A DNA stretch of 64,000 nt, taken from NCBI GenBank assembly GCA_030041355.1, contig JASHNZ010000105.1:62001-126000 (forward strand). The letters run 5' to 3'. This document shows, one piece after another, positions 1 through 64,000 of the stretch. Both the position numbers and the translations under genes were made by a program. Under the pieces are notes generated by a model. It saw only the letters and a list, made by a program, of their open reading frames with translations. It made no database searches and was not told the origin of the DNA. Position 1 is the stretch's first letter, and every line of letters begins with the position of its first letter. The DNA comes from Nitrososphaerales archaeon (lineage in GTDB: Archaea; Thermoproteota; Nitrososphaeria; Nitrososphaerales; CADDZS01).

Positions 1-332
1 CCGACGTTGTCGTCTTGCGACAAATATTTCCATGAATAAATTGAAACAGCTATCCCTACGACGAATGCGGTAAAAATGACGAAGATTGTATACTCATTGA
101 TGATGTAAAGAGAGGCAAACGTAGATGTTGTTGGCCGCAATGAGACCGAAGAGGTCTCATTATATGTCCACCGATAATATAATAGGTATACAAGTGAAAT
201 TATCAGAGAACCTGTTGCAATCGATCCTACAACATACGGACGCCATTTCGCATAGCATTTGCGCCCATAGTCAGCTGCGAGGCAAATCATCGCTGCTGTA
301 AATTCTATCTCCATTACTGTAAGTAGCCACAA
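1..332 (-). CDS. Antiporter-like membrane subunit (NuoM/NuoN type), N-terminal part only
   Basis: Partial gene running off the left edge. I translated it from the reverse strand: a TTG at 332 follows a GAGGG ribosome site, and an in-frame ATG at 314 is the alternative start. The visible ~110 residues have a membrane segment (GSLIISLVYLLYY) and a second one ending in VSIYSWKYLSQDD. The latter resembles the region of NuoL/M/N where the chain reads LYSxxYM just before the conserved transmembrane core. It follows nuoL by only a few bases on the same strand, so it is probably the next proton-channel subunit of the same complex. I cannot tell M from N with so little sequence. Confidence 0.6.
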   Translation of the reverse strand, partial: MWLLTVMEIEFTAAMICLAADYGRKCYAKWRPYVVGSIATGSLIISLVYLLYYRWTYNETSSVSLRPTTSTFASLYIINEYTIFVIFTAFVVGIAVSIYSWKYLSQDDNV

Positions 333-339
333 TTTTCCC

Positions 340-2079
340 TCAAATCACCTTCAGTGCAACGAGAAAGATTATCAAGAGAACACTTGCGAGCATTAGCCCC
401 ATGTTGACCCCGAGCCAGCCACTTTCAAGATAGCTCGAAGTTTTTGCGAGAGGTAGCACTATCCTAGAGTATAGAAAACCATAGAATTTGTCAAAGCCCA
501 AACCCTCAAGCAAGTATTTCCTTAATGCTATGAGAGGAGCATTCCGGCCCATCAAACTTTGGGTCTGCGCTGTTCGTGAGCTGAAAGCCACATACACGAT
601 TCCGATTCCAGATGCAATCGCAGCTAGCGACATTCCAATTGTCAATGGATCAATTGTAATGTTGAAAGGAACCAACCTTTGATAGTCTAGAACCAACCAT
701 CCAACGGTGACTGAGACTACAAGAGTCATAATTGGAACAATCATGACAGTCGAAGATTCTTTCGGTTCGTTTGGAAGCTTTGATTTGCCATAGAATACTT
801 TGAAAAGAGCTCTGAAGCTGTAAATTGTCGTGAGCACACTTGACAAAGCTATGAGTATCGCGGCAACGACATTCGAGGTTAGAGCAGTGCTTACGATCCA
901 ATCTTTGCTCCAAAATCCAATAAGAGGCGGTACACCGCTCATCGCAAGCATGGCGAAGAGGAAACCAATATAGGTGTACTTCATAGACTTGCGCAATCCA
1001 CCGAGCTCTTCCACATTTCTGGAACCAGTAGCTGTTATGACTGACCCTGCAGCGAGAAAAGCAAGTGCTTTGAAAAGCCCTTGGCTGATCAAGTGATATG
1101 TCGCTGTCGCGCCAAGAGTTGTTCCTACTCCGATACTCGCGAACATTATTCCTAGCTGGCTGATCGTAGAGTAAGCAAGTATGCGTTTCAAGTCCTCTGA
1201 AACCACAGCGCAGGCGGCACCGAAGATCATGCTAGTAAGACCGACGATGGTGACGAGAACAAGCAGGGTAGAAGAATAACTGAACAAAGGAAACATTCGA
1301 ATTACAAGGTACACCCCGGCATTGACCATAGTGGCGGCGTGAATCAATGCGCTGACCGGCGTAGGTCCCTCCATTGCATCGGGGAGCCAGACATGAAGAG
1401 GGACCTGAGCCGACTTGCCCATCGCTCCAATTAGAAGAAGGATTCCAACCAGCAAGACTGTGTTTGTTCCAAAGGGTTTACTGCCTATCGCTGAAAAGAT
1501 GGATGCATAGTTTGTAGTTTTCAAATTAGCAAGTACGATGAGAACAGCTATGAACAGAGCGATGTCCCCGAATCGCGTGACAACGAAGGCCTTGAGACCT
1601 GCCCTTCTTGCTTCAGGTTTGTCATACCAAAACGCGATTAGGAACGCGGAACAAATTCCAACAATCTCCCAGAAAAAGTAAAGCTGAATCAGATTTCCGG
1701 CCATCACCAGCCCAAGCATAGCACCTACAAAAAGCAAGATTAAGGAATAGTATCTTGATTGCCCCTTCTCTCCTTTCATGTAACCTACAGAGTAAAGCAC
1801 GATCAAAAAAGAAAGGAAGGAGATGAAAGCAGCAAGAAGCACGGAGGTTCCGTCAACCAGAACTTGAACCGGGACCTTGAAAATGGGCAGCCATATGATG
1901 CTTGATTCGGTCATTCCAGAAGAAAAGCTTGCGGCTAAATAGAAGCCTATGAACGCAGTTAGGGCACTAGCTAAAACGGCAAACCAGTTTCTCCCTCTTT
2001 GGCTAACCATACCGATGAGAGGAATAAAAGGAACTGAGATGATAGGGACGGCCCAAATGAGCCAAGCCGCATAGATCAA
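340..2079 (-). CDS. nuoL: Complex I-like proton-channel subunit NuoL/MrpA family
   Basis: Large hydrophobic antiporter-like subunit (579 aa) that would carry protons or sodium through the membrane arm. Hallmarks include the VLYSVGYMKG stretch near residue 95, FFWEIVGICSAFLI near 135 with the conserved Glu of TM5, and GKSAQVPLHVWLPDAMEGPTPVSALIHAATMV-type sequence near 220-250 with its Lys and His residues. It is shorter than bacterial NuoL (about 610 aa) and appears to end shortly after the core, so the long lateral helix may be reduced. Its ATG overlaps the nuoK stop (ATGA), indicating translational coupling in the operon. Confidence 0.93.
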   Translation of the reverse strand: MIYAAWLIWAVPIISVPFIPLIGMVSQRGRNWFAVLASALTAFIGFYLAASFSSGMTESSIIWLPIFKVPVQVLVDGTSVLLAAFISFLSFLIVLYSVGYMKGEKGQSRYYSLILLFVGAMLGLVMAGNLIQLYFFWEIVGICSAFLIAFWYDKPEARRAGLKAFVVTRFGDIALFIAVLIVLANLKTTNYASIFSAIGSKPFGTNTVLLVGILLLIGAMGKSAQVPLHVWLPDAMEGPTPVSALIHAATMVNAGVYLVIRMFPLFSYSSTLLVLVTIVGLTSMIFGAACAVVSEDLKRILAYSTISQLGIMFASIGVGTTLGATATYHLISQGLFKALAFLAAGSVITATGSRNVEELGGLRKSMKYTYIGFLFAMLAMSGVPPLIGFWSKDWIVSTALTSNVVAAILIALSSVLTTIYSFRALFKVFYGKSKLPNEPKESSTVMIVPIMTLVVSVTVGWLVLDYQRLVPFNITIDPLTIGMSLAAIASGIGIVYVAFSSRTAQTQSLMGRNAPLIALRKYLLEGLGFDKFYGFLYSRIVLPLAKTSSYLESGWLGVNMGLMLASVLLIIFLVALKVI

Positions 2080-2384
2080 TGTTTCAGCTTCCTAATTTCC
2101 CATGGATTCAAAGTTCCATACTTTCTGTGAATTACCACAATGATAGCTAGGGCAACCGCCTCTACGCTAGCCCCAACCAAAATTGAAAAGAGTACAAAGG
2201 TCTGTGACATGTAGCTCGAATAAGAGCCTAGACCTGAGGAGAACAGAGCGAGATTTGCTCCGAAGACTATCGCCTGAAACGCCATTACGGTTTTGATCAA
2301 ATTTCGAGAATATGCCATAGAACCAAGGCCGATGACCACGAGAACAGTTGCTGTCACAGTGAAGATCAACTGATCGGAAGGCAT
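2076..2384 (-). CDS. nuoK: Complex I-like subunit NuoK
   Basis: Small 102-aa protein with three predicted membrane helices, the standard length and topology for NuoK. It contains the intramembrane acidic residue in the third helix (VGASVEAVALAIIVV) and ends in a basic tail. In complex I this subunit forms part of the proton path between the Q module and the antiporter subunits. It sits between nuoJ and nuoL with 3-nt spacing and a 4-nt overlap respectively. Its presence matters because simple Ech-type hydrogenases lack the full J/K arrangement. Confidence 0.9.
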   Translation of the reverse strand: MPSDQLIFTVTATVLVVIGLGSMAYSRNLIKTVMAFQAIVFGANLALFSSGLGSYSSYMSQTFVLFSILVGASVEAVALAIIVVIHRKYGTLNPWEIRKLKH

Positions 2385-2387
2385 TTG

Positions 2388-2876
2388 TCAACGACTACTC
2401 CTCGAAGAAGAGAGGAGGTTTACTACTGCAACCATTGACGCCGCGAAGACCATGATCAAAATGAGCAGATCCCAAGGTCTGAACTCCCAGATAAATTGAA
2501 AGAGTGTCGATATTCCTGGAATCGTCGGCTGAGAAGCTGCCTGTGGTAAACCCTCTAGCGCTTCGTATGATGCGACCCCTACTATCGGGATGCTGACGAG
2601 CGTGAGGATCAGTACAAGCTCGCGTCTACCAACCATCAGCTTTGATTCTCCTGTCATCAAGACCACGGTCAACAACATCACAGAGACTGCTCCTGCGAAA
2701 GTGATTACGTGGACGAGGCCTACGAGGATTCCGCCGTACGTCGCAAATATGATACCCAATAACAAACTAGAATAAAACAGACTGATTAGCGAGACTGAAA
2801 CGGATTTGGAAAATAGGGCGACCACAACTGTAACAATAAGCGCTGCAGAAAGAAGGAGTGCTACTTCATCTAACAC
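2388..2876 (-). CDS. nuoJ: Complex I-like subunit NuoJ
   Basis: A 162-aa membrane protein with about five helices. The central glycine-rich stretch YVGGILVGLVHVITFAGAVSVMLL-like (here ATYGGILVGLVHVITFAGA) matches the NuoJ signature around TM3. A GTG start at 2876 overlaps the end of nuoI by 11 bp, so the two are co-translated. The family member acts in the membrane arm beside NuoK and NuoA. The C-terminal 30 residues are serine- and arginine-rich. Confidence 0.88.
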   Translation of the reverse strand: MLDEVALLLSAALIVTVVVALFSKSVSVSLISLFYSSLLLGIIFATYGGILVGLVHVITFAGAVSVMLLTVVLMTGESKLMVGRRELVLILTLVSIPIVGVASYEALEGLPQAASQPTIPGISTLFQFIWEFRPWDLLILIMVFAASMVAVVNLLSSSRSSR

Positions 2877-3279
2877 TTTTAAGCGCCTTGTCCATGATTA
2901 ATGAATTCTTGTCAACGGTCGCCAGCTCAAATTCATGAGTTAGCTCCAGCGCTCCAAACCTGCAATCATCCACGCATTGTCCGCAAGAAATGCAGGTGTA
3001 CAGGTCGAATATTGGTCTCTTTGTTTCAATCTCTCTAGTTCCTACTTTCCTTTTGCCCGTCGAAACCATTCTGATCACCGTCGCCGGACATACAACTTCG
3101 CAAACTCCGCAACCAGTGCATTTTACTGGATCGACGTCCAGCTTACCTCGGAACCTTTCTGCAAATTCGGGTGGACCGAAGGGATACTGTTTTGTGATCG
3201 GACGCTCCATGGCAATGCGGAACATTTCGCCCATTGCCCCGCCAATCTCTTTTCTTGAGCTTCCGGTTTCCTTCGACAT
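2866..3279 (-). CDS. nuoI: Two-[4Fe-4S] ferredoxin subunit, NuoI/MbhN type
   Basis: Electron-transfer subunit of 137 aa with two complete [4Fe-4S] motifs, CTGCGVCEVVCP near residue 58 and CISCGQCVDDCR near residue 95. It would accept electrons from ferredoxin or another soluble donor and pass them to the cluster in the B subunit. No NADH-binding E/F/G genes are visible beside it, so ferredoxin is the likely partner; the korDABC cluster in this window is a plausible source. It follows nuoH by 9 nt and overlaps nuoJ. Confidence 0.93.
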   Translation of the reverse strand: MSKETGSSRKEIGGAMGEMFRIAMERPITKQYPFGPPEFAERFRGKLDVDPVKCTGCGVCEVVCPATVIRMVSTGKRKVGTREIETKRPIFDLYTCISCGQCVDDCRFGALELTHEFELATVDKNSLIMDKALKSVR

Positions 3280-3288
3280 TTGGATGTT

Positions 3289-4257
3289 TCACCTCAAAGC
3301 AATGACGATGCTGAGCTGTAGCAAACTCAGTGGTGTGAGAATTGTCCAGAATACTCTTGTGGCTTGCTCAATTCGAATTCTTGCAAGTGCGGTTCTTATG
3401 GCAAATATGAGGAAACCAACAGCGAAGAGTTTCACTAAAAAGTAAGATGAAAAGAGTAAATCTTGCAAGATGGGAATATGTGTTAGGATAGGCCCATTCG
3501 AACCTCCTAGGAAGAGACTCGCACCGAGAGCTGATAGGAACACGTAGCTTAGATTTTTTGTGAGTTTGATGTATGCGAGGGCTTCTCCTGAAAACTCTGT
3601 CATCCATCCAGCTACTATCTCTGTCTTTGCGCTCGGAATATCAAACGGAGCTTTTTCCAACTCCGCAAGTGCTGCAATTATAAAAACTCCGAAGCTAATC
3701 GGAGCAATAAACACAAACCAGTAGCCTGATTGGGCCCCCACGATTCCTTCGATGGAGAGACTTTTTGCTAGAATGGCTGGAGTCACAATTGAGATTATGA
3801 GTGGAACTTCGAATCCGGTGTACTGCACTACTAGCCTTCCGATCGCGATTGTCGAGTATCTCCCAGCTGAAGCATATCCCAGCATCGCAGCCATTAGCGT
3901 GGAGAATGCGAGAACAAAGAGAATGAATAGCAAGTCGTAGGGATTGGATATGATGGCACTCAGCGAAATGACAGGGATGAAAATTGTACCGACTGCGGGA
4001 GCCGCAAAGAAAAGCGGTGGGCCCCACTCGAATACAAGCTTGTCCGAATACTCTGGTACTATCTCTTCCTTTGTTGTCAGCTTGAAAAAATCGGCTACAG
4101 GCTGTAATATGCCGTGAGGCCCTGCAACAAGAGGCCCGACTCTTCCCTGCATTCGTGCCGCAGTTTTTCTGTCCAGCCAATCAAACACGAATGCTAACCA
4201 AACAAAGAACGTAAGGCCTGGGAAAACAAGTATCTCTACTACTTGTAAAACATCCAA
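3289..4257 (-). CDS. nuoH: Complex I-like subunit NuoH
   Basis: A 322-aa polytopic subunit with about eight helices that links the hydrophilic catalytic subunits to the membrane arm. Family signatures seen are DRKTAARMQGRVGPLVAGPHGILQP-type sequence near residues 29-53 and AELEKAPFDIPSAKTEIVAGW-type sequence near 200-220, which carries the conserved acidic loop. It lies 3 nt after the D subunit stop. Length is typical of the family. Confidence 0.95.
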   Translation of the reverse strand: MDVLQVVEILVFPGLTFFVWLAFVFDWLDRKTAARMQGRVGPLVAGPHGILQPVADFFKLTTKEEIVPEYSDKLVFEWGPPLFFAAPAVGTIFIPVISLSAIISNPYDLLFILFVLAFSTLMAAMLGYASAGRYSTIAIGRLVVQYTGFEVPLIISIVTPAILAKSLSIEGIVGAQSGYWFVFIAPISFGVFIIAALAELEKAPFDIPSAKTEIVAGWMTEFSGEALAYIKLTKNLSYVFLSALGASLFLGGSNGPILTHIPILQDLLFSSYFLVKLFAVGFLIFAIRTALARIRIEQATRVFWTILTPLSLLQLSIVIALR

Positions 4258-4260
4258 AAT

Positions 4261-5508
4261 TCACCCGGCCCTCCTTTCTTTGTAATATTTGATCCCATAC
4301 TGGCGAAGTTCTTCTCCTAGTACCGACCACTCCTTCTGTTTGTCGACTTCGAATACCGAAACCCTGTCCATGCAACCGAAACACGGATCCATTCCAGTGA
4401 GAACGACTGGAACATCAGCAAGAGTATGTCCTTTGAGCATCGCAGTTGCGGTGAGAATGTTCGCCATAGTAGGCGTTCTTATCTTGACTCGCTCAGGAGC
4501 AATTCCGCCAGGAGACCTCACATAATAGAAAAGCTCACCTCTCGGAGCTTCCACATGGAACATCGATTCGCCCTTTGGAACGGACCTCGGGGCAGTCAGC
4601 TTGACAGGACCGGATGGAATCTTTTCAATAGCTTCAAGAACGAGCCTGCACGATTCATTTACTTCGTCTATCCTGAGCGCAAGTAGAGAGGCGATATCTC
4701 CTTCAGTGCTTGTCTTTATTTCTGGGATAAGTTCATCGTAAGCTGCGTATGGGTCCTCTATTCTCACGTCTCTTGCAATGCCCGTGCACCGTAGAAGTGG
4801 ACCAACAGGGCAGAGCTTTTTCGCCAAGTCCGCATCGATTCGTCCAACTCCCTTGGTTCTCGAGATTAGTGTCTCTTCGCTAGACACTAAGTCCTTATAG
4901 TATTTTGCTCTCTGTTGAATGTATGCCATTTCTTTCTTAACTGGGTCTGCGATATTCTCCGGTAGATCCCTTCTGACTCCAGATATCGTGGAGTAGGACT
5001 TGTGTATTCTGTTACCAGTAATGGCTTCTACGAGATCAAGGACGTGTTCGCGGTCTTTCCAAATCCACATGAAGAGGGTATCAAACCCGGTCCAGTATCC
5101 TACCAAGCCAAGCCACAGCATATGGGAGTGGATTCTTTCAAGCTCCGCGACCAATACTCGGATGTATCGCGCTCTTCTCGGCACTTCAAATTGCAGGATG
5201 CCTTCTACGGCTTGCACGTATGCTAAGCTATGAGCAAAACTGCATATTCCGCATATTCTTTCGAACAAGTAGATGTTTTTGATCCAGGTTCTTTCTTGAG
5301 CTGCTCTTTCTATCCCCCTGTGGACATAACCGATCCTTGGTATAACTTCGATGATTTTTTCTCCTTCAAGTATTAGTTTGAAATATTCTGGCTCCTTGAG
5401 TGCTGGATGGACAGGGCCGAACGGGACTAAATTCTCTGGTGAATATTGAATGAGCCCAGCTGATGCCTCCTTCCTTCCTTCGGGTTGTGGGTCTTCTTTG
5501 TCACTCAA
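4261..5508 (-). CDS. [NiFe]-hydrogenase large subunit, group 4, in a Nuo-like operon (NuoD homologue)
   Basis: A 415-aa catalytic subunit. Unlike complex I NuoD it keeps both nickel-binding pairs: RICGICSFAH with Cys86 and Cys89, and DPCFGCMDR with Cys376 and Cys379. A 33-residue tail follows Arg382, matching the C-terminal peptide that a HycI-type protease removes from HycE-like subunits. The N-terminal FGPVHPALKEPEYF and GYVHRGIE motifs also fit group 4 hydrogenases. The reaction is expected to be reversible proton reduction or H2 oxidation at a Ni-Fe site. The neighbouring maturation protease and hypA support an active metallo-enzyme rather than a quinone-reducing NuoD. Confidence 0.9.
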   Translation of the reverse strand: MSDKEDPQPEGRKEASAGLIQYSPENLVPFGPVHPALKEPEYFKLILEGEKIIEVIPRIGYVHRGIERAAQERTWIKNIYLFERICGICSFAHSLAYVQAVEGILQFEVPRRARYIRVLVAELERIHSHMLWLGLVGYWTGFDTLFMWIWKDREHVLDLVEAITGNRIHKSYSTISGVRRDLPENIADPVKKEMAYIQQRAKYYKDLVSSEETLISRTKGVGRIDADLAKKLCPVGPLLRCTGIARDVRIEDPYAAYDELIPEIKTSTEGDIASLLALRIDEVNESCRLVLEAIEKIPSGPVKLTAPRSVPKGESMFHVEAPRGELFYYVRSPGGIAPERVKIRTPTMANILTATAMLKGHTLADVPVVLTGMDPCFGCMDRVSVFEVDKQKEWSVLGEELRQYGIKYYKERRAG

Positions 5509-5974
5509 GTTCCATCATTTTCCTAATTTTTTCTGGATCTGCTTCTTTTCTCAATGGGGGAGGCGCGTCGGTAGGATAGCTGTCTGGGAGTAACACTTTC
5601 CTATCCATGAGAGGATTCCCTCTAAACGAAATTCCGAGAAGATCCTTCACTTCCGCCTCGTAGAGGAGAGAGGAAGCAAGAAAATCAGAAAGCGAATCTA
5701 GAACTGGATTCTCTTTTGGCACCGTTGTCTTGACCGAAAGAAACTCCTTGTCTTTCCAAAAGTGGTAGAAAACATCAATTGTCTTGCCAGTGTCCACCCC
5801 GGTAATAGTACTGAGATGATAAAATTCAGGCATTTCCATTGTTATTAATTTGCAGATATCTCCTAGTTTGTCTGGAGCTACAGTTAAGACAGTGGACCTT
5901 CGATTTGTTGCGATCTGAGCTGCAGTTTTCATAGCAATGTCTTGCAATTTGTTATTGTCCAACTGGTGGTTCAA
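5501..5974 (-). CDS. nuoC: 30-kDa subunit, NuoC type
   Basis: A 157-aa hydrophilic subunit that packs against the large subunit. The C-terminal signature is present: YEAEVKDLLGISFRGNP-like sequence near 105-122 followed by LLPDSYPTDAPPLRK-like sequence, matching the E-R-E-x-x-D-M-F-G family pattern in diverged form. The start is a TTG at 5974 directly behind a GAGGAGG ribosome site; a TTG at 5962 has better spacing (about 11 nt) and is an alternative. The coding region overlaps both nuoB (5') and the large subunit (3'). Confidence 0.85.
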   Translation of the reverse strand: MNHQLDNNKLQDIAMKTAAQIATNRRSTVLTVAPDKLGDICKLITMEMPEFYHLSTITGVDTGKTIDVFYHFWKDKEFLSVKTTVPKENPVLDSLSDFLASSLLYEAEVKDLLGISFRGNPLMDRKVLLPDSYPTDAPPPLRKEADPEKIRKMMELE

Positions 5975-6455
5975 CCTCCTCTCTTGTCACAACATCTGAT
6001 TGTTTTTCGACCTTATCGCTGACAACAACCTTGCCCTTTGGCTCCTCTCCGACAAGTTTCAAAATCCCATATAGAATGGCTTCGGGTCTCGGCGGACAGC
6101 CGGGTATGAAGAGATTAACAGGAATGACTTTGTCTATTCCATGGCCAACATTGTAACACCCTTTCATTACTCCTCCCCCTAGAGCGCAAGCCCCGACTGC
6201 CACGACTAGTTTCGGTTCAGGCATTTGTTCGTAGACTCTTTTCAAAACGTCCTTGGTCATCCCGTTGACTGTTCCGGTAACGAGTAAGACATCTGCGTGT
6301 CTAGGACTTCCGACCAATTGAACGCCTAGTCTTTCAGCATCATAGCGAGGAGTTAGAGCAGCCAGAATTTCAATGTCACAACCATTACAGGATGCCGCGT
6401 TGACATGGAACACCCAAATCGATCTCTTTCGTGACCATTTCGTTAGAGCGCTCAT
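5952..6455 (-). CDS. Hydrogenase-type small subunit, NuoB homologue
   Basis: A 167-aa subunit holding the [4Fe-4S] cluster nearest the active site. Ligands are Cys23, Cys26, Cys90 and Cys120 (SCNGCDIE, GACALGG, PGCPP). The first pair is C-x2-C as in group 4 hydrogenases; complex I NuoB has adjacent cysteines. I place the start at ATG 6455, not the upstream in-frame 6488, because it overlaps the nuoA stop as ATGA and has a GGAGGTGG ribosome site six bases upstream. It agrees with the large subunit in pointing to hydrogenase chemistry. Confidence 0.92.
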   Translation of the reverse strand: MSALTKWSRKRSIWVFHVNAASCNGCDIEILAALTPRYDAERLGVQLVGSPRHADVLLVTGTVNGMTKDVLKRVYEQMPEPKLVVAVGACALGGGVMKGCYNVGHGIDKVIPVNLFIPGCPPRPEAILYGILKLVGEEPKGKVVVSDKVEKQSDVVTREEVEPPVGQ

Positions 6456-6814
6456 AGTTTTCCACCTCCACAAATTAGGAACCACCAAACGGTCAACATG
6501 ATCACGCCACTCCCGCCCAAAACAAATAGAAGGGGATAGAAATTGTTCGTTGCTACGTAAGATCCTGCTAGAAGCAATGCGAAGGCTTCCACAACCATGA
6601 ATAACATTGAAAAAACGAAAAGCTCGGACTGGTACAGACCTCTCTTTGGAATGTCTTCTTCCCCTCCGGTGAATGGCTCGTATTTCACGCTCTTACCAGA
6701 AGAGCGAGTGCCCAGTTTGCCCACCATCACGTAAATGATGAGGTCCGCAACTACTATCAAGAGCGGAGCTATGATGATGTCAAGAGTAGCCATGGTCTCA
6801 ACGAACTTCCTCAA
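6452..6814 (-). CDS. nuoA: Complex I-like subunit NuoA
   Basis: A 120-aa protein with three membrane helices. The loop VKYEPFTGGEE after TM1 corresponds to the YECG-type loop of NuoA, and FMVVEAFALLL carries the acidic residue of TM2. NuoA is a marker of complex I and Fpo-type enzymes and is generally absent from Ech and Mbh hydrogenases, so its presence beside a Ni-binding large subunit is notable. It overlaps the maturation-protease gene at its 5' end and nuoB at its 3' end. Confidence 0.82.
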   Translation of the reverse strand: MRKFVETMATLDIIIAPLLIVVADLIIYVMVGKLGTRSSGKSVKYEPFTGGEEDIPKRGLYQSELFVFSMLFMVVEAFALLLAGSYVATNNFYPLLFVLGGSGVIMLTVWWFLICGGGKL

Positions 6815-7343
6815 TCAATTCTCCGATCGTGCTAACAATCCGATCCGCCGAAACCAATACGATTTCGCTGAGATTTTCTCCAACCTCGGTATTCGCTGGC
6901 TGCACTCCCAAAACGAAAATATCTGACATGTTAGAAGCAACACTAGGAATGAGTCTCAACGGAACATTATGAGTTGCAAAAAATCCGTATTTTGTATCTC
7001 CAACGTTGGCAAAGATTATTGATCCAGCCGGAGAATTTGATTCGATTGAGTCGAATACAATCAACATCTCGCTAATCTTCCCTCCCGATTTGTTTTCAAT
7101 CTTCGAGATCGCACTCTCGGATGAAGAAGCTTGTACTATCTTCACGAATTTGCTGGGACTTGTACCGTATTTTCTCCGTAGCTTTGAGATTATGTATAAT
7201 CCGACAGAATCGTCACTCTTGATAGGGTTCCCGACCCCAATTAAAGTGATATGTCTCAGGGTGCCTTTCGACATTAAACCACTCAATTCTTTTGCCCACC
7301 CGTCGTTGTAGGTTCCTCTCAAACTTGTCAAACCTCCTCGCAT
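6798..7343 (-). CDS. hycI: [NiFe]-hydrogenase maturation endopeptidase, HycI/HyaD family
   Basis: Protease that trims the large-subunit C-terminus once nickel is inserted. Motifs are GVGNPIKSDDSVG with the metal-binding Asp, VFDSIES with the second Asp, THNVPL with the His, and GVQP. These match the three nickel-probing ligands of HybD/HycI. The longest frame (181 aa) starts at ATG 7343, but an ATG at 7274 begins exactly at the family N-terminus (MSKGTLRHITLIGVGNP), giving 158 aa; a GAGGAGG lies between the two. It is the first gene of the operon and its target is the large subunit at 4261-5508. Confidence 0.9.
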   Translation of the reverse strand: MRGGLTSLRGTYNDGWAKELSGLMSKGTLRHITLIGVGNPIKSDDSVGLYIISKLRRKYGTSPSKFVKIVQASSSESAISKIENKSGGKISEMLIVFDSIESNSPAGSIIFANVGDTKYGFFATHNVPLRLIPSVASNMSDIFVLGVQPANTEVGENLSEIVLVSADRIVSTIGELIEEVR

Positions 7344-7403
7344 GAACTTGAAGAGCGGGGGAGCGGGAAGACTTCATAAGTCACTCGAGAGAATCTTGGA
7401 ACG

Positions 7404-7760
7404 ATGCACGAATACATTCTTGCTGACAGAGTCCTGCAATCCGCGTTGGAATTCATGGACAAACAACATCTCTCTTCGATCAGTGTAGTGGATGTAGATG
7501 TTGGTGAATTACTTGGTTTGGAAGGCGATTCTCTCAACATGGCTTATGGAATCCTCTCCAAAGGTACCAAGGCCGAGGGGTCTAAGCTAAAAGTGCATCG
7601 AGTCAAGGGGATTGTATCTTGCAACAAATGCGGATATGAGGGTGGACTAAGGGATATTCCTAACGAACATGTCATAGACCCTGCATTCGCCTGTCCCAAT
7701 TGTCAAGCACCGGTATCAATCAAAAAGGGGAATGAAGTCAAACTAAACAGTATCTCGTGA
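7404..7760 (+). CDS. hypA: Hydrogenase nickel-insertion protein HypA
   Basis: A 118-aa nickel metallochaperone. It begins with the MHE nickel-binding motif and has two zinc-binding pairs, CNKCG near residue 73 and CPNCQ near residue 98. HypA delivers nickel to the hydrogenase large subunit before the C-terminal tail is cut. It is transcribed away from the hydrogenase operon, 60 bp from the maturation protease. A TTCATAAG box about 30 nt before the ATG suggests a leaderless transcript. No hypB-F are visible in the window. Confidence 0.95.
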   Translation: MHEYILADRVLQSALEFMDKQHLSSISVVDVDVGELLGLEGDSLNMAYGILSKGTKAEGSKLKVHRVKGIVSCNKCGYEGGLRDIPNEHVIDPAFACPNCQAPVSIKKGNEVKLNSIS

Positions 7761-7828
7761 AAAGTTGCCAACTAACTATCGTTCCTCGAAAAATAAGAGT
7801 TCCCAGCCACTTAAAAGAGGCTACCTAG

Positions 7829-7846
7829 ATTCTCAATTCTGAGAAT
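7829..7846 (+). promoter_or_regulatory. Palindromic operator upstream of the M48 protease
   Basis: ATTCTCA-ATTC-TGAGAAT, a perfect 7-bp inverted repeat with 4-nt spacer. A GATAATAT TATA-like box follows at 7855-7862, about 9 bp downstream. That places the transcript start close to the ATG at 7881, so the message may be leaderless. One of nine related sites in the window. Confidence 0.7.
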
Positions 7847-7880
7847 AATCTTTGGATAATATGAAGATGCTAAGTTCAAG

Positions 7881-9365
7881 ATGTTCTCGGAAAAAGCCGT
7901 CGTCGTCGAAACCGGTCTACCTTACGAAGCGGTCGACGGGTTATCGAGTTTTTTTGAAAGATACTACATACTGGCCAACAGGCGATATATAGATCAGGCA
8001 TCTTATCAGAAGACAAAATCTAACGGTACCTGGACGTTTTTCTGGAAGCTCAGTGTGCCCGAAAGAGAACAGCAATCCGTTCTCCTTGACTCTCACCTGA
8101 AGATCGACCAAGGATCTGTAGAGCTCAGCTTTCGAGATCTAGATGATAATGATCCACGCCAGCAGGCTCTGCGCGCTAGGACCGTTGACGATGTTCAAAA
8201 CATAGTTTGGTCCTTTCTTCAGAATGCAAAGACGACTGATCTTTACTTTGTAGTAGGTTCAGATGACGAAAGGCACTCCGAGGCTCCTTCGGAAGGCGGT
8301 AGCACAAATCGCAGCGTACTGAAAAGGATTCTATCGGGAAATAGTGCAAACGTCTTTCTCCTGTTCATGCTCCTTAGTTTTGTATTGTTCTTTACGATAG
8401 GATTCTATGCTTTATTCTTTCTGATTGCGTCTCAGTTCGTGTATCTTTTGTACGCAGATAAAATAATGCTGAACATGGGGAATGTGCGACCCACTTTTGA
8501 GAGGCCTCTAGCAAGCGTCGTATCCGTCAAAACCAACTCTGAAACTATTTCGTTCCTAAGAAAGCATGGCAGGAAGATTTTGGGGGAAATTAGATCCTCC
8601 GTAAGCAATTTGCACGTTATGCAATCCGTTGACCATTCAGTTGTTACGGCCACCATTCAAGACCTAAAGTCTTCCATAATCACAATACTTACGAGGTATG
8701 GAATCTCCGTCTCTCCAGATGATGTAGAAATAAGGACCAAGGATGTGTATGGGATTGTCCAAAAGATCGCCGAGAAGTTCCATCAATCTGTTCCTAAGGT
8801 TGTAATTGTAAACTCGACTGTGTCCAATGCATCCTCGACCGGGATATCGGCAAAGCGCTCTTCAATTATGATAACTGCGGGCTCGTTACATGATTTAACT
8901 GACCAAGAGCTTGAAACCATCATAGGACACGAGCTTGGCCATGTCAAGGGCCACGACCCAGTGATCTTGTTCGGCATCACAGGGTTCCAGCTTGTGGGGA
9001 TGTTCTATCTTTGGTATCCACTCGTAGAATTTCTTGGATTGTTCTACTTCCTCGTTGCCTTTTCGGTAATCTTTGCGATAGGAAAGGTTCTGGAGACTAG
9101 AGCTGATACCGAATCTGCGATCGTATTGGGAGACCCGCAAGCCTTTGCTGACTCGCTCAGGAAAATTGGATTTAGGGAACTCTATCGGGAAAAGTACAGC
9201 CCAATTTCAAAATTGTTGGATTGGTTCCGATTTGATCCCCACCCGCCCACGTACTTTCGCGTGAGCAGGATGTCTGAATTCATTGGTAAGACTTCAGTCG
9301 TGAAACATGCCTTCCTTGTATCATTGAGGGATTGCATCGTAGGATTCTTCTCCGCGTTTTCCTGA
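7881..9365 (+). CDS. htpX: Membrane metalloprotease, M48 (HtpX-like)
   Basis: A 494-aa protein likely involved in membrane protein quality control. The zinc site is HELGH at residues 350-354, with the third ligand in the ETRADTESA motif about 55 residues downstream, as in M48 peptidases. A long N-terminal soluble region of about 150 residues precedes two adjacent helices (around 155-200), and another pair flanks the catalytic helix. Standard HtpX is about 290 aa and lacks that N-terminal domain, which I do not recognise. A palindromic operator sits just upstream, so it may belong to the same regulon as gdhA and kor. Confidence 0.85.
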   Translation: MFSEKAVVVETGLPYEAVDGLSSFFERYYILANRRYIDQASYQKTKSNGTWTFFWKLSVPEREQQSVLLDSHLKIDQGSVELSFRDLDDNDPRQQALRARTVDDVQNIVWSFLQNAKTTDLYFVVGSDDERHSEAPSEGGSTNRSVLKRILSGNSANVFLLFMLLSFVLFFTIGFYALFFLIASQFVYLLYADKIMLNMGNVRPTFERPLASVVSVKTNSETISFLRKHGRKILGEIRSSVSNLHVMQSVDHSVVTATIQDLKSSIITILTRYGISVSPDDVEIRTKDVYGIVQKIAEKFHQSVPKVVIVNSTVSNASSTGISAKRSSIMITAGSLHDLTDQELETIIGHELGHVKGHDPVILFGITGFQLVGMFYLWYPLVEFLGLFYFLVAFSVIFAIGKVLETRADTESAIVLGDPQAFADSLRKIGFRELYREKYSPISKLLDWFRFDPHPPTYFRVSRMSEFIGKTSVVKHAFLVSLRDCIVGFFSAFS

Positions 9366-9395
9366 TTACAAAAACTCAATTGCTCAAAGTAGCTT

Positions 9396-9413
9396 GTTTT
9401 CACTGCTGAGAAT
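9396..9413 (+). promoter_or_regulatory. Imperfect palindromic operator upstream of the GltD-like gene
   Basis: GTTTTCA-CTGC-TGAGAAT. The right arm is exact and the left arm differs at two positions from ATTCTCA. A TTATATT box lies at 9426-9432, 12 bp downstream, the same spacing as the better copies. The reading start at 9469 is about 37 nt after the box. Confidence 0.5.
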
Positions 9414-9468
9414 CGTATACCCCTCTTATATTGACTGAAAACTAGCTGAAGGCTAGATACTGTATCTC

Positions 9469-10976
9469 ATGAGCGTTACCACCTTGGCCAAGAAGCGAGT
9501 CGGATCTTTCCCCTTTCCGAAATCCAAACCAGAGACTAGAATAGGAAATTTCTCTGAGGTGGAGCAACCGTACACCAAAGAAGAGTGATGCTTGAGGCAG
9601 ATCGATGCGCAAGATGTTTGAATCCCGTCTGCATAGCAGTCTGCCCTCTTCAACTTGATGTCAGTGGCATGTGCGACGCTGTTGCCAACGCTGATTTTGC
9701 AACTGCGTACCGGCGGATAAGGGAGACCAACGCACTAGTTGGAGTTACTGCAAGGTGCTGCCCACAGATGCAGGGTCTATGCGAAGACGCGTGCGTCTGG
9801 CATCTTGACGGCGATCCCGTCTCAATTGGAATGATTCAGCGGTTCGTTTCAGATTGGGAACAGGTCGAATCAAGACAGGAGAATCCGCCTTGTCTTCCGG
9901 ACACAGGAAAGCGCATTTCTATTGTTGGGGCTGGGCCTGCCGGCCTAGCAGCAGGTGAGTTGCTTAGAAGGTATGGTCACTCTGCCACGATTTACGAAGA
10001 ACTTCCATTTGCTGGTGGAACCGCATGGTACGGAATCCCCGATTACCATCTGCCGAAGGGTGTTCTACAATACGAAATAGATCGAATCGAGGAACAAGGA
10101 GTTGAGATTCGCACTGGGACTAAAATCGGAAAGGATCTTTCACTGTCAGATCTTCTCGAACGGTCCGATGCAGTTCTGATCACCACGGGCGCAAAAGACG
10201 TTTCAAAGTTCGATGTTCCAGGTGCTGATTCAGAAGGGATCTACGATGCATATCAGTTTCTCGAAGATGTGTATGTGTTGGGCGTCGACCATTATATTCG
10301 TAATCCCTTGTATAATTTAGGACGAAACATTCTGGTTATAGGAGGAGGAGACAGTGCTCTCGATGCCGCTCGCACGGCTTTGAGGTTGTCCAAAGGAAAA
10401 GTGACTTTGGTCTATAGGAGAACCGAGTCAGAAATGCCGGCTGATCCTTTCATAATCGAGGAAGCAAAAGAGGAAGGCATCGAGTTCAAGTTCCTAGCCT
10501 CGCCAAGATGTTATGTCTCCCAAAATGGAAAAGTGAATAGTACAACAATGATTCAAATGAAACTCGGTGCGCCAGACAAGACAGGACGCCGCAGTCCTGA
10601 ACCGGTGGAAGGCGGCGATTTCTCGATGACATGCGACAGCGTCTTGATAGCCATCGGAAGAGGACCCAATTCATTCATTCAAAAGAAATATGGAATGAAG
10701 ACTGGAAAAAATAACGCGATAGAAATAGACGGCCAGCATAGAACATCGATCCCAGGAGTCTTTGCCGCAGGCGACGTAACAACGGGAGAAACTTTGGTCG
10801 TGAAAGCGATGAGTGATGGCAGGGAGGCAGCTCAAAGAGTCCATGAGTATGTCATGAAAGTGCCTATTGAAAGACACGTTTCATTATACGATACATACTT
10901 TGGAAAAAGATCAACTATAGAATATCGCGAAAAAATGCTGGGCTTTACCGAGGAGCAGCTATGCCCACCCGTTTGA
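9469..10976 (+). pseudogene. gltD: GltD-like NAD(P)/FAD oxidoreductase, interrupted by a 1-nt frameshift
   Basis: Glutamate-synthase small-subunit-like protein. A 39-residue ORF (ATG 9469 to TGA 9586-9588) encodes the family N-terminus (PETRIGNFSEVEQPYTKEE). The rest (463 aa) continues in the -1 frame from GTG 9585 with VMLEADRCARCLNPVC, which is exactly the sequence expected next. The main part has the Cys-rich [4Fe-4S] region, GAGPAGLAAGELL for FAD at about residue 113, a second dinucleotide fold GGGDSALDAARTAL near 247, and GVFAAGDV near the end. Stop and start overlap as TGATG, so re-initiation could rescue it. No GltB-type large subunit is visible; electron partner unknown. Confidence 0.82.
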
Positions 10977-11051
10977 CGAGTCATTGATTTTATTAAAAAT
11001 GCGGAGTTCAGATCTTATAATAAAGGGCTTCTCTGCCAAAAACAAGCATCC

Positions 11052-11492
11052 TTACTTTACTATAATGACCGGGGATTCAGAAAGGTCGAGCACTTTTTCA
11101 GAAACACTCCCAAGAAGCATCTTTTCTAATCTGCCCATGCCCTTCCTGCCCATGACAATGCAGTCACTTTTGGTGTTCTTCGAATACCTTAAGATTTCAT
11201 CTGCTGGATCTCCAGAAAGCTGTACTGTTTCGAATTGCAACCCGTATTTGCGGGCGTCTTCTTCGCATTTTCTTAAAGCTTCCATCCCTAAACGCTCTAA
11301 AGAACCAACCATGTCAGCAGGTATGCGATAATTTCTCTCAGAAGTTAACGCTCCAACGACGTTTACAAAATAAACTTTGCATTCGAGTTTGACAGCAAGA
11401 CCGAGAGCAAAATCCATTGCCCTGTACCCAGTTTCCGATCCATCAACGCAAACCAAGATTTGTTTTGGGGTGACCAGATTCTCTGAAGACAC
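11052..11492 (-). CDS. Universal stress protein (UspA family), ATP-binding type
   Basis: A 146-aa single Usp domain. It opens with the ILVCVDGSETGYRAM strand-helix and ends with VMGRKGMGRLEKMLLGSVSEKV, the G-x2-G-x9-G-S nucleotide-binding pattern. ATP-binding Usp proteins are thought to respond to stress or energy state; the target here is unknown. The start is GTG 11492 with a GGAGGA site upstream. It lies downstream of gdhA on the same strand, separated by a strong hairpin. Confidence 0.9.
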   Translation of the reverse strand: MSSENLVTPKQILVCVDGSETGYRAMDFALGLAVKLECKVYFVNVVGALTSERNYRIPADMVGSLERLGMEALRKCEEDARKYGLQFETVQLSGDPADEILRYSKNTKSDCIVMGRKGMGRLEKMLLGSVSEKVLDLSESPVIIVK

Positions 11493-11527
11493 GATAACAT
11501 CCTCCAGGGTACGGAAGATTCGGAGTC

Positions 11528-11576
11528 AAAAAAGGAAATCGGGTTCCTTGAATTCTTTTTTGGAATTCAGGAACCC
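11528..11576 (-). terminator. Hairpin plus T-run after glutamate dehydrogenase
   Basis: Arms GGGTTCCTTGAATTC (11541-11555) and GAATTCAGGAACCC (11563-11576) pair with a single bulge around a 7-nt loop. Read on the minus strand the stem is followed by six T residues (11533-11528). This is just 10 nt past the gdhA stop, so it looks like an intrinsic-type terminator separating gdhA from the Usp gene. Confidence 0.7.
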
Positions 11577-11586
11577 AGTTAGGCCT

Positions 11587-12879
11587 TTAAGGCCAGATTC
11601 CGAGAGTTTGGATGGCGCGCCCCACTCTTTCGATCGCAAGTGCGAGAGCTGCGTCTCTCATTGAGACATTAAGTTTCTTTGATTTCTCGTAGGTGCTCTT
11701 GAATGCGGTAATTATCTTTTGTTCAAGCTCCGCGTTGACCTGAGCCTCGGTCCAGTGAGTCCTGTTGAGGTTCTGTACCCATTCCAGATAGCTTACGATC
11801 ACTCCGCCCGAGTTCGCGAGGATGTCGGGGATCAGTAGGACCTTGTTTTTCTCAAGAATTCTATCTGCTTCTGGCGTTGTCGGACCGTTTGCTGCTTCCG
11901 AAACTATCTTCGCCTTAATCTTGCCTGCGTTCGTAGCGGTGATTTGGTTCTCGAGAGCAGCTGGGATCAAGATATCGACTCCCAACTCCAAGAGATTGTT
12001 GTTAGATATCGACTCTGTGCCTTCGAAGCCAACTACCGAGCCTGTTTTCTCCTTGAATGCTTCGACCTTCTTTGAATCGAACCCTAGCTTGTTATAGATG
12101 CCGCCCCTTGAGTCGCTTACTGCCACAACTTTCACGCCTAGCTCCTCAAGTAAGATTGCCGACCACGAACCGGCGTTTCCGTAGCCTTGAATTGCTGCGG
12201 TGGCTCCGTTTAGTGGTAAGCCTATGGTCTTCGCGGCTTCCCTTGCGGCAATTACGCATCCTCTTGCAGTCGAGTTGTTCCTGCCCTCCGAACCTCCTAG
12301 AGCTATTGGTTTGCCCGTGACACATTCGGGCACCAGGTGACCTTGGATTTGGCTGTAGGTGTCCAAAATCCACGCCATGGTCTGGGGGTCAGTGTATACG
12401 TCAGGAGCTGGAACATCTCGGTAGGGTCCAATAAAATCGGCGATGGCGCTCGTGTATCTCCTTGTGAGTCTTTCCTTTTCTCCGAGTGACATGTTCTTTG
12501 GGTCGCAGATCACACCGCCTTTTGCTCCGCCGTATGGAATGTCAGCTACTGCGCACTTCCAAGTCATCCATGCAGCAAGAGCTTTCACTTCGTCCAAAGT
12601 TACATTCGGGTGGTATCTTATTCCACCTTTGAAGGGACCTCGCGCGTCATTGAACTGCACACGGTATCCCTGAAAGTTCTTGACAGATCCGTTGTCCAAT
12701 TTTATTGGAATGGACACGCTGAGAATTCTTTTTGGTTGTTTTAGAATCTCGTGAACGTCTGGATTCAGTCCGATGATGTCAGCAGTTCTTTCGAGCTGCT
12801 TCAGCGCATTGTCGTACGCATTCATTTCGTTGCTTGTTGTAGATTTTTCTCTCTTTGTTTCCAACAGTGTTGTTGCCAC
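11587..12879 (-). CDS. gdhA: Glutamate dehydrogenase
   Basis: A 430-aa enzyme interconverting glutamate with 2-oxoglutarate and ammonia using NAD(P). The N-terminal half has KGGIRYHP and AWMTWKCAVADIPYGGAKGG with the substrate- and catalytic Lys residues (about 85-125). The C-terminal Rossmann domain has AIQGYGNAGSWSA near 230 and VSEAANGPTTPEA near 335. The start is GTG 12879 with an AGGTGA ribosome site. A TTTAAAG TATA box (about 12917-12923) and a palindromic operator 10 bp further upstream suggest regulation shared with korDABC and the GltD-like gene. Confidence 0.96.
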   Translation of the reverse strand: MATTLLETKREKSTTSNEMNAYDNALKQLERTADIIGLNPDVHEILKQPKRILSVSIPIKLDNGSVKNFQGYRVQFNDARGPFKGGIRYHPNVTLDEVKALAAWMTWKCAVADIPYGGAKGGVICDPKNMSLGEKERLTRRYTSAIADFIGPYRDVPAPDVYTDPQTMAWILDTYSQIQGHLVPECVTGKPIALGGSEGRNNSTARGCVIAAREAAKTIGLPLNGATAAIQGYGNAGSWSAILLEELGVKVVAVSDSRGGIYNKLGFDSKKVEAFKEKTGSVVGFEGTESISNNNLLELGVDILIPAALENQITATNAGKIKAKIVSEAANGPTTPEADRILEKNKVLLIPDILANSGGVIVSYLEWVQNLNRTHWTEAQVNAELEQKIITAFKSTYEKSKKLNVSMRDAALALAIERVGRAIQTLGIWP

Positions 12880-12933
12880 AAAAATTCACCTTAACATAGT
12901 GGGATCTTTCCTAGGCTTTAAATTGCCCACATG

Positions 12934-12951
12934 ATTCTCAATTTTGAGAAT
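12934..12951 (-). promoter_or_regulatory. Palindromic operator of gdhA
   Basis: ATTCTCA-ATTT-TGAGAAT, a perfect 7-bp inverted repeat. It lies 10 bp upstream of the gdhA TATA box (12917-12923 read on the minus strand). The position just upstream of TATA/BRE is typical of archaeal activators, although a repressor is not excluded. Confidence 0.75.
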
Positions 12952-13023
12952 GAACAGAAAAATTCCACTTGTATTGGATGACTCACGAGTTACTCGTTGA
13001 CCCGGAACTTGGCCCAACCTGGA

Positions 13024-13401
13024 TTAGGAACCAGTGGATGCTTCGACTTCTACGACTTTGCTTGTGGGCCTGTCTAGCAACAGCCAACTTGATAGCAAGA
13101 CAATTGGTATCGAAACACCAAACCAAACTAGATAGTCCAGAACAACGTTAAACGCATTGATGATAGCCCCGGATACATGAAAGCGGGAAGTACATGCAGG
13201 GGTCGGACTTTCGGATGGATAATTTTCAGATTTGCGAGCTGAATAAACAAACGGTAACGGAAAACCGTATTGTGTTCCAGCGAGACATGGTTTCCCATTC
13301 CATTGCGTGGTGCTGCTAGTGGAAGCGAAGGATAAAATCAACAGCAACAACACTGCAAGTGCACAAGATCGCAAACCTTGCATTGTCAAATCTCTCTTCA
13401 T
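13024..13401 (-). CDS. Small exported membrane protein, unknown function
   Basis: A 125-aa protein. It has an N-terminal signal sequence (SCALAVLLLLILSFAST), a short external part with QYGFPLPFVYS, and one C-terminal helix (WFGVSIPIVLLSSWLLL). I remember GFPLPF-containing small membrane proteins in several archaea and bacteria but know no function. Two external cysteines (CLAG and ACTS) could form a disulfide. A GATAAAT box at 13440-13446 and an imperfect palindromic operator upstream suggest membership of the gdhA/kor regulon. Confidence 0.65.
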   Translation of the reverse strand: MKRDLTMQGLRSCALAVLLLLILSFASTSSTTQWNGKPCLAGTQYGFPLPFVYSARKSENYPSESPTPACTSRFHVSGAIINAFNVVLDYLVWFGVSIPIVLLSSWLLLDRPTSKVVEVEASTGS

Positions 13402-13457
13402 CTAGAATTCAAACTCCAACATTATTCGCAAATTCTTTGATTTATCTTCATAGGACG

Positions 13458-13475
13458 ATTCTCGAATTTGATAAT
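13458..13475 (-). promoter_or_regulatory. Imperfect palindromic operator of the small membrane protein
   Basis: ATTCTCG-AATT-TGATAAT, two mismatches from the consensus. It lies 11 bp upstream of a GATAAAT box on the minus strand. A lone half-site ATTCTC also occurs at 13491. Confidence 0.5.
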
Positions 13476-13680
13476 AATGGCTCACAGATGATTCTCTTAC
13501 ACTTTTGAATCGTATTCGGATGCTGGGAAGCGCTTCTAGCAAGCAAATCTTGGAGTGTGTTTTGGTCTCGGAACCGATAGGTGCTTTGTCAGCTCTTGGA
13601 ATCCACTTTTTATCACACATCACTATGTCATTACCGGTAGAACAGGCCGGGGCCCCGGGGAAGGTCGCTGCCCAAAACAG

Positions 13681-14130
13681 CTAAGGCACGGTAATTACGG
13701 GGGTGGGCGAGTTTTCAATTATTCTCCTCGAGACGCTTCCAAGAGATCTAACTTTTCCCACGCCATGTAGCCCCTGGAGCCCGACGATTATCGCTTCAGA
13801 ATTTCTTTCTTTTGCCACAATCATAATATTTTCAGTAACATTGCCAGCTTCAGTGATGGTCTCACATTCAACTCCTAAGTTCTTAGCAATCTTTGCGTAC
13901 TTAGCCAATATTTGCCTTCCAACAGCGCCATAGTAGTCAGATTGATCTAAGTTCTCTTCCTTTGCGTACTCTTTATAAGTTTCCGGTATTTGAGTTGCCG
14001 GAGCTACGTAGACCAATGCGAGACTATCGGAAAGCTTCTTCGCAAGATCGGTAGCGTACTTTACAATTCGTTCAGAGTGCTCTGAGCCATCAATTGCCAC
14101 AAGCAATTCAGGGGTCATAATTTGTTTCAA
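13681..14130 (-). CDS. Universal stress protein (UspA family)
   Basis: A 149-aa single Usp domain beginning LLVAIDGSEHSERIVKYATDLAKKL and ending IIVGLQGLHGVGKVRSLGSVSRRII. The glycine spacing near the end fits the nucleotide-binding loop. It is divergent from the cDPG synthetase gene, each with its own palindromic operator. TATA box TTTATAG lies at 14151-14157, leaving a short leader of about 0-5 nt to 20 nt. It is a paralogue of the Usp at 11052-11492 but clearly different in sequence. Confidence 0.9.
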   Translation of the reverse strand: MKQIMTPELLVAIDGSEHSERIVKYATDLAKKLSDSLALVYVAPATQIPETYKEYAKEENLDQSDYYGAVGRQILAKYAKIAKNLGVECETITEAGNVTENIMIVAKERNSEAIIVGLQGLHGVGKVRSLGSVSRRIIENSPTPVITVP

Positions 14131-14168
14131 GGTAGTTTTAGTTTTTGGCGTTTATAGGCTTGGAGACG

Positions 14169-14186
14169 ATTCTCAAATGTGATAAT
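14169..14186 (-). promoter_or_regulatory. Palindromic operator of the second Usp gene
   Basis: ATTCTCA-AATG-TGATAAT, flanked by CG on both sides so that the symmetry extends outward. The minus-strand TATA box at 14151-14157 begins 11 bp away. Confidence 0.6.
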
Positions 14187-14205
14187 CGGGCTCCCTTACA
14201 ATATT

Positions 14206-14223
14206 ATTCTCATTATTGAGAAC
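14206..14223 (+). promoter_or_regulatory. Palindromic operator of cDPG synthetase
   Basis: ATTCTCA-TTAT-TGAGAAC, one mismatch. An ATAAATA TATA box at 14236-14242 follows 12 bp downstream, and the ATG is at 14278. It lies 20 bp from the Usp operator, so one regulator could control both divergent genes. Confidence 0.65.
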
Positions 14224-14277
14224 TGAGCTTGAATGATAAATATGCGATAAACTCTAATTATTTTTGGGTCATAGTAG

Positions 14278-15612
14278 ATGCGTAAAGTAGTCATTCTAGG
14301 AGCGGCTGGCAGGGACTTCCACAATTTCCTGACTTTCTACAAAGATAACCCGAATTACGAGGTTGTAGCCTTTACCGCTACGCAGATTCCTGGAATAGAA
14401 AATCGAAAATTCCCAGCCGAGTTGGCTGGAAAGAACTATCCCAATGGAATTCCTATTTATCCAGAAGAGCAGCTACCCGAACTTGTAAAGAAGCTCCAGG
14501 CAGAGGATGTAGTCTTTTCTTACAGTGATATTTCGCATGTTGATCTGATGCACAAAGCATCTACTGCACTTGCAAGCGGCGCAAGTTTCGTCCTTTTGGG
14601 TCCCAAGGATACGATGCTCCTTTCAACGAAACCGGTTATCGCGGTCTGTGCTGTGCGAACTGGAGCCGGCAAGAGTCCAACCGTGAGAAAAATATCGCTA
14701 ATATTGAGAGAGATGGGGTACAACGTGGCAATCGTGCGGCATCCAATGCCATACGGAGACCTTGCCAAAGAAGCTGCGCAAAAGTTTTCTTCTTTTGAGG
14801 ACTTGAAAAATGAAAAGGTCACGATCGAAGAAAGAGAAGAGTACGAAGCTCATATCGCAAATGGCTTCTCCGTTTATGCTGGGGTTGATTATGCAAGAAT
14901 TCTTAAATTTGCAGAAGTAACAGCCGATGTCATAATCTTTGACGGCGGAAACAACGACTTTTCTTTCATCAGACCCGATCTCTTATTCGTGGTAGCAGAT
15001 GCATTGCGCCCCGGCCATGAGCTATCCTACCATCCCGGTGAAGTGAATGTGAGGATGGCTAATTATGTGATAGTCAACAAGATAGATGCGGCCCCGAAGG
15101 AAAATAAAGAGAAGATTCTTGCAAATCTGCGAGATTTGAATCCGAAAGCAAAGGTTATTTTGGCAAATCTTAATGACTTTGTCGAGAATCCTGACCGCAT
15201 TAAAGGAAAGAAGGTTCTCTGTATTGAGGACGGTCCAACTCTAACACATGGAGGCTTGCCCACTGGAGCAGCATTCAAAGTAGCAGAACAGTTTGGAGCA
15301 AAGGAAATCGTAGATCCCAGAAAATATGCCGTGGGATCGCTCAAGGAAGTGTTTAACATGTTTGCACATTTAGGCAAGGTTTTGCCGGCGATGGGTTATT
15401 CTGACGAACAAGTGAAGGAACTAGAGGACACAATCAACAACGTGGATTGTGATTTGATCATAATTGGAACGCCGGTTGATCTTGGAAAATTTCTTCATAT
15501 TGAAAAGCCTAGTGTCAGAGTCAAATACGAAATCGAGGAAATTGGGGAACTGACGATTAGAAAGGCGCTAGAAGATTTCAGAAAGACCAGCGTAACTTCT
15601 AAATCAAGTTAA
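14278..15612 (+). CDS. cpgS: Cyclic 2,3-diphosphoglycerate synthetase-like P-loop enzyme
   Basis: A 444-aa protein of the cDPG synthetase family, which in methanogens closes 2,3-bisphosphoglycerate into the cyclic thermoprotectant using ATP. The N-terminal VVILGAAGRDFHNF motif is a nucleotide-binding-like fold. A P-loop, RTGAGKSPTVRK, lies near residue 125. Acidic patches IIFDGGNNDFSF and VNKIDAAP follow, the latter resembling a GTPase-type NKxD motif. The family includes members with no proven cDPG activity, so the substrate is inferred. Promoter and operator are well defined upstream. Confidence 0.8.
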   Translation: MRKVVILGAAGRDFHNFLTFYKDNPNYEVVAFTATQIPGIENRKFPAELAGKNYPNGIPIYPEEQLPELVKKLQAEDVVFSYSDISHVDLMHKASTALASGASFVLLGPKDTMLLSTKPVIAVCAVRTGAGKSPTVRKISLILREMGYNVAIVRHPMPYGDLAKEAAQKFSSFEDLKNEKVTIEEREEYEAHIANGFSVYAGVDYARILKFAEVTADVIIFDGGNNDFSFIRPDLLFVVADALRPGHELSYHPGEVNVRMANYVIVNKIDAAPKENKEKILANLRDLNPKAKVILANLNDFVENPDRIKGKKVLCIEDGPTLTHGGLPTGAAFKVAEQFGAKEIVDPRKYAVGSLKEVFNMFAHLGKVLPAMGYSDEQVKELEDTINNVDCDLIIIGTPVDLGKFLHIEKPSVRVKYEIEEIGELTIRKALEDFRKTSVTSKSS

Positions 15613-15621
15613 ACTCTAGTC

Positions 15622-16944
15622 TTAGATAACCCATTCTTCTCTTTCCACGCTTCGGTACTTGAAACTCATCCTGTCTGCTGCGTAGCTTTTTCCACTATAA
15701 AGCATAGCTTCTGCGTGTTCGCCTTCTCGATAAACCGCGTCGACAATTCTTCCCATTGCGTCTCCTTTCATGATCCCGCTCCCGCTACCTCCGCCCGCGA
15801 TTATCATCCCGTTCTCTTCGAAGACAAAAGGCATCGAATCAAGAGTGTTCATTGAGTAGTATCCGGCCCACATCTGTGCAGGTTTTGCGTTTTCAAATTC
15901 GGAGAAGTAACTTCTCAGAATAGGGTAGAGAGATTGCTCATAATAGCTAGGCTCTGCCTTGCAACTGTCAAGAGTCTCTTCCGGGGTGCTATAGTACGGC
16001 CTGTTGAATTCATCCTCGCAGCCTAACCAAAATTCGCTATTCTCTTCAACGGCCTTTACGTAGCAACCTGACTTTGGCAATATGACAAAAGGAAGGACGC
16101 CCAGCTCGTTGAAATTCCCGTTCCGCAACAGAGTTTGGAGAGCAGGGCTGCGCTTTGCTGAGACTGTGAATAGTTGGCGTTTTTTCGCCTTTACATGCCC
16201 GTCAATGCCGATCGGGTCGAGCAGCTCATTGTTCCAAACTCCAGCCGCGATCACGACAGTCTTTGCTTTAATCTCTCCTTTGATTTCGCCTTCAGCAAGA
16301 ATCCCAGTCACTTTTCCTTCCTGCCATACAAAAGGTTCTCCTTCAATTCCAAGTGGTTCGTCAACCCCTGCAATGAGACTTTTCACATTCGTATTGAATG
16401 CGACCTTCCCGCCAAGACGAAGAAAGTTGTCAGAGTAAAATCTGGATAGCTTCTCCGGATCTAGGCGTCCGCATTTCACTCCGAAAGCTGCTCCGCCGAC
16501 ATCAGGGATTTTCATCAATTGGGCTTCCTCTGACTCTCCAAATTCTCTTTTGAGAGAGGGAAGCATACGTCTAAGATCTTGGTTGTCGTAAGTTCGAAGC
16601 TCAATTTTGTTGTCAAGCATTTTTTGGATGTATCTTTGGTTTAGTGAAAACTGCTTTTCGCTCATGACCCAAAGATATCCACTCTTCTTGAGGCCAAGAT
16701 CTACTCCTGACTTTTGCGTGTCTAGATAGAAGTCGATTGAAGTATCGGAAAGAATCAGGTTGTCTTTCGAAGTGAAGGTGTTCCTAAACATCGCATTGCT
16801 TCTCGCAGAATTCCCCTGCGCGACATCGCCAAATCGATCGACAACTAGGATCGTTTTCCCGGGGTTGCCTTTTTTTAAGTAGTAGGCACAGGATAGCCCC
16901 AAAATCCCCGCTCCCACGATTACAATATCGTAGTCGCTGGGCAT
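15622..16944 (-). CDS. FAD-dependent amine/amino-acid oxidase, DAO family
   Basis: A 440-aa protein with the FAD-binding DIVIVGAGILGLSCAYYL motif at the N-terminus and the DAO-family C-terminal GGGSGSGIMKGDAMGRIV. The family includes sarcosine, glycine and L-2-hydroxyglutarate oxidases or dehydrogenases; the substrate cannot be read from sequence. Its start lies only 3 nt after the CoA-transferase stop, so the two are in one operon. An oxidative deaminase or hydroxyacid oxidase feeding 2-oxoacids to the divergent Kor enzyme would fit the context. Confidence 0.8.
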   Translation of the reverse strand: MPSDYDIVIVGAGILGLSCAYYLKKGNPGKTILVVDRFGDVAQGNSARSNAMFRNTFTSKDNLILSDTSIDFYLDTQKSGVDLGLKKSGYLWVMSEKQFSLNQRYIQKMLDNKIELRTYDNQDLRRMLPSLKREFGESEEAQLMKIPDVGGAAFGVKCGRLDPEKLSRFYSDNFLRLGGKVAFNTNVKSLIAGVDEPLGIEGEPFVWQEGKVTGILAEGEIKGEIKAKTVVIAAGVWNNELLDPIGIDGHVKAKKRQLFTVSAKRSPALQTLLRNGNFNELGVLPFVILPKSGCYVKAVEENSEFWLGCEDEFNRPYYSTPEETLDSCKAEPSYYEQSLYPILRSYFSEFENAKPAQMWAGYYSMNTLDSMPFVFEENGMIIAGGGSGSGIMKGDAMGRIVDAVYREGEHAEAMLYSGKSYAADRMSFKYRSVEREEWVI

Positions 16945-16947
16945 AGT

Positions 16948-18633
16948 TCACAGATCCCTCAGATTTTTCTTCTTTGGAAGACTTTCTAAAATGCCCGTTC
17001 TAATTTGCATCTTCTCGTTTAGAAATAATCGCTCATCCATGCTCTTAAGGCCGGAACTGACTATTGGTTGAAATTCCATCTTTTTCAAAAGGTCTCGGTC
17101 CAAGTCAATGCCAGGAGCGATTTCTTCCAAAAGAACGCCGTTCTTTGTCAGGCGAAATACTGCTCTTTCAGTGATGTAGAGTATTTCCTTGCTGTGTTTT
17201 ATTGCTTCATTACCGCTGAAGAATATTCTGTAGACCTTACTCACGAACTTTGATATCTTTCCTTCCTCGACAATCTTGAGTTGCCCGGATTCGACCATAA
17301 TCTTGCTGGCGCCGGCAGTAAAAGTCCCTGCAAAGTAAATTCTTGGCCCACCGCCTGCGATTACTGGAAATCCCCCGGGCCCGTATACTCTGCCTGGAAG
17401 AAACGAAGGATTTACGTTGCCTGAAGAGTCGATCTGCAGAAATCCGAGAGAGGCTGCGTCTATCACTCCTCCTTCGAAATTCGAGAACATATCAGGCATG
17501 GTTGAGAGCGCGAAGGGACTCAGAGCTAGCCCAAAATCCATTCCCGAAAGCGCGATGCCACCCCACGGGCCTGATTCAAGACATGACACGATACAATCAG
17601 CAAGATCTTCCTCGGCGGCTATCGAAGAGACCAATGCGGGTATACCTACTCCGAGATTTGCAAGGACAGGACATCCTTTCTCTTCCAATATTCGAACTAG
17701 TTCGAGCAGGACTCTACGAGCAATCACTCGATCAATCTCATTTTCTGTCGGGGAGACTAGGTCCAATGACTCTAAATCATCCACAGGTTGCAGGACCTTG
17801 TATGAGATTCTTGGATCGTATTCGATTCTTCCGGATTGCCAGTGGTGAGATTTCGGAGATAACACCACGTAATCAACCAGCGGAAAAGGTACGTCAACAT
17901 CTCTCGGGTTTATTGTCCCTGATTTTGTTAGCCATCTCACCTGGGCAATTACAGTTCCTTGGTTTGGTCTCGCCTTAACCGCTTGGGCCATGTTGAGAAC
18001 GGTTCCCCTTATTCCCTCGTCCATCATTGAGAGATTTCCAGCTTCGTCTGAAACACTTGCGCGAATTAGAGCAAAATCTGGTTTAGGCGCTTGATAAAAT
18101 AGAAACTCTTCCCCTTGTATCTCAATCACGTTCACTCGACACGTCATCTTTTCAGTCGCTCTTGCGTTGAGAGCCCCTCCTTCCCTTCTGGGATCGAGAA
18201 GTGTATCGATGCCTATCTTGGTAATCAATCCAGGTCGACCGGATGCGACCTCTCTGAACCAATAAGCTACAATTCCAATGGGCCAACTGTAAGCCTCGAC
18301 TAGTTCTTCTTGTACTACTTTTTGGGTCCAGGGCGAGAATCCCAGAAATGGAATCTGAAAACCTCTAAGAAAGTCGCGATCCTGTTTCTTCGAAAGCTGT
18401 TCGCTGACTGAGTCCAGTGCTCTACCGGGGACTGCAGGCAGAGAATCACAAATCAGAAAGAGATCCTTCGGATGACCTACTTTTTCATATTGCTCATAGA
18501 GCTTCAGAATGAGATGTTCTGGTGTAGCTGCGAGATTAAAGCCGGATACAGCTAATACAGAGCCGTCGCGAATGAGAGAAAGCGCTGATGAAGCACTCCT
18601 AGTCTTCTGGAAGGCTGGAATAATGTTGCCCAA
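16948..18633 (-). CDS. Family I acyl-CoA:carboxylate CoA-transferase, fused alpha-beta form
   Basis: A 561-aa single-chain CoA-transferase carrying both halves, like YdiF or propionate CoA-transferase. The catalytic Glu lies in CLESGPWGG at about residue 355, preceded by the NLGVGIPALV loop that closes the second half. It would move CoA between an acyl-CoA and a free acid, which fits the acyl-CoA product of the Kor enzyme encoded divergently. The first gene of an operon with the DAO oxidase. A TATA-like TATTTATTTT (18677-18686) and palindromic operator precede it. Confidence 0.87.
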   Translation of the reverse strand: MGNIIPAFQKTRSASSALSLIRDGSVLAVSGFNLAATPEHLILKLYEQYEKVGHPKDLFLICDSLPAVPGRALDSVSEQLSKKQDRDFLRGFQIPFLGFSPWTQKVVQEELVEAYSWPIGIVAYWFREVASGRPGLITKIGIDTLLDPRREGGALNARATEKMTCRVNVIEIQGEEFLFYQAPKPDFALIRASVSDEAGNLSMMDEGIRGTVLNMAQAVKARPNQGTVIAQVRWLTKSGTINPRDVDVPFPLVDYVVLSPKSHHWQSGRIEYDPRISYKVLQPVDDLESLDLVSPTENEIDRVIARRVLLELVRILEEKGCPVLANLGVGIPALVSSIAAEEDLADCIVSCLESGPWGGIALSGMDFGLALSPFALSTMPDMFSNFEGGVIDAASLGFLQIDSSGNVNPSFLPGRVYGPGGFPVIAGGGPRIYFAGTFTAGASKIMVESGQLKIVEEGKISKFVSKVYRIFFSGNEAIKHSKEILYITERAVFRLTKNGVLLEEIAPGIDLDRDLLKKMEFQPIVSSGLKSMDERLFLNEKMQIRTGILESLPKKKNLRDL

Positions 18634-18695
18634 GTCAGAATGGCCACCTGACCACTTTGAACTCAGCTTGTGAGCGTATTTATTTTACCGTCTCG

Positions 18696-18713
18696 ATTCT
18701 CAAATCTGGGAAT
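18696..18713 (-). promoter_or_regulatory. Palindromic operator of the CoA-transferase operon
   Basis: ATTCTCA-AATC-TGGGAAT, one mismatch. The minus-strand TATA-like box at 18677-18686 lies 9-12 bp away. Paired with the kor operator 22 bp away. Confidence 0.65.
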
Positions 18714-18735
18714 GTCTTGTAAGGTTCACCAGGTC

Positions 18736-18753
18736 ATTCTCAGATCTGAGAAA
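18736..18753 (+). promoter_or_regulatory. Palindromic operator of the korDABC operon
   Basis: ATTCTCA-GATC-TGAGAAA, one mismatch at the last position; the centre is also symmetric (CAGATCTG). A TTTTAATTA box at 18764-18772 begins 10 bp downstream. Confidence 0.7.
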
Positions 18754-18771
18754 CGTCTCTGCCTTTTAATT

Positions 18772-18797
18772 ACTGGTAAGAACCAGTGAGTCACTGG
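18772..18797 (+). promoter_or_regulatory. Second inverted repeat near the kor transcription start
   Basis: ACTGGT-AAGA-ACCAGT (18772-18787) is a perfect 6-bp inverted repeat, followed by a further CACTGG at 18792-18797. It begins at the end of the TATA box and covers the expected transcript start, a repressor-like position. I found no second clear copy in the window. Confidence 0.4.
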
Positions 18798-18801
18798 GGT
18801 C

Positions 18802-19071
18802 TTGGATTTGAGCAGTCAAATAAGCAGCCAGGAACAGCTCCCAAGGTCATTCGTAGTCATTGATTCTGAAAGATGCAAGGGGTGTGAACTTTGTGTTGTC
18901 ACCTGCCCCGAAAAGAATCTCAAACTTTCAGTTTCCTTGAATCACAACGGATACCACCCCGTGATCTTCAGCTATCATGGCGAAAAGGGAGATTGCACCG
19001 CTTGCGGGATTTGTTATTGGGTCTGTCCAGATTTTGCTATTGCTGAAATAAGGAGTCTGAAGAAAATTTGA
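18802..19071 (+). CDS. korD: 2-oxoacid:ferredoxin oxidoreductase, ferredoxin-like delta subunit
   Basis: An 89-aa subunit with two [4Fe-4S] motifs, CKGCELCVVTCP near residue 26 and CTACGICYWVCP near residue 68. It wires the thiamine-diphosphate catalytic centre to external ferredoxin. The TTG start at 18802 is the furthest upstream consistent with the promoter; a start nearer VVIDSERCKGC is possible. Its TGA overlaps the TTG of korA. First gene of the korD-A-B-C-asnA set. Confidence 0.9.
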   Translation: MDLSSQISSQEQLPRSFVVIDSERCKGCELCVVTCPEKNLKLSVSLNHNGYHPVIFSYHGEKGDCTACGICYWVCPDFAIAEIRSLKKI

Positions 19072-20144
19072 GCGCTGAAAGAGAATTCCTGAAGGGAAAC
19101 GAAGCGCTAGCATACGGGGCTTTAAAGGCGGGATTGAATGCGTATTTTGCGTATCCGATTACACCGTCAAGCGAAATACCAGAAACGTTGGCAAGAGAAT
19201 TTCACAATCCGAACTATAAAGAATTCAAGGTCTTTCTTCAAGCAGCAAGTGAACTAGAAGCCATCAACATGGTCATAGGTGCTGCGTCAACCGGTGAAAA
19301 AGTAATGACTGCCACGTCGGGGCCTGGTTTTAGTTTGAAGCAAGAAGGAATTTCCTACGCAGCGGGAATGGAAGTTCCATTGCTTGTGGTTAATGTCAAC
19401 AGAGCGGGCCCAGGCCTTGGGAATCTGGGTCCCGAGCAATCCGATTATTTCCAAGCTACTAAAGGCGGAGGGCACGGCGGATATCGGAACATTGTCCTCG
19501 CCCCTAATTCCGTCCAAGAAATGGCTTCGATCCCAAAGCTTGCATTCGCCCTTGCTTTCAAGTACAGAAATCCTGCCGTGATCTTGGCTGACGCCTTCCT
19601 GGGGCAGCTAAAAGAGGACATTGTCTTTCCAGAAATAACTGAAGAGAAGTTTGATGCTTCTTGGGCTGCGACTGGGTCAAGGGGTGAAGACAGGCACATA
19701 CTGATTTCCCTTAATTTGGATTTTGAGGCTCAAAGCGCTCATTCAGACCATTTGATGAAAAAATATGAAGCAATTGATAGATCAGAATCTAGATCGGAGT
19801 CCTATCTAACTGATGACGCAGAAATTATTCTCGTCGCTTATGGCATTGCCTCCAGACTGTGCAAACAAGTGGTGAACGATCTCCGCCTAAAACGGATCAA
19901 AGCCGGACTGTTCAGACCCATCACACTATGTCCCTTCCCGCATCGCGAGCTCCTTGACCTTTCTTCAAACGGCCGGGTGCGCAGATTTGTGGTTGTCGAA
20001 TTGAACATGGGGCAGATGCTTCAGGATGTGAAACTATCTGTGAAAGATCCAACACTTGTTGACTTTGCGTACAAACTGGGAGGATTACTCCCGACAACTA
20101 AAGAAGTCGAGAAGAAAGTCTTGGAGGCGCCAATCTATGTCTAG
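19068..20144 (+). CDS. korA: 2-oxoacid:ferredoxin oxidoreductase alpha subunit
   Basis: A 358-aa subunit with the family hallmark YPITPSSEIPE near residue 26, and GPGFSLKQEGISYAAGMEVPLLVVNVNR-type sequence around 85-112 that forms the pyrimidine/CoA domain. The complex oxidatively decarboxylates 2-oxoglutarate (or a related 2-oxoacid) to an acyl-CoA, reducing ferredoxin. The TTG start overlaps the korD stop. Four separate subunits and the KorA-type signature favour 2-oxoglutarate, but branched-chain acids are not excluded. Confidence 0.92.
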   Translation: MSAEREFLKGNEALAYGALKAGLNAYFAYPITPSSEIPETLAREFHNPNYKEFKVFLQAASELEAINMVIGAASTGEKVMTATSGPGFSLKQEGISYAAGMEVPLLVVNVNRAGPGLGNLGPEQSDYFQATKGGGHGGYRNIVLAPNSVQEMASIPKLAFALAFKYRNPAVILADAFLGQLKEDIVFPEITEEKFDASWAATGSRGEDRHILISLNLDFEAQSAHSDHLMKKYEAIDRSESRSESYLTDDAEIILVAYGIASRLCKQVVNDLRLKRIKAGLFRPITLCPFPHRELLDLSSNGRVRRFVVVELNMGQMLQDVKLSVKDPTLVDFAYKLGGLLPTTKEVEKKVLEAPIYV

Positions 20145-20958
20145 TCAAGAGCTAGTACTGCGACAGGAGAGTTACGACATAAAGCTGGGAAGGCTACCAA
20201 CTCTCACTGCAAAACAAACGCATTACTGCGCTGGATGCGAACACGGTATACTGACCAGACTGATAGCAAACGCTCTGAATAATCTAGGGCTGAGGGAGAA
20301 GACTGTGATGGTCGATTCCGTTGGGTGCAGCGTGTTTGCTCATGAATACATCAATGTAGATGCAATTCAAGCTCCGCACGGAAGAGCGCCAGCCATCATG
20401 ACGGGGGTGAAAAGAGTCAGACCTGATCTCATCGTTTTTTCAGTTCAAGGAGATGGGGACGCAGTGTCAATAGGTTTGCTCGAATTGTTGAATGCTGCAA
20501 ATCGCGGAGAGCCGATCTCCATTTTTCTGGTGAACAATGCAATTTATGGGATGACCGGGGGCCAAATGGCTCCGACTACACCGGAAGGAATGGTGACTAC
20601 GACGACTCCCTTTGGAAGAGACACGAAATACACAGGACCTCCTCTTGATGCGTCAAAGCTGATCTCAGGGTTTGAGAGAGCGGCTTATGTAAGAAGAATC
20701 GTTCTTCCAATCTTACCGCTGCCAAGGACTCCTGGGATGTATAACGCTCGAGGCCCTGTAGATGGAGCCAAGGTGATTGAAAATGCTTTCAAGGTTCAGA
20801 TGATGGGAGGATTTTCTTTCGTCGAGATCGTGAGCAGTTGCAACATCAACTGGAAAATGTCCATTCTTGAATCAAAGAAATACGTCGCAGATGTGTTGTC
20901 GAAAGTCTTCCCGCCTGGACTGTACAAAGACAAATTTGGAGTCGAGAAGAAAATTTGA
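20137..20958 (+). CDS. korB: 2-oxoacid:ferredoxin oxidoreductase beta subunit (TPP-binding)
   Basis: A 273-aa thiamine-diphosphate-binding subunit. It shows HYCAGCEHG near residue 29, VQGDGDAVSIG with the Mg/TPP-binding GDGD near 100, and the VNNAIYGMTGGQMAPTTP loop. I start it at ATG 20137, which overlaps the korA stop by 8 nt; the longer frame from 20056 would read through korA sequence without family similarity. The stop overlaps the korC start. Confidence 0.93.
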   Translation: MSSQELVLRQESYDIKLGRLPTLTAKQTHYCAGCEHGILTRLIANALNNLGLREKTVMVDSVGCSVFAHEYINVDAIQAPHGRAPAIMTGVKRVRPDLIVFSVQGDGDAVSIGLLELLNAANRGEPISIFLVNNAIYGMTGGQMAPTTPEGMVTTTTPFGRDTKYTGPPLDASKLISGFERAAYVRRIVLPILPLPRTPGMYNARGPVDGAKVIENAFKVQMMGGFSFVEIVSSCNINWKMSILESKKYVADVLSKVFPPGLYKDKFGVEKKI

Positions 20959-21551
20959 AAACGCAAATTATTTTCGCAGGGCACGGGGGACAGGGAGTCC
21001 TCGAGCTTGCAAACAATGTTTCGTATTATGAGCTCCTGAAAGGAAAACATGTTGCATACACTCCTTCTTACGGACCCGAGAGCCGGGGCGGAAAAGTAAA
21101 GTGCTATGTTGTGATCTCCGAGGAACAGATCGACTCTCCTATTGTTGAAGAGCCAGATTATCTATTTGTCATGAATATTCCGTCTATGGATTTTGTCAGT
21201 CTTCTCAAAAAAGGAGGAACACTTTTCACGAACAGTTCTTTAATACCCAATGAACCATCTCGCGATGACATTCGGGTAATCCAGATTCCCGCTACCGAAA
21301 TTGCCGACAGCCTAAGAGGCCTAGATTCCACAAGCGAAATACAGGATACTAGGATTGCTTCGAATTCTGTGATGTTCGGCGCGTATCTCGGAATGATGGA
21401 AGAGAATCTGAATGAGGATCTTGTTAAATCCGTTTTCAAGCACTTTCTGTATGACAGGAAAGCTGTGTACATTCCTCTGAACATGCATGCGGTGAAGAGA
21501 GGATACGAATTCCTAGAGAGCGTGGAGCTCTCTCCCCGGTTTTTCGATTGA
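20955..21551 (+). CDS. korC: 2-oxoacid:ferredoxin oxidoreductase gamma subunit
   Basis: A 198-aa subunit of the same enzyme. GHGGQGVLELANN at the N-terminus and YTPSYGPESRGGKVKCYVVIS near residues 36-56 are signatures of the gamma domain. TTG start overlapping the korB stop as TTGA. Ten bases separate it from asnA, so the operon probably continues. Confidence 0.92.
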   Translation: MKTQIIFAGHGGQGVLELANNVSYYELLKGKHVAYTPSYGPESRGGKVKCYVVISEEQIDSPIVEEPDYLFVMNIPSMDFVSLLKKGGTLFTNSSLIPNEPSRDDIRVIQIPATEIADSLRGLDSTSEIQDTRIASNSVMFGAYLGMMEENLNEDLVKSVFKHFLYDRKAVYIPLNMHAVKRGYEFLESVELSPRFFD

Positions 21552-21560
21552 TGAGTTAAA

Positions 21561-22706
21561 ATGCAAAAGAGTGAATTGGAAAGAAAGAAAGCAGATCTTG
21601 CAGGCCCTGGTATAGGTACCTACGAGGAAGTCGAAAGACTCCTTCCGAAAAACTACAGCTCCGTTCTTACCCCGAAAGACACGCAAAGAGCTATCTTCGC
21701 AGTAAAGAACTACATCGAGGAAAATCTTTGCAAGGAATTGAACCTGATGATGGTTCAGGTTCCTCTGATTGTAGATGTGGAAAGCGGGGTCAATGATATG
21801 CTCGACCGGGACGGCTCGAGAACACCTATTCAGTTTCATATATCAAACGATTACAACAAGCATCCAGTCGAGGCCCAGGTAGTGCAGGCCGCAACAAAAT
21901 GGAAGAGAATTGCTCTCAAAGAATTTGGGATGAAGCTCGGAGAGGGACTATGCACGGACATGCGTGCAGTTCGAAAGGACTATTTTTTGGATCACGACCA
22001 CAGCGCCTACGTTGATCAATGGGACTGGGAGAGAGTCGTAAATGAAGATCAGCGGAATCTCGCGTTTCTGAAAGAAGTCGTGACAAAGATCTGGAAGGTA
22101 CTCAAAGGAGCACAAACGCATGTTGAGAAAATCTTTCCCGAGCTGCTTGAGGCAGGTTATCCTAGTCTTCCTAATGAAATCAAGTTCCTTCACGCTGAAG
22201 ATATCCTGGACATGTATCCTGATCTTCCCAGAAAGGAGAGAGAAACTGAAATTCTTCAAAAGTATCCCGCGGTATTCATAATCGGAATTGGATGGGTCCT
22301 GAAAGATGGATTCCCGCATGAAATGCGAGCTGCGGATTATGATGATTGGGTCACGGAGACCAAATCAGAAGACGGAAGGCCGATGCGCGGGCTCAACGGC
22401 GACATTCTGGTCTGGAATCCAGTGACGGAACGAAGACACGAGCTTTCTTCGATGGGCATGAGAGTCAACGCGGCTTCTTTACGAAAGCAACTTGAAATTT
22501 CACATCAACTCGATTGGCTCAATTTACCCTATCACAGGGGTATAATCAACAACGAAATCCCTCTAAGCATAGGTGGAGGTATCGGTCAATCCAGAACATA
22601 CATGCTGCTTTTGCGAAAGGCCCACATCGGAGAAGTGAGCGTCACCGTCTGGCCGAAAATCCTGAAGGAAATCAGTGCAAAGAAGAATATCCATGTTTTA
22701 GAATAA
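21561..22706 (+). CDS. asnA: Aspartate-ammonia ligase (asparagine synthetase A)
   Basis: A 381-aa ammonia-dependent asparagine synthetase, a class II aminoacyl-tRNA-synthetase-like enzyme using ATP. Conserved blocks match E. coli AsnA (330 aa): VEAQVVQAATKWKRIAL, GEGLCTDMRAVR, YVDQWDWERV, ADYDDW, GLNGDILVWNPV and IGGGIGQSRTYMLLL. It is about 50 residues longer than the bacterial protein, mainly at the N-terminus and before residue 230. Its position behind korDABC ties ammonia assimilation to 2-oxoacid metabolism. Confidence 0.95.
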   Translation: MQKSELERKKADLAGPGIGTYEEVERLLPKNYSSVLTPKDTQRAIFAVKNYIEENLCKELNLMMVQVPLIVDVESGVNDMLDRDGSRTPIQFHISNDYNKHPVEAQVVQAATKWKRIALKEFGMKLGEGLCTDMRAVRKDYFLDHDHSAYVDQWDWERVVNEDQRNLAFLKEVVTKIWKVLKGAQTHVEKIFPELLEAGYPSLPNEIKFLHAEDILDMYPDLPRKERETEILQKYPAVFIIGIGWVLKDGFPHEMRAADYDDWVTETKSEDGRPMRGLNGDILVWNPVTERRHELSSMGMRVNAASLRKQLEISHQLDWLNLPYHRGIINNEIPLSIGGGIGQSRTYMLLLRKAHIGEVSVTVWPKILKEISAKKNIHVLE

Positions 22707-23078
22707 AAGAGGAAGATTTTCGACAACATCCTCGATTGGAGCCGGGGAGTTGCAGTACTGCACAGAAGATCGTTATGTCCTTTTCTGCAGGAGCTTTCGA
22801 TTCAATTAGTAAGAAGCTTGACGCTGATGATTTTTGGATCCAATTGAAATATGTCTGTACTTGAGATATCCTATTCAACGGTCCTAGGGCACGTGGTCTG
22901 CACATGCGCAAGATAAGCCCTAGACACGGCAAGCTCGATCGCTGGGATTGTGTGAGTGAGAGAAAGCTTTGGTTTTGCTTTTACGTCCCTTAAATAGAAA
23001 TGGTACTAGTAGCGGTTCGCGCCTGTGTAAAAGAGGCGCAGGGATACACCATTGTTAGCTCTTGGTGCCCTACGGCTG
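22707..23078. other. Intergenic region between asnA and the molybdopterin subunit
   Basis: No convincing gene. It holds a 12-bp palindrome TGCAGTACTGCA (22751-22762) with no matching context, and at its right end a TATA-like box and a set of nested hairpins described separately. The two flanking genes converge here. Confidence 0.5.
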
Positions 23079-23105
23079 CTAACCTCCAGCCCTTTCGCTA
23101 TGACC
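23010..23105 (+). ncRNA. Structured element, possible small RNA or 3'-end structure
   Basis: Three helices nest: 23010-23014 with 23096-23100 (TAGCG/CGCTA), 23019-23024 with 23034-23039 (GCGCCT/AGGCGC), and 23054-23059 with 23078-23083 (GTTAGC/GCTAAC), the last enclosing GCC/GGC. A TTAAATA box at 22990-22996 lies 14-20 nt upstream on the plus strand, so a plus-strand RNA is possible, though the predicted start falls slightly inside the closing helix. On the minus strand the same hairpins directly follow the stop of the molybdopterin subunit and could act in termination. I recognise no known RNA family. Confidence 0.3.
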
Positions 23106-25574
23106 AGATAGAGCATTGAAAACAGAATTTGGAAGCGCTGGCGCGATATTGACTTCTCTTCTCCAAAGCTGTGACATAGCATCATTCAAGGCGTTTATCA
23201 CGGCTGCATAAGAGCCGATAGTTCCACTTTCGCCTACTCCTTTTGCACCGTGAAGCGTAACAGTCGATGGAGTTGCCATATGAATTATTTCGATATCTGG
23301 ACTGTCCGTCGCACTTGGAATACTATAATCCAAAAAGCTCGTAGTCAAGAGATTTCCCTGATCATCATACTCGAGACCTTCTAACAGCGAGCCGCCGATC
23401 CCGTGGACCACGCCTCCTTGTATCTGGCCATCCACTATTGCCTGGTTTATCATCCGTCCACAGTCCTCGACAACCTCGTATTTGACGACCTTTGCCAATC
23501 CAGTTTCGGGATCCAAAGTCAGCGCGCATAAGTGCATCCCGCTGGAGTAGCTCATGGCACTTAGCGTAAATTTTGACTCTGAGGATACTTCGCTCTTACC
23601 AGACCTCGCGAGGATCTGTTCAAGTTGTAAAGACACATTACTGTCTTGAGAAGAACTCACAACCATCCCATTTTCAAATCGCAGTGTAGAGGCATCCACT
23701 TTCAGAATCTTTGATGCCATTTCAATAAGTTGAGTTTTCAGTTTGCGCGAAGCTTCTACAACTGCGCTCCCTCCTGTTGCCATCGAACGACTTCCGAAAG
23801 TGCCTACGCCAAGTGGAATTAGAGCAGTGTCGCCCCAAACTACTCGAATGCGGTTCATTGGAAGCCTCAGCTCTTCTGAGGCAAGCTGCGCAAAAGCTGT
23901 CTCAAGACCTTGTCCGTGTGGAGACGAACCTGTGTAAACGACTACGTTGCCGTTCTTATGCATAACAATCTTGGCAGTCTCTGCCATGAACGAAAGCTCT
24001 TCATCATAGGATTCAGACCCCCATCTTTCTGAAGAATTGTTCCCATCAGAACTCTGTTGCCAGGAACTCTGACCACTTTCCTCGCCTCCTTTATTCCACT
24101 GGGAACTTTCTGAACCTCCCCAAGATGATCCTTCCTGATCTTGATCGCCACTGTGTGGCCAGTCTCCCCCTTCTCCCCCGTTTCCGTCATCTTCGGATTC
24201 GCTTCCACCTCGTAGTGACAGACCGATGCCGCCGACAATATTGGCGCTTGAAGTAGTCGCATGCGATGAGGCGAGATTATTTTTCCATCGAAAGAGCTCC
24301 GAATAGCTTCTCGATTTGACCAGCATATCCATGAGTGCCTGATAGTCTTCTCCTTGCGCCTTTCCTGAACTCACAACGTTGCGCCGCCTGAATTCTATCG
24401 GATCTATTCCGATTTTCTTAGCCATGACTTCGATCGCTCGCTCGATGAAATAACAACCTTCGGGCGCGCCTGCTCCCCTGACTGGGCCGATCGGCATTTT
24501 GTTAGTGACGTAAGCAGCTACTTCCAGATTCACATTCGGTATCTCGTATAGGCCCTGCATGGTCCACATCGTCAATGAAGGCATGTGAGCTTGAGTTCCC
24601 GAAACTCCAACGTCGCATTCCATGTTTGCTTTGAGCCCCACGATCTTTGCATCCTTGTCACAAGCAAGGGTTACGTCACAGTACTCATCCCTTCCAGCCG
24701 CAGCTTCAAGAAATTCTTCTGTTCTCGTCGCGGTGAACTTGACTGGAAGCCCGGTCTCCTTTGCAAACAAACATGCAAGCAATGGCCAAGGGTAAGACGC
24801 GGAGCCTTTACTTCCAAATCCTCCGCCGACGTCTGTCACTCTGACATGAAATTTTTGCTTAGGCAGCTTGAGCTCCGAAGAAAGAAGCTCCTGCAGACCA
24901 TGAACAGACTGCACGGTTGCGCGCACCTCGAAAAGATCTTTCTGCTTGTCGTAAGTTACTAAAACTGAGTGAGGCTCAATCGGTGAGGCTTCTTGCCTTC
25001 TGATGCCCTCTCTAAAATTGACCACGTATGTGGCCGACTGGATCGCTTTGTCTGCGTCGCCTTTTTTCTCCTGGTCAGTCTGCGAGATGTTGTCTTTCCA
25101 CTCGTCATAAACAAGTGTCTCATGTCGCTTTGCCTCATCTATTGTAATAATGACAGGAAGTGCATCATAGTCAACCTCCACCTGCTCGATGAGATCCTCC
25201 ACCGCGTCTTTGCTCTTTACGAGTATAGCAGCTACAGCTTCCCCGGCAAACCTCACTTTCCCCACAGCCAAGTGAAATCGCTTGGCACGCTTCTGCGGCG
25301 GCCAAGGATTCTGTGAAACAGGCAGGATTCCTTCCCGGATTAGATCCTCTCCAGTCAGCGCCGCGATGAATTCTGGTGAGGAGCGAATCTTTGAAAAATC
25401 GATGCTTTTGATTTTTGCGTGTGCAAAGGGACTCAAGACTAGTCCGAGATGAGCTTCATTTGGTTCGTGGAGATCATCAGTAAAAAGGGCCTTGCCGGTG
25501 AGTAGCCTCGGATCTTCAGTCCGTAGAGGTTGTTCTGTTCTCTCCTCTTCTTCCTGCAAAGCCGTTGTCATCAT
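23079..25574 (-). CDS. Molybdopterin-binding aldehyde/xanthine/CO-dehydrogenase-type large subunit
   Basis: An 831-aa xanthine-oxidase-family catalytic subunit. It shows RTEDPRLLTGKALFTDD at the N-terminus, DVGGGFGSKG near 250, the active-site loop PVRGAGAPEG near 365 (form II type, not the AYRCSFR of true CO dehydrogenase), SSPHGQGLETAFAQ near 552, and catalytic GVGESG near 785. Residues about 450-525 form an insert very rich in Ser, Gly, Asp, Glu and Trp, where relatives have only a short linker. No FAD or [2Fe-2S] partner gene (CoxM/CoxS type) is visible in the window, so it is an orphan here. Aldehyde oxidation is the likeliest role. Confidence 0.87.
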   Translation of the reverse strand: MMTTALQEEEERTEQPLRTEDPRLLTGKALFTDDLHEPNEAHLGLVLSPFAHAKIKSIDFSKIRSSPEFIAALTGEDLIREGILPVSQNPWPPQKRAKRFHLAVGKVRFAGEAVAAILVKSKDAVEDLIEQVEVDYDALPVIITIDEAKRHETLVYDEWKDNISQTDQEKKGDADKAIQSATYVVNFREGIRRQEASPIEPHSVLVTYDKQKDLFEVRATVQSVHGLQELLSSELKLPKQKFHVRVTDVGGGFGSKGSASYPWPLLACLFAKETGLPVKFTATRTEEFLEAAAGRDEYCDVTLACDKDAKIVGLKANMECDVGVSGTQAHMPSLTMWTMQGLYEIPNVNLEVAAYVTNKMPIGPVRGAGAPEGCYFIERAIEVMAKKIGIDPIEFRRRNVVSSGKAQGEDYQALMDMLVKSRSYSELFRWKNNLASSHATTSSANIVGGIGLSLRGGSESEDDGNGGEGGDWPHSGDQDQEGSSWGGSESSQWNKGGEESGQSSWQQSSDGNNSSERWGSESYDEELSFMAETAKIVMHKNGNVVVYTGSSPHGQGLETAFAQLASEELRLPMNRIRVVWGDTALIPLGVGTFGSRSMATGGSAVVEASRKLKTQLIEMASKILKVDASTLRFENGMVVSSSQDSNVSLQLEQILARSGKSEVSSESKFTLSAMSYSSGMHLCALTLDPETGLAKVVKYEVVEDCGRMINQAIVDGQIQGGVVHGIGGSLLEGLEYDDQGNLLTTSFLDYSIPSATDSPDIEIIHMATPSTVTLHGAKGVGESGTIGSYAAVINALNDAMSQLWRREVNIAPALPNSVFNALSGHSERAGG

Positions 25575-25696
25575 ACCTATCGACTTGCTCCTTACTGAGC
25601 CAACCTAGATTTCTTTATTTCGTCTAAGAGAGCGTTCAATGAATTTATGTAAACTAAGGGTGTTTTTTTGGCGCAAATGGAGTTTCTTTCGAGCTC

Positions 25697-25870
25697 TTAG
25701 GTAGATCTAAGGTCTCCTTCTTCCTCGTCTTCCTCTGCATCGAGCTCTTCAGATTCTTCCTCAGACTCTTCCTCGGAGTCGGATTCAAAGTTTTCCTCTG
25801 CCTGTCTTTCATCCTTTTTTGATAGGCGCGATGATCGTTGTTTTTTACCTCTCTTGCTTTTCGCAGGCAT
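25697..25870 (-). CDS. Small protein with basic head and acidic tail, unknown
   Basis: A 57-aa ORF starting at ATG 25870 and ending TAA at 25697. The first 23 residues are Lys/Arg-rich (MPAKSKRGKKQRSSRLSKK) and the next 30 are nearly all Glu, Asp and Ser. The charge segregation resembles nucleic-acid-binding or histone-chaperone-like tails, but I know no family. A GTGAGAA lies 5-11 nt upstream of the ATG as a weak ribosome site. Its third-position base use is consistent with coding. Confidence 0.5.
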   Translation of the reverse strand: MPAKSKRGKKQRSSRLSKKDERQAEENFESDSEEESEEESEELDAEEDEEEGDLRST

Positions 25871-25944
25871 TAATTCTCACTATTCCAAGAAAAATCTACT
25901 GTCTAACGAATTTTAGATTTATTTTACTTGAGGATGCTAATACA

Positions 25945-26226
25945 CTAATCTCTGGATCCCACGATTGAATAGACTATAAGCCCGAAGCCCACTACTTCTG
26001 CACCTGCTTGTATAGATTCAACAGTATCCAATCCATAATGCAGAAACTCGAATAGCAATCCTGCCGCGGCAGCCCCTACTGCCACGAATACGAATCCGAG
26101 AGCAAGGAAGAGCAAAGACTTGCTGTTGGTTTTCCTATATCCCTTCGAAGCATAGTATACTATGACGAGACCCAAGGCCAGGATCGTGACCTGCAGAGCA
26201 CTTAGAAGATCTAGAATGTCTGACAA
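25945..26226 (-). CDS. Small three-helix membrane protein, DUF7521-like
   Basis: A 93-aa protein with three membrane helices (about 8-26, 36-60, 72-88). Small proteins of this kind, named DUF7521 in haloarchaea, are often encoded directly after an ArsR-like wHTH gene, as here (12-nt gap). The usual interpretation, which is inference, is a membrane sensor or anchor for the regulator. It is presumably co-transcribed with the wHTH gene at 26239-26595. Confidence 0.6.
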   Translation of the reverse strand: MSDILDLLSALQVTILALGLVIVYYASKGYRKTNSKSLLFLALGFVFVAVGAAAAGLLFEFLHYGLDTVESIQAGAEVVGFGLIVYSIVGSRD

Positions 26227-26238
26227 CTTATCTCAAAA

Positions 26239-26595
26239 TCACGCTCTCATGGAAGTCCATAGTCTTGACAGTCTACCAGCCACGTCCTCGTTGAGCTCGA
26301 CATCAAGCAGAATCTCTGCAGGATTCAGATCCATGTGTATTGTCTTGAAAGCGCTCCTGTAGAGCTCGAACTTCTTTCCTTCCTCAGTAAGTACAGTCTT
26401 CTCTACGGTCAGAATTCCGATGTCTTTCATTTCATTTACTCTTCTATAGGCCGTGCTTATCGGAATGCTTTCTGATTTCGACAACTCTTCTACAGATTGA
26501 GCTTTATCTATCGTGCTGAGAATTATTTTCCTACAGTATTCATCAGCCAATGACCTGATCAATGCGTCCCGGACTGTTTGGCTGGTGATCCTCAT
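26239..26595 (-). CDS. Winged-helix transcription regulator (ArsR-like)
   Basis: A 118-aa DNA-binding protein. The helix-turn-helix is in AQSVEELSKSESIPISTAYRRVNEMKDIGIL (about 32-62), followed by a wing ILTVEKTVLTEEGKKFELYRS. It carries a copy of the ATTCTCA-N4-TGAGAAC palindrome 12 bp upstream of its own TATA-like box, so it may regulate itself and, by inference, the other eight promoters with that motif. The gene has the adjacent membrane protein as its only operon partner. It is the best candidate in the window for the shared regulator, but not proven. Confidence 0.75.
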   Translation of the reverse strand: MRITSQTVRDALIRSLADEYCRKIILSTIDKAQSVEELSKSESIPISTAYRRVNEMKDIGILTVEKTVLTEEGKKFELYRSAFKTIHMDLNPAEILLDVELNEDVAGRLSRLWTSMRA

Positions 26596-26660
26596 TTACC
26601 GAAACCAGAACTAACAAACCATGTAAAATTGATGTAGTTGCATTATTAAGTAAGCACACG

Positions 26661-26678
26661 ATTCTCAACTTTGAGAAC
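26661..26678 (-). promoter_or_regulatory. Palindromic operator of the wHTH/membrane-protein pair
   Basis: ATTCTCA-ACTT-TGAGAAC, one mismatch. The minus-strand TATA-like box (ATTATTAAG, 26642-26650) lies about 12 bp away. The start codon of the regulator is at 26595. Confidence 0.7.
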
Positions 26679-26763
26679 CGGACAGAACGCTGTTATTATA
26701 GAGCATGTTGAGGACCCGGTTGTTACACTGACATAGTCGCTCATGGTCACGAGACTGCAAAAG

Positions 26764-27198
26764 TCAGAACTGGTGCTTGGTCTCTTCCAGATAAGTTACG
26801 AGTTTTCTGATTTTTCGAACAGTTTCCGGATGGAGTCCATGTTCAATTCGTTCGGCGTCGCTTGTCGCTATATCCTTTGGAAGGCCAATTAAAATTAGAA
26901 ACTTTCTAAGTGTTTCATGGCGATCTTTCATACTGCGAGCTAAGCTCCGACCTGATTCGGTTAGAGCCATTCCGCGGTATGGTTCGTACACAAGGTATCC
27001 ATCCCTGTGAAGCTTCTTCACGATGCTCGTTACGGTGGGTTTCGAGACACCCATACGTTCCGCGATCTCTGACGTGGAGGCAAAGCCCTTTTCAACAACC
27101 AAGGAGTCGATCATTTCGAGATAGTCTTCCGTTGCCTCGGTCGACTTGCGCTCCAGAACTTTTTCCATGATGTTGCTGCTCGTTTGTTGTATAGTCAT
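26764..27198 (-). CDS. DtxR/MntR-family metal-dependent regulator
   Basis: A 144-aa protein with an N-terminal wHTH (SEIAERMGVSKPTVTSIVKKLHRDGYLVYEPYRGMALTESG-like region, about 42-82) and a short dimerisation/metal domain. Putative metal ligands include the His of RHETLRKF and the DAERIEHGLHPET stretch near 115-128. It lacks the SH3-like third domain of DtxR and so matches MntR in length. It is divergent from a metal-exporter-like gene, with about 86 bp between, and probably controls it in response to Mn or Fe. Confidence 0.88.
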   Translation of the reverse strand: MTIQQTSSNIMEKVLERKSTEATEDYLEMIDSLVVEKGFASTSEIAERMGVSKPTVTSIVKKLHRDGYLVYEPYRGMALTESGRSLARSMKDRHETLRKFLILIGLPKDIATSDAERIEHGLHPETVRKIRKLVTYLEETKHQF

Positions 27199-27284
27199 TC
27201 GCTTCCTTCAGGTTAGGCTCGAATGCTTGATCTGCGTTATTGGGAAACAAAAGGATTAATGTTTTGTGCTTTTTTGATTCTATA

Positions 27285-28025
27285 ATGCCACAACAACAAG
27301 AACAGATTTGTGAGACTTGCAAATGCAGTCAAAATTCCTGCCGAGAGTGTACCAATCAAAAGGAGTGCCATTACTGCAATTCCACGAGAGCTTGCTGTTG
27401 TTCAAACTCACACGTTGTTTGGCATCAGAACCAAGTCCGCAAAGGAGTGTTGCTTGAGTATTTCAGCCTAGGATGGATGAGCGTCGAAGTCATAGCTTCT
27501 GTTATTGCAGGATTCATCATTGGCAAGAGCTTTGCACTGCTGGCCTTTGGCGGTGATAGCGTGATCGAATTGATCTCTGCTTACGCGGTCTTGGGCTACC
27601 TTAGGAAATCGAGTCGAGGCATTTCAGATATTGAAAGCGAATCTGAAGGAACGGAAAAGATAGCTACGCTACTTTTGTTCCTTCTGATGCCCGTAATTGC
27701 AGGTGGGGCTATCTACTCTTTTCATTTAGGAATCGAGCCAAAGGCTTCTCTACTTGGGATTGCTGTAGCTGTCGGAGCTGTTATCATAATGCCGATAGTT
27801 TGGAAGGAAAAGAAGAGAATAGGAACTGATGGAAACATTCCACCTCTCACAATTGATGCCATCGAATCTGCAACCTGCTTTTTCATGTCCGTTGCGTTGC
27901 TTGGCGGATTGCTCATCAATTTCTTTCTGCACATCACTTGGGCCGACTACGTTGCAACCGTAATAATTTTAGGGTTCGTAGCATTGGAAATCAGAGAATC
28001 GATCGAGGATATCAGAGCGAAATGA
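27285..28025 (+). CDS. CDF-like cation efflux membrane protein with Cys-rich N-terminus
   Basis: A 246-aa protein from ATG 27285 (an upstream in-frame start at 27240 adds 15 residues). The first 45 residues hold about twelve cysteines in pairs (CETCKCSQNSCREC, ECHYC, ACCC) and one or two His, a likely metal-binding tail. Then come six helices. TM2 has FGGDSVIEL and TM5 has TIDAIESATCFF, the paired acidic residues seen in cation diffusion facilitators. It faces a DtxR-like regulator, supporting transition-metal export. The metal is unknown; the thiolate cluster suggests a soft metal such as Zn, Cd or Cu. Confidence 0.75.
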   Translation: MPQQQEQICETCKCSQNSCRECTNQKECHYCNSTRACCCSNSHVVWHQNQVRKGVLLEYFSLGWMSVEVIASVIAGFIIGKSFALLAFGGDSVIELISAYAVLGYLRKSSRGISDIESESEGTEKIATLLLFLLMPVIAGGAIYSFHLGIEPKASLLGIAVAVGAVIIMPIVWKEKKRIGTDGNIPPLTIDAIESATCFFMSVALLGGLLINFFLHITWADYVATVIILGFVALEIRESIEDIRAK

Positions 28026-28111
28026 GGTGCTACGTATATCAGAGCCGTAGCAGAGTTCAAGCTGCCTTCCTGGGAATACTCATCGGCTCTTCCCGAGGCA
28101 AATACGCGCAT

Positions 28112-28225
28112 TTAGTCAGAAGTCTTGGTATCGGAAGAGTTCACGCGCTCGGTTTCAGTCTTAGCATCATTTTTCTTCTTTTTCTTGCGGCTCATCATGC
28201 GGTTTGCAAAATCTCGTGATACCAA
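28112..28225 (-). CDS. Possible 37-aa Lys-rich small protein
   Basis: ORF from TTG 28225 to TAA 28112 with a five-lysine run (MSRKKKKKNDAK) and a hydrophilic tail. It lies directly downstream of the ZIP transporter on the same strand, with 18 nt between. A competing plus-strand ORF (28022-28219, 65 aa with a C-terminal hydrophobic stretch, ATGA-overlapping the CDF stop) covers the same bases. At most one is likely real. Confidence 0.28.
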   Translation of the reverse strand: MVSRDFANRMMSRKKKKKNDAKTETERVNSSDTKTSD

Positions 28226-28243
28226 AGAGAGTTTCTCACTAAT

Positions 28244-28993
28244 TTATAACAGGTTGACGATGAAACCTATCGCGAATCCTATGAAAATGCCCACGTACGC
28301 GATTCTCTGTTGGAGCAGATCGGTACCTCCCAATAGAACCTTTAACATTGGAAGGATGACGTAAAGGATGGCTCCAATAGCTAATCCATCGAAAAGAACG
28401 TCGAAGATTTTCGAGTTGTAGTAGAATCCGATTGCTCCGCCAAGTATCGTCGGGACGCCACCCACCAGAAAGAGTCCTAGCAAAACGGCCATTCTCCGAT
28501 CCATCCGCCCCAAAAATGGCGATACGATTGGAAACCCTTCCGTCACGTTCTGAAAGGTGAACCCGATGAGCACAACCAACGTTACACCCGTGAGCCCGAG
28601 CGCTACGCCGAGGGAACCGAAGACTAGACCTTCTGTAAGATTTTGCAAACCGATTCCCAGTGCGATTAGGAGCGACAGCTGCACAGGTGTAAGTCCAGTC
28701 TTTGATCGGCTTTCGATGTAGAATAGCGCAAAGAATCCTACAACGAGCGACACTGTAAATAGCACGTCGAAGAAGAGCGATGAACCGTAGCCATACAGAG
28801 AACCGTTGTACAGATCCGGAGTGACATCGGAGAAGACATCTGCCATCAAAAAGACGAGTATGCCAATTGCGATTGCGAGTAGCATCTTCCTCAATGAATC
28901 GCTCATCTGTCTCTTGAGCACGACCGGTAGCGACAGAAAAATAGACAAACCCATGATCGCCGAAAATAGCAGCGTCTCTGCGAAGGTGACCAT
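28244..28993 (-). CDS. ZIP-family metal transporter
   Basis: A 249-aa protein with about eight helices, started at ATG 28993; the longer frame to 29068 would run across the divergent promoter. TM4 carries ALGIGLQNLTEGLVFG and TM5 carries FTFQNVTEGFPIV, the paired metal-binding motifs of ZIP proteins (usually HNxPEG), here with Gln-Asn in place of His-Asn. The first-His replacement is also seen in some GufA-like ZIPs. It would import Zn, Fe or Mn. Divergent from the HTH/ferritin-like gene. Confidence 0.85.
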   Translation of the reverse strand: MVTFAETLLFSAIMGLSIFLSLPVVLKRQMSDSLRKMLLAIAIGILVFLMADVFSDVTPDLYNGSLYGYGSSLFFDVLFTVSLVVGFFALFYIESRSKTGLTPVQLSLLIALGIGLQNLTEGLVFGSLGVALGLTGVTLVVLIGFTFQNVTEGFPIVSPFLGRMDRRMAVLLGLFLVGGVPTILGGAIGFYYNSKIFDVLFDGLAIGAILYVILPMLKVLLGGTDLLQQRIAYVGIFIGFAIGFIVNLL

Positions 28994-29055
28994 TATTTGG
29001 ATGGTATGACATACGGCATATTTAATGTGAACGGTGTTAGTGCAAACCCATAACA

Positions 29056-29068
29056 GTGTTAATAACAC
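29056..29068. promoter_or_regulatory. 13-bp palindrome between ZIP and HTH-ferritin genes
   Basis: GTGTTA-A-TAACAC is a perfect odd palindrome. Another GTGTTA occurs 22 nt to the left (29034-29039), in AACGGTGTTAGT. They sit in the shared promoter region, between a TATTTAA box (about 29020) and the ATG at 29116, so they are plausible operator sites for the HTH protein encoded next door. Confidence 0.45.
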
Positions 29069-29115
29069 AGCGTGAATTTGTCAGCACAAAATAGAGGAGA
29101 TTTTGGATAGCGCAA

Positions 29116-29844
29116 ATGAATGAGATCAAAAATGCGGAAAGACTCATGCCAGCCATCAGAGCTGACCTCACCAAAAGACTTGCGGACCAAGGCTTCCGTG
29201 TAAAGGATATTGCGGATGCTTTGAACATTACACAACCGGCAGTCACCCAGTATCTCAAGGGTAAAAGAGGGGCAACTTACAAGTCCATGAAGCAAATTGA
29301 TGCCATAATAGATCCTCTGGCCGACAAGCTTGCAAAGAAAATACGTTCTGGACAGGGAGGGCTCGAACTCTTCGAACTGTCAGAAACAGCTCATCAGCTC
29401 ATGGTCATGAATAAAGAGGGAGGAGTGACAGTGCATGAAGGAGCGAATGAGCCGGATAGAAACAGAGCGTCTGTAAATCTTCTGAAAGAGAGGTTGCAGC
29501 TTGAGCTGACTGCGGCCGAAAAATATCTCGAGCTTGCCAACAGAACCTCGGATGAGCATACGAAACTCCTTTTGCGGCTTATCGCATCGGATAGCATAAG
29601 GCATGGCGATACAGTCTCGCAAGTGATTTCATGGCTCGAGCTCGGAGGATCAAAGCGTGAATTTCGCACTCCTGAACGCGAAGTGTTAGAGCAAATGATT
29701 TCTCTTGAAGATTCTGCGAAGGAAGTTAATCTGAGAAAAAGCGTTAGAGTGGCCCATCCTGTGGCTCGACTCTTGCTTGAGTGGATAGACGCAGACGAAG
29801 AAAAACATGAAAAGATAGTCAAAAAGATGCTGAGCCTTGCCTAA
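29116..29844 (+). CDS. HTH regulator fused to a ferritin-like domain
   Basis: A 242-aa two-domain protein. Residues about 10-65 form a Cro/XRE-like HTH (VKDIADALNITQPAVTQYLKGKRG), typical of archaeal regulators. After a linker, residues about 118-242 form two long helical pairs with ELTAAEKYLELA, SDSIRHGD, EDSAKEV and DADEEKHEKI, resembling the E/ExxH pattern of rubrerythrin-like diiron proteins. The first ExxH is degenerate (SIRH). The likely role is sensing iron or peroxide and regulating the divergent ZIP gene; that is inference from the fusion and position. Confidence 0.7.
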   Translation: MNEIKNAERLMPAIRADLTKRLADQGFRVKDIADALNITQPAVTQYLKGKRGATYKSMKQIDAIIDPLADKLAKKIRSGQGGLELFELSETAHQLMVMNKEGGVTVHEGANEPDRNRASVNLLKERLQLELTAAEKYLELANRTSDEHTKLLLRLIASDSIRHGDTVSQVISWLELGGSKREFRTPEREVLEQMISLEDSAKEVNLRKSVRVAHPVARLLLEWIDADEEKHEKIVKKMLSLA

Positions 29845-29886
29845 TTTGAGGCCCTATGTCTTGATGCTTTAGAGGAATTGCGCAGG

Positions 29887-30180
29887 ATGCCAAAGAAAAA
29901 ATTCAGCCTTACAGCCAAAATAAGCAGTGACAATCCTTTGGCGATCAAACCGGTGCTCGAACGGCTAATTGGCACTGATGGCAAAATCAACTCTACTAGC
30001 GAAGGATTCGAGATTGTTGCGGAGTTCGAGGGCCAGAGCGCAAAGGATCTGAATCGGATGTTGCTTTCGGAAATGAGGCGAGCTGAAAAGAAAACTAGGC
30101 TTCGCGCGGAGTGGACTTTGGGGAATACGGTGGAAAAATACTTTGATTATGTGCCAAAAGGGAAGCAGAAAATAGATTGA
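29887..30180 (+). CDS. Conserved hypothetical small protein
   Basis: A 97-aa soluble protein from ATG 29887 (a TTG at 29878 adds three residues; AGAGGA precedes it). The central FEIVAEFEGQSAKDLNRMLLSEMRRAEKKTRLRAEWT has the look of a two-layer alpha/beta fold similar in size to Pcc1/KEOPS-type proteins. That resemblance is weak. It follows the HTH-ferritin gene by 42 nt on the same strand and may be co-transcribed. No function assigned. Confidence 0.6.
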   Translation: MPKKKFSLTAKISSDNPLAIKPVLERLIGTDGKINSTSEGFEIVAEFEGQSAKDLNRMLLSEMRRAEKKTRLRAEWTLGNTVEKYFDYVPKGKQKID

Positions 30181-30238
30181 ATTGTTGGCTTGTCATGTAC
30201 ATTCGGGAGTATCGGGCTTTGGAAGAAGCTGAAAATGA

Positions 30239-30382
30239 CTACCCACTGATATTAAAGGTGCCATTTACAGTATTATCTCCGTTAACATCGTCTGATATTT
30301 GCAATTCGTAAGTGTCTCCGTTGGTAAGCGATTTAGAGTTGAAGCTGCCGCGCGTAGTGCGTAAGACGCTGTATATGGTCAA
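30239..30382 (-). pseudogene. Possible remnant of a surface-protein C-terminus
   Basis: A 47-codon frame (TTG 30382 to TAG 30239) reads SLTNGDTYELQISDDVNGDN and ends NGTFNISG. The Asn/Thr/Gly/Asp-rich beta-like composition is typical of archaeal exported proteins, and it is unlike random translation, but it has no signal peptide or proper start. It may be decayed or coincidental. The rest of the 207-bp gap shows nothing clear. Confidence 0.22.
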
Positions 30383-30387
30383 TTAAC

Positions 30388-31119
30388 TCAGGTTCTTCGA
30401 GCTTTTCTGAAGAATTCTCCAGCCTTATCCTCTTCAACAAGTTTCTTCTTAACAAGCTGCCTGCAGGCTATCTCTACCCGATCAAAATCGCGCTTTGATC
30501 CATACCTATCTCGCATTTCTGTGACAATCTGGAAGGGCCCCTTCCACTCTCGTTCACTCAATACCCCCAAAATTTCGGACTCTAGCTGTTCTGACTGTGG
30601 CGCGGACTCGATTTGTTCATGGGCTTGTTCTACCGCGGATGACGTAGAGAGTTTCATCTCATCAATAATTGGAATCCAGTTTACCAGCCTATCCTCTTTG
30701 TTTTCTGCTTCTTTCTGGATGAATTGCGTAGTCCTAGCTTTTCCGAATGATTTTCTATCATCATTCCATTTGAGCAAAAGAGAAGGTTTCCCCAGAGCCA
30801 TCTCATACGTTATAGATTGGATCGACCCTAGCGGTATTGAAAGCGCGACCATAGTTTTTTCGTTAGTCGTGGATTTCTTGCTAGGTAGAGTTTCAGAGTC
30901 TTCCGCCTGTTTCGATTTGTCGTCAGCAGCTTTGGGGCTAATTCTCTCGCTGGCCGCGTGGGCGTTGATCAAATTGATACTTTCCTGCGTCAGTACGAGC
31001 GTTCCTTCAGAGAGACTCAAACCGTTTCTACTAAGTACATTAGATAGCCGCTTGATTGCGTGCTGCTCGCTTTTCGCGTCTTCTTTGGGCTTGTCGGATG
31101 TGTCACTTACGATTGACAT
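30388..31119 (-). CDS. Hypothetical protein with C-terminal winged-helix-like region
   Basis: A 243-aa soluble protein. The N-terminal half has VLSRNGLSLSEGTLVLTQESINLI and IPLGSIQSITYEMALGKPSLLLKW, resembling a PH-like membrane/GRAM fold that is interrupted by a Lys/Ser-rich loop. The C-terminal 65 residues (ILGVLSEREWKGPFQIVTEMRDRYG, VEIACRQLVKKKLVEED) look like a winged helix. I do not recognise the family. It stands alone; the right-hand flank is the ABC transporter with a 160-bp gap. Confidence 0.55.
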   Translation of the reverse strand: MSIVSDTSDKPKEDAKSEQHAIKRLSNVLSRNGLSLSEGTLVLTQESINLINAHAASERISPKAADDKSKQAEDSETLPSKKSTTNEKTMVALSIPLGSIQSITYEMALGKPSLLLKWNDDRKSFGKARTTQFIQKEAENKEDRLVNWIPIIDEMKLSTSSAVEQAHEQIESAPQSEQLESEILGVLSEREWKGPFQIVTEMRDRYGSKRDFDRVEIACRQLVKKKLVEEDKAGEFFRKARRT

Positions 31120-31286
31120 GACTCGAATCTAGCAAAGAGCGAGACTAATCGCTTATAAAAAATCCCCCGCCTTTGAGTGCGCCCGTTCAAAAAGCTACCA
31201 GGAGAATGTACGGGAAGTCCAGAGCTGTTTGATTTTCTCTTCTGCTCAGCTGATTTCCATGTAAATCAATTGACACTACGAATTAT

Positions 31287-32180
31287 TTAACGAGGCGCGA
31301 GGGCCTTATTTGCAGCCAAATAGCCAACCACACCCATCGCAACAGCGAAAGCAGCCAGGTACGCCAGATCCCATCCAAAGCTGATTTGTTGGGAGGAGCT
31401 AAGCATGCCATTTATCATGAGCAGTCTTGCTGCGTTGCAAGCCTTTGTAATCGGGTTAAAGTTAGATATTGCCTTTAACCAGCTTGGAAAGTCCGCAGCT
31501 GGAAACAATGCAGTACTTGTGAAGACAAGAGGAAAAGTCGCAAAGTTGACGATCGCGACAAGTGAATCAATGCTTTTCACAGAGAGAGCCAAAGCTGTGA
31601 ATACGCAAGACAGCGCGAAAGCAAGCAAAGCGAGAGCCCCAAAAGCTCCCACGAAATCTACAACCCCAAAACCCTTCCCTAACATTAGTCCGTTCGGCAG
31701 AAGTATTGCTACCGCGAAAGTGATGAACCCGAGGGCCATGGCCTTCACCATATTTTGAATCACTCCGGAAAAATAAATGGACGCTCTAGAAATAGGAGCG
31801 GCGAGAATGGTGTTTAGAAAACCCAACTGACGGTCAAGCACCAAGTCGATTCCGCCAAAGGCCATGTTGAAGACCAAAATGAGACATATGATGCCCGCCG
31901 TCAGATATGAAATGTAGGTGGCGGCTCCCCCAAAGGTCTGAGAAAGTATGGCCGTTTTAACTTCCTCTAATTCGGAACTCGTCAGCTGAAAACCGTTGAT
32001 GTTCGATGGAACAATACCGGTAGGGTTGAAAGAATTGCCAAACAGTGCAATATAGAACAGAGCCGTGAAGAAGCCCGGAAGCACGGCGGCTGGATTACGA
32101 ATCCACTTGAGCAGCGCCCTTCGAGTCAGCGCCGAGAGATCGCCTAACAAGTCAGCTTGACGACCTCCCGATGTTAACAT
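31287..32180 (-). CDS. ABC-2 type transporter permease
   Basis: A 297-aa membrane subunit with six helices and the ABC-2 layout: a first helix (ALFYIALFGNSF), a long external loop, and then helices 2-6. GIDLVLDRQLGFLNTILAAPISRASIYFSGV is the coupling-helix region conserved in DrrB/NodJ-type exporters. It overlaps the ATPase gene by 29 bp, so they form one transporter. Substrate unknown; such pairs export lipids, drugs or polysaccharides. Confidence 0.88.
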   Translation of the reverse strand: MLTSGGRQADLLGDLSALTRRALLKWIRNPAAVLPGFFTALFYIALFGNSFNPTGIVPSNINGFQLTSSELEEVKTAILSQTFGGAATYISYLTAGIICLILVFNMAFGGIDLVLDRQLGFLNTILAAPISRASIYFSGVIQNMVKAMALGFITFAVAILLPNGLMLGKGFGVVDFVGAFGALALLAFALSCVFTALALSVKSIDSLVAIVNFATFPLVFTSTALFPAADFPSWLKAISNFNPITKACNAARLLMINGMLSSSQQISFGWDLAYLAAFAVAMGVVGYLAANKALAPR

Positions 32181-33147
32181 TTTGTACCCAGGACTCTTGC
32201 GCTTCTCCTTCCTCCTCTCTCATGGTTCGCCCTGTAACTTCCAAGAATACTTCGTCTAGGGTGGGTTTCAAAAAAGAGATCTGGGTAATTTTCAGACCCC
32301 GACTGGTTATACCATCCACTATTGCTGGAATCGCATCCTCAGTCTTTGGAAGCTTTATTTTGTACATGTGCCCGTCACGGCTTACGTCTGACACAGTCGG
32401 GATCGTTCTCAGAAATTCGCTCAGATCAACGCCGTTGCTGACTTCCAGAATGAGGACATTTCCACCAAGCCTTTCCTTAAGACGGGCAGGTGTGTCTAAA
32501 ACCTTGATTACTCCATGATCTATGATCGCGACTCTTCTGCAGAGGCTATCAGCTTCCTCAAGATAATGCGTAGTCATAAAAACGGAAAGACCGCTCACGT
32601 TGAGCTTCTTGATGTATTCCCAGACTTTTGTTCTAGTCTGGATGTCAAGGCCGAGAGTTGGCTCGTCCATAAACAATATTTTTGGCGAGTGCACGAGACC
32701 CATCGCCATCTGGAGGCGGCGCCTCATTCCACCTGAGTACGTCCTAACTCTCCTTTCGGACGCCTCTTCCAAGTCGAATAATCTCAAAAGCTCCCTGGCT
32801 TTCTCCTTCATCTCGGATTGAGGAACATGGTGGAGCTTTCCGAGGAGCATCAGATTCTCAACTCCCTTTAGCTCATCATCGGCCGTCAGCTCTTGGGGCA
32901 CGACGCCTATGCTTTCTCTCACTCTGGCCGACTCATGTTTGACATCGAAACCGGCGACCTTTGCGGTTCCGGAAGTTATAGACGCAAGTGTTGTCAGCAT
33001 CTTGATAGTAGTAGTTTTTCCTGCGCCATTGGGGCCGAGGAATCCGAATACCTCGCCTTCTTCAACGTTGAACGAAACCCCGTCCACTGCTTTTGTTTTT
33101 GGAGGGTATAATTTTGAAAGTTTATCAGCTTCTATGATGGATCCCAT
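32152..33147 (-). CDS. ABC transporter ATPase (DrrA-like)
   Basis: A 331-aa ATPase started at MGSIIEADKL (33147); the longer frame to 33162 has weaker support. It has Walker A GPNGAGKTT near residue 37, Q-loop GVVPQE, signature YSGGMRRRLQ near 138, Walker B ILFMDEPTLGLD and the H-loop TTHYLEEAD. The C-terminal ~90 residues match the DrrA-type extension (FLKPTLDEVFLEVTGR). Partner of the overlapping permease. Confidence 0.93.
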   Translation of the reverse strand: MGSIIEADKLSKLYPPKTKAVDGVSFNVEEGEVFGFLGPNGAGKTTTIKMLTTLASITSGTAKVAGFDVKHESARVRESIGVVPQELTADDELKGVENLMLLGKLHHVPQSEMKEKARELLRLFDLEEASERRVRTYSGGMRRRLQMAMGLVHSPKILFMDEPTLGLDIQTRTKVWEYIKKLNVSGLSVFMTTHYLEEADSLCRRVAIIDHGVIKVLDTPARLKERLGGNVLILEVSNGVDLSEFLRTIPTVSDVSRDGHMYKIKLPKTEDAIPAIVDGITSRGLKITQISFLKPTLDEVFLEVTGRTMREEEGEAQESWVQNVNIGRSSS

Positions 33148-33364
33148 TAATCTCCTCATCAAACTAGGAAAGGGTGTTTTCTAAATTAAAAATCATGCTC
33201 ACTCTTGATAATCACTTAAAGTTCGTTCTGGTCACGGAATGGCCCTGTTGGTTAGATTTCGGTCGCATAACACTGGAAACAATATACTATATTGATCACG
33301 TAGTTTATTGGAATACTTTCACACTCTGAGCTGTTTAAATAATCTCTGAATCGTGGAACGAATT

Positions 33365-33745
33365 ATGAACAGCATAGTTCATTTTGAAATTCCTGTAGAC
33401 AATCCAAAGCGTGCGGAGAACTTTTACGGCAAAGCGTTTGGATGGATGATGAATCACATGGATGAGTTGGACTACACGATGGTCGGAACGACCGAAACCA
33501 ACGAAGAAGGCATGCCAAAGGAACCTGGAGCGATTAACGGAGGTATGCCGAAAAGAGGCGGCCCCGTCAAACACACTGTAGTCACGATTTCCGTGGAAGA
33601 CATTGATGCTTCGCTAAAGAAGATCCAAGAGCTTGGCGGAAAAACTGTCCAACCCAAGACATCCATAGGCGATATGGGCTTTACGGCGTACTTCGAAGAT
33701 ACCGAAGGAAACGTTGTGGGTCTTTGGGCTCCGGCAAAAATGTAG
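33365..33745 (+). CDS. VOC (glyoxalase/bleomycin-resistance) fold protein
   Basis: A 126-aa single vicinal-oxygen-chelate module pair from ATG 33365. IVHFEIPVDNPKRAENFYGKAFGW is the typical first beta-alpha-beta unit and GFTAYFEDTEGNVVGLW the last. Conserved metal-site candidates are His6, Glu near the first strand, and Glu in DTEGN. Members of this subgroup are often of unknown substrate. A TTTAAATAA box precedes the gene by about 25-30 nt. Confidence 0.85.
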   Translation: MNSIVHFEIPVDNPKRAENFYGKAFGWMMNHMDELDYTMVGTTETNEEGMPKEPGAINGGMPKRGGPVKHTVVTISVEDIDASLKKIQELGGKTVQPKTSIGDMGFTAYFEDTEGNVVGLWAPAKM

Positions 33746-33891
33746 AACTTAGAATAACTAGGAGACCTAACCTCTAGGTCTCATGAATTTTTCATTTCCA
33801 CCGAAGCGACTATTTTGAACTTTTCCCACGTTGCAATTAATTCTGCGATTCCGTTGCCTATTTCTCGCTCAATGAAATAAGTAGACGCAAC

Positions 33892-35307
33892 CTAGGTCGA
33901 AAGTTCGTCATATCCCGCAGTGTTGTTCACGTAGTAATGGACATCCCAACTTGTGGGAGCGTTAAGGTTGAACGGCATCATGTAGATTGCAGGCAGATAT
34001 TCTGGAACTCCTGATACTGGTGTGATCTGTATCCCAAAAATTGACCCTGTGAGTTTGTAGTCACCAATCGGATAACTGCTGGAGGTCTGGTATTCCATCT
34101 GGGTGTAAGCACTGTAAAAGTCTCCTCCGGTGTACGAAATATTCGCCGAGAGAGTTTTCTTGATCTGAGGATAGTATTCCTTGAACATTATTTCGTGACT
34201 GCTCTTATTGAAGACGACAGAGAGAATTATTTTTTCTCCCTTTGGAACATGAAGAGTGGCTCCCTGAGGGAAGGAGTACGGGCCACAATCACCGTATGGA
34301 ACATACCACGGATCAATGTTGCCACTCTGGGAATCCAAGAACAGACCAATCTGGAAGAAGCCGACGCATGTGTCTTGGGTAGCAGCTGTGTAGTTCTGTG
34401 CGTTGATCTGGAAACTCAAAATGTCGGACTCTGGCACGCTGAAGCTATTCAGAGTCATCACCGCTGTCAGGTTATAGTAAGCAGGCAACAATCGTACTAT
34501 TTCAGCCGAAGCAACACGGCCACCATACCCTTGCATCGGATGATAGCCCGAAACAACGTTTGCGATTTGGAAAGTCGAGAAAATGATGTTCGTATAATAC
34601 ATGGTGCCTGACGTGGTTTCAATTAGAGCGCCAACGTAATTTCCGGCGTTCGGGACGGAAACCTGCTTAGAAGGCCCCTGAGTTTGATCAACAAAGACTT
34701 GCATGATCCACTTACCTGTAGAGTTACTGAGATCTGCAATGATGTAGACCCATCCGGCTGGGTATGCTGTCTTCTTCGGAATTGCTTCTACAGATTTCAA
34801 ACTGGTAAGACTTGCACCTGCTAACACCATTCCGTCTTTGACTCCAACTATTGCTACGAAGTCATCCTGAGAGGAGGCCAGACCGATGTATCCGGCAGAA
34901 CTGCTTGGGGCGTGAATTGCCACTTGGAAGGAAAGCTCGCTTTGACTTGTAACAAAGTTATCATCAGTGAAATCAATCTGACTACCGTTGTTCGCAGATG
35001 ACTTCAGTGAGGGCTCGCCAGAATAATTCTTTGACGACACAACCGTTGGAGTGTTTCCCTGAATTGATTGCCAACCTTCTAGGGTGTACGTTTCAAAGTT
35101 AGAGACAAAAGCGAACGCCTGTTGACCTAGCGGTAAGTACGCGGTCGGGGGCAGAGGAAGAATCGATCCACTTGCAGAAGCTTGTGAGTTGCTCATCGCT
35201 GAAGATGGTTGAGCGACCACAACTGGGCCGAACAAGAAAGCAGAACCTATAAAGAGAAAAATGACAATCACCGAAGCGGAAACGGAAGAAGCTCTTTCTC
35301 TCAACAT
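33892..35307 (-). CDS. Large exported protein, unknown function
   Basis: A 471-aa protein from ATG 35307; a longer frame to 35409 adds residues that lie before the signal sequence and is unlikely. Signal peptide SVIVIFLFIGSAFLFGPVVVA, then Ser/Ala-rich linker. The rest is beta-rich with many N-glycosylation sequons (NYS, NGS, NST, NLT, NKS, NIS), and repeated VSFQVAIHAPSS / ILSFQINAQN segments resemble concanavalin-like jelly rolls found in archaeal surface proteins. No catalytic motif visible; no C-terminal anchor. Possibly a cell-surface or secreted binding protein. Confidence 0.65.
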   Translation of the reverse strand: MLRERASSVSASVIVIFLFIGSAFLFGPVVVAQPSSAMSNSQASASGSILPLPPTAYLPLGQQAFAFVSNFETYTLEGWQSIQGNTPTVVSSKNYSGEPSLKSSANNGSQIDFTDDNFVTSQSELSFQVAIHAPSSSAGYIGLASSQDDFVAIVGVKDGMVLAGASLTSLKSVEAIPKKTAYPAGWVYIIADLSNSTGKWIMQVFVDQTQGPSKQVSVPNAGNYVGALIETTSGTMYYTNIIFSTFQIANVVSGYHPMQGYGGRVASAEIVRLLPAYYNLTAVMTLNSFSVPESDILSFQINAQNYTAATQDTCVGFFQIGLFLDSQSGNIDPWYVPYGDCGPYSFPQGATLHVPKGEKIILSVVFNKSSHEIMFKEYYPQIKKTLSANISYTGGDFYSAYTQMEYQTSSSYPIGDYKLTGSIFGIQITPVSGVPEYLPAIYMMPFNLNAPTSWDVHYYVNNTAGYDELST

Positions 35308-35409
35308 GATCACGATGGAGCGAAAGGAGAGCAAATATGCTTTTGGTTTGTAATACGGATCTAAGTAGAGATTAAAAGACACAGAAAATTCTCGTGCCAG
35401 TACGTTCAT

Positions 35410-35994
35410 TTGAACTCTAAAGTGCTGGATTGGCTCTTAGGAGACGATCAACCTTCTGTTAGGTACCTGACTCTGACTCAGCTGCTAATGAAGTCCGAAA
35501 ACGATTCAGAAGTCAGGTCTGCGAGGGAGTCAATTGGAGCAAAAGGCTCGGCATCAGAAATTCTTGCCAGACAAAATCCAGAAGGATGGTGGATTTCTAA
35601 GGATAGGTTATACGCACCGAAGTATCTCTCGACCAACTGGATGCTCTTGATGCTGTCAGATCTCGGACTGACAAAAACCGATCCCAGGATCGCTAAAGCC
35701 TATCAGTTGTGGATGAAGCGATTTGCAAAGAAAGATGGAGGATTCGGGCCGGACGCTTCAAAGGCTTCACATCTGTGCACTGCCGGAAATACAGCCCGAG
35801 CTTTGGTGAAATTTGGCTATGAAGACCATCCTCGCATGAAAAGTGTTTTCGAGTGGTTCGTCAAAAACCAAGCAAAGTTAGGCGGTTGGTCTTGCTTTTT
35901 GTCAGGGAGAAACCTAGATTCGTGGGACTGTATCCTACATCGCTTTGAAAACGAAATTATTTTGTCTTTTGTTCTTCTATCTCATAATGCGTGA
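35410..35994 (+). pseudogene. Alpha/alpha-toroid (prenyltransferase-like) protein, apparently truncated
   Basis: A 194-aa ORF (TTG 35410). It has repeated helical units with NPEGWW, DGGFGP, SHLCTAGNTARALVKFGY and GGWSC motifs, like the squalene-cyclase/prenyltransferase toroid. Related stand-alone proteins that I recall run on for about 120 further residues past the GGWxC..LDxW unit. Here the frame ends within 25 residues of that point, overlapping the 3' end of the convergent osmC gene by 38 bp. I interpret it as 3'-truncated, possibly non-functional; a shorter natural form cannot be excluded. Confidence 0.55.
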
Positions 35995-36433
35995 AAATTT
36001 TTGCCTTCCCGCTTATCGTGGCACCAACTGAGCAGTACTTCTCTTCGCTTAGTTTGATGGCTCGCTCGACTCTTGACTTGTCTAGTCCGACACCCTGCAA
36101 GAGATACTTCAAATGAATCTCCTTGTAATATTTCGGATACTCTGAGTTCTGGATTCCTCGACTGGAAACCTGAAGGCCGGTTAGCGCCTGTCTTGACTTG
36201 GTTAGAATATCAACCACGTCGATCGCTGTGCAGGAAGCTACGGCCATCAAAAGAAGTCTTCCTGGTGTGGGGCCAGTATTCTCTCCTCCACTCTCGGGCG
36301 ACGTGTCTATTACAACCGCATGATTTCTGTCATCGCGACCGATAAATTGCATTTTTTCAACCCAATTCACGCTCACCGGATACTTTGCCTCAGCCTCTTG
36401 TCCCCTCTTGTCTTCCTCAATGGTAGCTGGCAT
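35957..36433 (-). CDS. OsmC-family protein
   Basis: A 158-aa OsmC/Ohr-fold protein. The two redox cysteines are present: ASCTAIDVVDIL near residue 67 and KYCSVGATI near 133. Such proteins reduce organic peroxides or act in sulfur chemistry. PTPGRLLLMAVASC matches the family's GxSPxELLLxALGxC pattern. Convergent with the truncated toroid gene. The 5' flank to 36509 is divergent with a small hypothetical gene. Confidence 0.9.
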   Translation of the reverse strand: MPATIEEDKRGQEAEAKYPVSVNWVEKMQFIGRDDRNHAVVIDTSPESGGENTGPTPGRLLLMAVASCTAIDVVDILTKSRQALTGLQVSSRGIQNSEYPKYYKEIHLKYLLQGVGLDKSRVERAIKLSEEKYCSVGATISGKAKIFTHYEIEEQKTK

Positions 36434-36520
36434 AATCGACTTTGATCTCTAGATGTAGAAAAATGATTGGCTCCCATGGCATGAAGACTTAAGACAAGAT
36501 CCGGTTCAGTGGGAAAGTCC

Positions 36521-36784
36521 ATGTCCTCCGATGACTATGAATCTAGCAAGGAAAACTCGGGCGGTTCCTCAGAGGTATTCCGGGTCGTCGTCTCTATGAT
36601 TATCACGGACTCTTCCGGAAAAGAGGCCGACTCTAAACAGATTGATTTTGGAAAACTAAAACGTGATCAAGTAAAGGGCCTCACAGATCTTTTTTCCATG
36701 ATGGCCGCAAATATCGAATACATCAAGAAACTCGAGCCTCAATACGAAAGACTCGATAAAAGCAAGCCGCCGTATCTCCGATGA
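36521..36784 (+). CDS. Small hypothetical protein
   Basis: An 87-aa acidic protein from ATG 36521 (a GTG at 36509 would add four residues). Ser/Glu-rich start, then FRVVVSMIITDSSGKEADSKQIDFGKLKRDQVKGLTDLFSMMAANIEYIKKLE, a beta hairpin followed by a long helix. No family recognised. It starts about 90 bp from divergent osmC. Confidence 0.5.
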   Translation: MSSDDYESSKENSGGSSEVFRVVVSMIITDSSGKEADSKQIDFGKLKRDQVKGLTDLFSMMAANIEYIKKLEPQYERLDKSKPPYLR

Positions 36785-36925
36785 TAACTTCTTTTCGCGC
36801 TAGGTAGCAGAGCAACCCAATCGATATCATCTTCCTCCAGGCAGGAGAGCTCCTATCTAACCTTTTTCATTACTCAAAGATGGTTCAGAAAATCGCTCCG
36901 CTTCTTAGCAGGCATAGCTGCGCAC

Positions 36926-37711
36926 TTATCGGTAGATGTCACCCTGCTGTTGTGGCATCGAGCCCGGAGTAAGGGCTGAAGACGTGTCATAGCCTGCACT
37001 TCGGATCGCCTTTTCAAGTTCCTGAGACGAGGACTGGAGATCAGAAAGATCGATGTCCTCTCTCATCATCTTGGATAGTACACCGAGGAAAGACATGATC
37101 GACTTTGGATGCGGCCTGGGTTCGCCATGATTAACTGAAAGCTTGAACCCTCGCATCGAGTACTTCTGAGCTAGCCCAACTACCGTATTCGCAAAAAAGT
37201 AAGCTGATTCTTCTTTTTGGATTTCAACTCCAAGAGCCTTGAGCTCTTCTACTCCGTCCTCGTCGCTTGAAAATCCAATTACTTTGGGCATTTCAAGCGG
37301 AGGGGTCGGTTCCTCACTCCAACGTGCTCCGATCGATACCATGTCCCTAACTCCGATCCTCTGCGCGAAAGCAAGGAGCTCATCACTAAACTCGTATTCG
37401 TCTCCCATGGGAGAGGAGTGGCCTGAAAGCAAAACGATGTCTCTTTTCCCGTTAAAGCGGTGGAAGAAGCTGACTCCCGAGAGCTCAAGCGTACCCTTCT
37501 CGGTGATCTGTATGGCTGGAGGAAGAGACGAAGAATAGAAGGATGCTATTTTATCAAATTTCTGCTTGCGAAGCAAATAAGAGCCAAGCTCGCGAGCCTG
37601 TGAATAAAGAAGTATGTACTGAGGATTGGAAGTTGAGAGAGATATAATCAGCAAGGGATTGTGGGTGTAGACTTGCTCTTTTCCATTTTCAATTTCGAAA
37701 TACTTCCACAA
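36926..37711 (-). CDS. PAC2-family proteasome-assembly-chaperone-like protein with HbYX end
   Basis: A 261-aa protein of the PAC2 family: PLLIISLSTSNPQYILLYSQARELGSYLL, then DIVLLSGHSSPMGDEYEFSDELLAFA and MVSIGARWSEEPTPP. The protein ends in Ile-Tyr-Arg, a hydrophobic-Tyr-X (HbYX) motif, preceded by a flexible Gln/Gly/Pro-rich linker. In archaeal PbaA/PbaB-type proteins and in PAN, HbYX tails dock onto the 20S proteasome alpha ring. It is therefore a candidate proteasome partner. No proteasome subunit lies nearby. Confidence 0.82.
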   Translation of the reverse strand: MWKYFEIENGKEQVYTHNPLLIISLSTSNPQYILLYSQARELGSYLLRKQKFDKIASFYSSSLPPAIQITEKGTLELSGVSFFHRFNGKRDIVLLSGHSSPMGDEYEFSDELLAFAQRIGVRDMVSIGARWSEEPTPPLEMPKVIGFSSDEDGVEELKALGVEIQKEESAYFFANTVVGLAQKYSMRGFKLSVNHGEPRPHPKSIMSFLGVLSKMMREDIDLSDLQSSSQELEKAIRSAGYDTSSALTPGSMPQQQGDIYR

Positions 37712-37853
37712 TGATTTCTGATTCCTTCACAAAGAAATCGTGATTCTCTCTTTTAAAGAGTACACCGAGAGCTGATTACTTTATTTGCCGTAGAATCGCG
37801 GACTTTTGGCGCAAAGCTCTACGACAAAGAATCGCAGCAACTGAACGAAACTT

Positions 37854-39101
37854 ATGACAAATTCAAACGCAGAAACGCCAAGTCTAGGAAAACTACGAGC
37901 TTTCCTTTTCCTTCCTCGGAACGCCTGGATACTCACGTCCACATCTGCGTTATGGTCCATCGGTTCAGCAATGGCCAACCCATACCAAACATTGTATTTT
38001 GCTGCGCTTGGCGCCAGCGACTTTGATATAGGATTACTTGTTGCGTTTGGAACCGGAGTTACAGTTCTTGCACTCCTGCTTGGAGGCTATGTCGCCGATA
38101 CTTGGGGACGCCGAAGGGTAATTGTAATCTTTAGTTGGGTTTCTGTAGCGAGTGCTCTTATTTATGCGGCAATAGACTCGCCTTATCTCATAGTTGTTCC
38201 CATTACGATCGGATCTCTTGCCAGCATGTATACTCCAGCATTCAACGCCGTTATGTTTGACTCGATAGAGCCCGGGGACCGTATCAGAGGCTTTTCTGTC
38301 TTCAGTGCCATCAATACCATTCCTTCAATTTTTACTCCCACTGCGGGTGGACTCTTGATGGCCCACTATGGAATATTGCACGGTGTAAAAGTATGCTATC
38401 TTGCAAGCGCATTATTTGGAGCGGCCGGAATTTCCACTAGACAAAAGCTGCTTGGCGAAACATTTCAGGTAAAGGCGCAACAGAAAAAGTCGTTCTTCAG
38501 CTTTGTCAAGGAATCCTTTGTTTCAGGGATAGATGCCACTAGAAAGTCGCATAAAATAGTGAAGCAACTTTTGCTTTATATCACGCTTGCAGGTGTTGGA
38601 ACAGGTCTCACAGCCCCGTATGCTTCGATCTATGTTGTGGATCACCTAAAGTTCAATCCGATCGCCTACAGTTTTATTGTAGACCTAGCCGGTCTCACAA
38701 CGGTTTCTCTCTTGTTAGGCGTAGTCTTTCTAATTAAAAGGTTGGGAGCGAAGAATGGCGTATTGATCGCTTCAATAGCTGCTCCTGTCAGTAACGTAAT
38801 GTTCTCTCAGGCAAAAACTATGGATGAGCTTCTCGAGTGGGGAGTAACTGGCGCAGTGGGCACTGCGATCCAGAGCCCATCTCTCTCAACTATGCAGGCT
38901 GAAATGATAGAACAGGAAAATCGGGGAAAAATTTTGGCAATGTTTAGCATATTGCCCGCTCTGGTATCGTTACCATCGCAAGTTGTTGCCGGCTTTCTAT
39001 ACTCTTCAGTTGCGCCCGTTGTGCCTTTCATTGCTGCTGTTGTGCCCTTCACGATCGCAGCCATAGTTCTCTTCAGGATTAAAGGTTCGAAAGAAGATTA
39101 A
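37854..39101 (+). CDS. MFS transporter
   Basis: A 415-aa major-facilitator protein with twelve predicted helices. The loop between TM2 and TM3 reads GGYVADTWGRRRVIV, matching the G-x3-D-x2-GRR signature. The central cytoplasmic loop is basic (LLGETFQVKAQQKKSFF). Substrate cannot be inferred; the helix pattern is like drug or sugar exporters. ATG at 37854. Confidence 0.85.
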   Translation: MTNSNAETPSLGKLRAFLFLPRNAWILTSTSALWSIGSAMANPYQTLYFAALGASDFDIGLLVAFGTGVTVLALLLGGYVADTWGRRRVIVIFSWVSVASALIYAAIDSPYLIVVPITIGSLASMYTPAFNAVMFDSIEPGDRIRGFSVFSAINTIPSIFTPTAGGLLMAHYGILHGVKVCYLASALFGAAGISTRQKLLGETFQVKAQQKKSFFSFVKESFVSGIDATRKSHKIVKQLLLYITLAGVGTGLTAPYASIYVVDHLKFNPIAYSFIVDLAGLTTVSLLLGVVFLIKRLGAKNGVLIASIAAPVSNVMFSQAKTMDELLEWGVTGAVGTAIQSPSLSTMQAEMIEQENRGKILAMFSILPALVSLPSQVVAGFLYSSVAPVVPFIAAVVPFTIAAIVLFRIKGSKED

Positions 39102-39409
39102 TCTTTGGTTGCTTCAAAAATCCAGAGCATCATCACTCTTTTTTCACTCTTGGTTCTTTGCCTACTTAGACGAAATAGAAGAATAAACAATACACAATTT
39201 CTGAAAATATTTTGTCTCTGCATCGAATCTGAGTTTGGAAAAGTTAGGTTTTCGCTCTGAATCCAGTGATGTTTTCTGAGAAGGAAATTGAGCTAGAAAA
39301 CTGATCGACAATCCATCTAGTGTATTAATCGATCGTCGAATTAGAGCAAAACTTAGCGAACCGTTAAAAGCGGGTAAAACCAAGAAGCCAAACCTTATGG
39401 GTTACTGAT
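39102..39409. other. Intergenic region before PEPCK
   Basis: 308 bp without a convincing gene. A TTAAAAG box at about 39363-39369 lies 40 nt before the PEPCK start and is its likely promoter. I saw no repeats or hairpins of note. Confidence 0.5.
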
Positions 39410-41278
39410 TTGCTTAGCTCGTTAGCCCAATTTCTCGATCAGCATAGCAGACAATTATTAGATTCGCTAGACAACGAGCATATTGAAAAGCAGCTTGACA
39501 ATTTTGCGAAGCTTTGCAAACCCTCAAGGGTTGTTGTGTTAGGAGATAGCGAGAAAGAGATTCACTATATCCGGGAGCTTGCAAAGGAAAGAGGCGAGGA
39601 AGCGAGCCTAGAACTCTCTGGTCATACAATCCACTTCGATGGCTATCACGATCTTGCGCGGGATCTGGGCTCGACCAAGGTCCTCACAACTCCTGTAGTA
39701 AAACTAAGCAAACGAATCAATGCGATAGATCGAGACAGAGGCCTTTCGGAAATTTTTGGCCTTTTGGACGGTTCTATGTCCGGAAAAGATATGCTTGTCA
39801 AATTCTACTGTCTTGGTCCGACGAACAGCAAATTCAGCATCGGCGCTATGCAAGCTAGCGATTCAGCATATGTTCTTCACAGCGAAGACTTGCTTTACAG
39901 GCAGGGTTTCAAACAATTTGCAAAACTCGGAGGATCAAAGGAATTTTTCTCATTTCTCCATTCTGCGGGTGCACTTGATGAACGAAAGACGACGAAGAAT
40001 TATGATAAACGGCGTATCTACGTCGACGTGACGGACGGTAAAGTATACTCTGTAAACAACCAGTACGCTGGAAACAGTGTAGGTTTGAAAAAACTTGCTC
40101 TAAGATTAGCAATCTACAGGGCAAACCACCAAGATTGGCTCGCTGAACACATGCTTATCGCTGGAGTCCATCCCGTCAACAAGAAGCGGGTCACCTATTT
40201 TGTGGGCGCGTACCCAAGTATGTGCGGCAAAACTAGCACAGCAATGATCCCTGGCAACACCATTGTGGGAGACGACATCGCGTACTTGAGAAAGGACCGA
40301 GAGGGCAACTGCCGAGCCGCAAACATAGAACATGGTATTTTTGGAATAATTCAAGATGTCAACCCCGTAGACGACCCAGTTATTTACGCCGCCCTTACGA
40401 CCCCGAGAGAATTGATTTTCAGCAATGTACTCGTCTCGGAAGGCTATCCGTATTGGTTAGGTATGGGAAAAGAAGACATTCCGGAAAAGGGAGTGAATTT
40501 TAGCGGTGATTGGTGGAAGGGAAAGAAAGATAGCGATGAGAGCGAGATCCCACTCGCACATCCCAACGCAAGGTATACTATGCGCCTGGCCGAATTAGAA
40601 AACGTGGATCCCAACTATGATGACAGAAAAGGCGTGATTGTTGAAGGTGTACTCTACGGTGGACGTGACAGTGACACCAATGTCCCAGTTTCAGAGGCAT
40701 TGAGCTGGGAGCACGGTGTCTACATGGGCGCAACATTAGAGTCTGAAACGACTTCGGCAATAATTGGTAAGGCGGGCGTGAGGAGACACGACCCCATGGC
40801 TAACATCGATTTCATTGTGGTACCTTTAGGAAAGTACCTCGAGAACCACTTCGAATTTGGGAAGAGGTTAGTACGAAAACCTCGCGTCTTTTCAACCAAT
40901 TATTTTCTCAAACATGATGGCAAGTACCTCAACACCAAACTCGACAAGAAAGTCTGGATCCTCTGGGCTGAAGGAAGGGTGCATAATGACTACGATGCAA
41001 TACGTACGCCGATCGGTTTCCTGCCGAAGCTCAGTGATCTAGACTATCTATTCAAAGATATCTTTCAAAGAAATTACTCGAAAGAGGATTATTTAGAGCA
41101 ATTCAGTGTAAGAGTCTCCAAATATCTTGAGAAAATCTTGAGGATAGAACAGTACTTTGAAAACGAAAGTGACCTTCCAGAGGAATTTTGGAGCGTTTTA
41201 AAGACTCAGAAGAGTGAGCTCCTGGAATTAAAACAAGAAACCGGGAAAGATACGTTGCCCCCTGAATACTTTACCTAG
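39410..41278 (+). CDS. pckG: Phosphoenolpyruvate carboxykinase, GTP-dependent
   Basis: A 622-aa enzyme converting oxaloacetate and GTP to phosphoenolpyruvate for gluconeogenesis, or working in reverse. The kinase loop GAYPSMCGKTSTAM with the reactive Cys lies near residues 266-279. Other conserved blocks are NEYPYW-equivalent SEGYPYWLGMGKE-like sequence and EGVLYGGRDSDTNVPV near 405. FSTNYFLKHDGKYLNTKLDKKVWILWAEGRVHN-type sequence follows. TTG start without a strong ribosome site, possibly leaderless. Confidence 0.96.
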   Translation: MLSSLAQFLDQHSRQLLDSLDNEHIEKQLDNFAKLCKPSRVVVLGDSEKEIHYIRELAKERGEEASLELSGHTIHFDGYHDLARDLGSTKVLTTPVVKLSKRINAIDRDRGLSEIFGLLDGSMSGKDMLVKFYCLGPTNSKFSIGAMQASDSAYVLHSEDLLYRQGFKQFAKLGGSKEFFSFLHSAGALDERKTTKNYDKRRIYVDVTDGKVYSVNNQYAGNSVGLKKLALRLAIYRANHQDWLAEHMLIAGVHPVNKKRVTYFVGAYPSMCGKTSTAMIPGNTIVGDDIAYLRKDREGNCRAANIEHGIFGIIQDVNPVDDPVIYAALTTPRELIFSNVLVSEGYPYWLGMGKEDIPEKGVNFSGDWWKGKKDSDESEIPLAHPNARYTMRLAELENVDPNYDDRKGVIVEGVLYGGRDSDTNVPVSEALSWEHGVYMGATLESETTSAIIGKAGVRRHDPMANIDFIVVPLGKYLENHFEFGKRLVRKPRVFSTNYFLKHDGKYLNTKLDKKVWILWAEGRVHNDYDAIRTPIGFLPKLSDLDYLFKDIFQRNYSKEDYLEQFSVRVSKYLEKILRIEQYFENESDLPEEFWSVLKTQKSELLELKQETGKDTLPPEYFT

Positions 41279-41281
41279 AGA

Positions 41282-43174
41282 TTAGCTCTTCGGAAGAATA
41301 CACGCTTCGTTATTGATAGCGTGGAAGAATACCGGAACGTTCTGCGTGTTTGTTGCCCGGTAGCTAGCCAGTAACCAGTCTCCGGGAGCAAAGTTCAATG
41401 TACGCTCTAACAGAGCATCATCAATCGCGAAAGTGTCGCCGACCAGTTGCCTGTCGTAGGGTCTAGGTAAAGTTCCTACAAAATAGCTGTGAATCTGGTG
41501 TAAGGCATTAGTGTTAAGGTGCGCTAGTCTCTGAGTCGAAATCCATCCGTGCAAGTGATACTTTCTCCCATGCCTAAGCAGTCTTTCCACGGCTCTGGAG
41601 CACTCCAACGTGTCTCCCCGGGCATCCTCCTTGGCGGGGGCAAACTCTTGAGCTTCGTCGAATACGAAGAGTATCCTTGGATGAAGATTGAAGCTGCTCC
41701 TGCGCTGTTTGAATACATTGTCGATTATTCGTGTCGCAAGGTCGCGAGCTGCTTCGACTTCCTCGTCAATCACAAATAGCCTCGGTGAGTCGGCGGAGTC
41801 ATCCAGCAGCTCTTTGACAAGCGTTTCTAGCGAGTAGCCCAGCTCTTCTGGCTCTGCAACATCCTGATTGAGCCTTTCTTCGAGGCCCTTTACAAGACCG
41901 AAGACTGTTGCATTCTGTTTTACTCCGGCCTTTGAAAAGTAATCTAGTATTTCCTCCAAAATTGGCAGGACGTCTTTCTCCACAACATCTTCTTCATTTT
42001 TGCCCGAGTCTTTCAAGAAAGTTGTAATTCTATCATTTGCGTAAATCGATGCTTGCTGGTTCGCGTTGTACTTGTCACTAACAGTACTTGCAAAGGAGTC
42101 AAGGAGACCTTCATAGGTTCTGTAGCGAGCGATCGTTTCCATATACTGAGGTCTTACGTACATCGGCTTGCATTTGTCGTCACGGAAAAGTTGCACAACG
42201 AGAGAGACGAGTTCGTTTTCCTTTGAGTCTAGGGCATCTGGCTTTACATGCCTTTTATAAAAGTCCACAGCGTTGTTTTTTAGAACGTGGGCTGCATCTT
42301 CTTTGGTCTCCTTCTTTTGTATACCACGCTTTGAAAATACAATTCTGCTCTCCTGCCCAACGAGTTGGTCCAGAAGATGGATTCCGTACTCTGAGGAGAC
42401 ATCGAAAATCACTACTTTTAGGTCACTCATGGCTTGCAGTGCCTTCCTGACCACCATTGAGGTGAGATAGCTCTTTCCACCTCCAGTGTGACAGAAGACC
42501 CCGACATGAAAATTGATCAGTTGTGTGAAATTAATTGTGAAAGGAACAATATCATCTATTACACCCAGCAGGCTTCCGATGCTGTATGCCTCTAAATCTG
42601 AAGGAGTTGTGTTCTTGGGAGGGATGAAACAGACAAAACGTTTCACAGCTTCCTTGTTCAGGAGTTTAACCTCAGATCCCACAAGGAGAGGGGAATATTT
42701 CCTCTCATATCTTATGTCGTGATTTGAAAAATCAACAATGTAACCGGTCGGAGAAGCAACAAGCTCGATCCATGTGCTCTTCGAATTCTGTTTCCATTCT
42801 TTGTCGATCAGGCCCATGAATTCTCCCCTGAGAGCTCCCGGCTGGCTTGTGCTGAGGGTCAGCATGGAATAGTGCATAGGTATGATGTCTGCTATTTCAA
42901 AAACAGAAAACATGAGTTCAGAGCCTAGGTTCTGCACATTTGGAATTGCCAGAAGCTGACCCGGCGAAAGCATCTGAACTACTCTGGGATCATAAGCAGA
43001 TTCCACCCTCGCAAGTTTGAAAGTCGTGGTCGTCTTCCCATCTGAAGATGGGCGGCTCATCGTTTGGACTTCTCTCAGCTTTGCTTTGAAACTGCCACCG
43101 AGATCTTCGAGCCACGGAATATTCGTCACCGGGCTCCTAGTAGCTAGCTCACTTTGCATGTCGTCCAAAGTCAA
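41282..43174 (-). CDS. herA: HerA-like ATPase
   Basis: A 630-aa HerA/FtsK-superfamily DNA-translocating ATPase. An N-terminal beta-barrel HAS-like domain (residues ~40-180) is followed by Walker A CHTGGGKSYLTS near 228-240, Walker B ILFVFDEAQEFAP near 500, and the arginine-finger-like region SRAVERLLRHGRKYHLHGWISTQRLAHL. HerA with NurA processes DNA ends for recombination. It follows the NurA-like gene by 57 bp on the same strand. Typical archaeal HerA is about 500-600 aa. Confidence 0.9.
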   Translation of the reverse strand: MTLDDMQSELATRSPVTNIPWLEDLGGSFKAKLREVQTMSRPSSDGKTTTTFKLARVESAYDPRVVQMLSPGQLLAIPNVQNLGSELMFSVFEIADIIPMHYSMLTLSTSQPGALRGEFMGLIDKEWKQNSKSTWIELVASPTGYIVDFSNHDIRYERKYSPLLVGSEVKLLNKEAVKRFVCFIPPKNTTPSDLEAYSIGSLLGVIDDIVPFTINFTQLINFHVGVFCHTGGGKSYLTSMVVRKALQAMSDLKVVIFDVSSEYGIHLLDQLVGQESRIVFSKRGIQKKETKEDAAHVLKNNAVDFYKRHVKPDALDSKENELVSLVVQLFRDDKCKPMYVRPQYMETIARYRTYEGLLDSFASTVSDKYNANQQASIYANDRITTFLKDSGKNEEDVVEKDVLPILEEILDYFSKAGVKQNATVFGLVKGLEERLNQDVAEPEELGYSLETLVKELLDDSADSPRLFVIDEEVEAARDLATRIIDNVFKQRRSSFNLHPRILFVFDEAQEFAPAKEDARGDTLECSRAVERLLRHGRKYHLHGWISTQRLAHLNTNALHQIHSYFVGTLPRPYDRQLVGDTFAIDDALLERTLNFAPGDWLLASYRATNTQNVPVFFHAINNEACILPKS

Positions 43175-43231
43175 TTCTTATAATCACAGCTCGAAATATT
43201 TAGTGCAATAAGGGTATGGAATTCAATTCTG

Positions 43232-45097
43232 TCACTTCATCTTGTTCTCGGTCTTTTTCTTTCGAGCAGTCTCAATTCCAGACCTGAGGCTCCTGAATTT
43301 TCCTTGGAAAAGTATTTGCTGATCGAGCCTTGATTTCGTTATTTCGAGGTCTACAGCTGCGACGCAACTTCTACTCGCCTCTTCATAAGCAACTTTGGCT
43401 CTTTTATCGGCCAAGAATAGACCGTAGTTGTGCCCCAAGGCTTCGGGAATTGGCTCCTTTCCCATCGAGTCCAAGATCCCAATCACCAGTTCGGAAATTG
43501 GTGAATCAGATAGGAAATGAAGCGAGGGAATAAACTCTTCCTCAACTTCGTCGAGGTTTTTCAATACAAGCTCACGAACGTAATCGTATTGAGGATAGCA
43601 AGGTCTGTCATAGGAAAATACGTGCGATCTTACATTTGGATTATTGTCGCTGCACCACAATTGAAAATATGCCTTAACAAACATGCGCTCGGCCGCTATG
43701 ACATTCTTATAAGCCCCTCTTACCCAGGCCTCTCCTTTTACCGAAGTCTTCTCGGTGGATAAAGGACTGATCGTCCTAAAACACACGTCATATTCAAAAG
43801 TTCTCCAAGGGCACGCAAGAGAATCACCGTTTACGATACTGTTAGCCTGAAGTAGCATCGTATCGCTCTCGAATCTTTCAATTGCGCCTGTCCCAGAAAA
43901 AAAGCCTGCATCTTTAAGAATAGGTATTACGCCTCGGACTAATTCATTCGCAGCAGAATCCTTTACAATTCCAACAAGCAGAATATTTCTATGCCAACAT
44001 TCGTAAAGAACTGCCGTGATTAGTATTAGTGTGAGATAGTCTATATCTTCGCATGTTAGCCAAGTCTCTACCTTGTTTTTAGGGTCTTTCACTCGTAACG
44101 GATGGCCCTCTCCATTAAATTTGAAAATATGATCAACATAGCACTTCGTTCCTTCCAACAATCTGTCAAAGTAGTGGCTCATGGCCTCGTTGAGCTGAAA
44201 GATTTGCTCCCCATTTTCGGTAAAAGCATCTTTGAAGTTTTTGGACCTTACATCCTCTACCCTTTGCTTTCTCTCCTTCTTTAGGTCAAGCTCAGTCATA
44301 ATTTCCTCAACGGCGAGCGGTCTGCCTTCTCTTAGCAAGAGTGCGATCGTTGCAAATTTGAGAAATTGGCTTCTCGCGGTAGGTATTCTGAGCTGATCAT
44401 TCCTTACTAGCATGCGCCCTAATTCAAGATCGGTTTTGGAGATTACGCCGAACTCTGTTTCAAAACCCATCAACTTGCAGAGGCCCTCCTGAATGTAATC
44501 GCGCAGTTTCCAGCTGATGTGCGCTATGTCAGCTGAGATAGTTCTATCCATCAAAATAATTTTGAGATCGCGGTCACGACAAATCGCTTCGTAAACCACG
44601 GAGTACTCTGATAGCCTCATTAGAGCTCCTGATACTTTGCTAGGGTCAAATTCAGTTCCGCCACCATGTTTTTCGCCAAAGACCTCCGAAGAATATTCCT
44701 CGCTCAAAGGGATCGCCGAGCTTAGAGAAGAGTAATCACTTTGAGAAGATGGAGCTTCTGATATTATTTCATCGCTATGAAATTTCGTGACTCCGCTGTA
44801 GGCAAAAGCCCCGGCATAGAAGACAGTCATATCTAGACGTGGTTCGAAAAATTCAGTTCCGTCTACTGCTAAGTATCGCACTTGATCGGTGCGAAAGAAC
44901 ATCTTGGCTTCTTCAGAACAAAGTCTGACATCGTATCCTTGGCGGAGGTACAGTCGGGAGATTTCGTCATTTCCTTCGAGATTCTTGAGCTTCGCCTTGA
45001 ATGCTGAAAGAAGGTTGCTTGCGGCACTTCTCACCGACTCTACGGCACGATCATTCTCTGAAACAGAATGTCGTTCCTCATCTTGATGTATTGACAA
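43232..45097 (-). CDS. nurA: NurA-like nuclease, enlarged
   Basis: A 621-aa protein. The NurA catalytic pattern appears as YLAVDGTEFFEPR near residue 80 (Asp), LKIILMDRTIS near 180, and LLVGIVKDSAANELVRG near 375. Classical NurA is about 340-450 aa, so this form has an extra ~150 residues, mainly the middle region 240-350. TTG start at 45097, likely leaderless behind an AATAAAAG box near 45121-45129. With HerA it should form a 5'-3' end-resection complex; mre11/rad50 are not adjacent. Confidence 0.78.
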   Translation of the reverse strand: MSIHQDEERHSVSENDRAVESVRSAASNLLSAFKAKLKNLEGNDEISRLYLRQGYDVRLCSEEAKMFFRTDQVRYLAVDGTEFFEPRLDMTVFYAGAFAYSGVTKFHSDEIISEAPSSQSDYSSLSSAIPLSEEYSSEVFGEKHGGGTEFDPSKVSGALMRLSEYSVVYEAICRDRDLKIILMDRTISADIAHISWKLRDYIQEGLCKLMGFETEFGVISKTDLELGRMLVRNDQLRIPTARSQFLKFATIALLLREGRPLAVEEIMTELDLKKERKQRVEDVRSKNFKDAFTENGEQIFQLNEAMSHYFDRLLEGTKCYVDHIFKFNGEGHPLRVKDPKNKVETWLTCEDIDYLTLILITAVLYECWHRNILLVGIVKDSAANELVRGVIPILKDAGFFSGTGAIERFESDTMLLQANSIVNGDSLACPWRTFEYDVCFRTISPLSTEKTSVKGEAWVRGAYKNVIAAERMFVKAYFQLWCSDNNPNVRSHVFSYDRPCYPQYDYVRELVLKNLDEVEEEFIPSLHFLSDSPISELVIGILDSMGKEPIPEALGHNYGLFLADKRAKVAYEEASRSCVAAVDLEITKSRLDQQILFQGKFRSLRSGIETARKKKTENKMK

Positions 45098-45543
45098 GTG
45101 AGCAGAGTGAGAACGAATTTTCTTTTATTGCTTCTGGGTCTTCAGGTATTGGAGTCTGGCTTGATTGGCATATGCCAGAAAAGCCCCACATGTGATCATC
45201 GTCTATTTGTCACAAGTTTCGTTAAAGGCATAAGAAATTCTAGATCCCAGATTAGGTTCCAAGGAAAGATAGGTCCATTCACTCTGTGTTTTGTCTCCGA
45301 TTAGATTGGGTTTTTCCTTGGAGACAATAAAAAATTCTATTGATCTTGGGTGACAGTCGATGCGAACCGCTGTAGGCCAATTCCTTGGGAAATTCTAGTT
45401 GTGATTGCAAGAAACCTTTGGTCGTCAATTGTTAAATAAGGTAGATCGAAAAGCCCAAGCTGGCGCTAATTACTGCCAGTGTGACGGCTTAGAGCCACCA
45501 CTTTATGTTTAGTTGCGCTGGCAGCTTCGCGCCTTTTCTTTTT
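45098..45543. other. Intergenic region between NurA and BNR genes
   Basis: 446 bp with no convincing gene; the small plus-strand frames here have no coding character. Right half has an imperfect hairpin CTGGC...GCCAG around 45463-45482 and a related GCGCTGGCAGCTT near 45522-45534. The left end holds the NurA promoter. Confidence 0.4.
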
Positions 45544-46635
45544 CTAGGCCGCTGAAACCGAAACTGAGAGAATAGGAGGAAGTACATCTGTTACCTTGCT
45601 CCAGTTCTTTCCTTGATTTCTGCTATAGAATAACTGCCCCGTCGTGGTTCCGACGTAGACTCCGCAAGGATCTTCTTGGTCAGCAGACATTCCTTCTCTG
45701 AGAATGCTGAAGTAAGCAGGGGGCTTTGGAAGTCCCTTATTCAGCTCGGACCAGCGTTTTCCCTCATTATCCGAAGACCAGATGGCAAACCGGCCCTTTG
45801 GAGAAACTCTGTTGTCCCCGCCCTCGAGAGGCGTTGTGTATACGCGTTTCGGATCGTTTGCGTCTACTGCAATAGGAAAGCCAAACTCAGACGGAAGATT
45901 GTTCTGCATATCCGTCCACGTATCCCCATTATCGTCGCTCCTGTACTGCCCACAGTGGTTCTGCTGATAAATCACATTTGGCCTTTCAGGATGACGGACA
46001 ATCTTATGGACGCACTGGCCATAAATTGGATATTTGTTTGGCAAGAAACCCGCTCTCACGTTTTTGTTCTGAAACTTCCAGCTCTGGCCCCCATCACTTG
46101 TAAACAAGGTTCCGACTGCCGAGATTGCGATGTGCTGTTTTGCAGGATCTCTGGGATCAATCAAGATTGAATGTAGGCACAGTCCGCCAAATCCCGGTGA
46201 CCACCTTTCGCGCGTTTCATGATTTAACAACGATTGATTTATGGTCCACGACTCGCCTTTGTCGTTGCTTTTGAAAAGTACCGCTGGATCTACTCCAGCG
46301 TAAACAGTTTCCGGTTCGTCTTCCGTACTCGGTTCAACGTGCCAGATATTCTTGACGGACAAACCCGAACCTTTGGGGAACTTTGGTTGATTCTTGGATC
46401 TCTTCCAAGTATTGCCCAGGTCAAAACTTCGGGCTATAGTCGGGCCCCACTGGAAGCTATTGACACCTGCAAAAACGATTCCGTTTCTGGAATCGTAGGC
46501 AAGGTGAAAAACAGGAGTGCCTTTGAAATGAGGACCCGAGACCTTCCAGGATCGTCGACCATCCTTTGAAGTGAAAAGAAAAGCGCCCTTTGCAGTTCCC
46601 ACCATTAAGAGGACTGATGAAGTCTTTTTCGCCAT
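45544..46635 (-). CDS. BNR-repeat (sialidase-like propeller) protein
   Basis: A 363-aa beta-propeller without signal peptide. The Asp-box-like motif S-x-D-x-G-x-(S/T)-W recurs: SKDGRRSW, SFDLGNTW, SNDKGESW, TSDGGQSW, SDDNGDTW, SSDNEGKRW and SRNQGKNW. This gives seven blades. Sortilin/YCF48-like propellers are typical relatives; none of the sialidase active-site Arg triad can be assigned. The start overlaps the MoaD-like stop by one base (TAATG). I recall the same Ubl-BNR neighbourhood in some bacteria, function unknown. Confidence 0.85.
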   Translation of the reverse strand: MAKKTSSVLLMVGTAKGAFLFTSKDGRRSWKVSGPHFKGTPVFHLAYDSRNGIVFAGVNSFQWGPTIARSFDLGNTWKRSKNQPKFPKGSGLSVKNIWHVEPSTEDEPETVYAGVDPAVLFKSNDKGESWTINQSLLNHETRERWSPGFGGLCLHSILIDPRDPAKQHIAISAVGTLFTSDGGQSWKFQNKNVRAGFLPNKYPIYGQCVHKIVRHPERPNVIYQQNHCGQYRSDDNGDTWTDMQNNLPSEFGFPIAVDANDPKRVYTTPLEGGDNRVSPKGRFAIWSSDNEGKRWSELNKGLPKPPAYFSILREGMSADQEDPCGVYVGTTTGQLFYSRNQGKNWSKVTDVLPPILSVSVSAA

Positions 46636-46931
46636 TATCCGCCAGCTACCGATGGCAGAATGTGCACCTTGTCTCCTTCCTTAAGTTTTGTGTTTTCCTT
46701 TTCCGAGGCTCGGATGTCTTCGCCATTGACGAAGATGTTGACGTACTGTCTAGTAATGTCCTGATCGTCTAGTATCCTTTCCTTGATACCTGGAAATAAT
46801 CTGTTCAGGTATTCGATCAAATCTACTACATTATTTATTGCCGAACCTGGAACCTCAAACTGCCTCTTCTTTCCCGTGAAGTCTTTCAAGTGGCCAGAAA
46901 CATTTACCGTGATCATTTGATTATTCATCAC
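46635..46931 (-). CDS. MoaD/ThiS-like ubiquitin-fold protein
   Basis: A 98-aa beta-grasp protein ending in Gly-Gly (LPSVAGG), as needed for adenylation and thiocarboxylation or protein conjugation (SAMP). ITVNVSGHLKDFTGKKRQFEVPG and VNIFVNGEDIR, EGDKVHILPSVAGG fit MoaD. It could be a sulfur carrier or a SAMP-like modifier. It is immediately followed by the BNR gene rather than by moaE or moeB. Confidence 0.88.
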   Translation of the reverse strand: MMNNQMITVNVSGHLKDFTGKKRQFEVPGSAINNVVDLIEYLNRLFPGIKERILDDQDITRQYVNIFVNGEDIRASEKENTKLKEGDKVHILPSVAGG

Positions 46932-46957
46932 TGAAGCCTCTGCTAAATTTTCGTCTG

Positions 46958-47431
46958 CTAGCTAGTCGAATTTGATTGGACTATTAATCGTCCAAAATCC
47001 ATCAACTGATGAATAGCGCAGAATATAGGGCACGTAATGAGAAAACTACCTGGGTCGTTAGCTACAAATTTGATTATGTAGGAACCACCGGGCTCTAACG
47101 CCACCCCTTGATTAAAGTAATGGGATATTTCGAATCCATGTGCTTCGGAAGAATTCCTGCTAAGAAGAAGGATTACAACGGCTTCTCCTTGCTGAACAGT
47201 TATGACGGGCCACACCTGTGAAACATGGTGCGCACTCCCGTTCATTCCCTCCAAAGGACCGTTGTCGCTCATTATTATTGTGAAGTAAACGGTCTTTGAG
47301 GCCAAACCACTGCTAGTCGATACCGGAGTTGCAATTCCACTTGAGATTATCAGAATGAGGCTCACTATGGCAGCTGCAACAGCAACTGATGCTATGATTA
47401 GTTTTCTAGATTTTGACTGCAAAACTTGCAT
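46958..47431 (-). CDS. Membrane-anchored cupredoxin (CoxB/plastocyanin-like)
   Basis: A 157-aa protein with an N-terminal anchor (ASVAVAAAIVSLILIISSG) and a cupredoxin domain outside the cell. Likely copper ligands are the His of AHGFEI near residue 107 and the cluster CPIFCAIHQLM near 138-148. The spacing C-x3-C-x2-H-x2-M is one residue shorter than CuA (C-x3-C-x3-H-x2-M), while the second Cys fits an amicyanin-like type-1 site (C-x2-H-x2-M). Electron transfer at the outer face of the membrane is the likely role. Confidence 0.8.
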   Translation of the reverse strand: MQVLQSKSRKLIIASVAVAAAIVSLILIISSGIATPVSTSSGLASKTVYFTIIMSDNGPLEGMNGSAHHVSQVWPVITVQQGEAVVILLLSRNSSEAHGFEISHYFNQGVALEPGGSYIIKFVANDPGSFLITCPIFCAIHQLMDFGRLIVQSNSTS

Positions 47432-47440
47432 GGGAAAGAA

Positions 47441-48277
47441 TCAGGTTCCTATTTTCCTTAGGGAGGTCTCGGTTTTTCCGTCAAGGAAGTTTTTTGAAAT
47501 GACAATTTTGGACACTTTCGAAGCAATCCTGATTGTCGAATCCATATTGTATTTCAGGCCGATGGCAGTCGCAATTGGGAAGACGAAATAAGCTACGTAA
47601 AAGATAGCTGGATTGTCTGAAATTAATGCAGTAGTTGGTGCTGCGAGAGCTATGAGGACTGGCAGGGATAAACAACAGGCAGCTCCACCAATTACACCGA
47701 GAGCGGGCATCACTATCAACGAGCGAGAGCGAAACGCAGTCCCGCACGCCTTTCCGATCTCAACAACTTTCATTACATTCGTGAGAACTAATACGCCAAT
47801 CACGAATGACAACGACATGGTGTAAAATGACAAAGCCAAAACATATACCGGCGGAATGAAGAGCTCTATGGTTGGATTAAATGCAAAACCACTGAGAATC
47901 GAAATTGTAGAGACAGGATAGAGCGGAATTGACTCGAAGAGCAAATATGCCTGACTCACGACCGACGGAGTTTTGAAACTGTATGCCACAATCCCCTCGA
48001 GAATCAGTCCATAAAGGACCAGGTGAAGAGACATGTAAGAAACGAAAACACCCAAGCCGCGAGCCGTTTTGATGTATCTTCCAAAGAATGACGCGACATA
48101 TCGAAGAGGAAAGAGAAAAGCAAGACCAACCAGTGAAAACCAAAACAGGGACGATGCAAGGCCTTCATAGAGAGAAAATAGAGATGGTGGACTGACCGAG
48201 TAAGCTAGTCCCGCGAGCGGAAAGCTGATCGCTAGCAAAGCTAGTAGTACACTTGTGGCGAGATAAATTGTTCTCAT
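47441..48277 (-). CDS. Multi-pass membrane protein, unknown
   Basis: A 278-aa protein with seven or eight predicted helices. Near residue 205 it has GVIGGAACCLSLPVLIALAAP, with a vicinal Cys pair at a helix start, reminiscent of MerT-type or copper-handling membrane proteins. Nine bases separate it from the cupredoxin gene, suggesting a joint function, for example copper delivery or electron transfer. No known family. Confidence 0.6.
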   Translation of the reverse strand: MRTIYLATSVLLALLAISFPLAGLAYSVSPPSLFSLYEGLASSLFWFSLVGLAFLFPLRYVASFFGRYIKTARGLGVFVSYMSLHLVLYGLILEGIVAYSFKTPSVVSQAYLLFESIPLYPVSTISILSGFAFNPTIELFIPPVYVLALSFYTMSLSFVIGVLVLTNVMKVVEIGKACGTAFRSRSLIVMPALGVIGGAACCLSLPVLIALAAPTTALISDNPAIFYVAYFVFPIATAIGLKYNMDSTIRIASKVSKIVISKNFLDGKTETSLRKIGT

Positions 48278-48397
48278 ATTTTGATCATTCCGGTTTCAAA
48301 ACGCTCTTTTTGAAATAGCGAATTACTCTTTTTCCACTCTGTTCAATCCACACAGAGTAGCTCTCCAAAAAGGATTTCACACTAATATAAGGCGGAA

Positions 48398-50533
48398 TTA
48401 TGTTTTAGCATTAGCTTCCCTACCTGCGAACTGTTCTGCTTGAACCGGACTCCCAATGACGGGCAGGTGTGGTTGGCCGTGCTTATTACTACCTTTTATT
48501 CCCAGTTTCTCCCTCAGCCAGCCCCGAACATCATAGAAGTATTCATTTTCGTAAGGACATGCGGACACACAATCCCCCACGCCTATGCATTTGTGGCTTC
48601 TGAATTGTCCACTCTTGATGAAATTTCCTGGAAGATCAGTCAATCCCACAGGGCATGCCTTAGCACAGTCTTTGGTTTCGCAATTGACGCACTGCGTAGG
48701 ATCCTTGACCTTTAGCCGGAACAATCCGATTCTGCTAACGAATTGGTTGAAGAGTCCAATGTGGCAATAGCCTGTTGTTACGCAACCATAAGTGCCGACG
48801 AAGGGAATTGAAATGAAAATAATGTACCAAAGGAAATTGAAATAAAAGATGTACAGAAAAAACACGATATCCGTTCCAAAAAACGTGAAACTAATGATGC
48901 CAACGGAATTAAGATAGGAGGCAATGGCAGCGATTATGATTGACACTATAGCTATAGAAGATACGATCTTGTACAAGTTGGACATGCGGCTGGTCAGAAG
49001 TTTCCTACCAAGTTTGGAAGTTCGGTTGAACGCACTCATAGAGTCGGGGAACGTGCCTTGATACATCAATGCGGCCGTGCAGAATACAGAGCATGTTTGT
49101 CTTGCTCCAAACAAAAAGGAAAGTACGCCGGTGATCAAATACGTTCCCAAGATCGCTCCTAGGAAAACAGGCGCAACTGCGCCTGCGGTGCCGACACCCA
49201 TGCTCCAGCCCAAGAAAGGGATACTCGCGATGCTTGATGAAAAAACAAATGACGGGAGAAAAATGGAATATATGAAATAAGCTGCAATGACCAAAACGAG
49301 TCTGATCTTAGTCTCAAGCTCTCTCGTTATCATAATCTTGAACACTACTAGGGCACCCATCTCTACCCCCATCATAATCAAAAACCAGGCGGAACCTGTC
49401 ACGGATCCAAAATAGATAATGAAATCATAAAACACTGCGCCGATCTGAGTTACTATAGAGCCCGAAATAGGAGCCAAACTTATGCCAGTTATGAATCCCG
49501 TGCCATAGTATTGCATGTCAATGAGTGCGCCCATGAAATATTCGGCGACGAAAGTCATCGTCATGAACCCGAAAACCCACCAAGGATCTGTGAGCCAAGA
49601 CCTCGATTTCGATGACTCGATACTTCCTTTTGAAAGAATTAAGTTGAAGTAAAGGATCATTTCACCAACTATTGAGAGCACAAACACGAGTGCGCTACCC
49701 TGAATTATCCATACAAATATGCCTGCCATCATCATCGCATAAAGCGCGAGGAGAGCGAGAAAGTATCCTCTAATCGCGCTTGTGACGATTTTGTTTTTGA
49801 ACAGATATTCGTACATATAGATAAGAAGGCCGATCATGGCAACGCTGCCAAGGTAGATGCTATAGGTAACCCAATTTGCACTATTTAGGGCAGTCGGCGC
49901 GAAGAACATCACTATTGATTGCCCGATGACAATCAGAAAAAAGCTCTTAGGGAGATTCTTCCTCAGCATGTAAACTGAAAAGATCATTTCAAGAACCATA
50001 GTGAATATGAACCAATCAGATCCTACGACCCTGCTGAACGTTGATAATGCAGCTTGTGCTGATGATCCAGAAGCTGTTGTAAAAGATCCTGAGGCTAAAA
50101 CAAAAGCCCAGCCCATCAAGAATTCATTTAGCAAAATGAGAGAGATTACAGCGGCACGAGTTCCAACTCTTAGGGTCCCTGCGTCATGGGTGGTCGCATC
50201 GGCAACTACGTCGGACGCGGCACCTTGAGAAGGTGCAACAGTGATTTTCCCTATTTCCTCATCTAACGAGCCTTCGGTCCAGCGGTGGAGAATAAAGATG
50301 GCTCCGCCAGTCATCAAGACGGCATTGAATGCTACAGCTTCAACTATGCTGACTACACTTGGAGAAAGGAAGTAGATCACTGCACCGCCGAACATGCTGG
50401 CCATTGTGATGAGAAGATACAGGACGACGTCATTGTCAGCTGGAGTTTTGGCCTGGAGCGCTCGCTTGACTAGCAATGAAGTAACAAAGGCCATCGGGAT
50501 AGCGATTATCCAAAGCCACAACGGTTGCGACAA
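48398..50533 (-). CDS. Large membrane polyferredoxin (NapH/NosR-like end)
   Basis: A 711-aa protein with roughly fourteen helices and a C-terminal domain with two [4Fe-4S] motifs: CVNCETKDCAKACP and CIGVGDCVSACPY (about 625-665). Two CxxxC-type motifs between helices (TCSVFCTAALMYQG and GCVTTGYCHIG) recall the NapH/RdxA/NosR inner motifs but without the usual CP. The long N-terminal membrane part (about residues 1-440) is unlike these proteins. Likely quinol-linked or trans-membrane electron transfer. TTG start; a hairpin holds the GAGGAG ribosome site in its loop just upstream. Confidence 0.72.
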   Translation of the reverse strand: MSQPLWLWIIAIPMAFVTSLLVKRALQAKTPADNDVVLYLLITMASMFGGAVIYFLSPSVVSIVEAVAFNAVLMTGGAIFILHRWTEGSLDEEIGKITVAPSQGAASDVVADATTHDAGTLRVGTRAAVISLILLNEFLMGWAFVLASGSFTTASGSSAQAALSTFSRVVGSDWFIFTMVLEMIFSVYMLRKNLPKSFFLIVIGQSIVMFFAPTALNSANWVTYSIYLGSVAMIGLLIYMYEYLFKNKIVTSAIRGYFLALLALYAMMMAGIFVWIIQGSALVFVLSIVGEMILYFNLILSKGSIESSKSRSWLTDPWWVFGFMTMTFVAEYFMGALIDMQYYGTGFITGISLAPISGSIVTQIGAVFYDFIIYFGSVTGSAWFLIMMGVEMGALVVFKIMITRELETKIRLVLVIAAYFIYSIFLPSFVFSSSIASIPFLGWSMGVGTAGAVAPVFLGAILGTYLITGVLSFLFGARQTCSVFCTAALMYQGTFPDSMSAFNRTSKLGRKLLTSRMSNLYKIVSSIAIVSIIIAAIASYLNSVGIISFTFFGTDIVFFLYIFYFNFLWYIIFISIPFVGTYGCVTTGYCHIGLFNQFVSRIGLFRLKVKDPTQCVNCETKDCAKACPVGLTDLPGNFIKSGQFRSHKCIGVGDCVSACPYENEYFYDVRGWLREKLGIKGSNKHGQPHLPVIGSPVQAEQFAGREANAKT

Positions 50534-51019
50534 GGGTAGTCACTCATACTCCTCTGAGTGAGAAATTAAGCTTGCGTCCAGTTGCACGACTCAATCTGAA
50601 CGATTTTATAGAAAATATAGGACCTGACTGAAAGTCTTGAGAACGTTTGGTAAGTTGAACTGACATTCTAGTCAAAGTAATTTAGCTGTAGTTGTCCATG
50701 CGATCCACGCTCCACTCAGTTGCATATTCAGGATATTTCATGTCGTTAGCTTTCAGCGGCTGTGCCTCGTTTTACAATCTATGGCGATGATTCGCCGATG
50801 CTTTTTGGGATGAGTGAATGGAAGCTTCAACAAACCGGCACAGAGACAAAGGCCCATAATCGATGCTCGGGTATATTGATGTCCTTCGTGCTATTCATAC
50901 CTTGACGCAAAACGACGAGCTCATTGTAAGCTCTTGTTAACTTAAAAGGGCAAGTCGATTTTTCCCCTTAATCTTGGAAATGCTTAAGGAGCTGGCTGGA
51001 TTGTCCAGACAGGTAGCCT
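50534..51019. other. Divergent intergenic region, polyferredoxin/ECF
   Basis: 486 bp with no convincing gene. At the left a hairpin CACTCA-N8-TGAGTG (50541-50560) presents a ribosome site for the polyferredoxin. At the right TTAACTTAAAAG (about 50938-50949) is the probable promoter of the ECF gene, whose leader has a CTGG-ATTGT-CCAG hairpin. No riboswitch recognised. Confidence 0.4.
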
Positions 51020-51634
51020 ATGAACAATACAAGAAGGATTACACTGATCGCCATATTCACTTCTTTGGCAATTGCGACTGATTATGCGATGACTCCGATT
51101 TACAATGTGAAACTCGAATTCACTCTGGTGTTTGCTTCCGCTTACGCTTTTGGATTTAAAATCGGAGCAACGATTGCGATCTTGACCGAGCTAATTTGGG
51201 GCATAATCAGCCCTAATGGATTCGGAGGTCTGATCATCCCCTTTCTTGTCGGTGCAAACATAATTTATGCGCTAGCTGGCTGGAGCGCATCCAATGTCTG
51301 GGGTTATCAAATCAAACCTGTATCAGAGTTAAACATTTTCTTTGGCTCGATCATGGCGATCTGCGCGTTTCTTTGGGATAGCTTCACAAACTTTGGAACC
51401 GCCCTGCTAGATTTCGGTCTGAGAATCACTGTCACAAAATTTTTGGCCATCGAAGCCTTTGGAATCTATTTCATGATTTCACATGAGCTAGGCGACTTCA
51501 TAATAGGATCAGCCTTGGCTCCGATGATCATCACTTATTTTCTGCGAGTGTTTGGGCGAGAGGGAGAGCTGTCGAGCAGGAAGCCGCAAGGAATCTTGAC
51601 CGGATCAGGAGTCTCAGGAGTAAATCAAGGATAA
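51020..51634 (+). CDS. ECF transporter S component
   Basis: A 204-aa substrate-binding membrane subunit with six helices, the size of ECF S components. RRITLIAIFTSLAIATDYAMTP and the Ala/Gly-rich helices fit the family. No T or A subunits lie next to it, so it would use a shared energising module. Its partner, 14 nt downstream, has a DUF4430-like domain related to cobalamin-binding proteins, so a cobalamin or corrinoid-type substrate is plausible. Confidence 0.75.
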   Translation: MNNTRRITLIAIFTSLAIATDYAMTPIYNVKLEFTLVFASAYAFGFKIGATIAILTELIWGIISPNGFGGLIIPFLVGANIIYALAGWSASNVWGYQIKPVSELNIFFGSIMAICAFLWDSFTNFGTALLDFGLRITVTKFLAIEAFGIYFMISHELGDFIIGSALAPMIITYFLRVFGREGELSSRKPQGILTGSGVSGVNQG

Positions 51635-51648
51635 GTGAATTAGATAAG

Positions 51649-52506
51649 ATGCCCATGCAATCTAGGATTCTCTATGGTATAATCTCACTACTTGTGGCGC
51701 TCCTAGTAATTAGCTCGACACTGACCGTATATTACTACACTGTTTACAATCAGGCTTCAGCAAATAGTAGCAAAGTCGAAAGCGAATTGGCAAGCGCGAC
51801 GACAAAATACAGCTCTCTCGCGAGTGAATACGATGGGCTAATTTTCACATACAATGGCTCTGTTACATCATTTGAAAATTTGGCTTCGGTCTATAATTCC
51901 ACCAGCGCTAGTTTTCTTTCAGTTTCAAATGTGTTCAACCAAACGTTCACCCTTCTTGTCAGTGCGGTTTCTGTGCTCAACACGAGTGATAGTGCGTACA
52001 TCAATGCAAGCCAGACACTGACTCAACTTTGGAGTCAATACCTTGCAATTACCAACCAGTACAAGCAGCTTTCTTCAAACTTCGAAGCAATCCTGAGTAG
52101 CTTTGAGAACAAGAATAACGTGAACTTGCATGAGAACATTCAACCTGTTCCGCTGACGCTTTTGACCTCGAATATTCTGCTCGATTTTGGTAATGGGACC
52201 AACGTCTGGTTCAACGATACGGCAGTCCAACCACAATGGAATTTGTATATTGCAACGTTGGTAATAACGCATGGGAACATGAATGCGTCGTATTATCCCC
52301 AATATGGCGAACACCTTGTAACAGGCATTGATGGCGTTCAAGACACTTCCAACGACTATTGGTTGATCTGGAGCTACAATTCCACCGCATCGTGGCAATC
52401 GCCTCTTGTAGGTGCGGATGAGTTACCTATGTATAATGGCTCAATCTACGCGTGGACTTACTGCGGCCCTGATGAAAGCGCGAACCCGAATTGCAGTGCA
52501 CCATAG
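51649..52506 (+). CDS. Membrane-anchored coiled-coil protein with DUF4430-like domain
   Basis: A 285-aa protein with an N-terminal anchor helix (about 8-30), a long Ser/Asn-rich coiled-coil-like stalk (about 35-150) and a C-terminal ~115-residue domain: GNGTNVWFNDT, VTGIDGVQDTSNDYWLIWSYN, and GADELPMYNGSIYAWTY. This is the pattern of the DUF4430/transcobalamin-like C-terminal domain. It would present a corrinoid-binding module outside the cell and deliver to the neighbouring ECF S component. The stalk carries many N-glycosylation sequons. Confidence 0.72.
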   Translation: MPMQSRILYGIISLLVALLVISSTLTVYYYTVYNQASANSSKVESELASATTKYSSLASEYDGLIFTYNGSVTSFENLASVYNSTSASFLSVSNVFNQTFTLLVSAVSVLNTSDSAYINASQTLTQLWSQYLAITNQYKQLSSNFEAILSSFENKNNVNLHENIQPVPLTLLTSNILLDFGNGTNVWFNDTAVQPQWNLYIATLVITHGNMNASYYPQYGEHLVTGIDGVQDTSNDYWLIWSYNSTASWQSPLVGADELPMYNGSIYAWTYCGPDESANPNCSAP

Positions 52507-52544
52507 GAAGGTGAAGCTGGATTCAGTGTCGGCTTATTCCAAAT

Positions 52545-52889
52545 CTAATTGCGTCGTTCATAAACTAGAACTTCGGATATTTCCCTTTCAGCAACGCGTG
52601 CTACGTTATCGTAATCGCAGCAGCTCTTCAGGTCTACGCATTTGTGAAGAATATAATGGAGCTCCTCGTGCAAATAGAACTCTATGAAACTCTTTTCGTC
52701 ACCGAGAACCCATGCGAGACAAATTGACTTTTCTCCTGTGTCGTAGAGCATGAAATTAGTGCCAGGCACGGCAAAATACTTGCTTATTAGGAACCGCTCG
52801 TCGCATTCTTCTATTGTGAGGCCTTGGCTCTCTCCTATGGCTAGTCTTAGCGCCGCCATCTCCGAAGGATCTAGGAACCTTAGTCTCAT
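52545..52889 (-). CDS. Small HExxH protein, possible zinc peptidase fragment-fold
   Basis: A 114-aa protein from MRLRFLDPSEM (52889; a longer frame to 52937 is possible). It has HEELH in FYLHEELHYILHKCVD, an HExxH zinc-binding motif, followed by a possible third ligand (Glu in VAEREISE). Length is that of SprT- or ImmA/IrrE-type mini-zincins, but the surrounding sequence is not one I recognise. The gene is convergent with the DUF4430 gene. Activity not certain. Confidence 0.45.
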   Translation of the reverse strand: MRLRFLDPSEMAALRLAIGESQGLTIEECDERFLISKYFAVPGTNFMLYDTGEKSICLAWVLGDEKSFIEFYLHEELHYILHKCVDLKSCCDYDNVARVAEREISEVLVYERRN

Positions 52890-52949
52890 GGCAAACCCAT
52901 GGGTGACTTCTATCAATATAATTTTGTGGATTCCCAATACTTAATTTGT

Positions 52950-52965
52950 CGTGCGCTCTCGCACG
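52950..52965. other. Perfect short hairpin CGTGCG-CTCT-CGCACG
   Basis: Six-base arms around a four-base loop, followed on the plus strand by TTTTT 12-15 nt later. It lies upstream of the HExxH gene's TATA-like box and could be a terminator or a protein site; role unclear. Confidence 0.3.
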
Positions 52966-53202
52966 AGCTTGTGAAACTTTTTCTCACATGCATACTCTCC
53001 TTGACGTGTGAGGGGAAGAACTCTGAATGAAAATTTCAGTAGGTGAATCAGAAATTGATTTTATAATAAACTGTCTAACAAGGACTGCAAACGAAGGAGC
53101 CATCCTGATGAATACTACCATATGCTGATATACGGAGGTCTTTAAATTTCGGCGGTTAGTAGACTGTCATACAGTCTCTTGATATCGGAGTGATCTACTG
53201 AT

Positions 53203-55074
53203 TTGAAAAACCGGTTCGCTATCTTCCTTGCAATTGTAATGTTATTGATTTTGATTTCAGGCTCTTCGCAAGAGCAATCTACGCTTCATTCAACGGCATA
53301 TTCATCAATTTCCCGCACGATTGCGAATGATCGTCAAACTACAGACAAATCTTCGCAACTACTCGCTCATATGTTCTTTCCAAGGGAGCCAAGATTGGAT
53401 GATGTTGAGCCCATTTCGGGATTCGCTCCGGTGGGCATTACCTCCTATGGTTCAAATGGAACAGTAGTGCAGACAAACAGTGTGAGAGGAATCACCAATA
53501 TTACGGGAATTGGAGTAGGTTATTTTTCGACAATAATTGTAAACAGCATAAACTTCACAAATGATTATGTAAACGGCACTCTATATTCAGGGTATAATAG
53601 CGCGTCTCTTCAAGAAAACGCGGTGCTTTGGCTTGGGAATCTTGGCACTTATTGGACCCAAAACGTAATTTTGCTCACACAAATTAGCCAAACATTGTAC
53701 GTACTCGAGCCGGTTGATAATATTTGGAATTTCAGCTCGAGCTCTGCGAATATGAATCAGAACGCAATCTCAGGCAACGGGAGCGTTCAATGCATCATAG
53801 TATCCGGTGAGGGCACATCGTGCGCATATATCACTGCAGCTTCTAATTTTACAGTGACCGCCCCTTTTACTATTAACCTCACCATGTCGATTAACTCTGC
53901 CGGAAATGGTGCAGCAGGCGTTGGATTCCAGTATCAAATTCAAGATTCCAGCGGGGACAATTTTACTGGCCAATATGATAATGCTATTTTGTATCCTGGC
54001 AATCCAAGAGTTCCATCGTATTTTCAAATCGGCGGTGATAGTCCTGTGGTGGATGATCTGGGCGGGGGGACTAGCTTCATTTTGCCCAGCGATCTTGAAC
54101 TAGTCTTTGGCGGACCGGGTAGTGGCTCAAGTGTCTTCGTCAACTCTGTGTATGGATCTCAAGAGTTATTGTATTCGAATGGAACTGCCTATCTTCCAGT
54201 CCTTGACGCGTTTTCTGGAGGCTCGGATACGGCAGAGCAAGCGGCTGGGATCCAAATAGCAGCGGACCTCACTAGTCCTTTCTTGCCCACGGCGACACTT
54301 AGCAGTGGCGTGGTCACTACGCAAAAACTTTGGCCGCTACCGCCTGCTCTAACACTAACTGGAAGCAACGAATTTAGTAACGGGTCCCTCGTTCTTCAAG
54401 GCGTACTTGTTTACTCGCCAGGTACTTCTTCGAGTGTCGCGGCCGCCTCCAATCTTCCAGTCCTAGAATCCTTAAGCGGGGCGTCTCGGACCACAGGAGC
54501 TGGCGGTGGGTTCAGTTTTCTCTTCGAGCCCACCCATACAGGCGTGTATCGGGATAGCATCTCTTACTCTGGGTCTGTAGCATTTGATAAGGAAATTTTC
54601 CAATTTAATATTACGGTGTCTTCTATCAGCCTCTCTGGTACTGCCGGAGGCGCAGTTGTTGGCGACTTTAACTCCAGCCAAACAGTGATCCAGAATAAAA
54701 CTAGCCTTCTGGTACCCGTTCTCCAAGGCTCATCCTTGGTGGTGACATTTCAGAACGAAACCAATATTGGAAATCAAAAGGAGCAATTCCTCGGCTTTGG
54801 ATCCTCTCAGCGGAGCGTGGTTTTGTATGGAAATTTGCCCCAAACCCTTACCGCAAACTTCGAAGAACAAACCGCTGTCCTTAGTGTTGGATCAGTCTTG
54901 CTCTATGGGATCATCACAGCTTTAGCGCTCATAGTGGGCTTGGTGCTCGGTTACGTTCTTCGAGGAAGAAAATTGCAAGCCGCAACAACTCCGACTCCAA
55001 CTCCCACAGAAACTCCCCCCTCGCCTCCTTCTGATCAGCCTGTTCCGAACTTTGGAAATATGTCTGCGAAATAG
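53203..55074 (+). CDS. Thermopsin-family acid protease (A5), secreted
   Basis: A 623-aa exported protein. Signal peptide (FAIFLAIVMLLILISGSS), then the thermopsin start PVGITSYG, and long beta-rich segments with many N-glycosylation sequons. GVGFQYQIQD and the GTYWTQNVILLT region match the family's YWxQNVxL pattern. A C-terminal helix (SVLLYGIITALALIVGLVLGYVL) anchors it, followed by a Thr/Pro-rich tail. Catalytic Asp residues in A5 are poorly defined. A TTTAAAT box at 53141-53147 precedes the TTG start by 56 nt. Points to an acidic habitat. Confidence 0.78.
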   Translation: MKNRFAIFLAIVMLLILISGSSQEQSTLHSTAYSSISRTIANDRQTTDKSSQLLAHMFFPREPRLDDVEPISGFAPVGITSYGSNGTVVQTNSVRGITNITGIGVGYFSTIIVNSINFTNDYVNGTLYSGYNSASLQENAVLWLGNLGTYWTQNVILLTQISQTLYVLEPVDNIWNFSSSSANMNQNAISGNGSVQCIIVSGEGTSCAYITAASNFTVTAPFTINLTMSINSAGNGAAGVGFQYQIQDSSGDNFTGQYDNAILYPGNPRVPSYFQIGGDSPVVDDLGGGTSFILPSDLELVFGGPGSGSSVFVNSVYGSQELLYSNGTAYLPVLDAFSGGSDTAEQAAGIQIAADLTSPFLPTATLSSGVVTTQKLWPLPPALTLTGSNEFSNGSLVLQGVLVYSPGTSSSVAAASNLPVLESLSGASRTTGAGGGFSFLFEPTHTGVYRDSISYSGSVAFDKEIFQFNITVSSISLSGTAGGAVVGDFNSSQTVIQNKTSLLVPVLQGSSLVVTFQNETNIGNQKEQFLGFGSSQRSVVLYGNLPQTLTANFEEQTAVLSVGSVLLYGIITALALIVGLVLGYVLRGRKLQAATTPTPTPTETPPSPPSDQPVPNFGNMSAK

Positions 55075-55725
55075 AACCCATCTCTAGACACAACTTGTCC
55101 CACTTTGACATCTAATTTCTCTTTGAAAATGGGTCCATCAAAGACGAACGTGTGAAACTCTCCATTTTCTCCGCAAGGATCGGCTGTACTTGGTATCTCC
55201 GAGAGAAATTCACTATCAAACTCCCTTCCACAGAAACTTGGGTCCAGTTTCTTAGGATCCACAGTGCATATTATTGCCTCAAAGCCGGACTCAACAAAGA
55301 ATTTTGCAAGCTCGCGAGTATCTTTGCCCCACAATGGAAATATGCACTCGAGACCCAGAGTTCTGAGAAATTTCTCTCTGTAGATTCGGATGTCTTCGAG
55401 AAACAGATCGCCAAACACAATGCTCGAAAGGTTCTCACTTTCCCTCCATTTTGTTATTGATTTGATTGTTTGCGCTTCACAGATTTCATTCGTAGCTTTA
55501 GATGGAATCCAAATTTCCTCCAATGGAATCCCTAAAGATCGAGCCTGTGCAAACAGGAGTTCCCGCCTAACTCCATGCATGCTGATTCTGTTGTAATCCT
55601 TTGTGAGAGTTGTTAGTAGCGCCTTGATTTCCACATGTTTATAGTCCTTGTCATGCTTAAGTTGATAGAGAGAGTGAGCTATCCTTTCCGCCGCTCCAAG
55701 AAAGGAGACCCTTCTTCTGGATCAA
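55035..55725 (-). pseudogene. dph6: Dph6-like ATP-PPi ligase, frameshifted after the PP-loop
   Basis: Adenine-nucleotide alpha-hydrolase of the diphthine-ammonia ligase (MJ0570/COG2102) type. The TTG start at 55725 overlaps the hemH stop (TTGA) and encodes KKGLLSWSGGKDSSL with a perfect PP-loop. About 35 nt later, in an AG/CT repeat (55667-55674), the frame shifts by one; the rest (from about 55670 to 55035) continues LYQLKHDKDYKHVEIKALL and includes GENGEFHTFVFDGPIF. Joined they make one full-length protein of about 228 aa. Either a real mutation, a repeat-linked phase variant, or a sequencing error. The 3' end overlaps the convergent thermopsin gene by 40 bp. Confidence 0.8.
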
Positions 55726-56642
55726 GATTGCGCGACAACAGATTCTAGGATATCAATGAGATCAGAACTGTCGTTGAATGATTCCGTCCGCTCCAGATGA
55801 ATGCCAAGTTCCTTCGCTAGCTCTTTTGCCTCAATGTCAATGTCAAACAAGATTTCAAGATGATCAGAGACAAAACCTATGGGAATCACAAGCACGTTCT
55901 TCCAACTACCAGCGTCGAGTTCTTTCAGTTTCTCCAGCATATCTGGGCCAAGCCAAGGCTCGGAAGTATGACCAGCACTTTGAAATGAAAAACCGTACTG
56001 TCCGCGTTCTAAACTGAGTTCGCTGGCAAGCTTGTTAGCGGTTTGAAGAAGCTGGTTTTTGTAGGGATCGTTCCAAGAGAGAATCAGTTCAGGCAGCGAA
56101 TGAGCTGAGAACAGCAAGAAGATTTGTTTTCGATCAATCCCTTGGAATTTTTCTTCGCAAGCCTTAGTGATCCTTTCTTTCCATTTTCCAACAAAAATGG
56201 GATTAAGGTGCCAACTGTCGACAAACTTGAGAGCTATCTTACTGCCATGCTCTTCGTTTGCCTTCTTCAACGCATCCTGATAACTCCCAATGCTCATTTT
56301 GGAGTAGTGCGGAGCAAGCGCAACCGCAGTCAATTCGGTAACCCCATCCTTTGATATTTGATCGAAAGTTTCAGAAATGAAGGGATGCCAGTGTTTCATT
56401 CCGGCGTAGACTCGAATGCTATTGCCTTCCCTTGCCAGTCTCTCCTCAAGTTTTTCCGCGGTAGAGTTTGTCACTTTTAGAAGAGGTGAATGTCCCCCAA
56501 TCAATTTGTACCTAGATTTTAGATTCTGAAGCTCTTCTTGGGTCGGTCGCCTTCCTCTTCTGATATGGGTGTAATAGGCTTCCACATCTTCATCTCGCTC
56601 TGGGCTGCCATAAGCCATGAGGATGATCGCTTTCTTCTCCAT
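55722..56642 (-). CDS. hemH: Ferrochelatase (likely coproporphyrin ferrochelatase)
   Basis: A 306-aa chelatase inserting Fe(II) into a porphyrin. The family blocks MAYGSPERDEDVEAYYTHIRRGR, AGMKHWHPFI with the metal-site His, LFSAHSLPE and FQSAGHTSEPWLGPD are present. Together with the upstream HemQ-like gene this fits the coproporphyrin route, in which the enzyme makes coprohaem (cpfC role). No [2Fe-2S] C-terminal extension. Downstream of hemE by 11 nt. Confidence 0.93.
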   Translation of the reverse strand: MEKKAIILMAYGSPERDEDVEAYYTHIRRGRRPTQEELQNLKSRYKLIGGHSPLLKVTNSTAEKLEERLAREGNSIRVYAGMKHWHPFISETFDQISKDGVTELTAVALAPHYSKMSIGSYQDALKKANEEHGSKIALKFVDSWHLNPIFVGKWKERITKACEEKFQGIDRKQIFLLFSAHSLPELILSWNDPYKNQLLQTANKLASELSLERGQYGFSFQSAGHTSEPWLGPDMLEKLKELDAGSWKNVLVIPIGFVSDHLEILFDIDIEAKELAKELGIHLERTESFNDSSDLIDILESVVAQS

Positions 56643-56653
56643 ATTCTGTCGCC

Positions 56654-57700
56654 CTAACTATTCTTGTGAACATAATCTACAACGAACTTGGCGTTCTCAA
56701 CGGGGGTCTCTCTCAAGATTCCGTGTCCCAGATTGAAAATGTGTCCCTTTGAGTCCGCGTTGTTATCAAGGACTTGCTGAGTTCTTTTAGTGATAAAGCC
56801 TTCTCTATCTCTTGAAAGTAGGACGGCGGGTTCCAAGTTCCCTTGAATTGCTATTTCATTCCCTAGAATTTCTCTCGCGTTATTTATCGGTGTTCGCCAG
56901 TCAATGCTGAAAACATCTACACCGGCGTTTTCCTTTATCGCTTTCAGAAGATGGAATGTATTCGTTCCGAAGTGAATCTTCGGAGTATCAGGATGTTCGC
57001 TCGCAACATAATTGAATATTCTCTTGACATATGGCGCAACGAATTCATTGTAATCAGTCGGGGCAAGCGTGCCTACCCAAGAGTCGAACAACTGGACTGC
57101 ATCTGCTCCTGATTTTATTTGTGCGGAGAGATACTTCGAAATCATGTCAGTGAGCTTTGCCATCAGAAGGTTCCAGACCTCGGGCTTGTCAAACATCAAG
57201 TTCTTCGTTTTTGTAAAATCTCTGGAAGGCTGACCTTCGATAAGATAACTTGCAATCGTGAAAGGGGCTCCTGAGAAACCTACGAGAGCATGGTCTGTTT
57301 CGTCGAGTCTGGCTCTTACTCTCTTTATCGCTTCCAAAACGTATGGGACATCTATTTGCGGGTCAAACTCACGTAATTTTTCCACTTCGTCTATGTCAGT
57401 TATAGGGTTTGAAATGATCGGTCCGACATTTTCCTCTATGCTAAAATCCACTCCCATACCTTCAAGCGGCAGCATAATATCCGCAAACATGACGGCGGCA
57501 TCGACTCCTAGCTCTTTGATCGGCATTAGGGTGACTAGCTCGCATGCTGATGGAGTTTTTGCAATCTCTAGCACTGAGTATTTTGCTCTCACTTCTCTGT
57601 AGCCGGGTAGGTATCTGCCCGCTTGGCGCATGAACCAGACCGGAGTAAAATCAACCTCCTCTCTTCGACAGGCCGCAAGAAAGCGCTCTCTGGGTTTCAA
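56654..57700 (-). CDS. hemE: Uroporphyrinogen decarboxylase
   Basis: A 348-aa enzyme making coproporphyrinogen III from uroporphyrinogen III. PVWFMRQAGRYLPGYRE is the signature near residues 20-36, with VGFSGAPFTIASYLIEG near 140 and GVDVFSIDWRTPI near 255. TTG start at 57700, 10 nt after the hemL stop. Its presence shows a route through coproporphyrinogen, not the sirohaem-dependent Ahb route that branches before HemE. Confidence 0.96.
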   Translation of the reverse strand: MKPRERFLAACRREEVDFTPVWFMRQAGRYLPGYREVRAKYSVLEIAKTPSACELVTLMPIKELGVDAAVMFADIMLPLEGMGVDFSIEENVGPIISNPITDIDEVEKLREFDPQIDVPYVLEAIKRVRARLDETDHALVGFSGAPFTIASYLIEGQPSRDFTKTKNLMFDKPEVWNLLMAKLTDMISKYLSAQIKSGADAVQLFDSWVGTLAPTDYNEFVAPYVKRIFNYVASEHPDTPKIHFGTNTFHLLKAIKENAGVDVFSIDWRTPINNAREILGNEIAIQGNLEPAVLLSRDREGFITKRTQQVLDNNADSKGHIFNLGHGILRETPVENAKFVVDYVHKNS

Positions 57701-57710
57701 TTACTATTCA

Positions 57711-59030
57711 TCAATTTCCTTTCCCCATTTGTTCGAACGCAAGTCGAGAGGCATCAATTGTCTTTGAAATGTCCTCATTTGAATGCGCTGTTGATACGAA
57801 TATTGTTTCAAAGGCGGAAGGAGGTAGGTAAATTCCTGCATCGCTCATATTATTGAAAAATTTCGCATAATCCTCTTTGCTACATCGCTTCATAATGTCA
57901 TCGTAATTTCTGATGGCAAATTCCTTTGGATCCTGATTGGGGCAAAAGAAAAGTCCGATCATGGAGCCAACTCTTTGTATCTTGACGTTCACACCTGTTC
58001 TGTCCGTAGACTTCGCAATTCCCGAGCCGAGTTTTTTAGAATTTGACTCCAATTTTGAGTATGCACTCTTTGTTAGAGCATCAAGAGTTGCGATTCCCGC
58101 AGCAACTGCTATCGGGTTTCCAGATAGTGTACCCGCTTGATATACAGGTCCAAGCGGAGAAACGAGCTCCATGATTTCTTTTCTTCCCCCATAAGAAGCG
58201 ATATTCATGCCACCGCCGATTACTTTTCCCAGACAAGTAAGATCAGGCCCGATATTATACAATGATTGAGCTCCGCCGCGAGCGACGCGAAAACCCGTGA
58301 TTACTTCGTCAAATATGAGAAGAATTTCGTTTTCAGCACATAATCTTCGCAGGCCCTCGAGAAACCCTTCCTCTGGAGGCACGACTCCCATATTTCCCGC
58401 AACAGGTTCAACAATGACGCAAGCAACCTGCGATCTATTTTGTTCCATTAAATTACTGACAGAATCAAGATCGTTGAACCTCGCGACTAGAGTATCGGCC
58501 GCAATAGAGCTTGGAACCCCTGCAGAATCTGCAATTGAAAAAGTTGCCAGCCCTGATCCTCCCCGCACTAGAAAACCGTCAGAGTGCCCGTGGTAGCATC
58601 CGTCGAACTTGACTATTTTGTTCTTCTTCGTAAAGGCTCGCGCCACTCTTGTTGCAGACATGGTCGCCTCAGTTCCCGAGGAAACTAATCTCATAAGCTC
58701 AATGCTGGGGATGCTTTTTTGAATTCGTTCTGCGAGGTCACTTTCCAGATCTGTTGCAGCGCCATAACTCAGGCCCTTTGTCGCAGCTTCTCTAACAGCC
58801 TTTACGACAGAAGGATGAGCGGAACCCAGGATCGAGGCGCCCCACGAACACACGTAATCGATGTACTGATTGCCATCTGCGTCATAGATTTTCGAGCCTT
58901 TTGCTTTCGAGATGAAAAGTGGAAACTCTTTTCCCACGCCTTTGAAGGATCTGACGGGGCTGTTGACCCCTCCAACCAAGTATTTTTGTGCTCGTGAGAA
59001 AAGTTTCTTGCTGCGATTTTCCTTCCTCAA
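57711..59030 (-). CDS. hemL: Glutamate-1-semialdehyde 2,1-aminomutase
   Basis: A 439-aa PLP enzyme forming 5-aminolevulinate. GGVNSPVRSFKGVG at the start, SSGTEATMSATRVARAFTKK near 125 and TCLGKVIGGGMNIASYGG with the catalytic Lys near 265. Start is TTG 59030, with 85 bp to the chdC stop. The C5 pathway (hemA needed) is implied, but hemA is outside the window. Confidence 0.96.
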   Translation of the reverse strand: MRKENRSKKLFSRAQKYLVGGVNSPVRSFKGVGKEFPLFISKAKGSKIYDADGNQYIDYVCSWGASILGSAHPSVVKAVREAATKGLSYGAATDLESDLAERIQKSIPSIELMRLVSSGTEATMSATRVARAFTKKNKIVKFDGCYHGHSDGFLVRGGSGLATFSIADSAGVPSSIAADTLVARFNDLDSVSNLMEQNRSQVACVIVEPVAGNMGVVPPEEGFLEGLRRLCAENEILLIFDEVITGFRVARGGAQSLYNIGPDLTCLGKVIGGGMNIASYGGRKEIMELVSPLGPVYQAGTLSGNPIAVAAGIATLDALTKSAYSKLESNSKKLGSGIAKSTDRTGVNVKIQRVGSMIGLFFCPNQDPKEFAIRNYDDIMKRCSKEDYAKFFNNMSDAGIYLPPSAFETIFVSTAHSNEDISKTIDASRLAFEQMGKGN

Positions 59031-59115
59031 AAGTGTAGTCCCTTCGTTCTACTTTGGGTCACTGTTATGGATTAGCTTAGCTGCTTTGTAGAAATTTCAA
59101 GAAGCGGAAAACGCT

Positions 59116-59889
59116 TTAGAAGAGCTGCAAAAGATCGCCAATTGGACATGAAACGCAAGTGAATATAGGCGTCTCAAGCTGTGTGTATTTGCTCGCTTCG
59201 GTTGAGCGCAAAGCCATCACGAGCTCAAGGAAATCGCTCGGATAGTTTGTCTCAAAGGAAAGGACGAATTCTTGATCATCGAGACCAAACGAATACGAAG
59301 TGTTGATCTTCACTGAAGGAAAATTGTGACCTTTCCTGATATGATCCATCATCATTCGCTGGCGCTCTTCAGCTGAGAGATTATACCATTCTCTTTTCTT
59401 GACAAAAGGATACACAAAGAGATACTTTGCCTTGCCCGGGACTTTTTTTAGAGCATCGCCTTCCTGACCTGGATGTCTGTGCTCCCTAATGTACTCAGAG
59501 CGACGGGTCATTGAGAGATATGAATAAGGCGTGGTGAGATACTTCCCTAGAGGAGATTTCAAACTCTCCGAAATCATTTCCTGAAAATCTTCCAGCCGCT
59601 CGCTTATCGTCCAAAGCATGAAATCCGCGTCTCCGCGCGTTCCAAAAAGGGAGAAGGGCTTGACAATCATCGTAGTCGAGTGCTTGTCGACTATTTGTCG
59701 GAAGCTTTGTTTTGCATTTTCCTTTTCCTCTTCTGCTGCTGATCTCCAAGCAGGAATCAGTTTGAAGAAAGTGTATTTGAGAAACTGTCTTCCTTCGCGC
59801 ATTTCCTCAAGGCTTTGCGTCTCTTCGTGGTGACGCTGCCCCACGCCATCAGCCTGAGTTGTGGTAGTTTCTGTAGCCAAAAATCTCAC
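59116..59889 (-). CDS. chdC: Coprohaem decarboxylase (HemQ/ChdC, chlorite-dismutase fold)
   Basis: A 257-aa enzyme converting coprohaem III to haem b with peroxide. The catalytic-type Tyr is in PYSYLSMTRRSEY (about 137-149) and the proximal His in MMMDHIRKGHNFP (about 185-197). The chlorite-dismutase distal Arg is not present at the equivalent position as far as I can align, which favours ChdC over Cld. GTG start overlapping the hemB stop. An unusual extra N-terminal 25 residues rich in Thr/Glu. Confidence 0.88.
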   Translation of the reverse strand: MRFLATETTTTQADGVGQRHHEETQSLEEMREGRQFLKYTFFKLIPAWRSAAEEEKENAKQSFRQIVDKHSTTMIVKPFSLFGTRGDADFMLWTISERLEDFQEMISESLKSPLGKYLTTPYSYLSMTRRSEYIREHRHPGQEGDALKKVPGKAKYLFVYPFVKKREWYNLSAEERQRMMMDHIRKGHNFPSVKINTSYSFGLDDQEFVLSFETNYPSDFLELVMALRSTEASKYTQLETPIFTCVSCPIGDLLQLF

Positions 59890-60915
59890 TTAATGCGAAT
59901 TTTTCCAGCGCCTTGCATAGTCTTTTGCAAAATAGCTTATGATAATATCTGCGCCTGCCCGGCGGATGGAATGGAGTACTTCATCCACAATTCGCTCCTC
60001 GTCGATCCAGCCGTTAATCGCCGCTGCCTTGATCATCGAGTATTCCCCGCTCACGTTGTAAGCGGCAAGAGGAAGATCAAATTCTGCCCTCACAGCTTTT
60101 ATTACGTCAAGATAGGAAAGTGCTGGTTTTACCATAATCACGTCCGCGCCTTGCTCGACATCGATTCTCGTTTCCCGTAATGCCTCTCTAACATTTGAAG
60201 GATCCATCTGGTAGGTCTTTCGATCTCCGAAACTTGGTGCCGAGCCTGCAGCCTCTCTAAAAGGTCCGTAGAAAGCCGAGGCGTATTTTGAAGAATATGA
60301 CATTATGGGCATCGATTCAAATCCGGCTGAATCGAGACCTTGTCTTATGGCGAGCACCTGGTTATCCATCATTGCGCTAGGGGCTACAATGTCTGCGCCA
60401 GCGTTGGCTTGTGAAACAGCGATCCTAGCCAAAAATTCAATGGTTCTGTCATTTTCGACCTGCCCTCTTGGGTTCAGGATGCCGCAGTGCCCGTGGTCGG
60501 TATATTCGCACATACATACATCGCAAATCACAACCAATTCAGAACTGGTCTGCTTGATTCGCCTGACCGCCTGCTGGACGACTCCATTAACGTTGTACGC
60601 CTCACTTCCAAAGGGGTCCTTTATCTTCGGCAATCCAAAGACTATAATGCCTCCAATCCCGAGAGACTGAATTTCTAAAATTTCCCGTTCAAGATTTTCA
60701 TCCGGTGATAATCGAAAAATTCCGGGCATCGAATCAATTTGTTCTTTAATCTGATTACCTTCTCGAACAAATATTGGCAGCACCAAGTTTCTAGGCTCGA
60801 CATTAGTCTCCGAAAAGAGAGATCTGAGCGCTGCTGACTGCCTCAGTCGCCTTGGTCGCTTTGAATCAATTCCAACATTTGTAATTGGACTTTCAATCTT
60901 TGTTAAGGTTGCCAA
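59890..60915 (-). CDS. hemB: Delta-aminolevulinic acid dehydratase
   Basis: A 341-aa porphobilinogen synthase. Schiff-base Lys region [10 protein letters not shown] and [10 protein letters not shown] near 255 hold the two active-site lysines. The [12 protein letters not shown] motif near 125-136 is the catalytic zinc-binding Cys cluster. TTG start at 60915; ATTTATATC box at 60946-60954 on the minus strand gives a transcript start about 5-10 nt before. First gene of the haem operon. Confidence 0.96.
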
Positions 60916-60945
60916 TTCTGTCCTATCTTCCTAGGATTTTCGGCG

Positions 60946-60954
60946 GATATAAAT
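60946..60954 (-). promoter_or_regulatory. TATA box of the haem operon
   Basis: ATTTATATC read on the minus strand, 31-39 nt upstream of the hemB TTG. It matches the archaeal TATA consensus well and is the only promoter-like signal before hemB. Confidence 0.6.
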
Positions 60955-61007
60955 GACAAGGTGAGTTCGCCCTTCAGGAGAGTCTCGTTTCTGACGGACA
61001 ATTCCCT

Positions 61008-61372
61008 GAAAAGATTTTGGTGGATGGAGCTCATGCCTACTATAATATTAGCGGGGTATGAACGTGAAAGAATGGAATCCGCAAGTGATCGCTAAGGTCG
61101 GAATAAGAACGAAAGGGAAAACCGAAACGCAAGCTCATCCGAATAACAATAGAACCGAGAGGATGAACGATACTCTGAGAGAAAGAGTAAAAGTTACTCG
61201 TGGCTGGAAAACTATGGAGAAGCCTTCTGCCGAAGGACAAAGAATTCATTATAACTTTGTAAAGCCACATGCGAGTTTAGAAGGCATGACACCAGCTCAA
61301 AGAGCTGGCTTGGCAATTCCGGACAATTGGATGGTACTTCTAGAGCAAGCGTTGAAAGGTAAGAAAGCGTAA
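61008..61372 (+). pseudogene. Decayed DDE transposase fragment
   Basis: The C-terminal half of a transposase. A short frame reads PEKILVDGAHAYYNISG (61008 to a TGA at 61059), then the main frame from ATG 61058 gives ERMNDTLRERVKVTRGW and HYNFVKPHASLEGMTPAQRAG. These are typical of IS6/ISNCY-like archaeal DDE transposases: the second Asp-bearing strand and the DDE Glu (NRTERMN). The N-terminal half and terminal inverted repeats were not found. It has at least one frameshift and no obvious ends, so it is a relic. Confidence 0.7.
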
Positions 61373-61997
61373 ATCACTGTTTTCACTTACAAAGGATTCG
61401 GAATAAGAAAAAATTACCTATATTTTGGAATCTTCCTTCTTATTGTCGGATTGTTGATTGCTAACGACAATGTGATTAATCCTGCAAATGATACTGCTTT
61501 CATTGCTTCCCTTATGGAATAGTCATCATGGCACTTGCAATTTGTATTATTGTCTTCAGCATGAGGTCTAAATCAAGACCCCCGCCCCGAAAATCAACAA
61601 GGGATTTCAACACCTTGAAGATTCAACAAAACCGATTGTTCCGACGTATTTATGCCCTCCCCCTCTATCATCCACATATGCCCGGTTCCAAATTGCCATT
61701 GTTGTCCACTACATGCCCTAATAGCCATTACAGCTGAAGCTATTGCAAGATCCAAAACTTACTTTAAAGTCACTCATTAAGAATCCCCGATTCCCGCCAC
61801 ATCTAAATAGGAGTATCCAAGTTGCTATTGTTTGAAATTATCATGTCGTTTGGATCTTCGCTTTAAAGAGAGCTATATAGTTGAAGATCACGAATACTTT
61901 GGATCCTCCTTCGAACCTCAAGAAAATGGGCCAGTCCTTTAGACACTGACTTTGCCTTTCGAAGTCCTTAGATATTCATTACCAGGACGACTCTTTC
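61373..61997 (+). other. Intergenic region with possible decayed small membrane protein
   Basis: 625 bp. Just after the transposase stop, and in its frame, NYLYFGIFLLIVGLLIAND runs to a stop at 61520-61522, and a shifted frame continues MEGIVIMALAICIIVFSMRSK-like sequence to about 61570. Together they look like one two-helix protein broken by a 1-nt frameshift, without a start codon. The remaining ~430 bp hold no gene I can support. Confidence 0.3.
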
Positions 61998-62423
61998 ATG
62001 AAGCCGTCCCTCAGTGTTGTGACCCTTGGAGTCAACGATTTCGCGCGATCTCTTGATTTTTACAAGCGTGGTTTGAAGTGGGCAACAAAAGCGAGCAAAA
62101 AGGATTCAATTGCTTTCTTCAAACTGAATGGCGTAATACTTGCACTTTATGACAAGAAGAGCCTAGCTAAAGACGCGCAAGTTGAAGCGAAAGGAAACGG
62201 TTTTCCCGGAATAACTCTAGCCCACAATGTGAAAAGCGAGAAGCAAGTCGACGAGATTCTTAAGCAAGTAACAAAATTAGGAGCAAAGCTTGTCAAAAAA
62301 CCCCAAAAAGCATCATGGGGCGGATATAGCGGGTACTTTGCGGATTTGGACGGGTACTTATGGGAAGTCGTTTACAATCCTTTCTGGAAATTGGACCAGA
62401 AAGGTAGCGTGATTTTGCCATAA
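61998..62423 (+). CDS. VOC (glyoxalase-like) fold protein
   Basis: A 141-aa protein. LSVVTLGVNDFARSLDFYKRGLKW is the first beta-alpha-beta module and GYSGYFADLDGYLWEVVYNPFW the last, with Glu of LWEV and His of LAHN as possible metal ligands. This subgroup is similar to the enzymes annotated as glyoxalase-like or bleomycin-resistance proteins. Substrate unknown. It is only distantly similar to the VOC protein at 33365-33745. Confidence 0.85.
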   Translation: MKPSLSVVTLGVNDFARSLDFYKRGLKWATKASKKDSIAFFKLNGVILALYDKKSLAKDAQVEAKGNGFPGITLAHNVKSEKQVDEILKQVTKLGAKLVKKPQKASWGGYSGYFADLDGYLWEVVYNPFWKLDQKGSVILP

Positions 62424-62608
62424 TTATTGAACTAGCTGTATTTTCAAAGTTTGACCAAACTCGATTGTCGAAATGTGACGAACGAAACCTGTTGTTCTTC
62501 ACATGTGAGTCAAAAATGCCGAAACGGCCTATTGGCGACTATATTCTCTATTGTGAAAACATTTAATCAAATGCAGAGCAGCTCCTTTACCTAGAGTAAA
62601 CGATCAAG

Positions 62609-64000
62609 TTGGCCCAAGAAAGAGTTGAAACAAGACTTCACCAAAAAGAGAGCGATGATTTAGCAGCAACTCAAGCAAATCTTAGTTCTTCGGAGCCTCT
62701 ACAAAACAAACTTTACCGTTTGTATTCTGATGTTTTAAAAAGAGCGGAAATATCGAGAGCAAAATTCCCCCTTCAGAGGGAGGAAAACGAGATGAGCAGA
62801 GACAACCTGCTTGCATATCTTGCCCTAAGGGAAAAGGATCTCTCCGAGCTTCAATTGGCTCTTGCAAACGAAGGTTTGTCTTCTCTGGGACGGCTCGAAG
62901 GACAAGTCCTCTCGAATATTGAAAAAGTGATGATCCATCTAGGCTCAACTCCAAAACCTACCGTTCTTGCAAAACCCACGAGTCAAGTTGCGATCATGAC
63001 CTTGGAGGAAAGAAGCAAGGCTCTTCTTGGACGCCCGAGGGACGGTCGCAGGACTCGCATCATGGTTACACTTGATCCCGCAACTATGTATCGACCCGAG
63101 CTTCTCGAACAACTCTTACTTTCGGGAATGGACATTGCCAGAATTAACTGCGCTCACGATACACCCACTGAATGGCTCATGCTGATCACCGCGATAAGGA
63201 CGGCAGAGGATAGGCTAATTCAAAGAGGAAAAGGCATAGGTCGCACCTGCCGGATTTTGATGGATCTTTCAGGTCCCAAAATCAGAACCGGAAACGTTTC
63301 TCTCGAAGTTAAACCTCTAAAGCTTAGCGTTCCAAAAGATCGCGCGGGTAACCCATCAAAGCTGCTCGAGGGAACATTGGATCTAGAAGCTGAGCAGACA
63401 GAGGGATTGAGCCTTACAGGAATGATGGAGAGTTTCTCGATCTCAATAAAGGATCATAGTTCACTGTCCAGCCTAGTTGTAGGGGAAAGGCTACGCTTTA
63501 CTGATCCCCGCGGAAGAACTAGAGTTTTTGTCGTTCTTGAGAAGCTCACCCCGACCAAAGTGAGAGTGGGTCTATCTCGAACTGCCTATCTCGAAGAGGG
63601 AACTGAGATCAAGTCAGAAAGCGGAACTACACTAGTCGTTGGAAAGCTCAAGCCCCAACCATCAGAGATAGCGGTGAAAGCCAAGGACATCGTGAGATTG
63701 TACAGAGACCCAAAAAGACTGGGCAAGCCGGCGACGGAGAGTCAACCTGCGGAGATAAGCTGCACTCTGCCCGAGGCCCTCGAGTATGTGAGAGAAGGCC
63801 ACTCGGTATTCATTGACGATGGGAAGATCGGAGCGAAGGTAAAGTCTGTGAATCCGGACTATTTGGAACTTGAGATCACTTCTCCAACGGACACCGTCGA
63901 GACTATCAAGGCGGAAAAAGGATTAAACTTTCCTGACTCGAAGATAAAGCTTCCCGCCCTAACTCCAGAGGATGTGAAGGATCTCGAGTTCGTCGTTCAA
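62609..64000 (+). CDS. pyk: Pyruvate kinase with N-terminal extension, 3' end outside window
   Basis: Partial gene of at least 464 residues. Core blocks: TRIMVTLDPATMY (usual TxGPAS replaced by TLDPAT), SGMDIARINCAHD, ILMDLSGPKIRTG and FIDDGKI. About 145 residues precede the usual start, with REENEMSRDNLLAYLALREKDLSELQLALANEGLSSLG, a helical segment known from a long-form pyruvate-kinase-like subfamily. TTG start immediately behind a TAA. The catalytic Lys/Thr region is beyond the right edge, so activity is not certain. Confidence 0.85.
   Translation, partial: MAQERVETRLHQKESDDLAATQANLSSSEPLQNKLYRLYSDVLKRAEISRAKFPLQREENEMSRDNLLAYLALREKDLSELQLALANEGLSSLGRLEGQVLSNIEKVMIHLGSTPKPTVLAKPTSQVAIMTLEERSKALLGRPRDGRRTRIMVTLDPATMYRPELLEQLLLSGMDIARINCAHDTPTEWLMLITAIRTAEDRLIQRGKGIGRTCRILMDLSGPKIRTGNVSLEVKPLKLSVPKDRAGNPSKLLEGTLDLEAEQTEGLSLTGMMESFSISIKDHSSLSSLVVGERLRFTDPRGRTRVFVVLEKLTPTKVRVGLSRTAYLEEGTEIKSESGTTLVVGKLKPQPSEIAVKAKDIVRLYRDPKRLGKPATESQPAEISCTLPEALEYVREGHSVFIDDGKIGAKVKSVNPDYLELEITSPTDTVETIKAEKGLNFPDSKIKLPALTPEDVKDLEFVVQ

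Follow-up and report, generated by a model that had tools for sequence, protein, structure and literature searches.

Five genes that follow one another on one strand of a contig from a soil archaeon raise the question of whether they encode one system or several, and of the function that such systems may fulfil. They lie in the window, a 64,000-nucleotide stretch of a Nitrososphaerales genome of 2.74 Mb that is 88% complete; the closest named relatives of this genome come from the JOPF set of Nitrososphaerales MAGs. All five open reading frames reported between positions 45544 and 50533 in an earlier note on this DNA were recovered with exactly these limits (Table 1), and chance ORFs are excluded because all five are conserved across many genomes. 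In the order polyFd, Mem, Cup, Ubl and BNR, the intergenic gaps measure about 120, 9, 26 and -1 bases, the last value corresponding to the TAATG shared by the Ubl stop and the BNR start. These short gaps and the common direction make a single transcript for the five genes plausible. The comparison of many genomes described below shows that this stretch nevertheless consists of two unrelated modules, polyFd-Mem(-Cup) and Ubl-BNR, that share one direction of transcription.

Table 1. Position and characteristics of the five genes in the window
Gene	Coordinates	Strand	Length	Characteristics
polyFd	50533-48398	minus	711 aa	Two Fer4 motifs and weak NapH match; membrane half at residues 1-475, NapH/CcoG-like Fe-S half C-terminal
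Mem	48277-47441	minus	278 aa	Polytopic membrane protein
Cup	47431-46958	minus	157 aa	Membrane-anchored cupredoxin
Ubl	46931-46635	minus	98 aa	MoaD/SAMP-like beta-grasp, C-terminal SVAGG
BNR beta-propeller	46635-45544	minus	363 aa	PDB 3B7F homologue

The domain assignments of the earlier note hold, the family matches being Fer4/NapH, cupredoxin/CuA, ThiS/MoaD_arch and BNR, even if the term polyferredoxin is generous for a protein with two ferredoxin-type motifs and two additional cysteine pairs. polyFd scores 31.7 bits against the curated NapH model, far below its cut-off of 234. Eleven of its cysteines are invariant among 47 homologues: C481/C485, C584/C590, C615-C618-C623-C627 and C649-C655-C659. 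The resulting layout, two membrane-loop pairs followed by two C-terminal ferredoxin-type motifs on what the loop charges indicate is probably the cytoplasmic side, is that of CcoG/RdxA, NapH and NosR. The pairs are of the C-x3-C and C-x5-C types and differ from those of CcoG and NapH by the lack of a CP motif, and the FMN domain of NosR was not detected. A further difference from CcoG and NapH resides in the second cluster motif, C-x5-C-x3-CP, where four cysteines would be expected of a pair of complete clusters. Because this last motif carries only three, the cluster that it binds may be of the [3Fe-4S] type or lack a full set of ligands. The homologue found in locus L042 is an exception at this position, with the motif CIGCGDC.

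The N-terminal half of polyFd, for which no family match was obtained, includes about 390 residues that are absent from CcoG and NapH and forms a membrane domain rich in methionine and glutamate. An internal duplication relates residues 122-312 to residues 313-450 (hhalign E 1.6e-6), and the motif E137-x2-M140 / M179-x2-E182-M183 recurs as E331-x2-M334 / M388-x2-E391-M392. Under a calculation that assumes independent positions and ignores relatedness, the conservation of methionine is highly significant: 14 of the 24 methionines of the membrane half are strictly invariant in 33 homologues (p 1e-11), and 17 of the 24 located in residues 1-475 are conserved at 95% or more in 47 homologues (p 5e-15). 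E137, E182, E331 and E391 are conserved alongside them. This set is a property of the long polyFd proteins linked to heme-copper oxidases (HCO), since short Sulfolobaceae paralogues of 461-490 aa, encoded outside HCO loci, have kept all 11 cysteines and lost the Met/Glu set. A profile search of polyFd against PDB sequences gave no match at E<=1e-5, and a Foldseek comparison of the AlphaFold models of polyFd and Mem, which are of mediocre quality (pLDDT 67 and 73, respectively), returned nothing below E 0.001 from the PDB for either protein. The identification of these two proteins by their fold was consequently dropped.

The genomic context of polyFd was studied in 45 distinct full-length loci from Nitrososphaerales, Sulfolobaceae, another family of the phylum of the window, and Thermoplasmata, several of them situated on short MAG contigs. 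Mem, HCO subunit I or DUF1404 is found at 6 kb or less from polyFd in 34 of these loci, with individual counts of 18 for HCO subunit I, 18 for Mem and 9 for Cup; the 11 loci devoid of HCO, Mem and DUF1404 within this distance include some short contigs. Overlapping genes yield negative distances here, with no effect on these numbers of loci. In most of the Sulfolobaceae genomes viewed, assigned to this family from the named Metallosphaera records among them and from gene content, polyFd is followed on the same strand by HCO subunit I, with gaps of about 80-170 bp; four loci (L248, L253, L254 and L255) do not display this order. Two genomes of another family (L256 and L257) contain an HCO1-Rieske-CytB-polyFd cluster whose genes touch, overlap or nearly do so, with COX2 nearby. 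In Thermoplasmata, polyFd, Mem and DUF1404 are arranged with touching or overlapping ends (L044 and L045), and a Trx-like ORF, Cup, COX2 and HCO1 are located near polyFd in L061 and L062.

In the genome under study, this linkage exists by homology only, the HCO being carried by another contig (C73). The copper oxidase that the earlier note had recommended looking for elsewhere in the genome is thus present, with COX1, a CoxB protein whose CuA motif is normal and, next to the oxidase, an amicyanin-like cupredoxin (L070); a Cu-ATPase is also encoded in this genome. The other enzyme suggested there, nitrous-oxide reductase, was not found: no full-length NosZ was detected in this 88% complete genome, where the CuA-domain matches reach 32.2 and 23.1 bits for a cut-off of 625, and NosZ was rejected as the terminal partner. 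Among 151 genomes of the order, polyFd is present in 14 of the 15 that possess Mem (Fisher p 8e-14, uncorrected for phylogeny), and its co-occurrence with Mem and with close homologues of Cup is strong, the positive genomes being concentrated in two families. Four HCO-containing genomes of family f1 (G042, G070, G008 and G023) gave no polyFd match; polyFd is therefore dispensable for some HCOs.

Mem is an unnamed family of archaeal HCO loci. Neither Mem nor one of its Sulfolobaceae homologues belongs to a Pfam or NCBIfam family, and no PDB sequence was matched by profile search at E<=5. The vicinal cysteines that had been noticed in this membrane protein, C201-C202, are invariant across its homologues, as are H85, Y89, G90 and E94, with H85 and E94 located within a helix. 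Sulfolobaceae genomes harbor 2-4 copies in Sox-type oxidase loci, in the vicinity of Rieske, SoxA/SoxB-like and arsenite-oxidase-like genes or of a SoxFGH-like set. A confirmed Cu-translocating ATPase gene adjoins Mem in L160, and an ORF similar to this type of ATPase lies three genes from Mem in L163.

The CuA/type-1 character previously attributed to Cup is real and conserved. Its best sequence matches are the CuA domains of NosZ and COX2, with Cupredoxin_1 below cut-off and nitrosocyanin also close, and its conserved ligands H98, C134, C138, H141 and M144 follow the His, Cys, Cys, His, Met order of CuA. Unlike these domains, Cup is a stand-alone anchored protein, and its loop is one residue too short for a dinuclear CuA site: C-x3-C-x2-H-x2-M, observed in 19 of the 21 scanned entries (one gene appearing twice, two entries unresolved by the pattern), replaces C-x3-C-x3-H-x2-M, a motif found in nearly all COX2 proteins of the examined loci, one of which has a longer loop. 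Around the second cysteine, the spacing C-x2-H-x2-M is that of amicyanin, from which Cup differs by an extra invariant cysteine four residues upstream; the family search produced no amicyanin match. The predicted copper site may thus be a natural hybrid, or intermediate, between a CuA and a type-1 (amicyanin-type) loop, and two coppers, one copper or a chaperone role would all be compatible with this sequence. A plasmid search with Cup gave no match. The membrane gene located beside Cup in L060-L062 was at one point considered as a ZIP transporter, an assignment that was dropped since the L061 copy has no Pfam match.

What this module contributes to oxidases is of interest inasmuch as the loading of copper into archaeal HCOs and the routing of electrons to them are poorly known. 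The cupric reductase CcoG, a ferredoxin-like protein of the membrane, is needed for the efficient assembly of cbb3 oxidase (PMC8475189), and polyFd resembles it also in the proximity to an oxidase, known from the literature for CcoG and from genomic linkage for polyFd. An accessory role for archaeal HCOs, most likely in a CcoG-like reduction and loading of copper, is the reading preferred here, with a probability that falls just short of even. It is preferred because of the HCO linkage, the Met/Glu set, the cysteine pair of Mem, the neighboring Cu-ATPase and the precedent of CcoG. From the observed gene identities, conserved residues and oxidase linkage, we infer a metal, a direction and a substrate for the module. 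The cytoplasmic Fe-S half of polyFd, judging from its NapH/CcoG-like layout, would receive electrons from ferredoxin or quinol, and the membrane cysteine pairs would serve to reduce Cu(II). The resulting Cu(I) would then be held or relayed by the Met and Glu residues that line the membrane half, as their conservation suggests, even if they could instead handle quinones or protons. Mem, with its Cys-Cys pair and the His and Glu of its helices, and the external Cup would finally convey Cu(I), electrons or both to the copper sites of the oxidase, the whole acting as an archaeal counterpart of CcoG.

A more specific proposal is put forward tentatively, with the chances rather against it: in the aerobic respiration of acid-adapted archaea, polyFd would be a previously overlooked component whose Met/Glu intramembrane copper site feeds Cu(I) or electrons to HCO, together with Mem, DUF1404 and the CuA/amicyanin-hybrid cupredoxin. 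The unnamed polyFd and Mem families and the already listed DUF1404 recur in the oxidase operons found in Sulfolobaceae, Nitrososphaerales and Thermoplasmata, and they are directly testable in the genetically tractable Sulfolobus. The Cup family, for its part, offers a natural predicted copper site that stands midway from CuA to the type-1 kind.

Respiratory electron transfer, close to the path from ferredoxin or quinol to an external copper protein imagined in the earlier note, is a possible but somewhat doubtful alternative. Here, polyFd would be a NapH/NosR-like quinol or ferredoxin dehydrogenase delivering electrons to Cup or to an oxidase/bc-type complex, with Mem as a membrane subunit. 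NapH is indeed the best named match of polyFd, Cup is nearest to the NosZ/COX2 CuA domains and nitrosocyanin, and the HCO1-Rieske-CytB-polyFd operons resemble a respiratory complex. A cluster with three cysteines could moreover be a high-potential [3Fe-4S] cluster, suited to quinol. Cup, however, is absent from most polyFd loci (present in 9 of 45), the HCO loci possess their own CuA, to which the amicyanin-like cupredoxin beside the oxidase is added in the present genome, Mem is also present in Sox loci that lack polyFd, and no invariant histidine that could serve as a heme b ligand was found in the membrane half of polyFd among 33 homologues. The view of polyFd, Mem and Cup as a redox/copper module stands, but the HCO operon context fits copper reduction and loading at least as well as an electron path. 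It is improbable that the module serves iron oxidation of the fox type or another lithotrophic chain instead of oxygen reductase biogenesis. The module does occur in acidophiles, including Metallosphaera, and fox clusters encode an Fe-S protein as well as an HCO (PMC5461723), but the polyFd-HCO association spans Sulfolobaceae and soil Nitrososphaerales, a distribution broader than that of the fox clusters reported from iron-oxidising Sulfolobales. Open-access texts on FoxG, polyferredoxin and DUF1404 contained no description of the polyFd family.

The last two genes form a widespread, independent conserved pair, and their adjacency to the copper reduction/loading candidate is mostly accidental. 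Ubl, which ends in GG, scores 61.1 bits against the archaeal MoaD model TIGR01687 (cut-off 49.5) and 56.4 bits against the SAMP1 equivalog NF041918, under its cut-off of 60. BNR belongs to the BNR/Sortilin families and matches PDB 3B7F over residues 4-359 (E 3.7e-73). A search for BNR across 250 genomes from the order showed Ubl as its immediate neighbor in most complete loci, usually with the ending PSVAGG or PAVSGG. Whether this pair belonged with the electron-path genes had been left undecided, with the two sets standing apart in other genomes named as the observation that would separate them. Apart is almost wholly how they were found, in favor of independence: no polyFd locus other than the window contains BNR. 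The exception-like case is locus L179 of G042, a genome of the same genus with no polyFd or Mem match, where Ubl-BNR is present and, on the opposite strand at a distance of about 1.9 kb, so is a diverged Cup of 44% identity. One functional system combining the redox module, the Ubl modifier and the propeller, to which this case and the tight co-directional spacing in the window would lend support, is highly improbable and was discarded, being largely refuted by neighborhoods in other genomes: among 28 loci of at least 5 kb with BNR, Ubl is present in 19 and polyFd in the window only, G057 (same genus) carries polyFd-Mem-Cup on contig C23 and its BNR copies on C16 and C116, the pair exists in bacteria, also on plasmids, without polyFd, Mem or Cup, and BNR, from a reading of its N-terminus, has no apparent signal peptide, as opposed to the membrane-anchored Cup.

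The polyFd-Mem-Cup block probably came to adjoin an older Ubl-BNR-NurA/HerA arrangement, since NurA-like and HerA-like ORFs follow Ubl-BNR in G042, G057 and the window alike. The pair itself probably associates a cytoplasmic sulfur-carrier or modifier Ubl with a propeller partner; such a partner is not mentioned in two Ubl surveys retrieved by literature search. Judging from sequence, MoeB/ThiF-like ORFs lie beside Ubl-BNR in L185, L194 and L195, and MoaA-like and MoaB-like ORFs in several genomes. A MoaD/ThiS gene is likewise found beside a BNR-type gene in many archaea and in Mitsuaria, where the latter is annotated as a sialidase. No difference from the 3B7F-type/MoaD pair was found, and the pair of the window, whose BNR aligns with 3B7F over its full length, is an ordinary member of this group.

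The beta-grasp (Ubl) partners of the BNR beta-propellers are not uniform at the C terminus. In several of them (loci L088, L089, L090, L094, L104 and L106), a terminal GG is lacking or the GG is followed by a short extension, so that processing would be needed if conjugation requires a free GG. In a Thaumarchaeota MAG, a Ubl domain occupies the start of a 470-aa ORF, possibly a Ubl-E1 fusion. In two genomes of the same genus, G042 (locus L179) and G057 (locus L180), the Ubl-BNR pair is followed by the HerA-like and NurA-like genes in the order seen in the window. Only the HerA-like gene of these two was matched by PADLOC, with HerA-type matches and a single Mads-8 match.

Coordinates of the features discussed
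Feature	Locus	Position	Remark
JAB-like ORF, then 470-aa ORF	L040	1614-3460	Thaumarchaeota MAG, 4.5 kb from polyFd
Second polyFd copy	L066 (G000:C85)	9473-11752	Adjoins second Mem
Small membrane gene, several Cys	L262	7786-8160	Abuts short Sulfolobaceae polyFd paralogue
Small membrane gene, several Cys	L263	7081-7455	Abuts short Sulfolobaceae polyFd paralogue
HerA-like (630 aa) and NurA-like (621 aa) genes	Window	41282-45097
Thermopsin-family protease gene	Window	53203-55074	Pfam PF05317, E 3.5e-39

The second copy of the membrane Fe-S protein polyFd in genome G000 contains an in-frame TAG, seen in the search alignment, and may be a decaying paralogue. At four other loci (L055, L063, L064 and L065), a full-length polyFd is adjoined by separate proteins of ~290-390 aa, which are homologues of its N-terminal membrane domain. 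The small multi-Cys gene found beside the short Sulfolobaceae paralogues looks VKOR-like when its sequence is judged by eye. Finally, the Cys-Cys membrane protein Mem is present in one or two copies in a Sulfolobaceae cluster (L159-L163 and L166), together with arsenite-oxidase-like, Rieske, SoxA/SoxB-like and DUF1404 genes.
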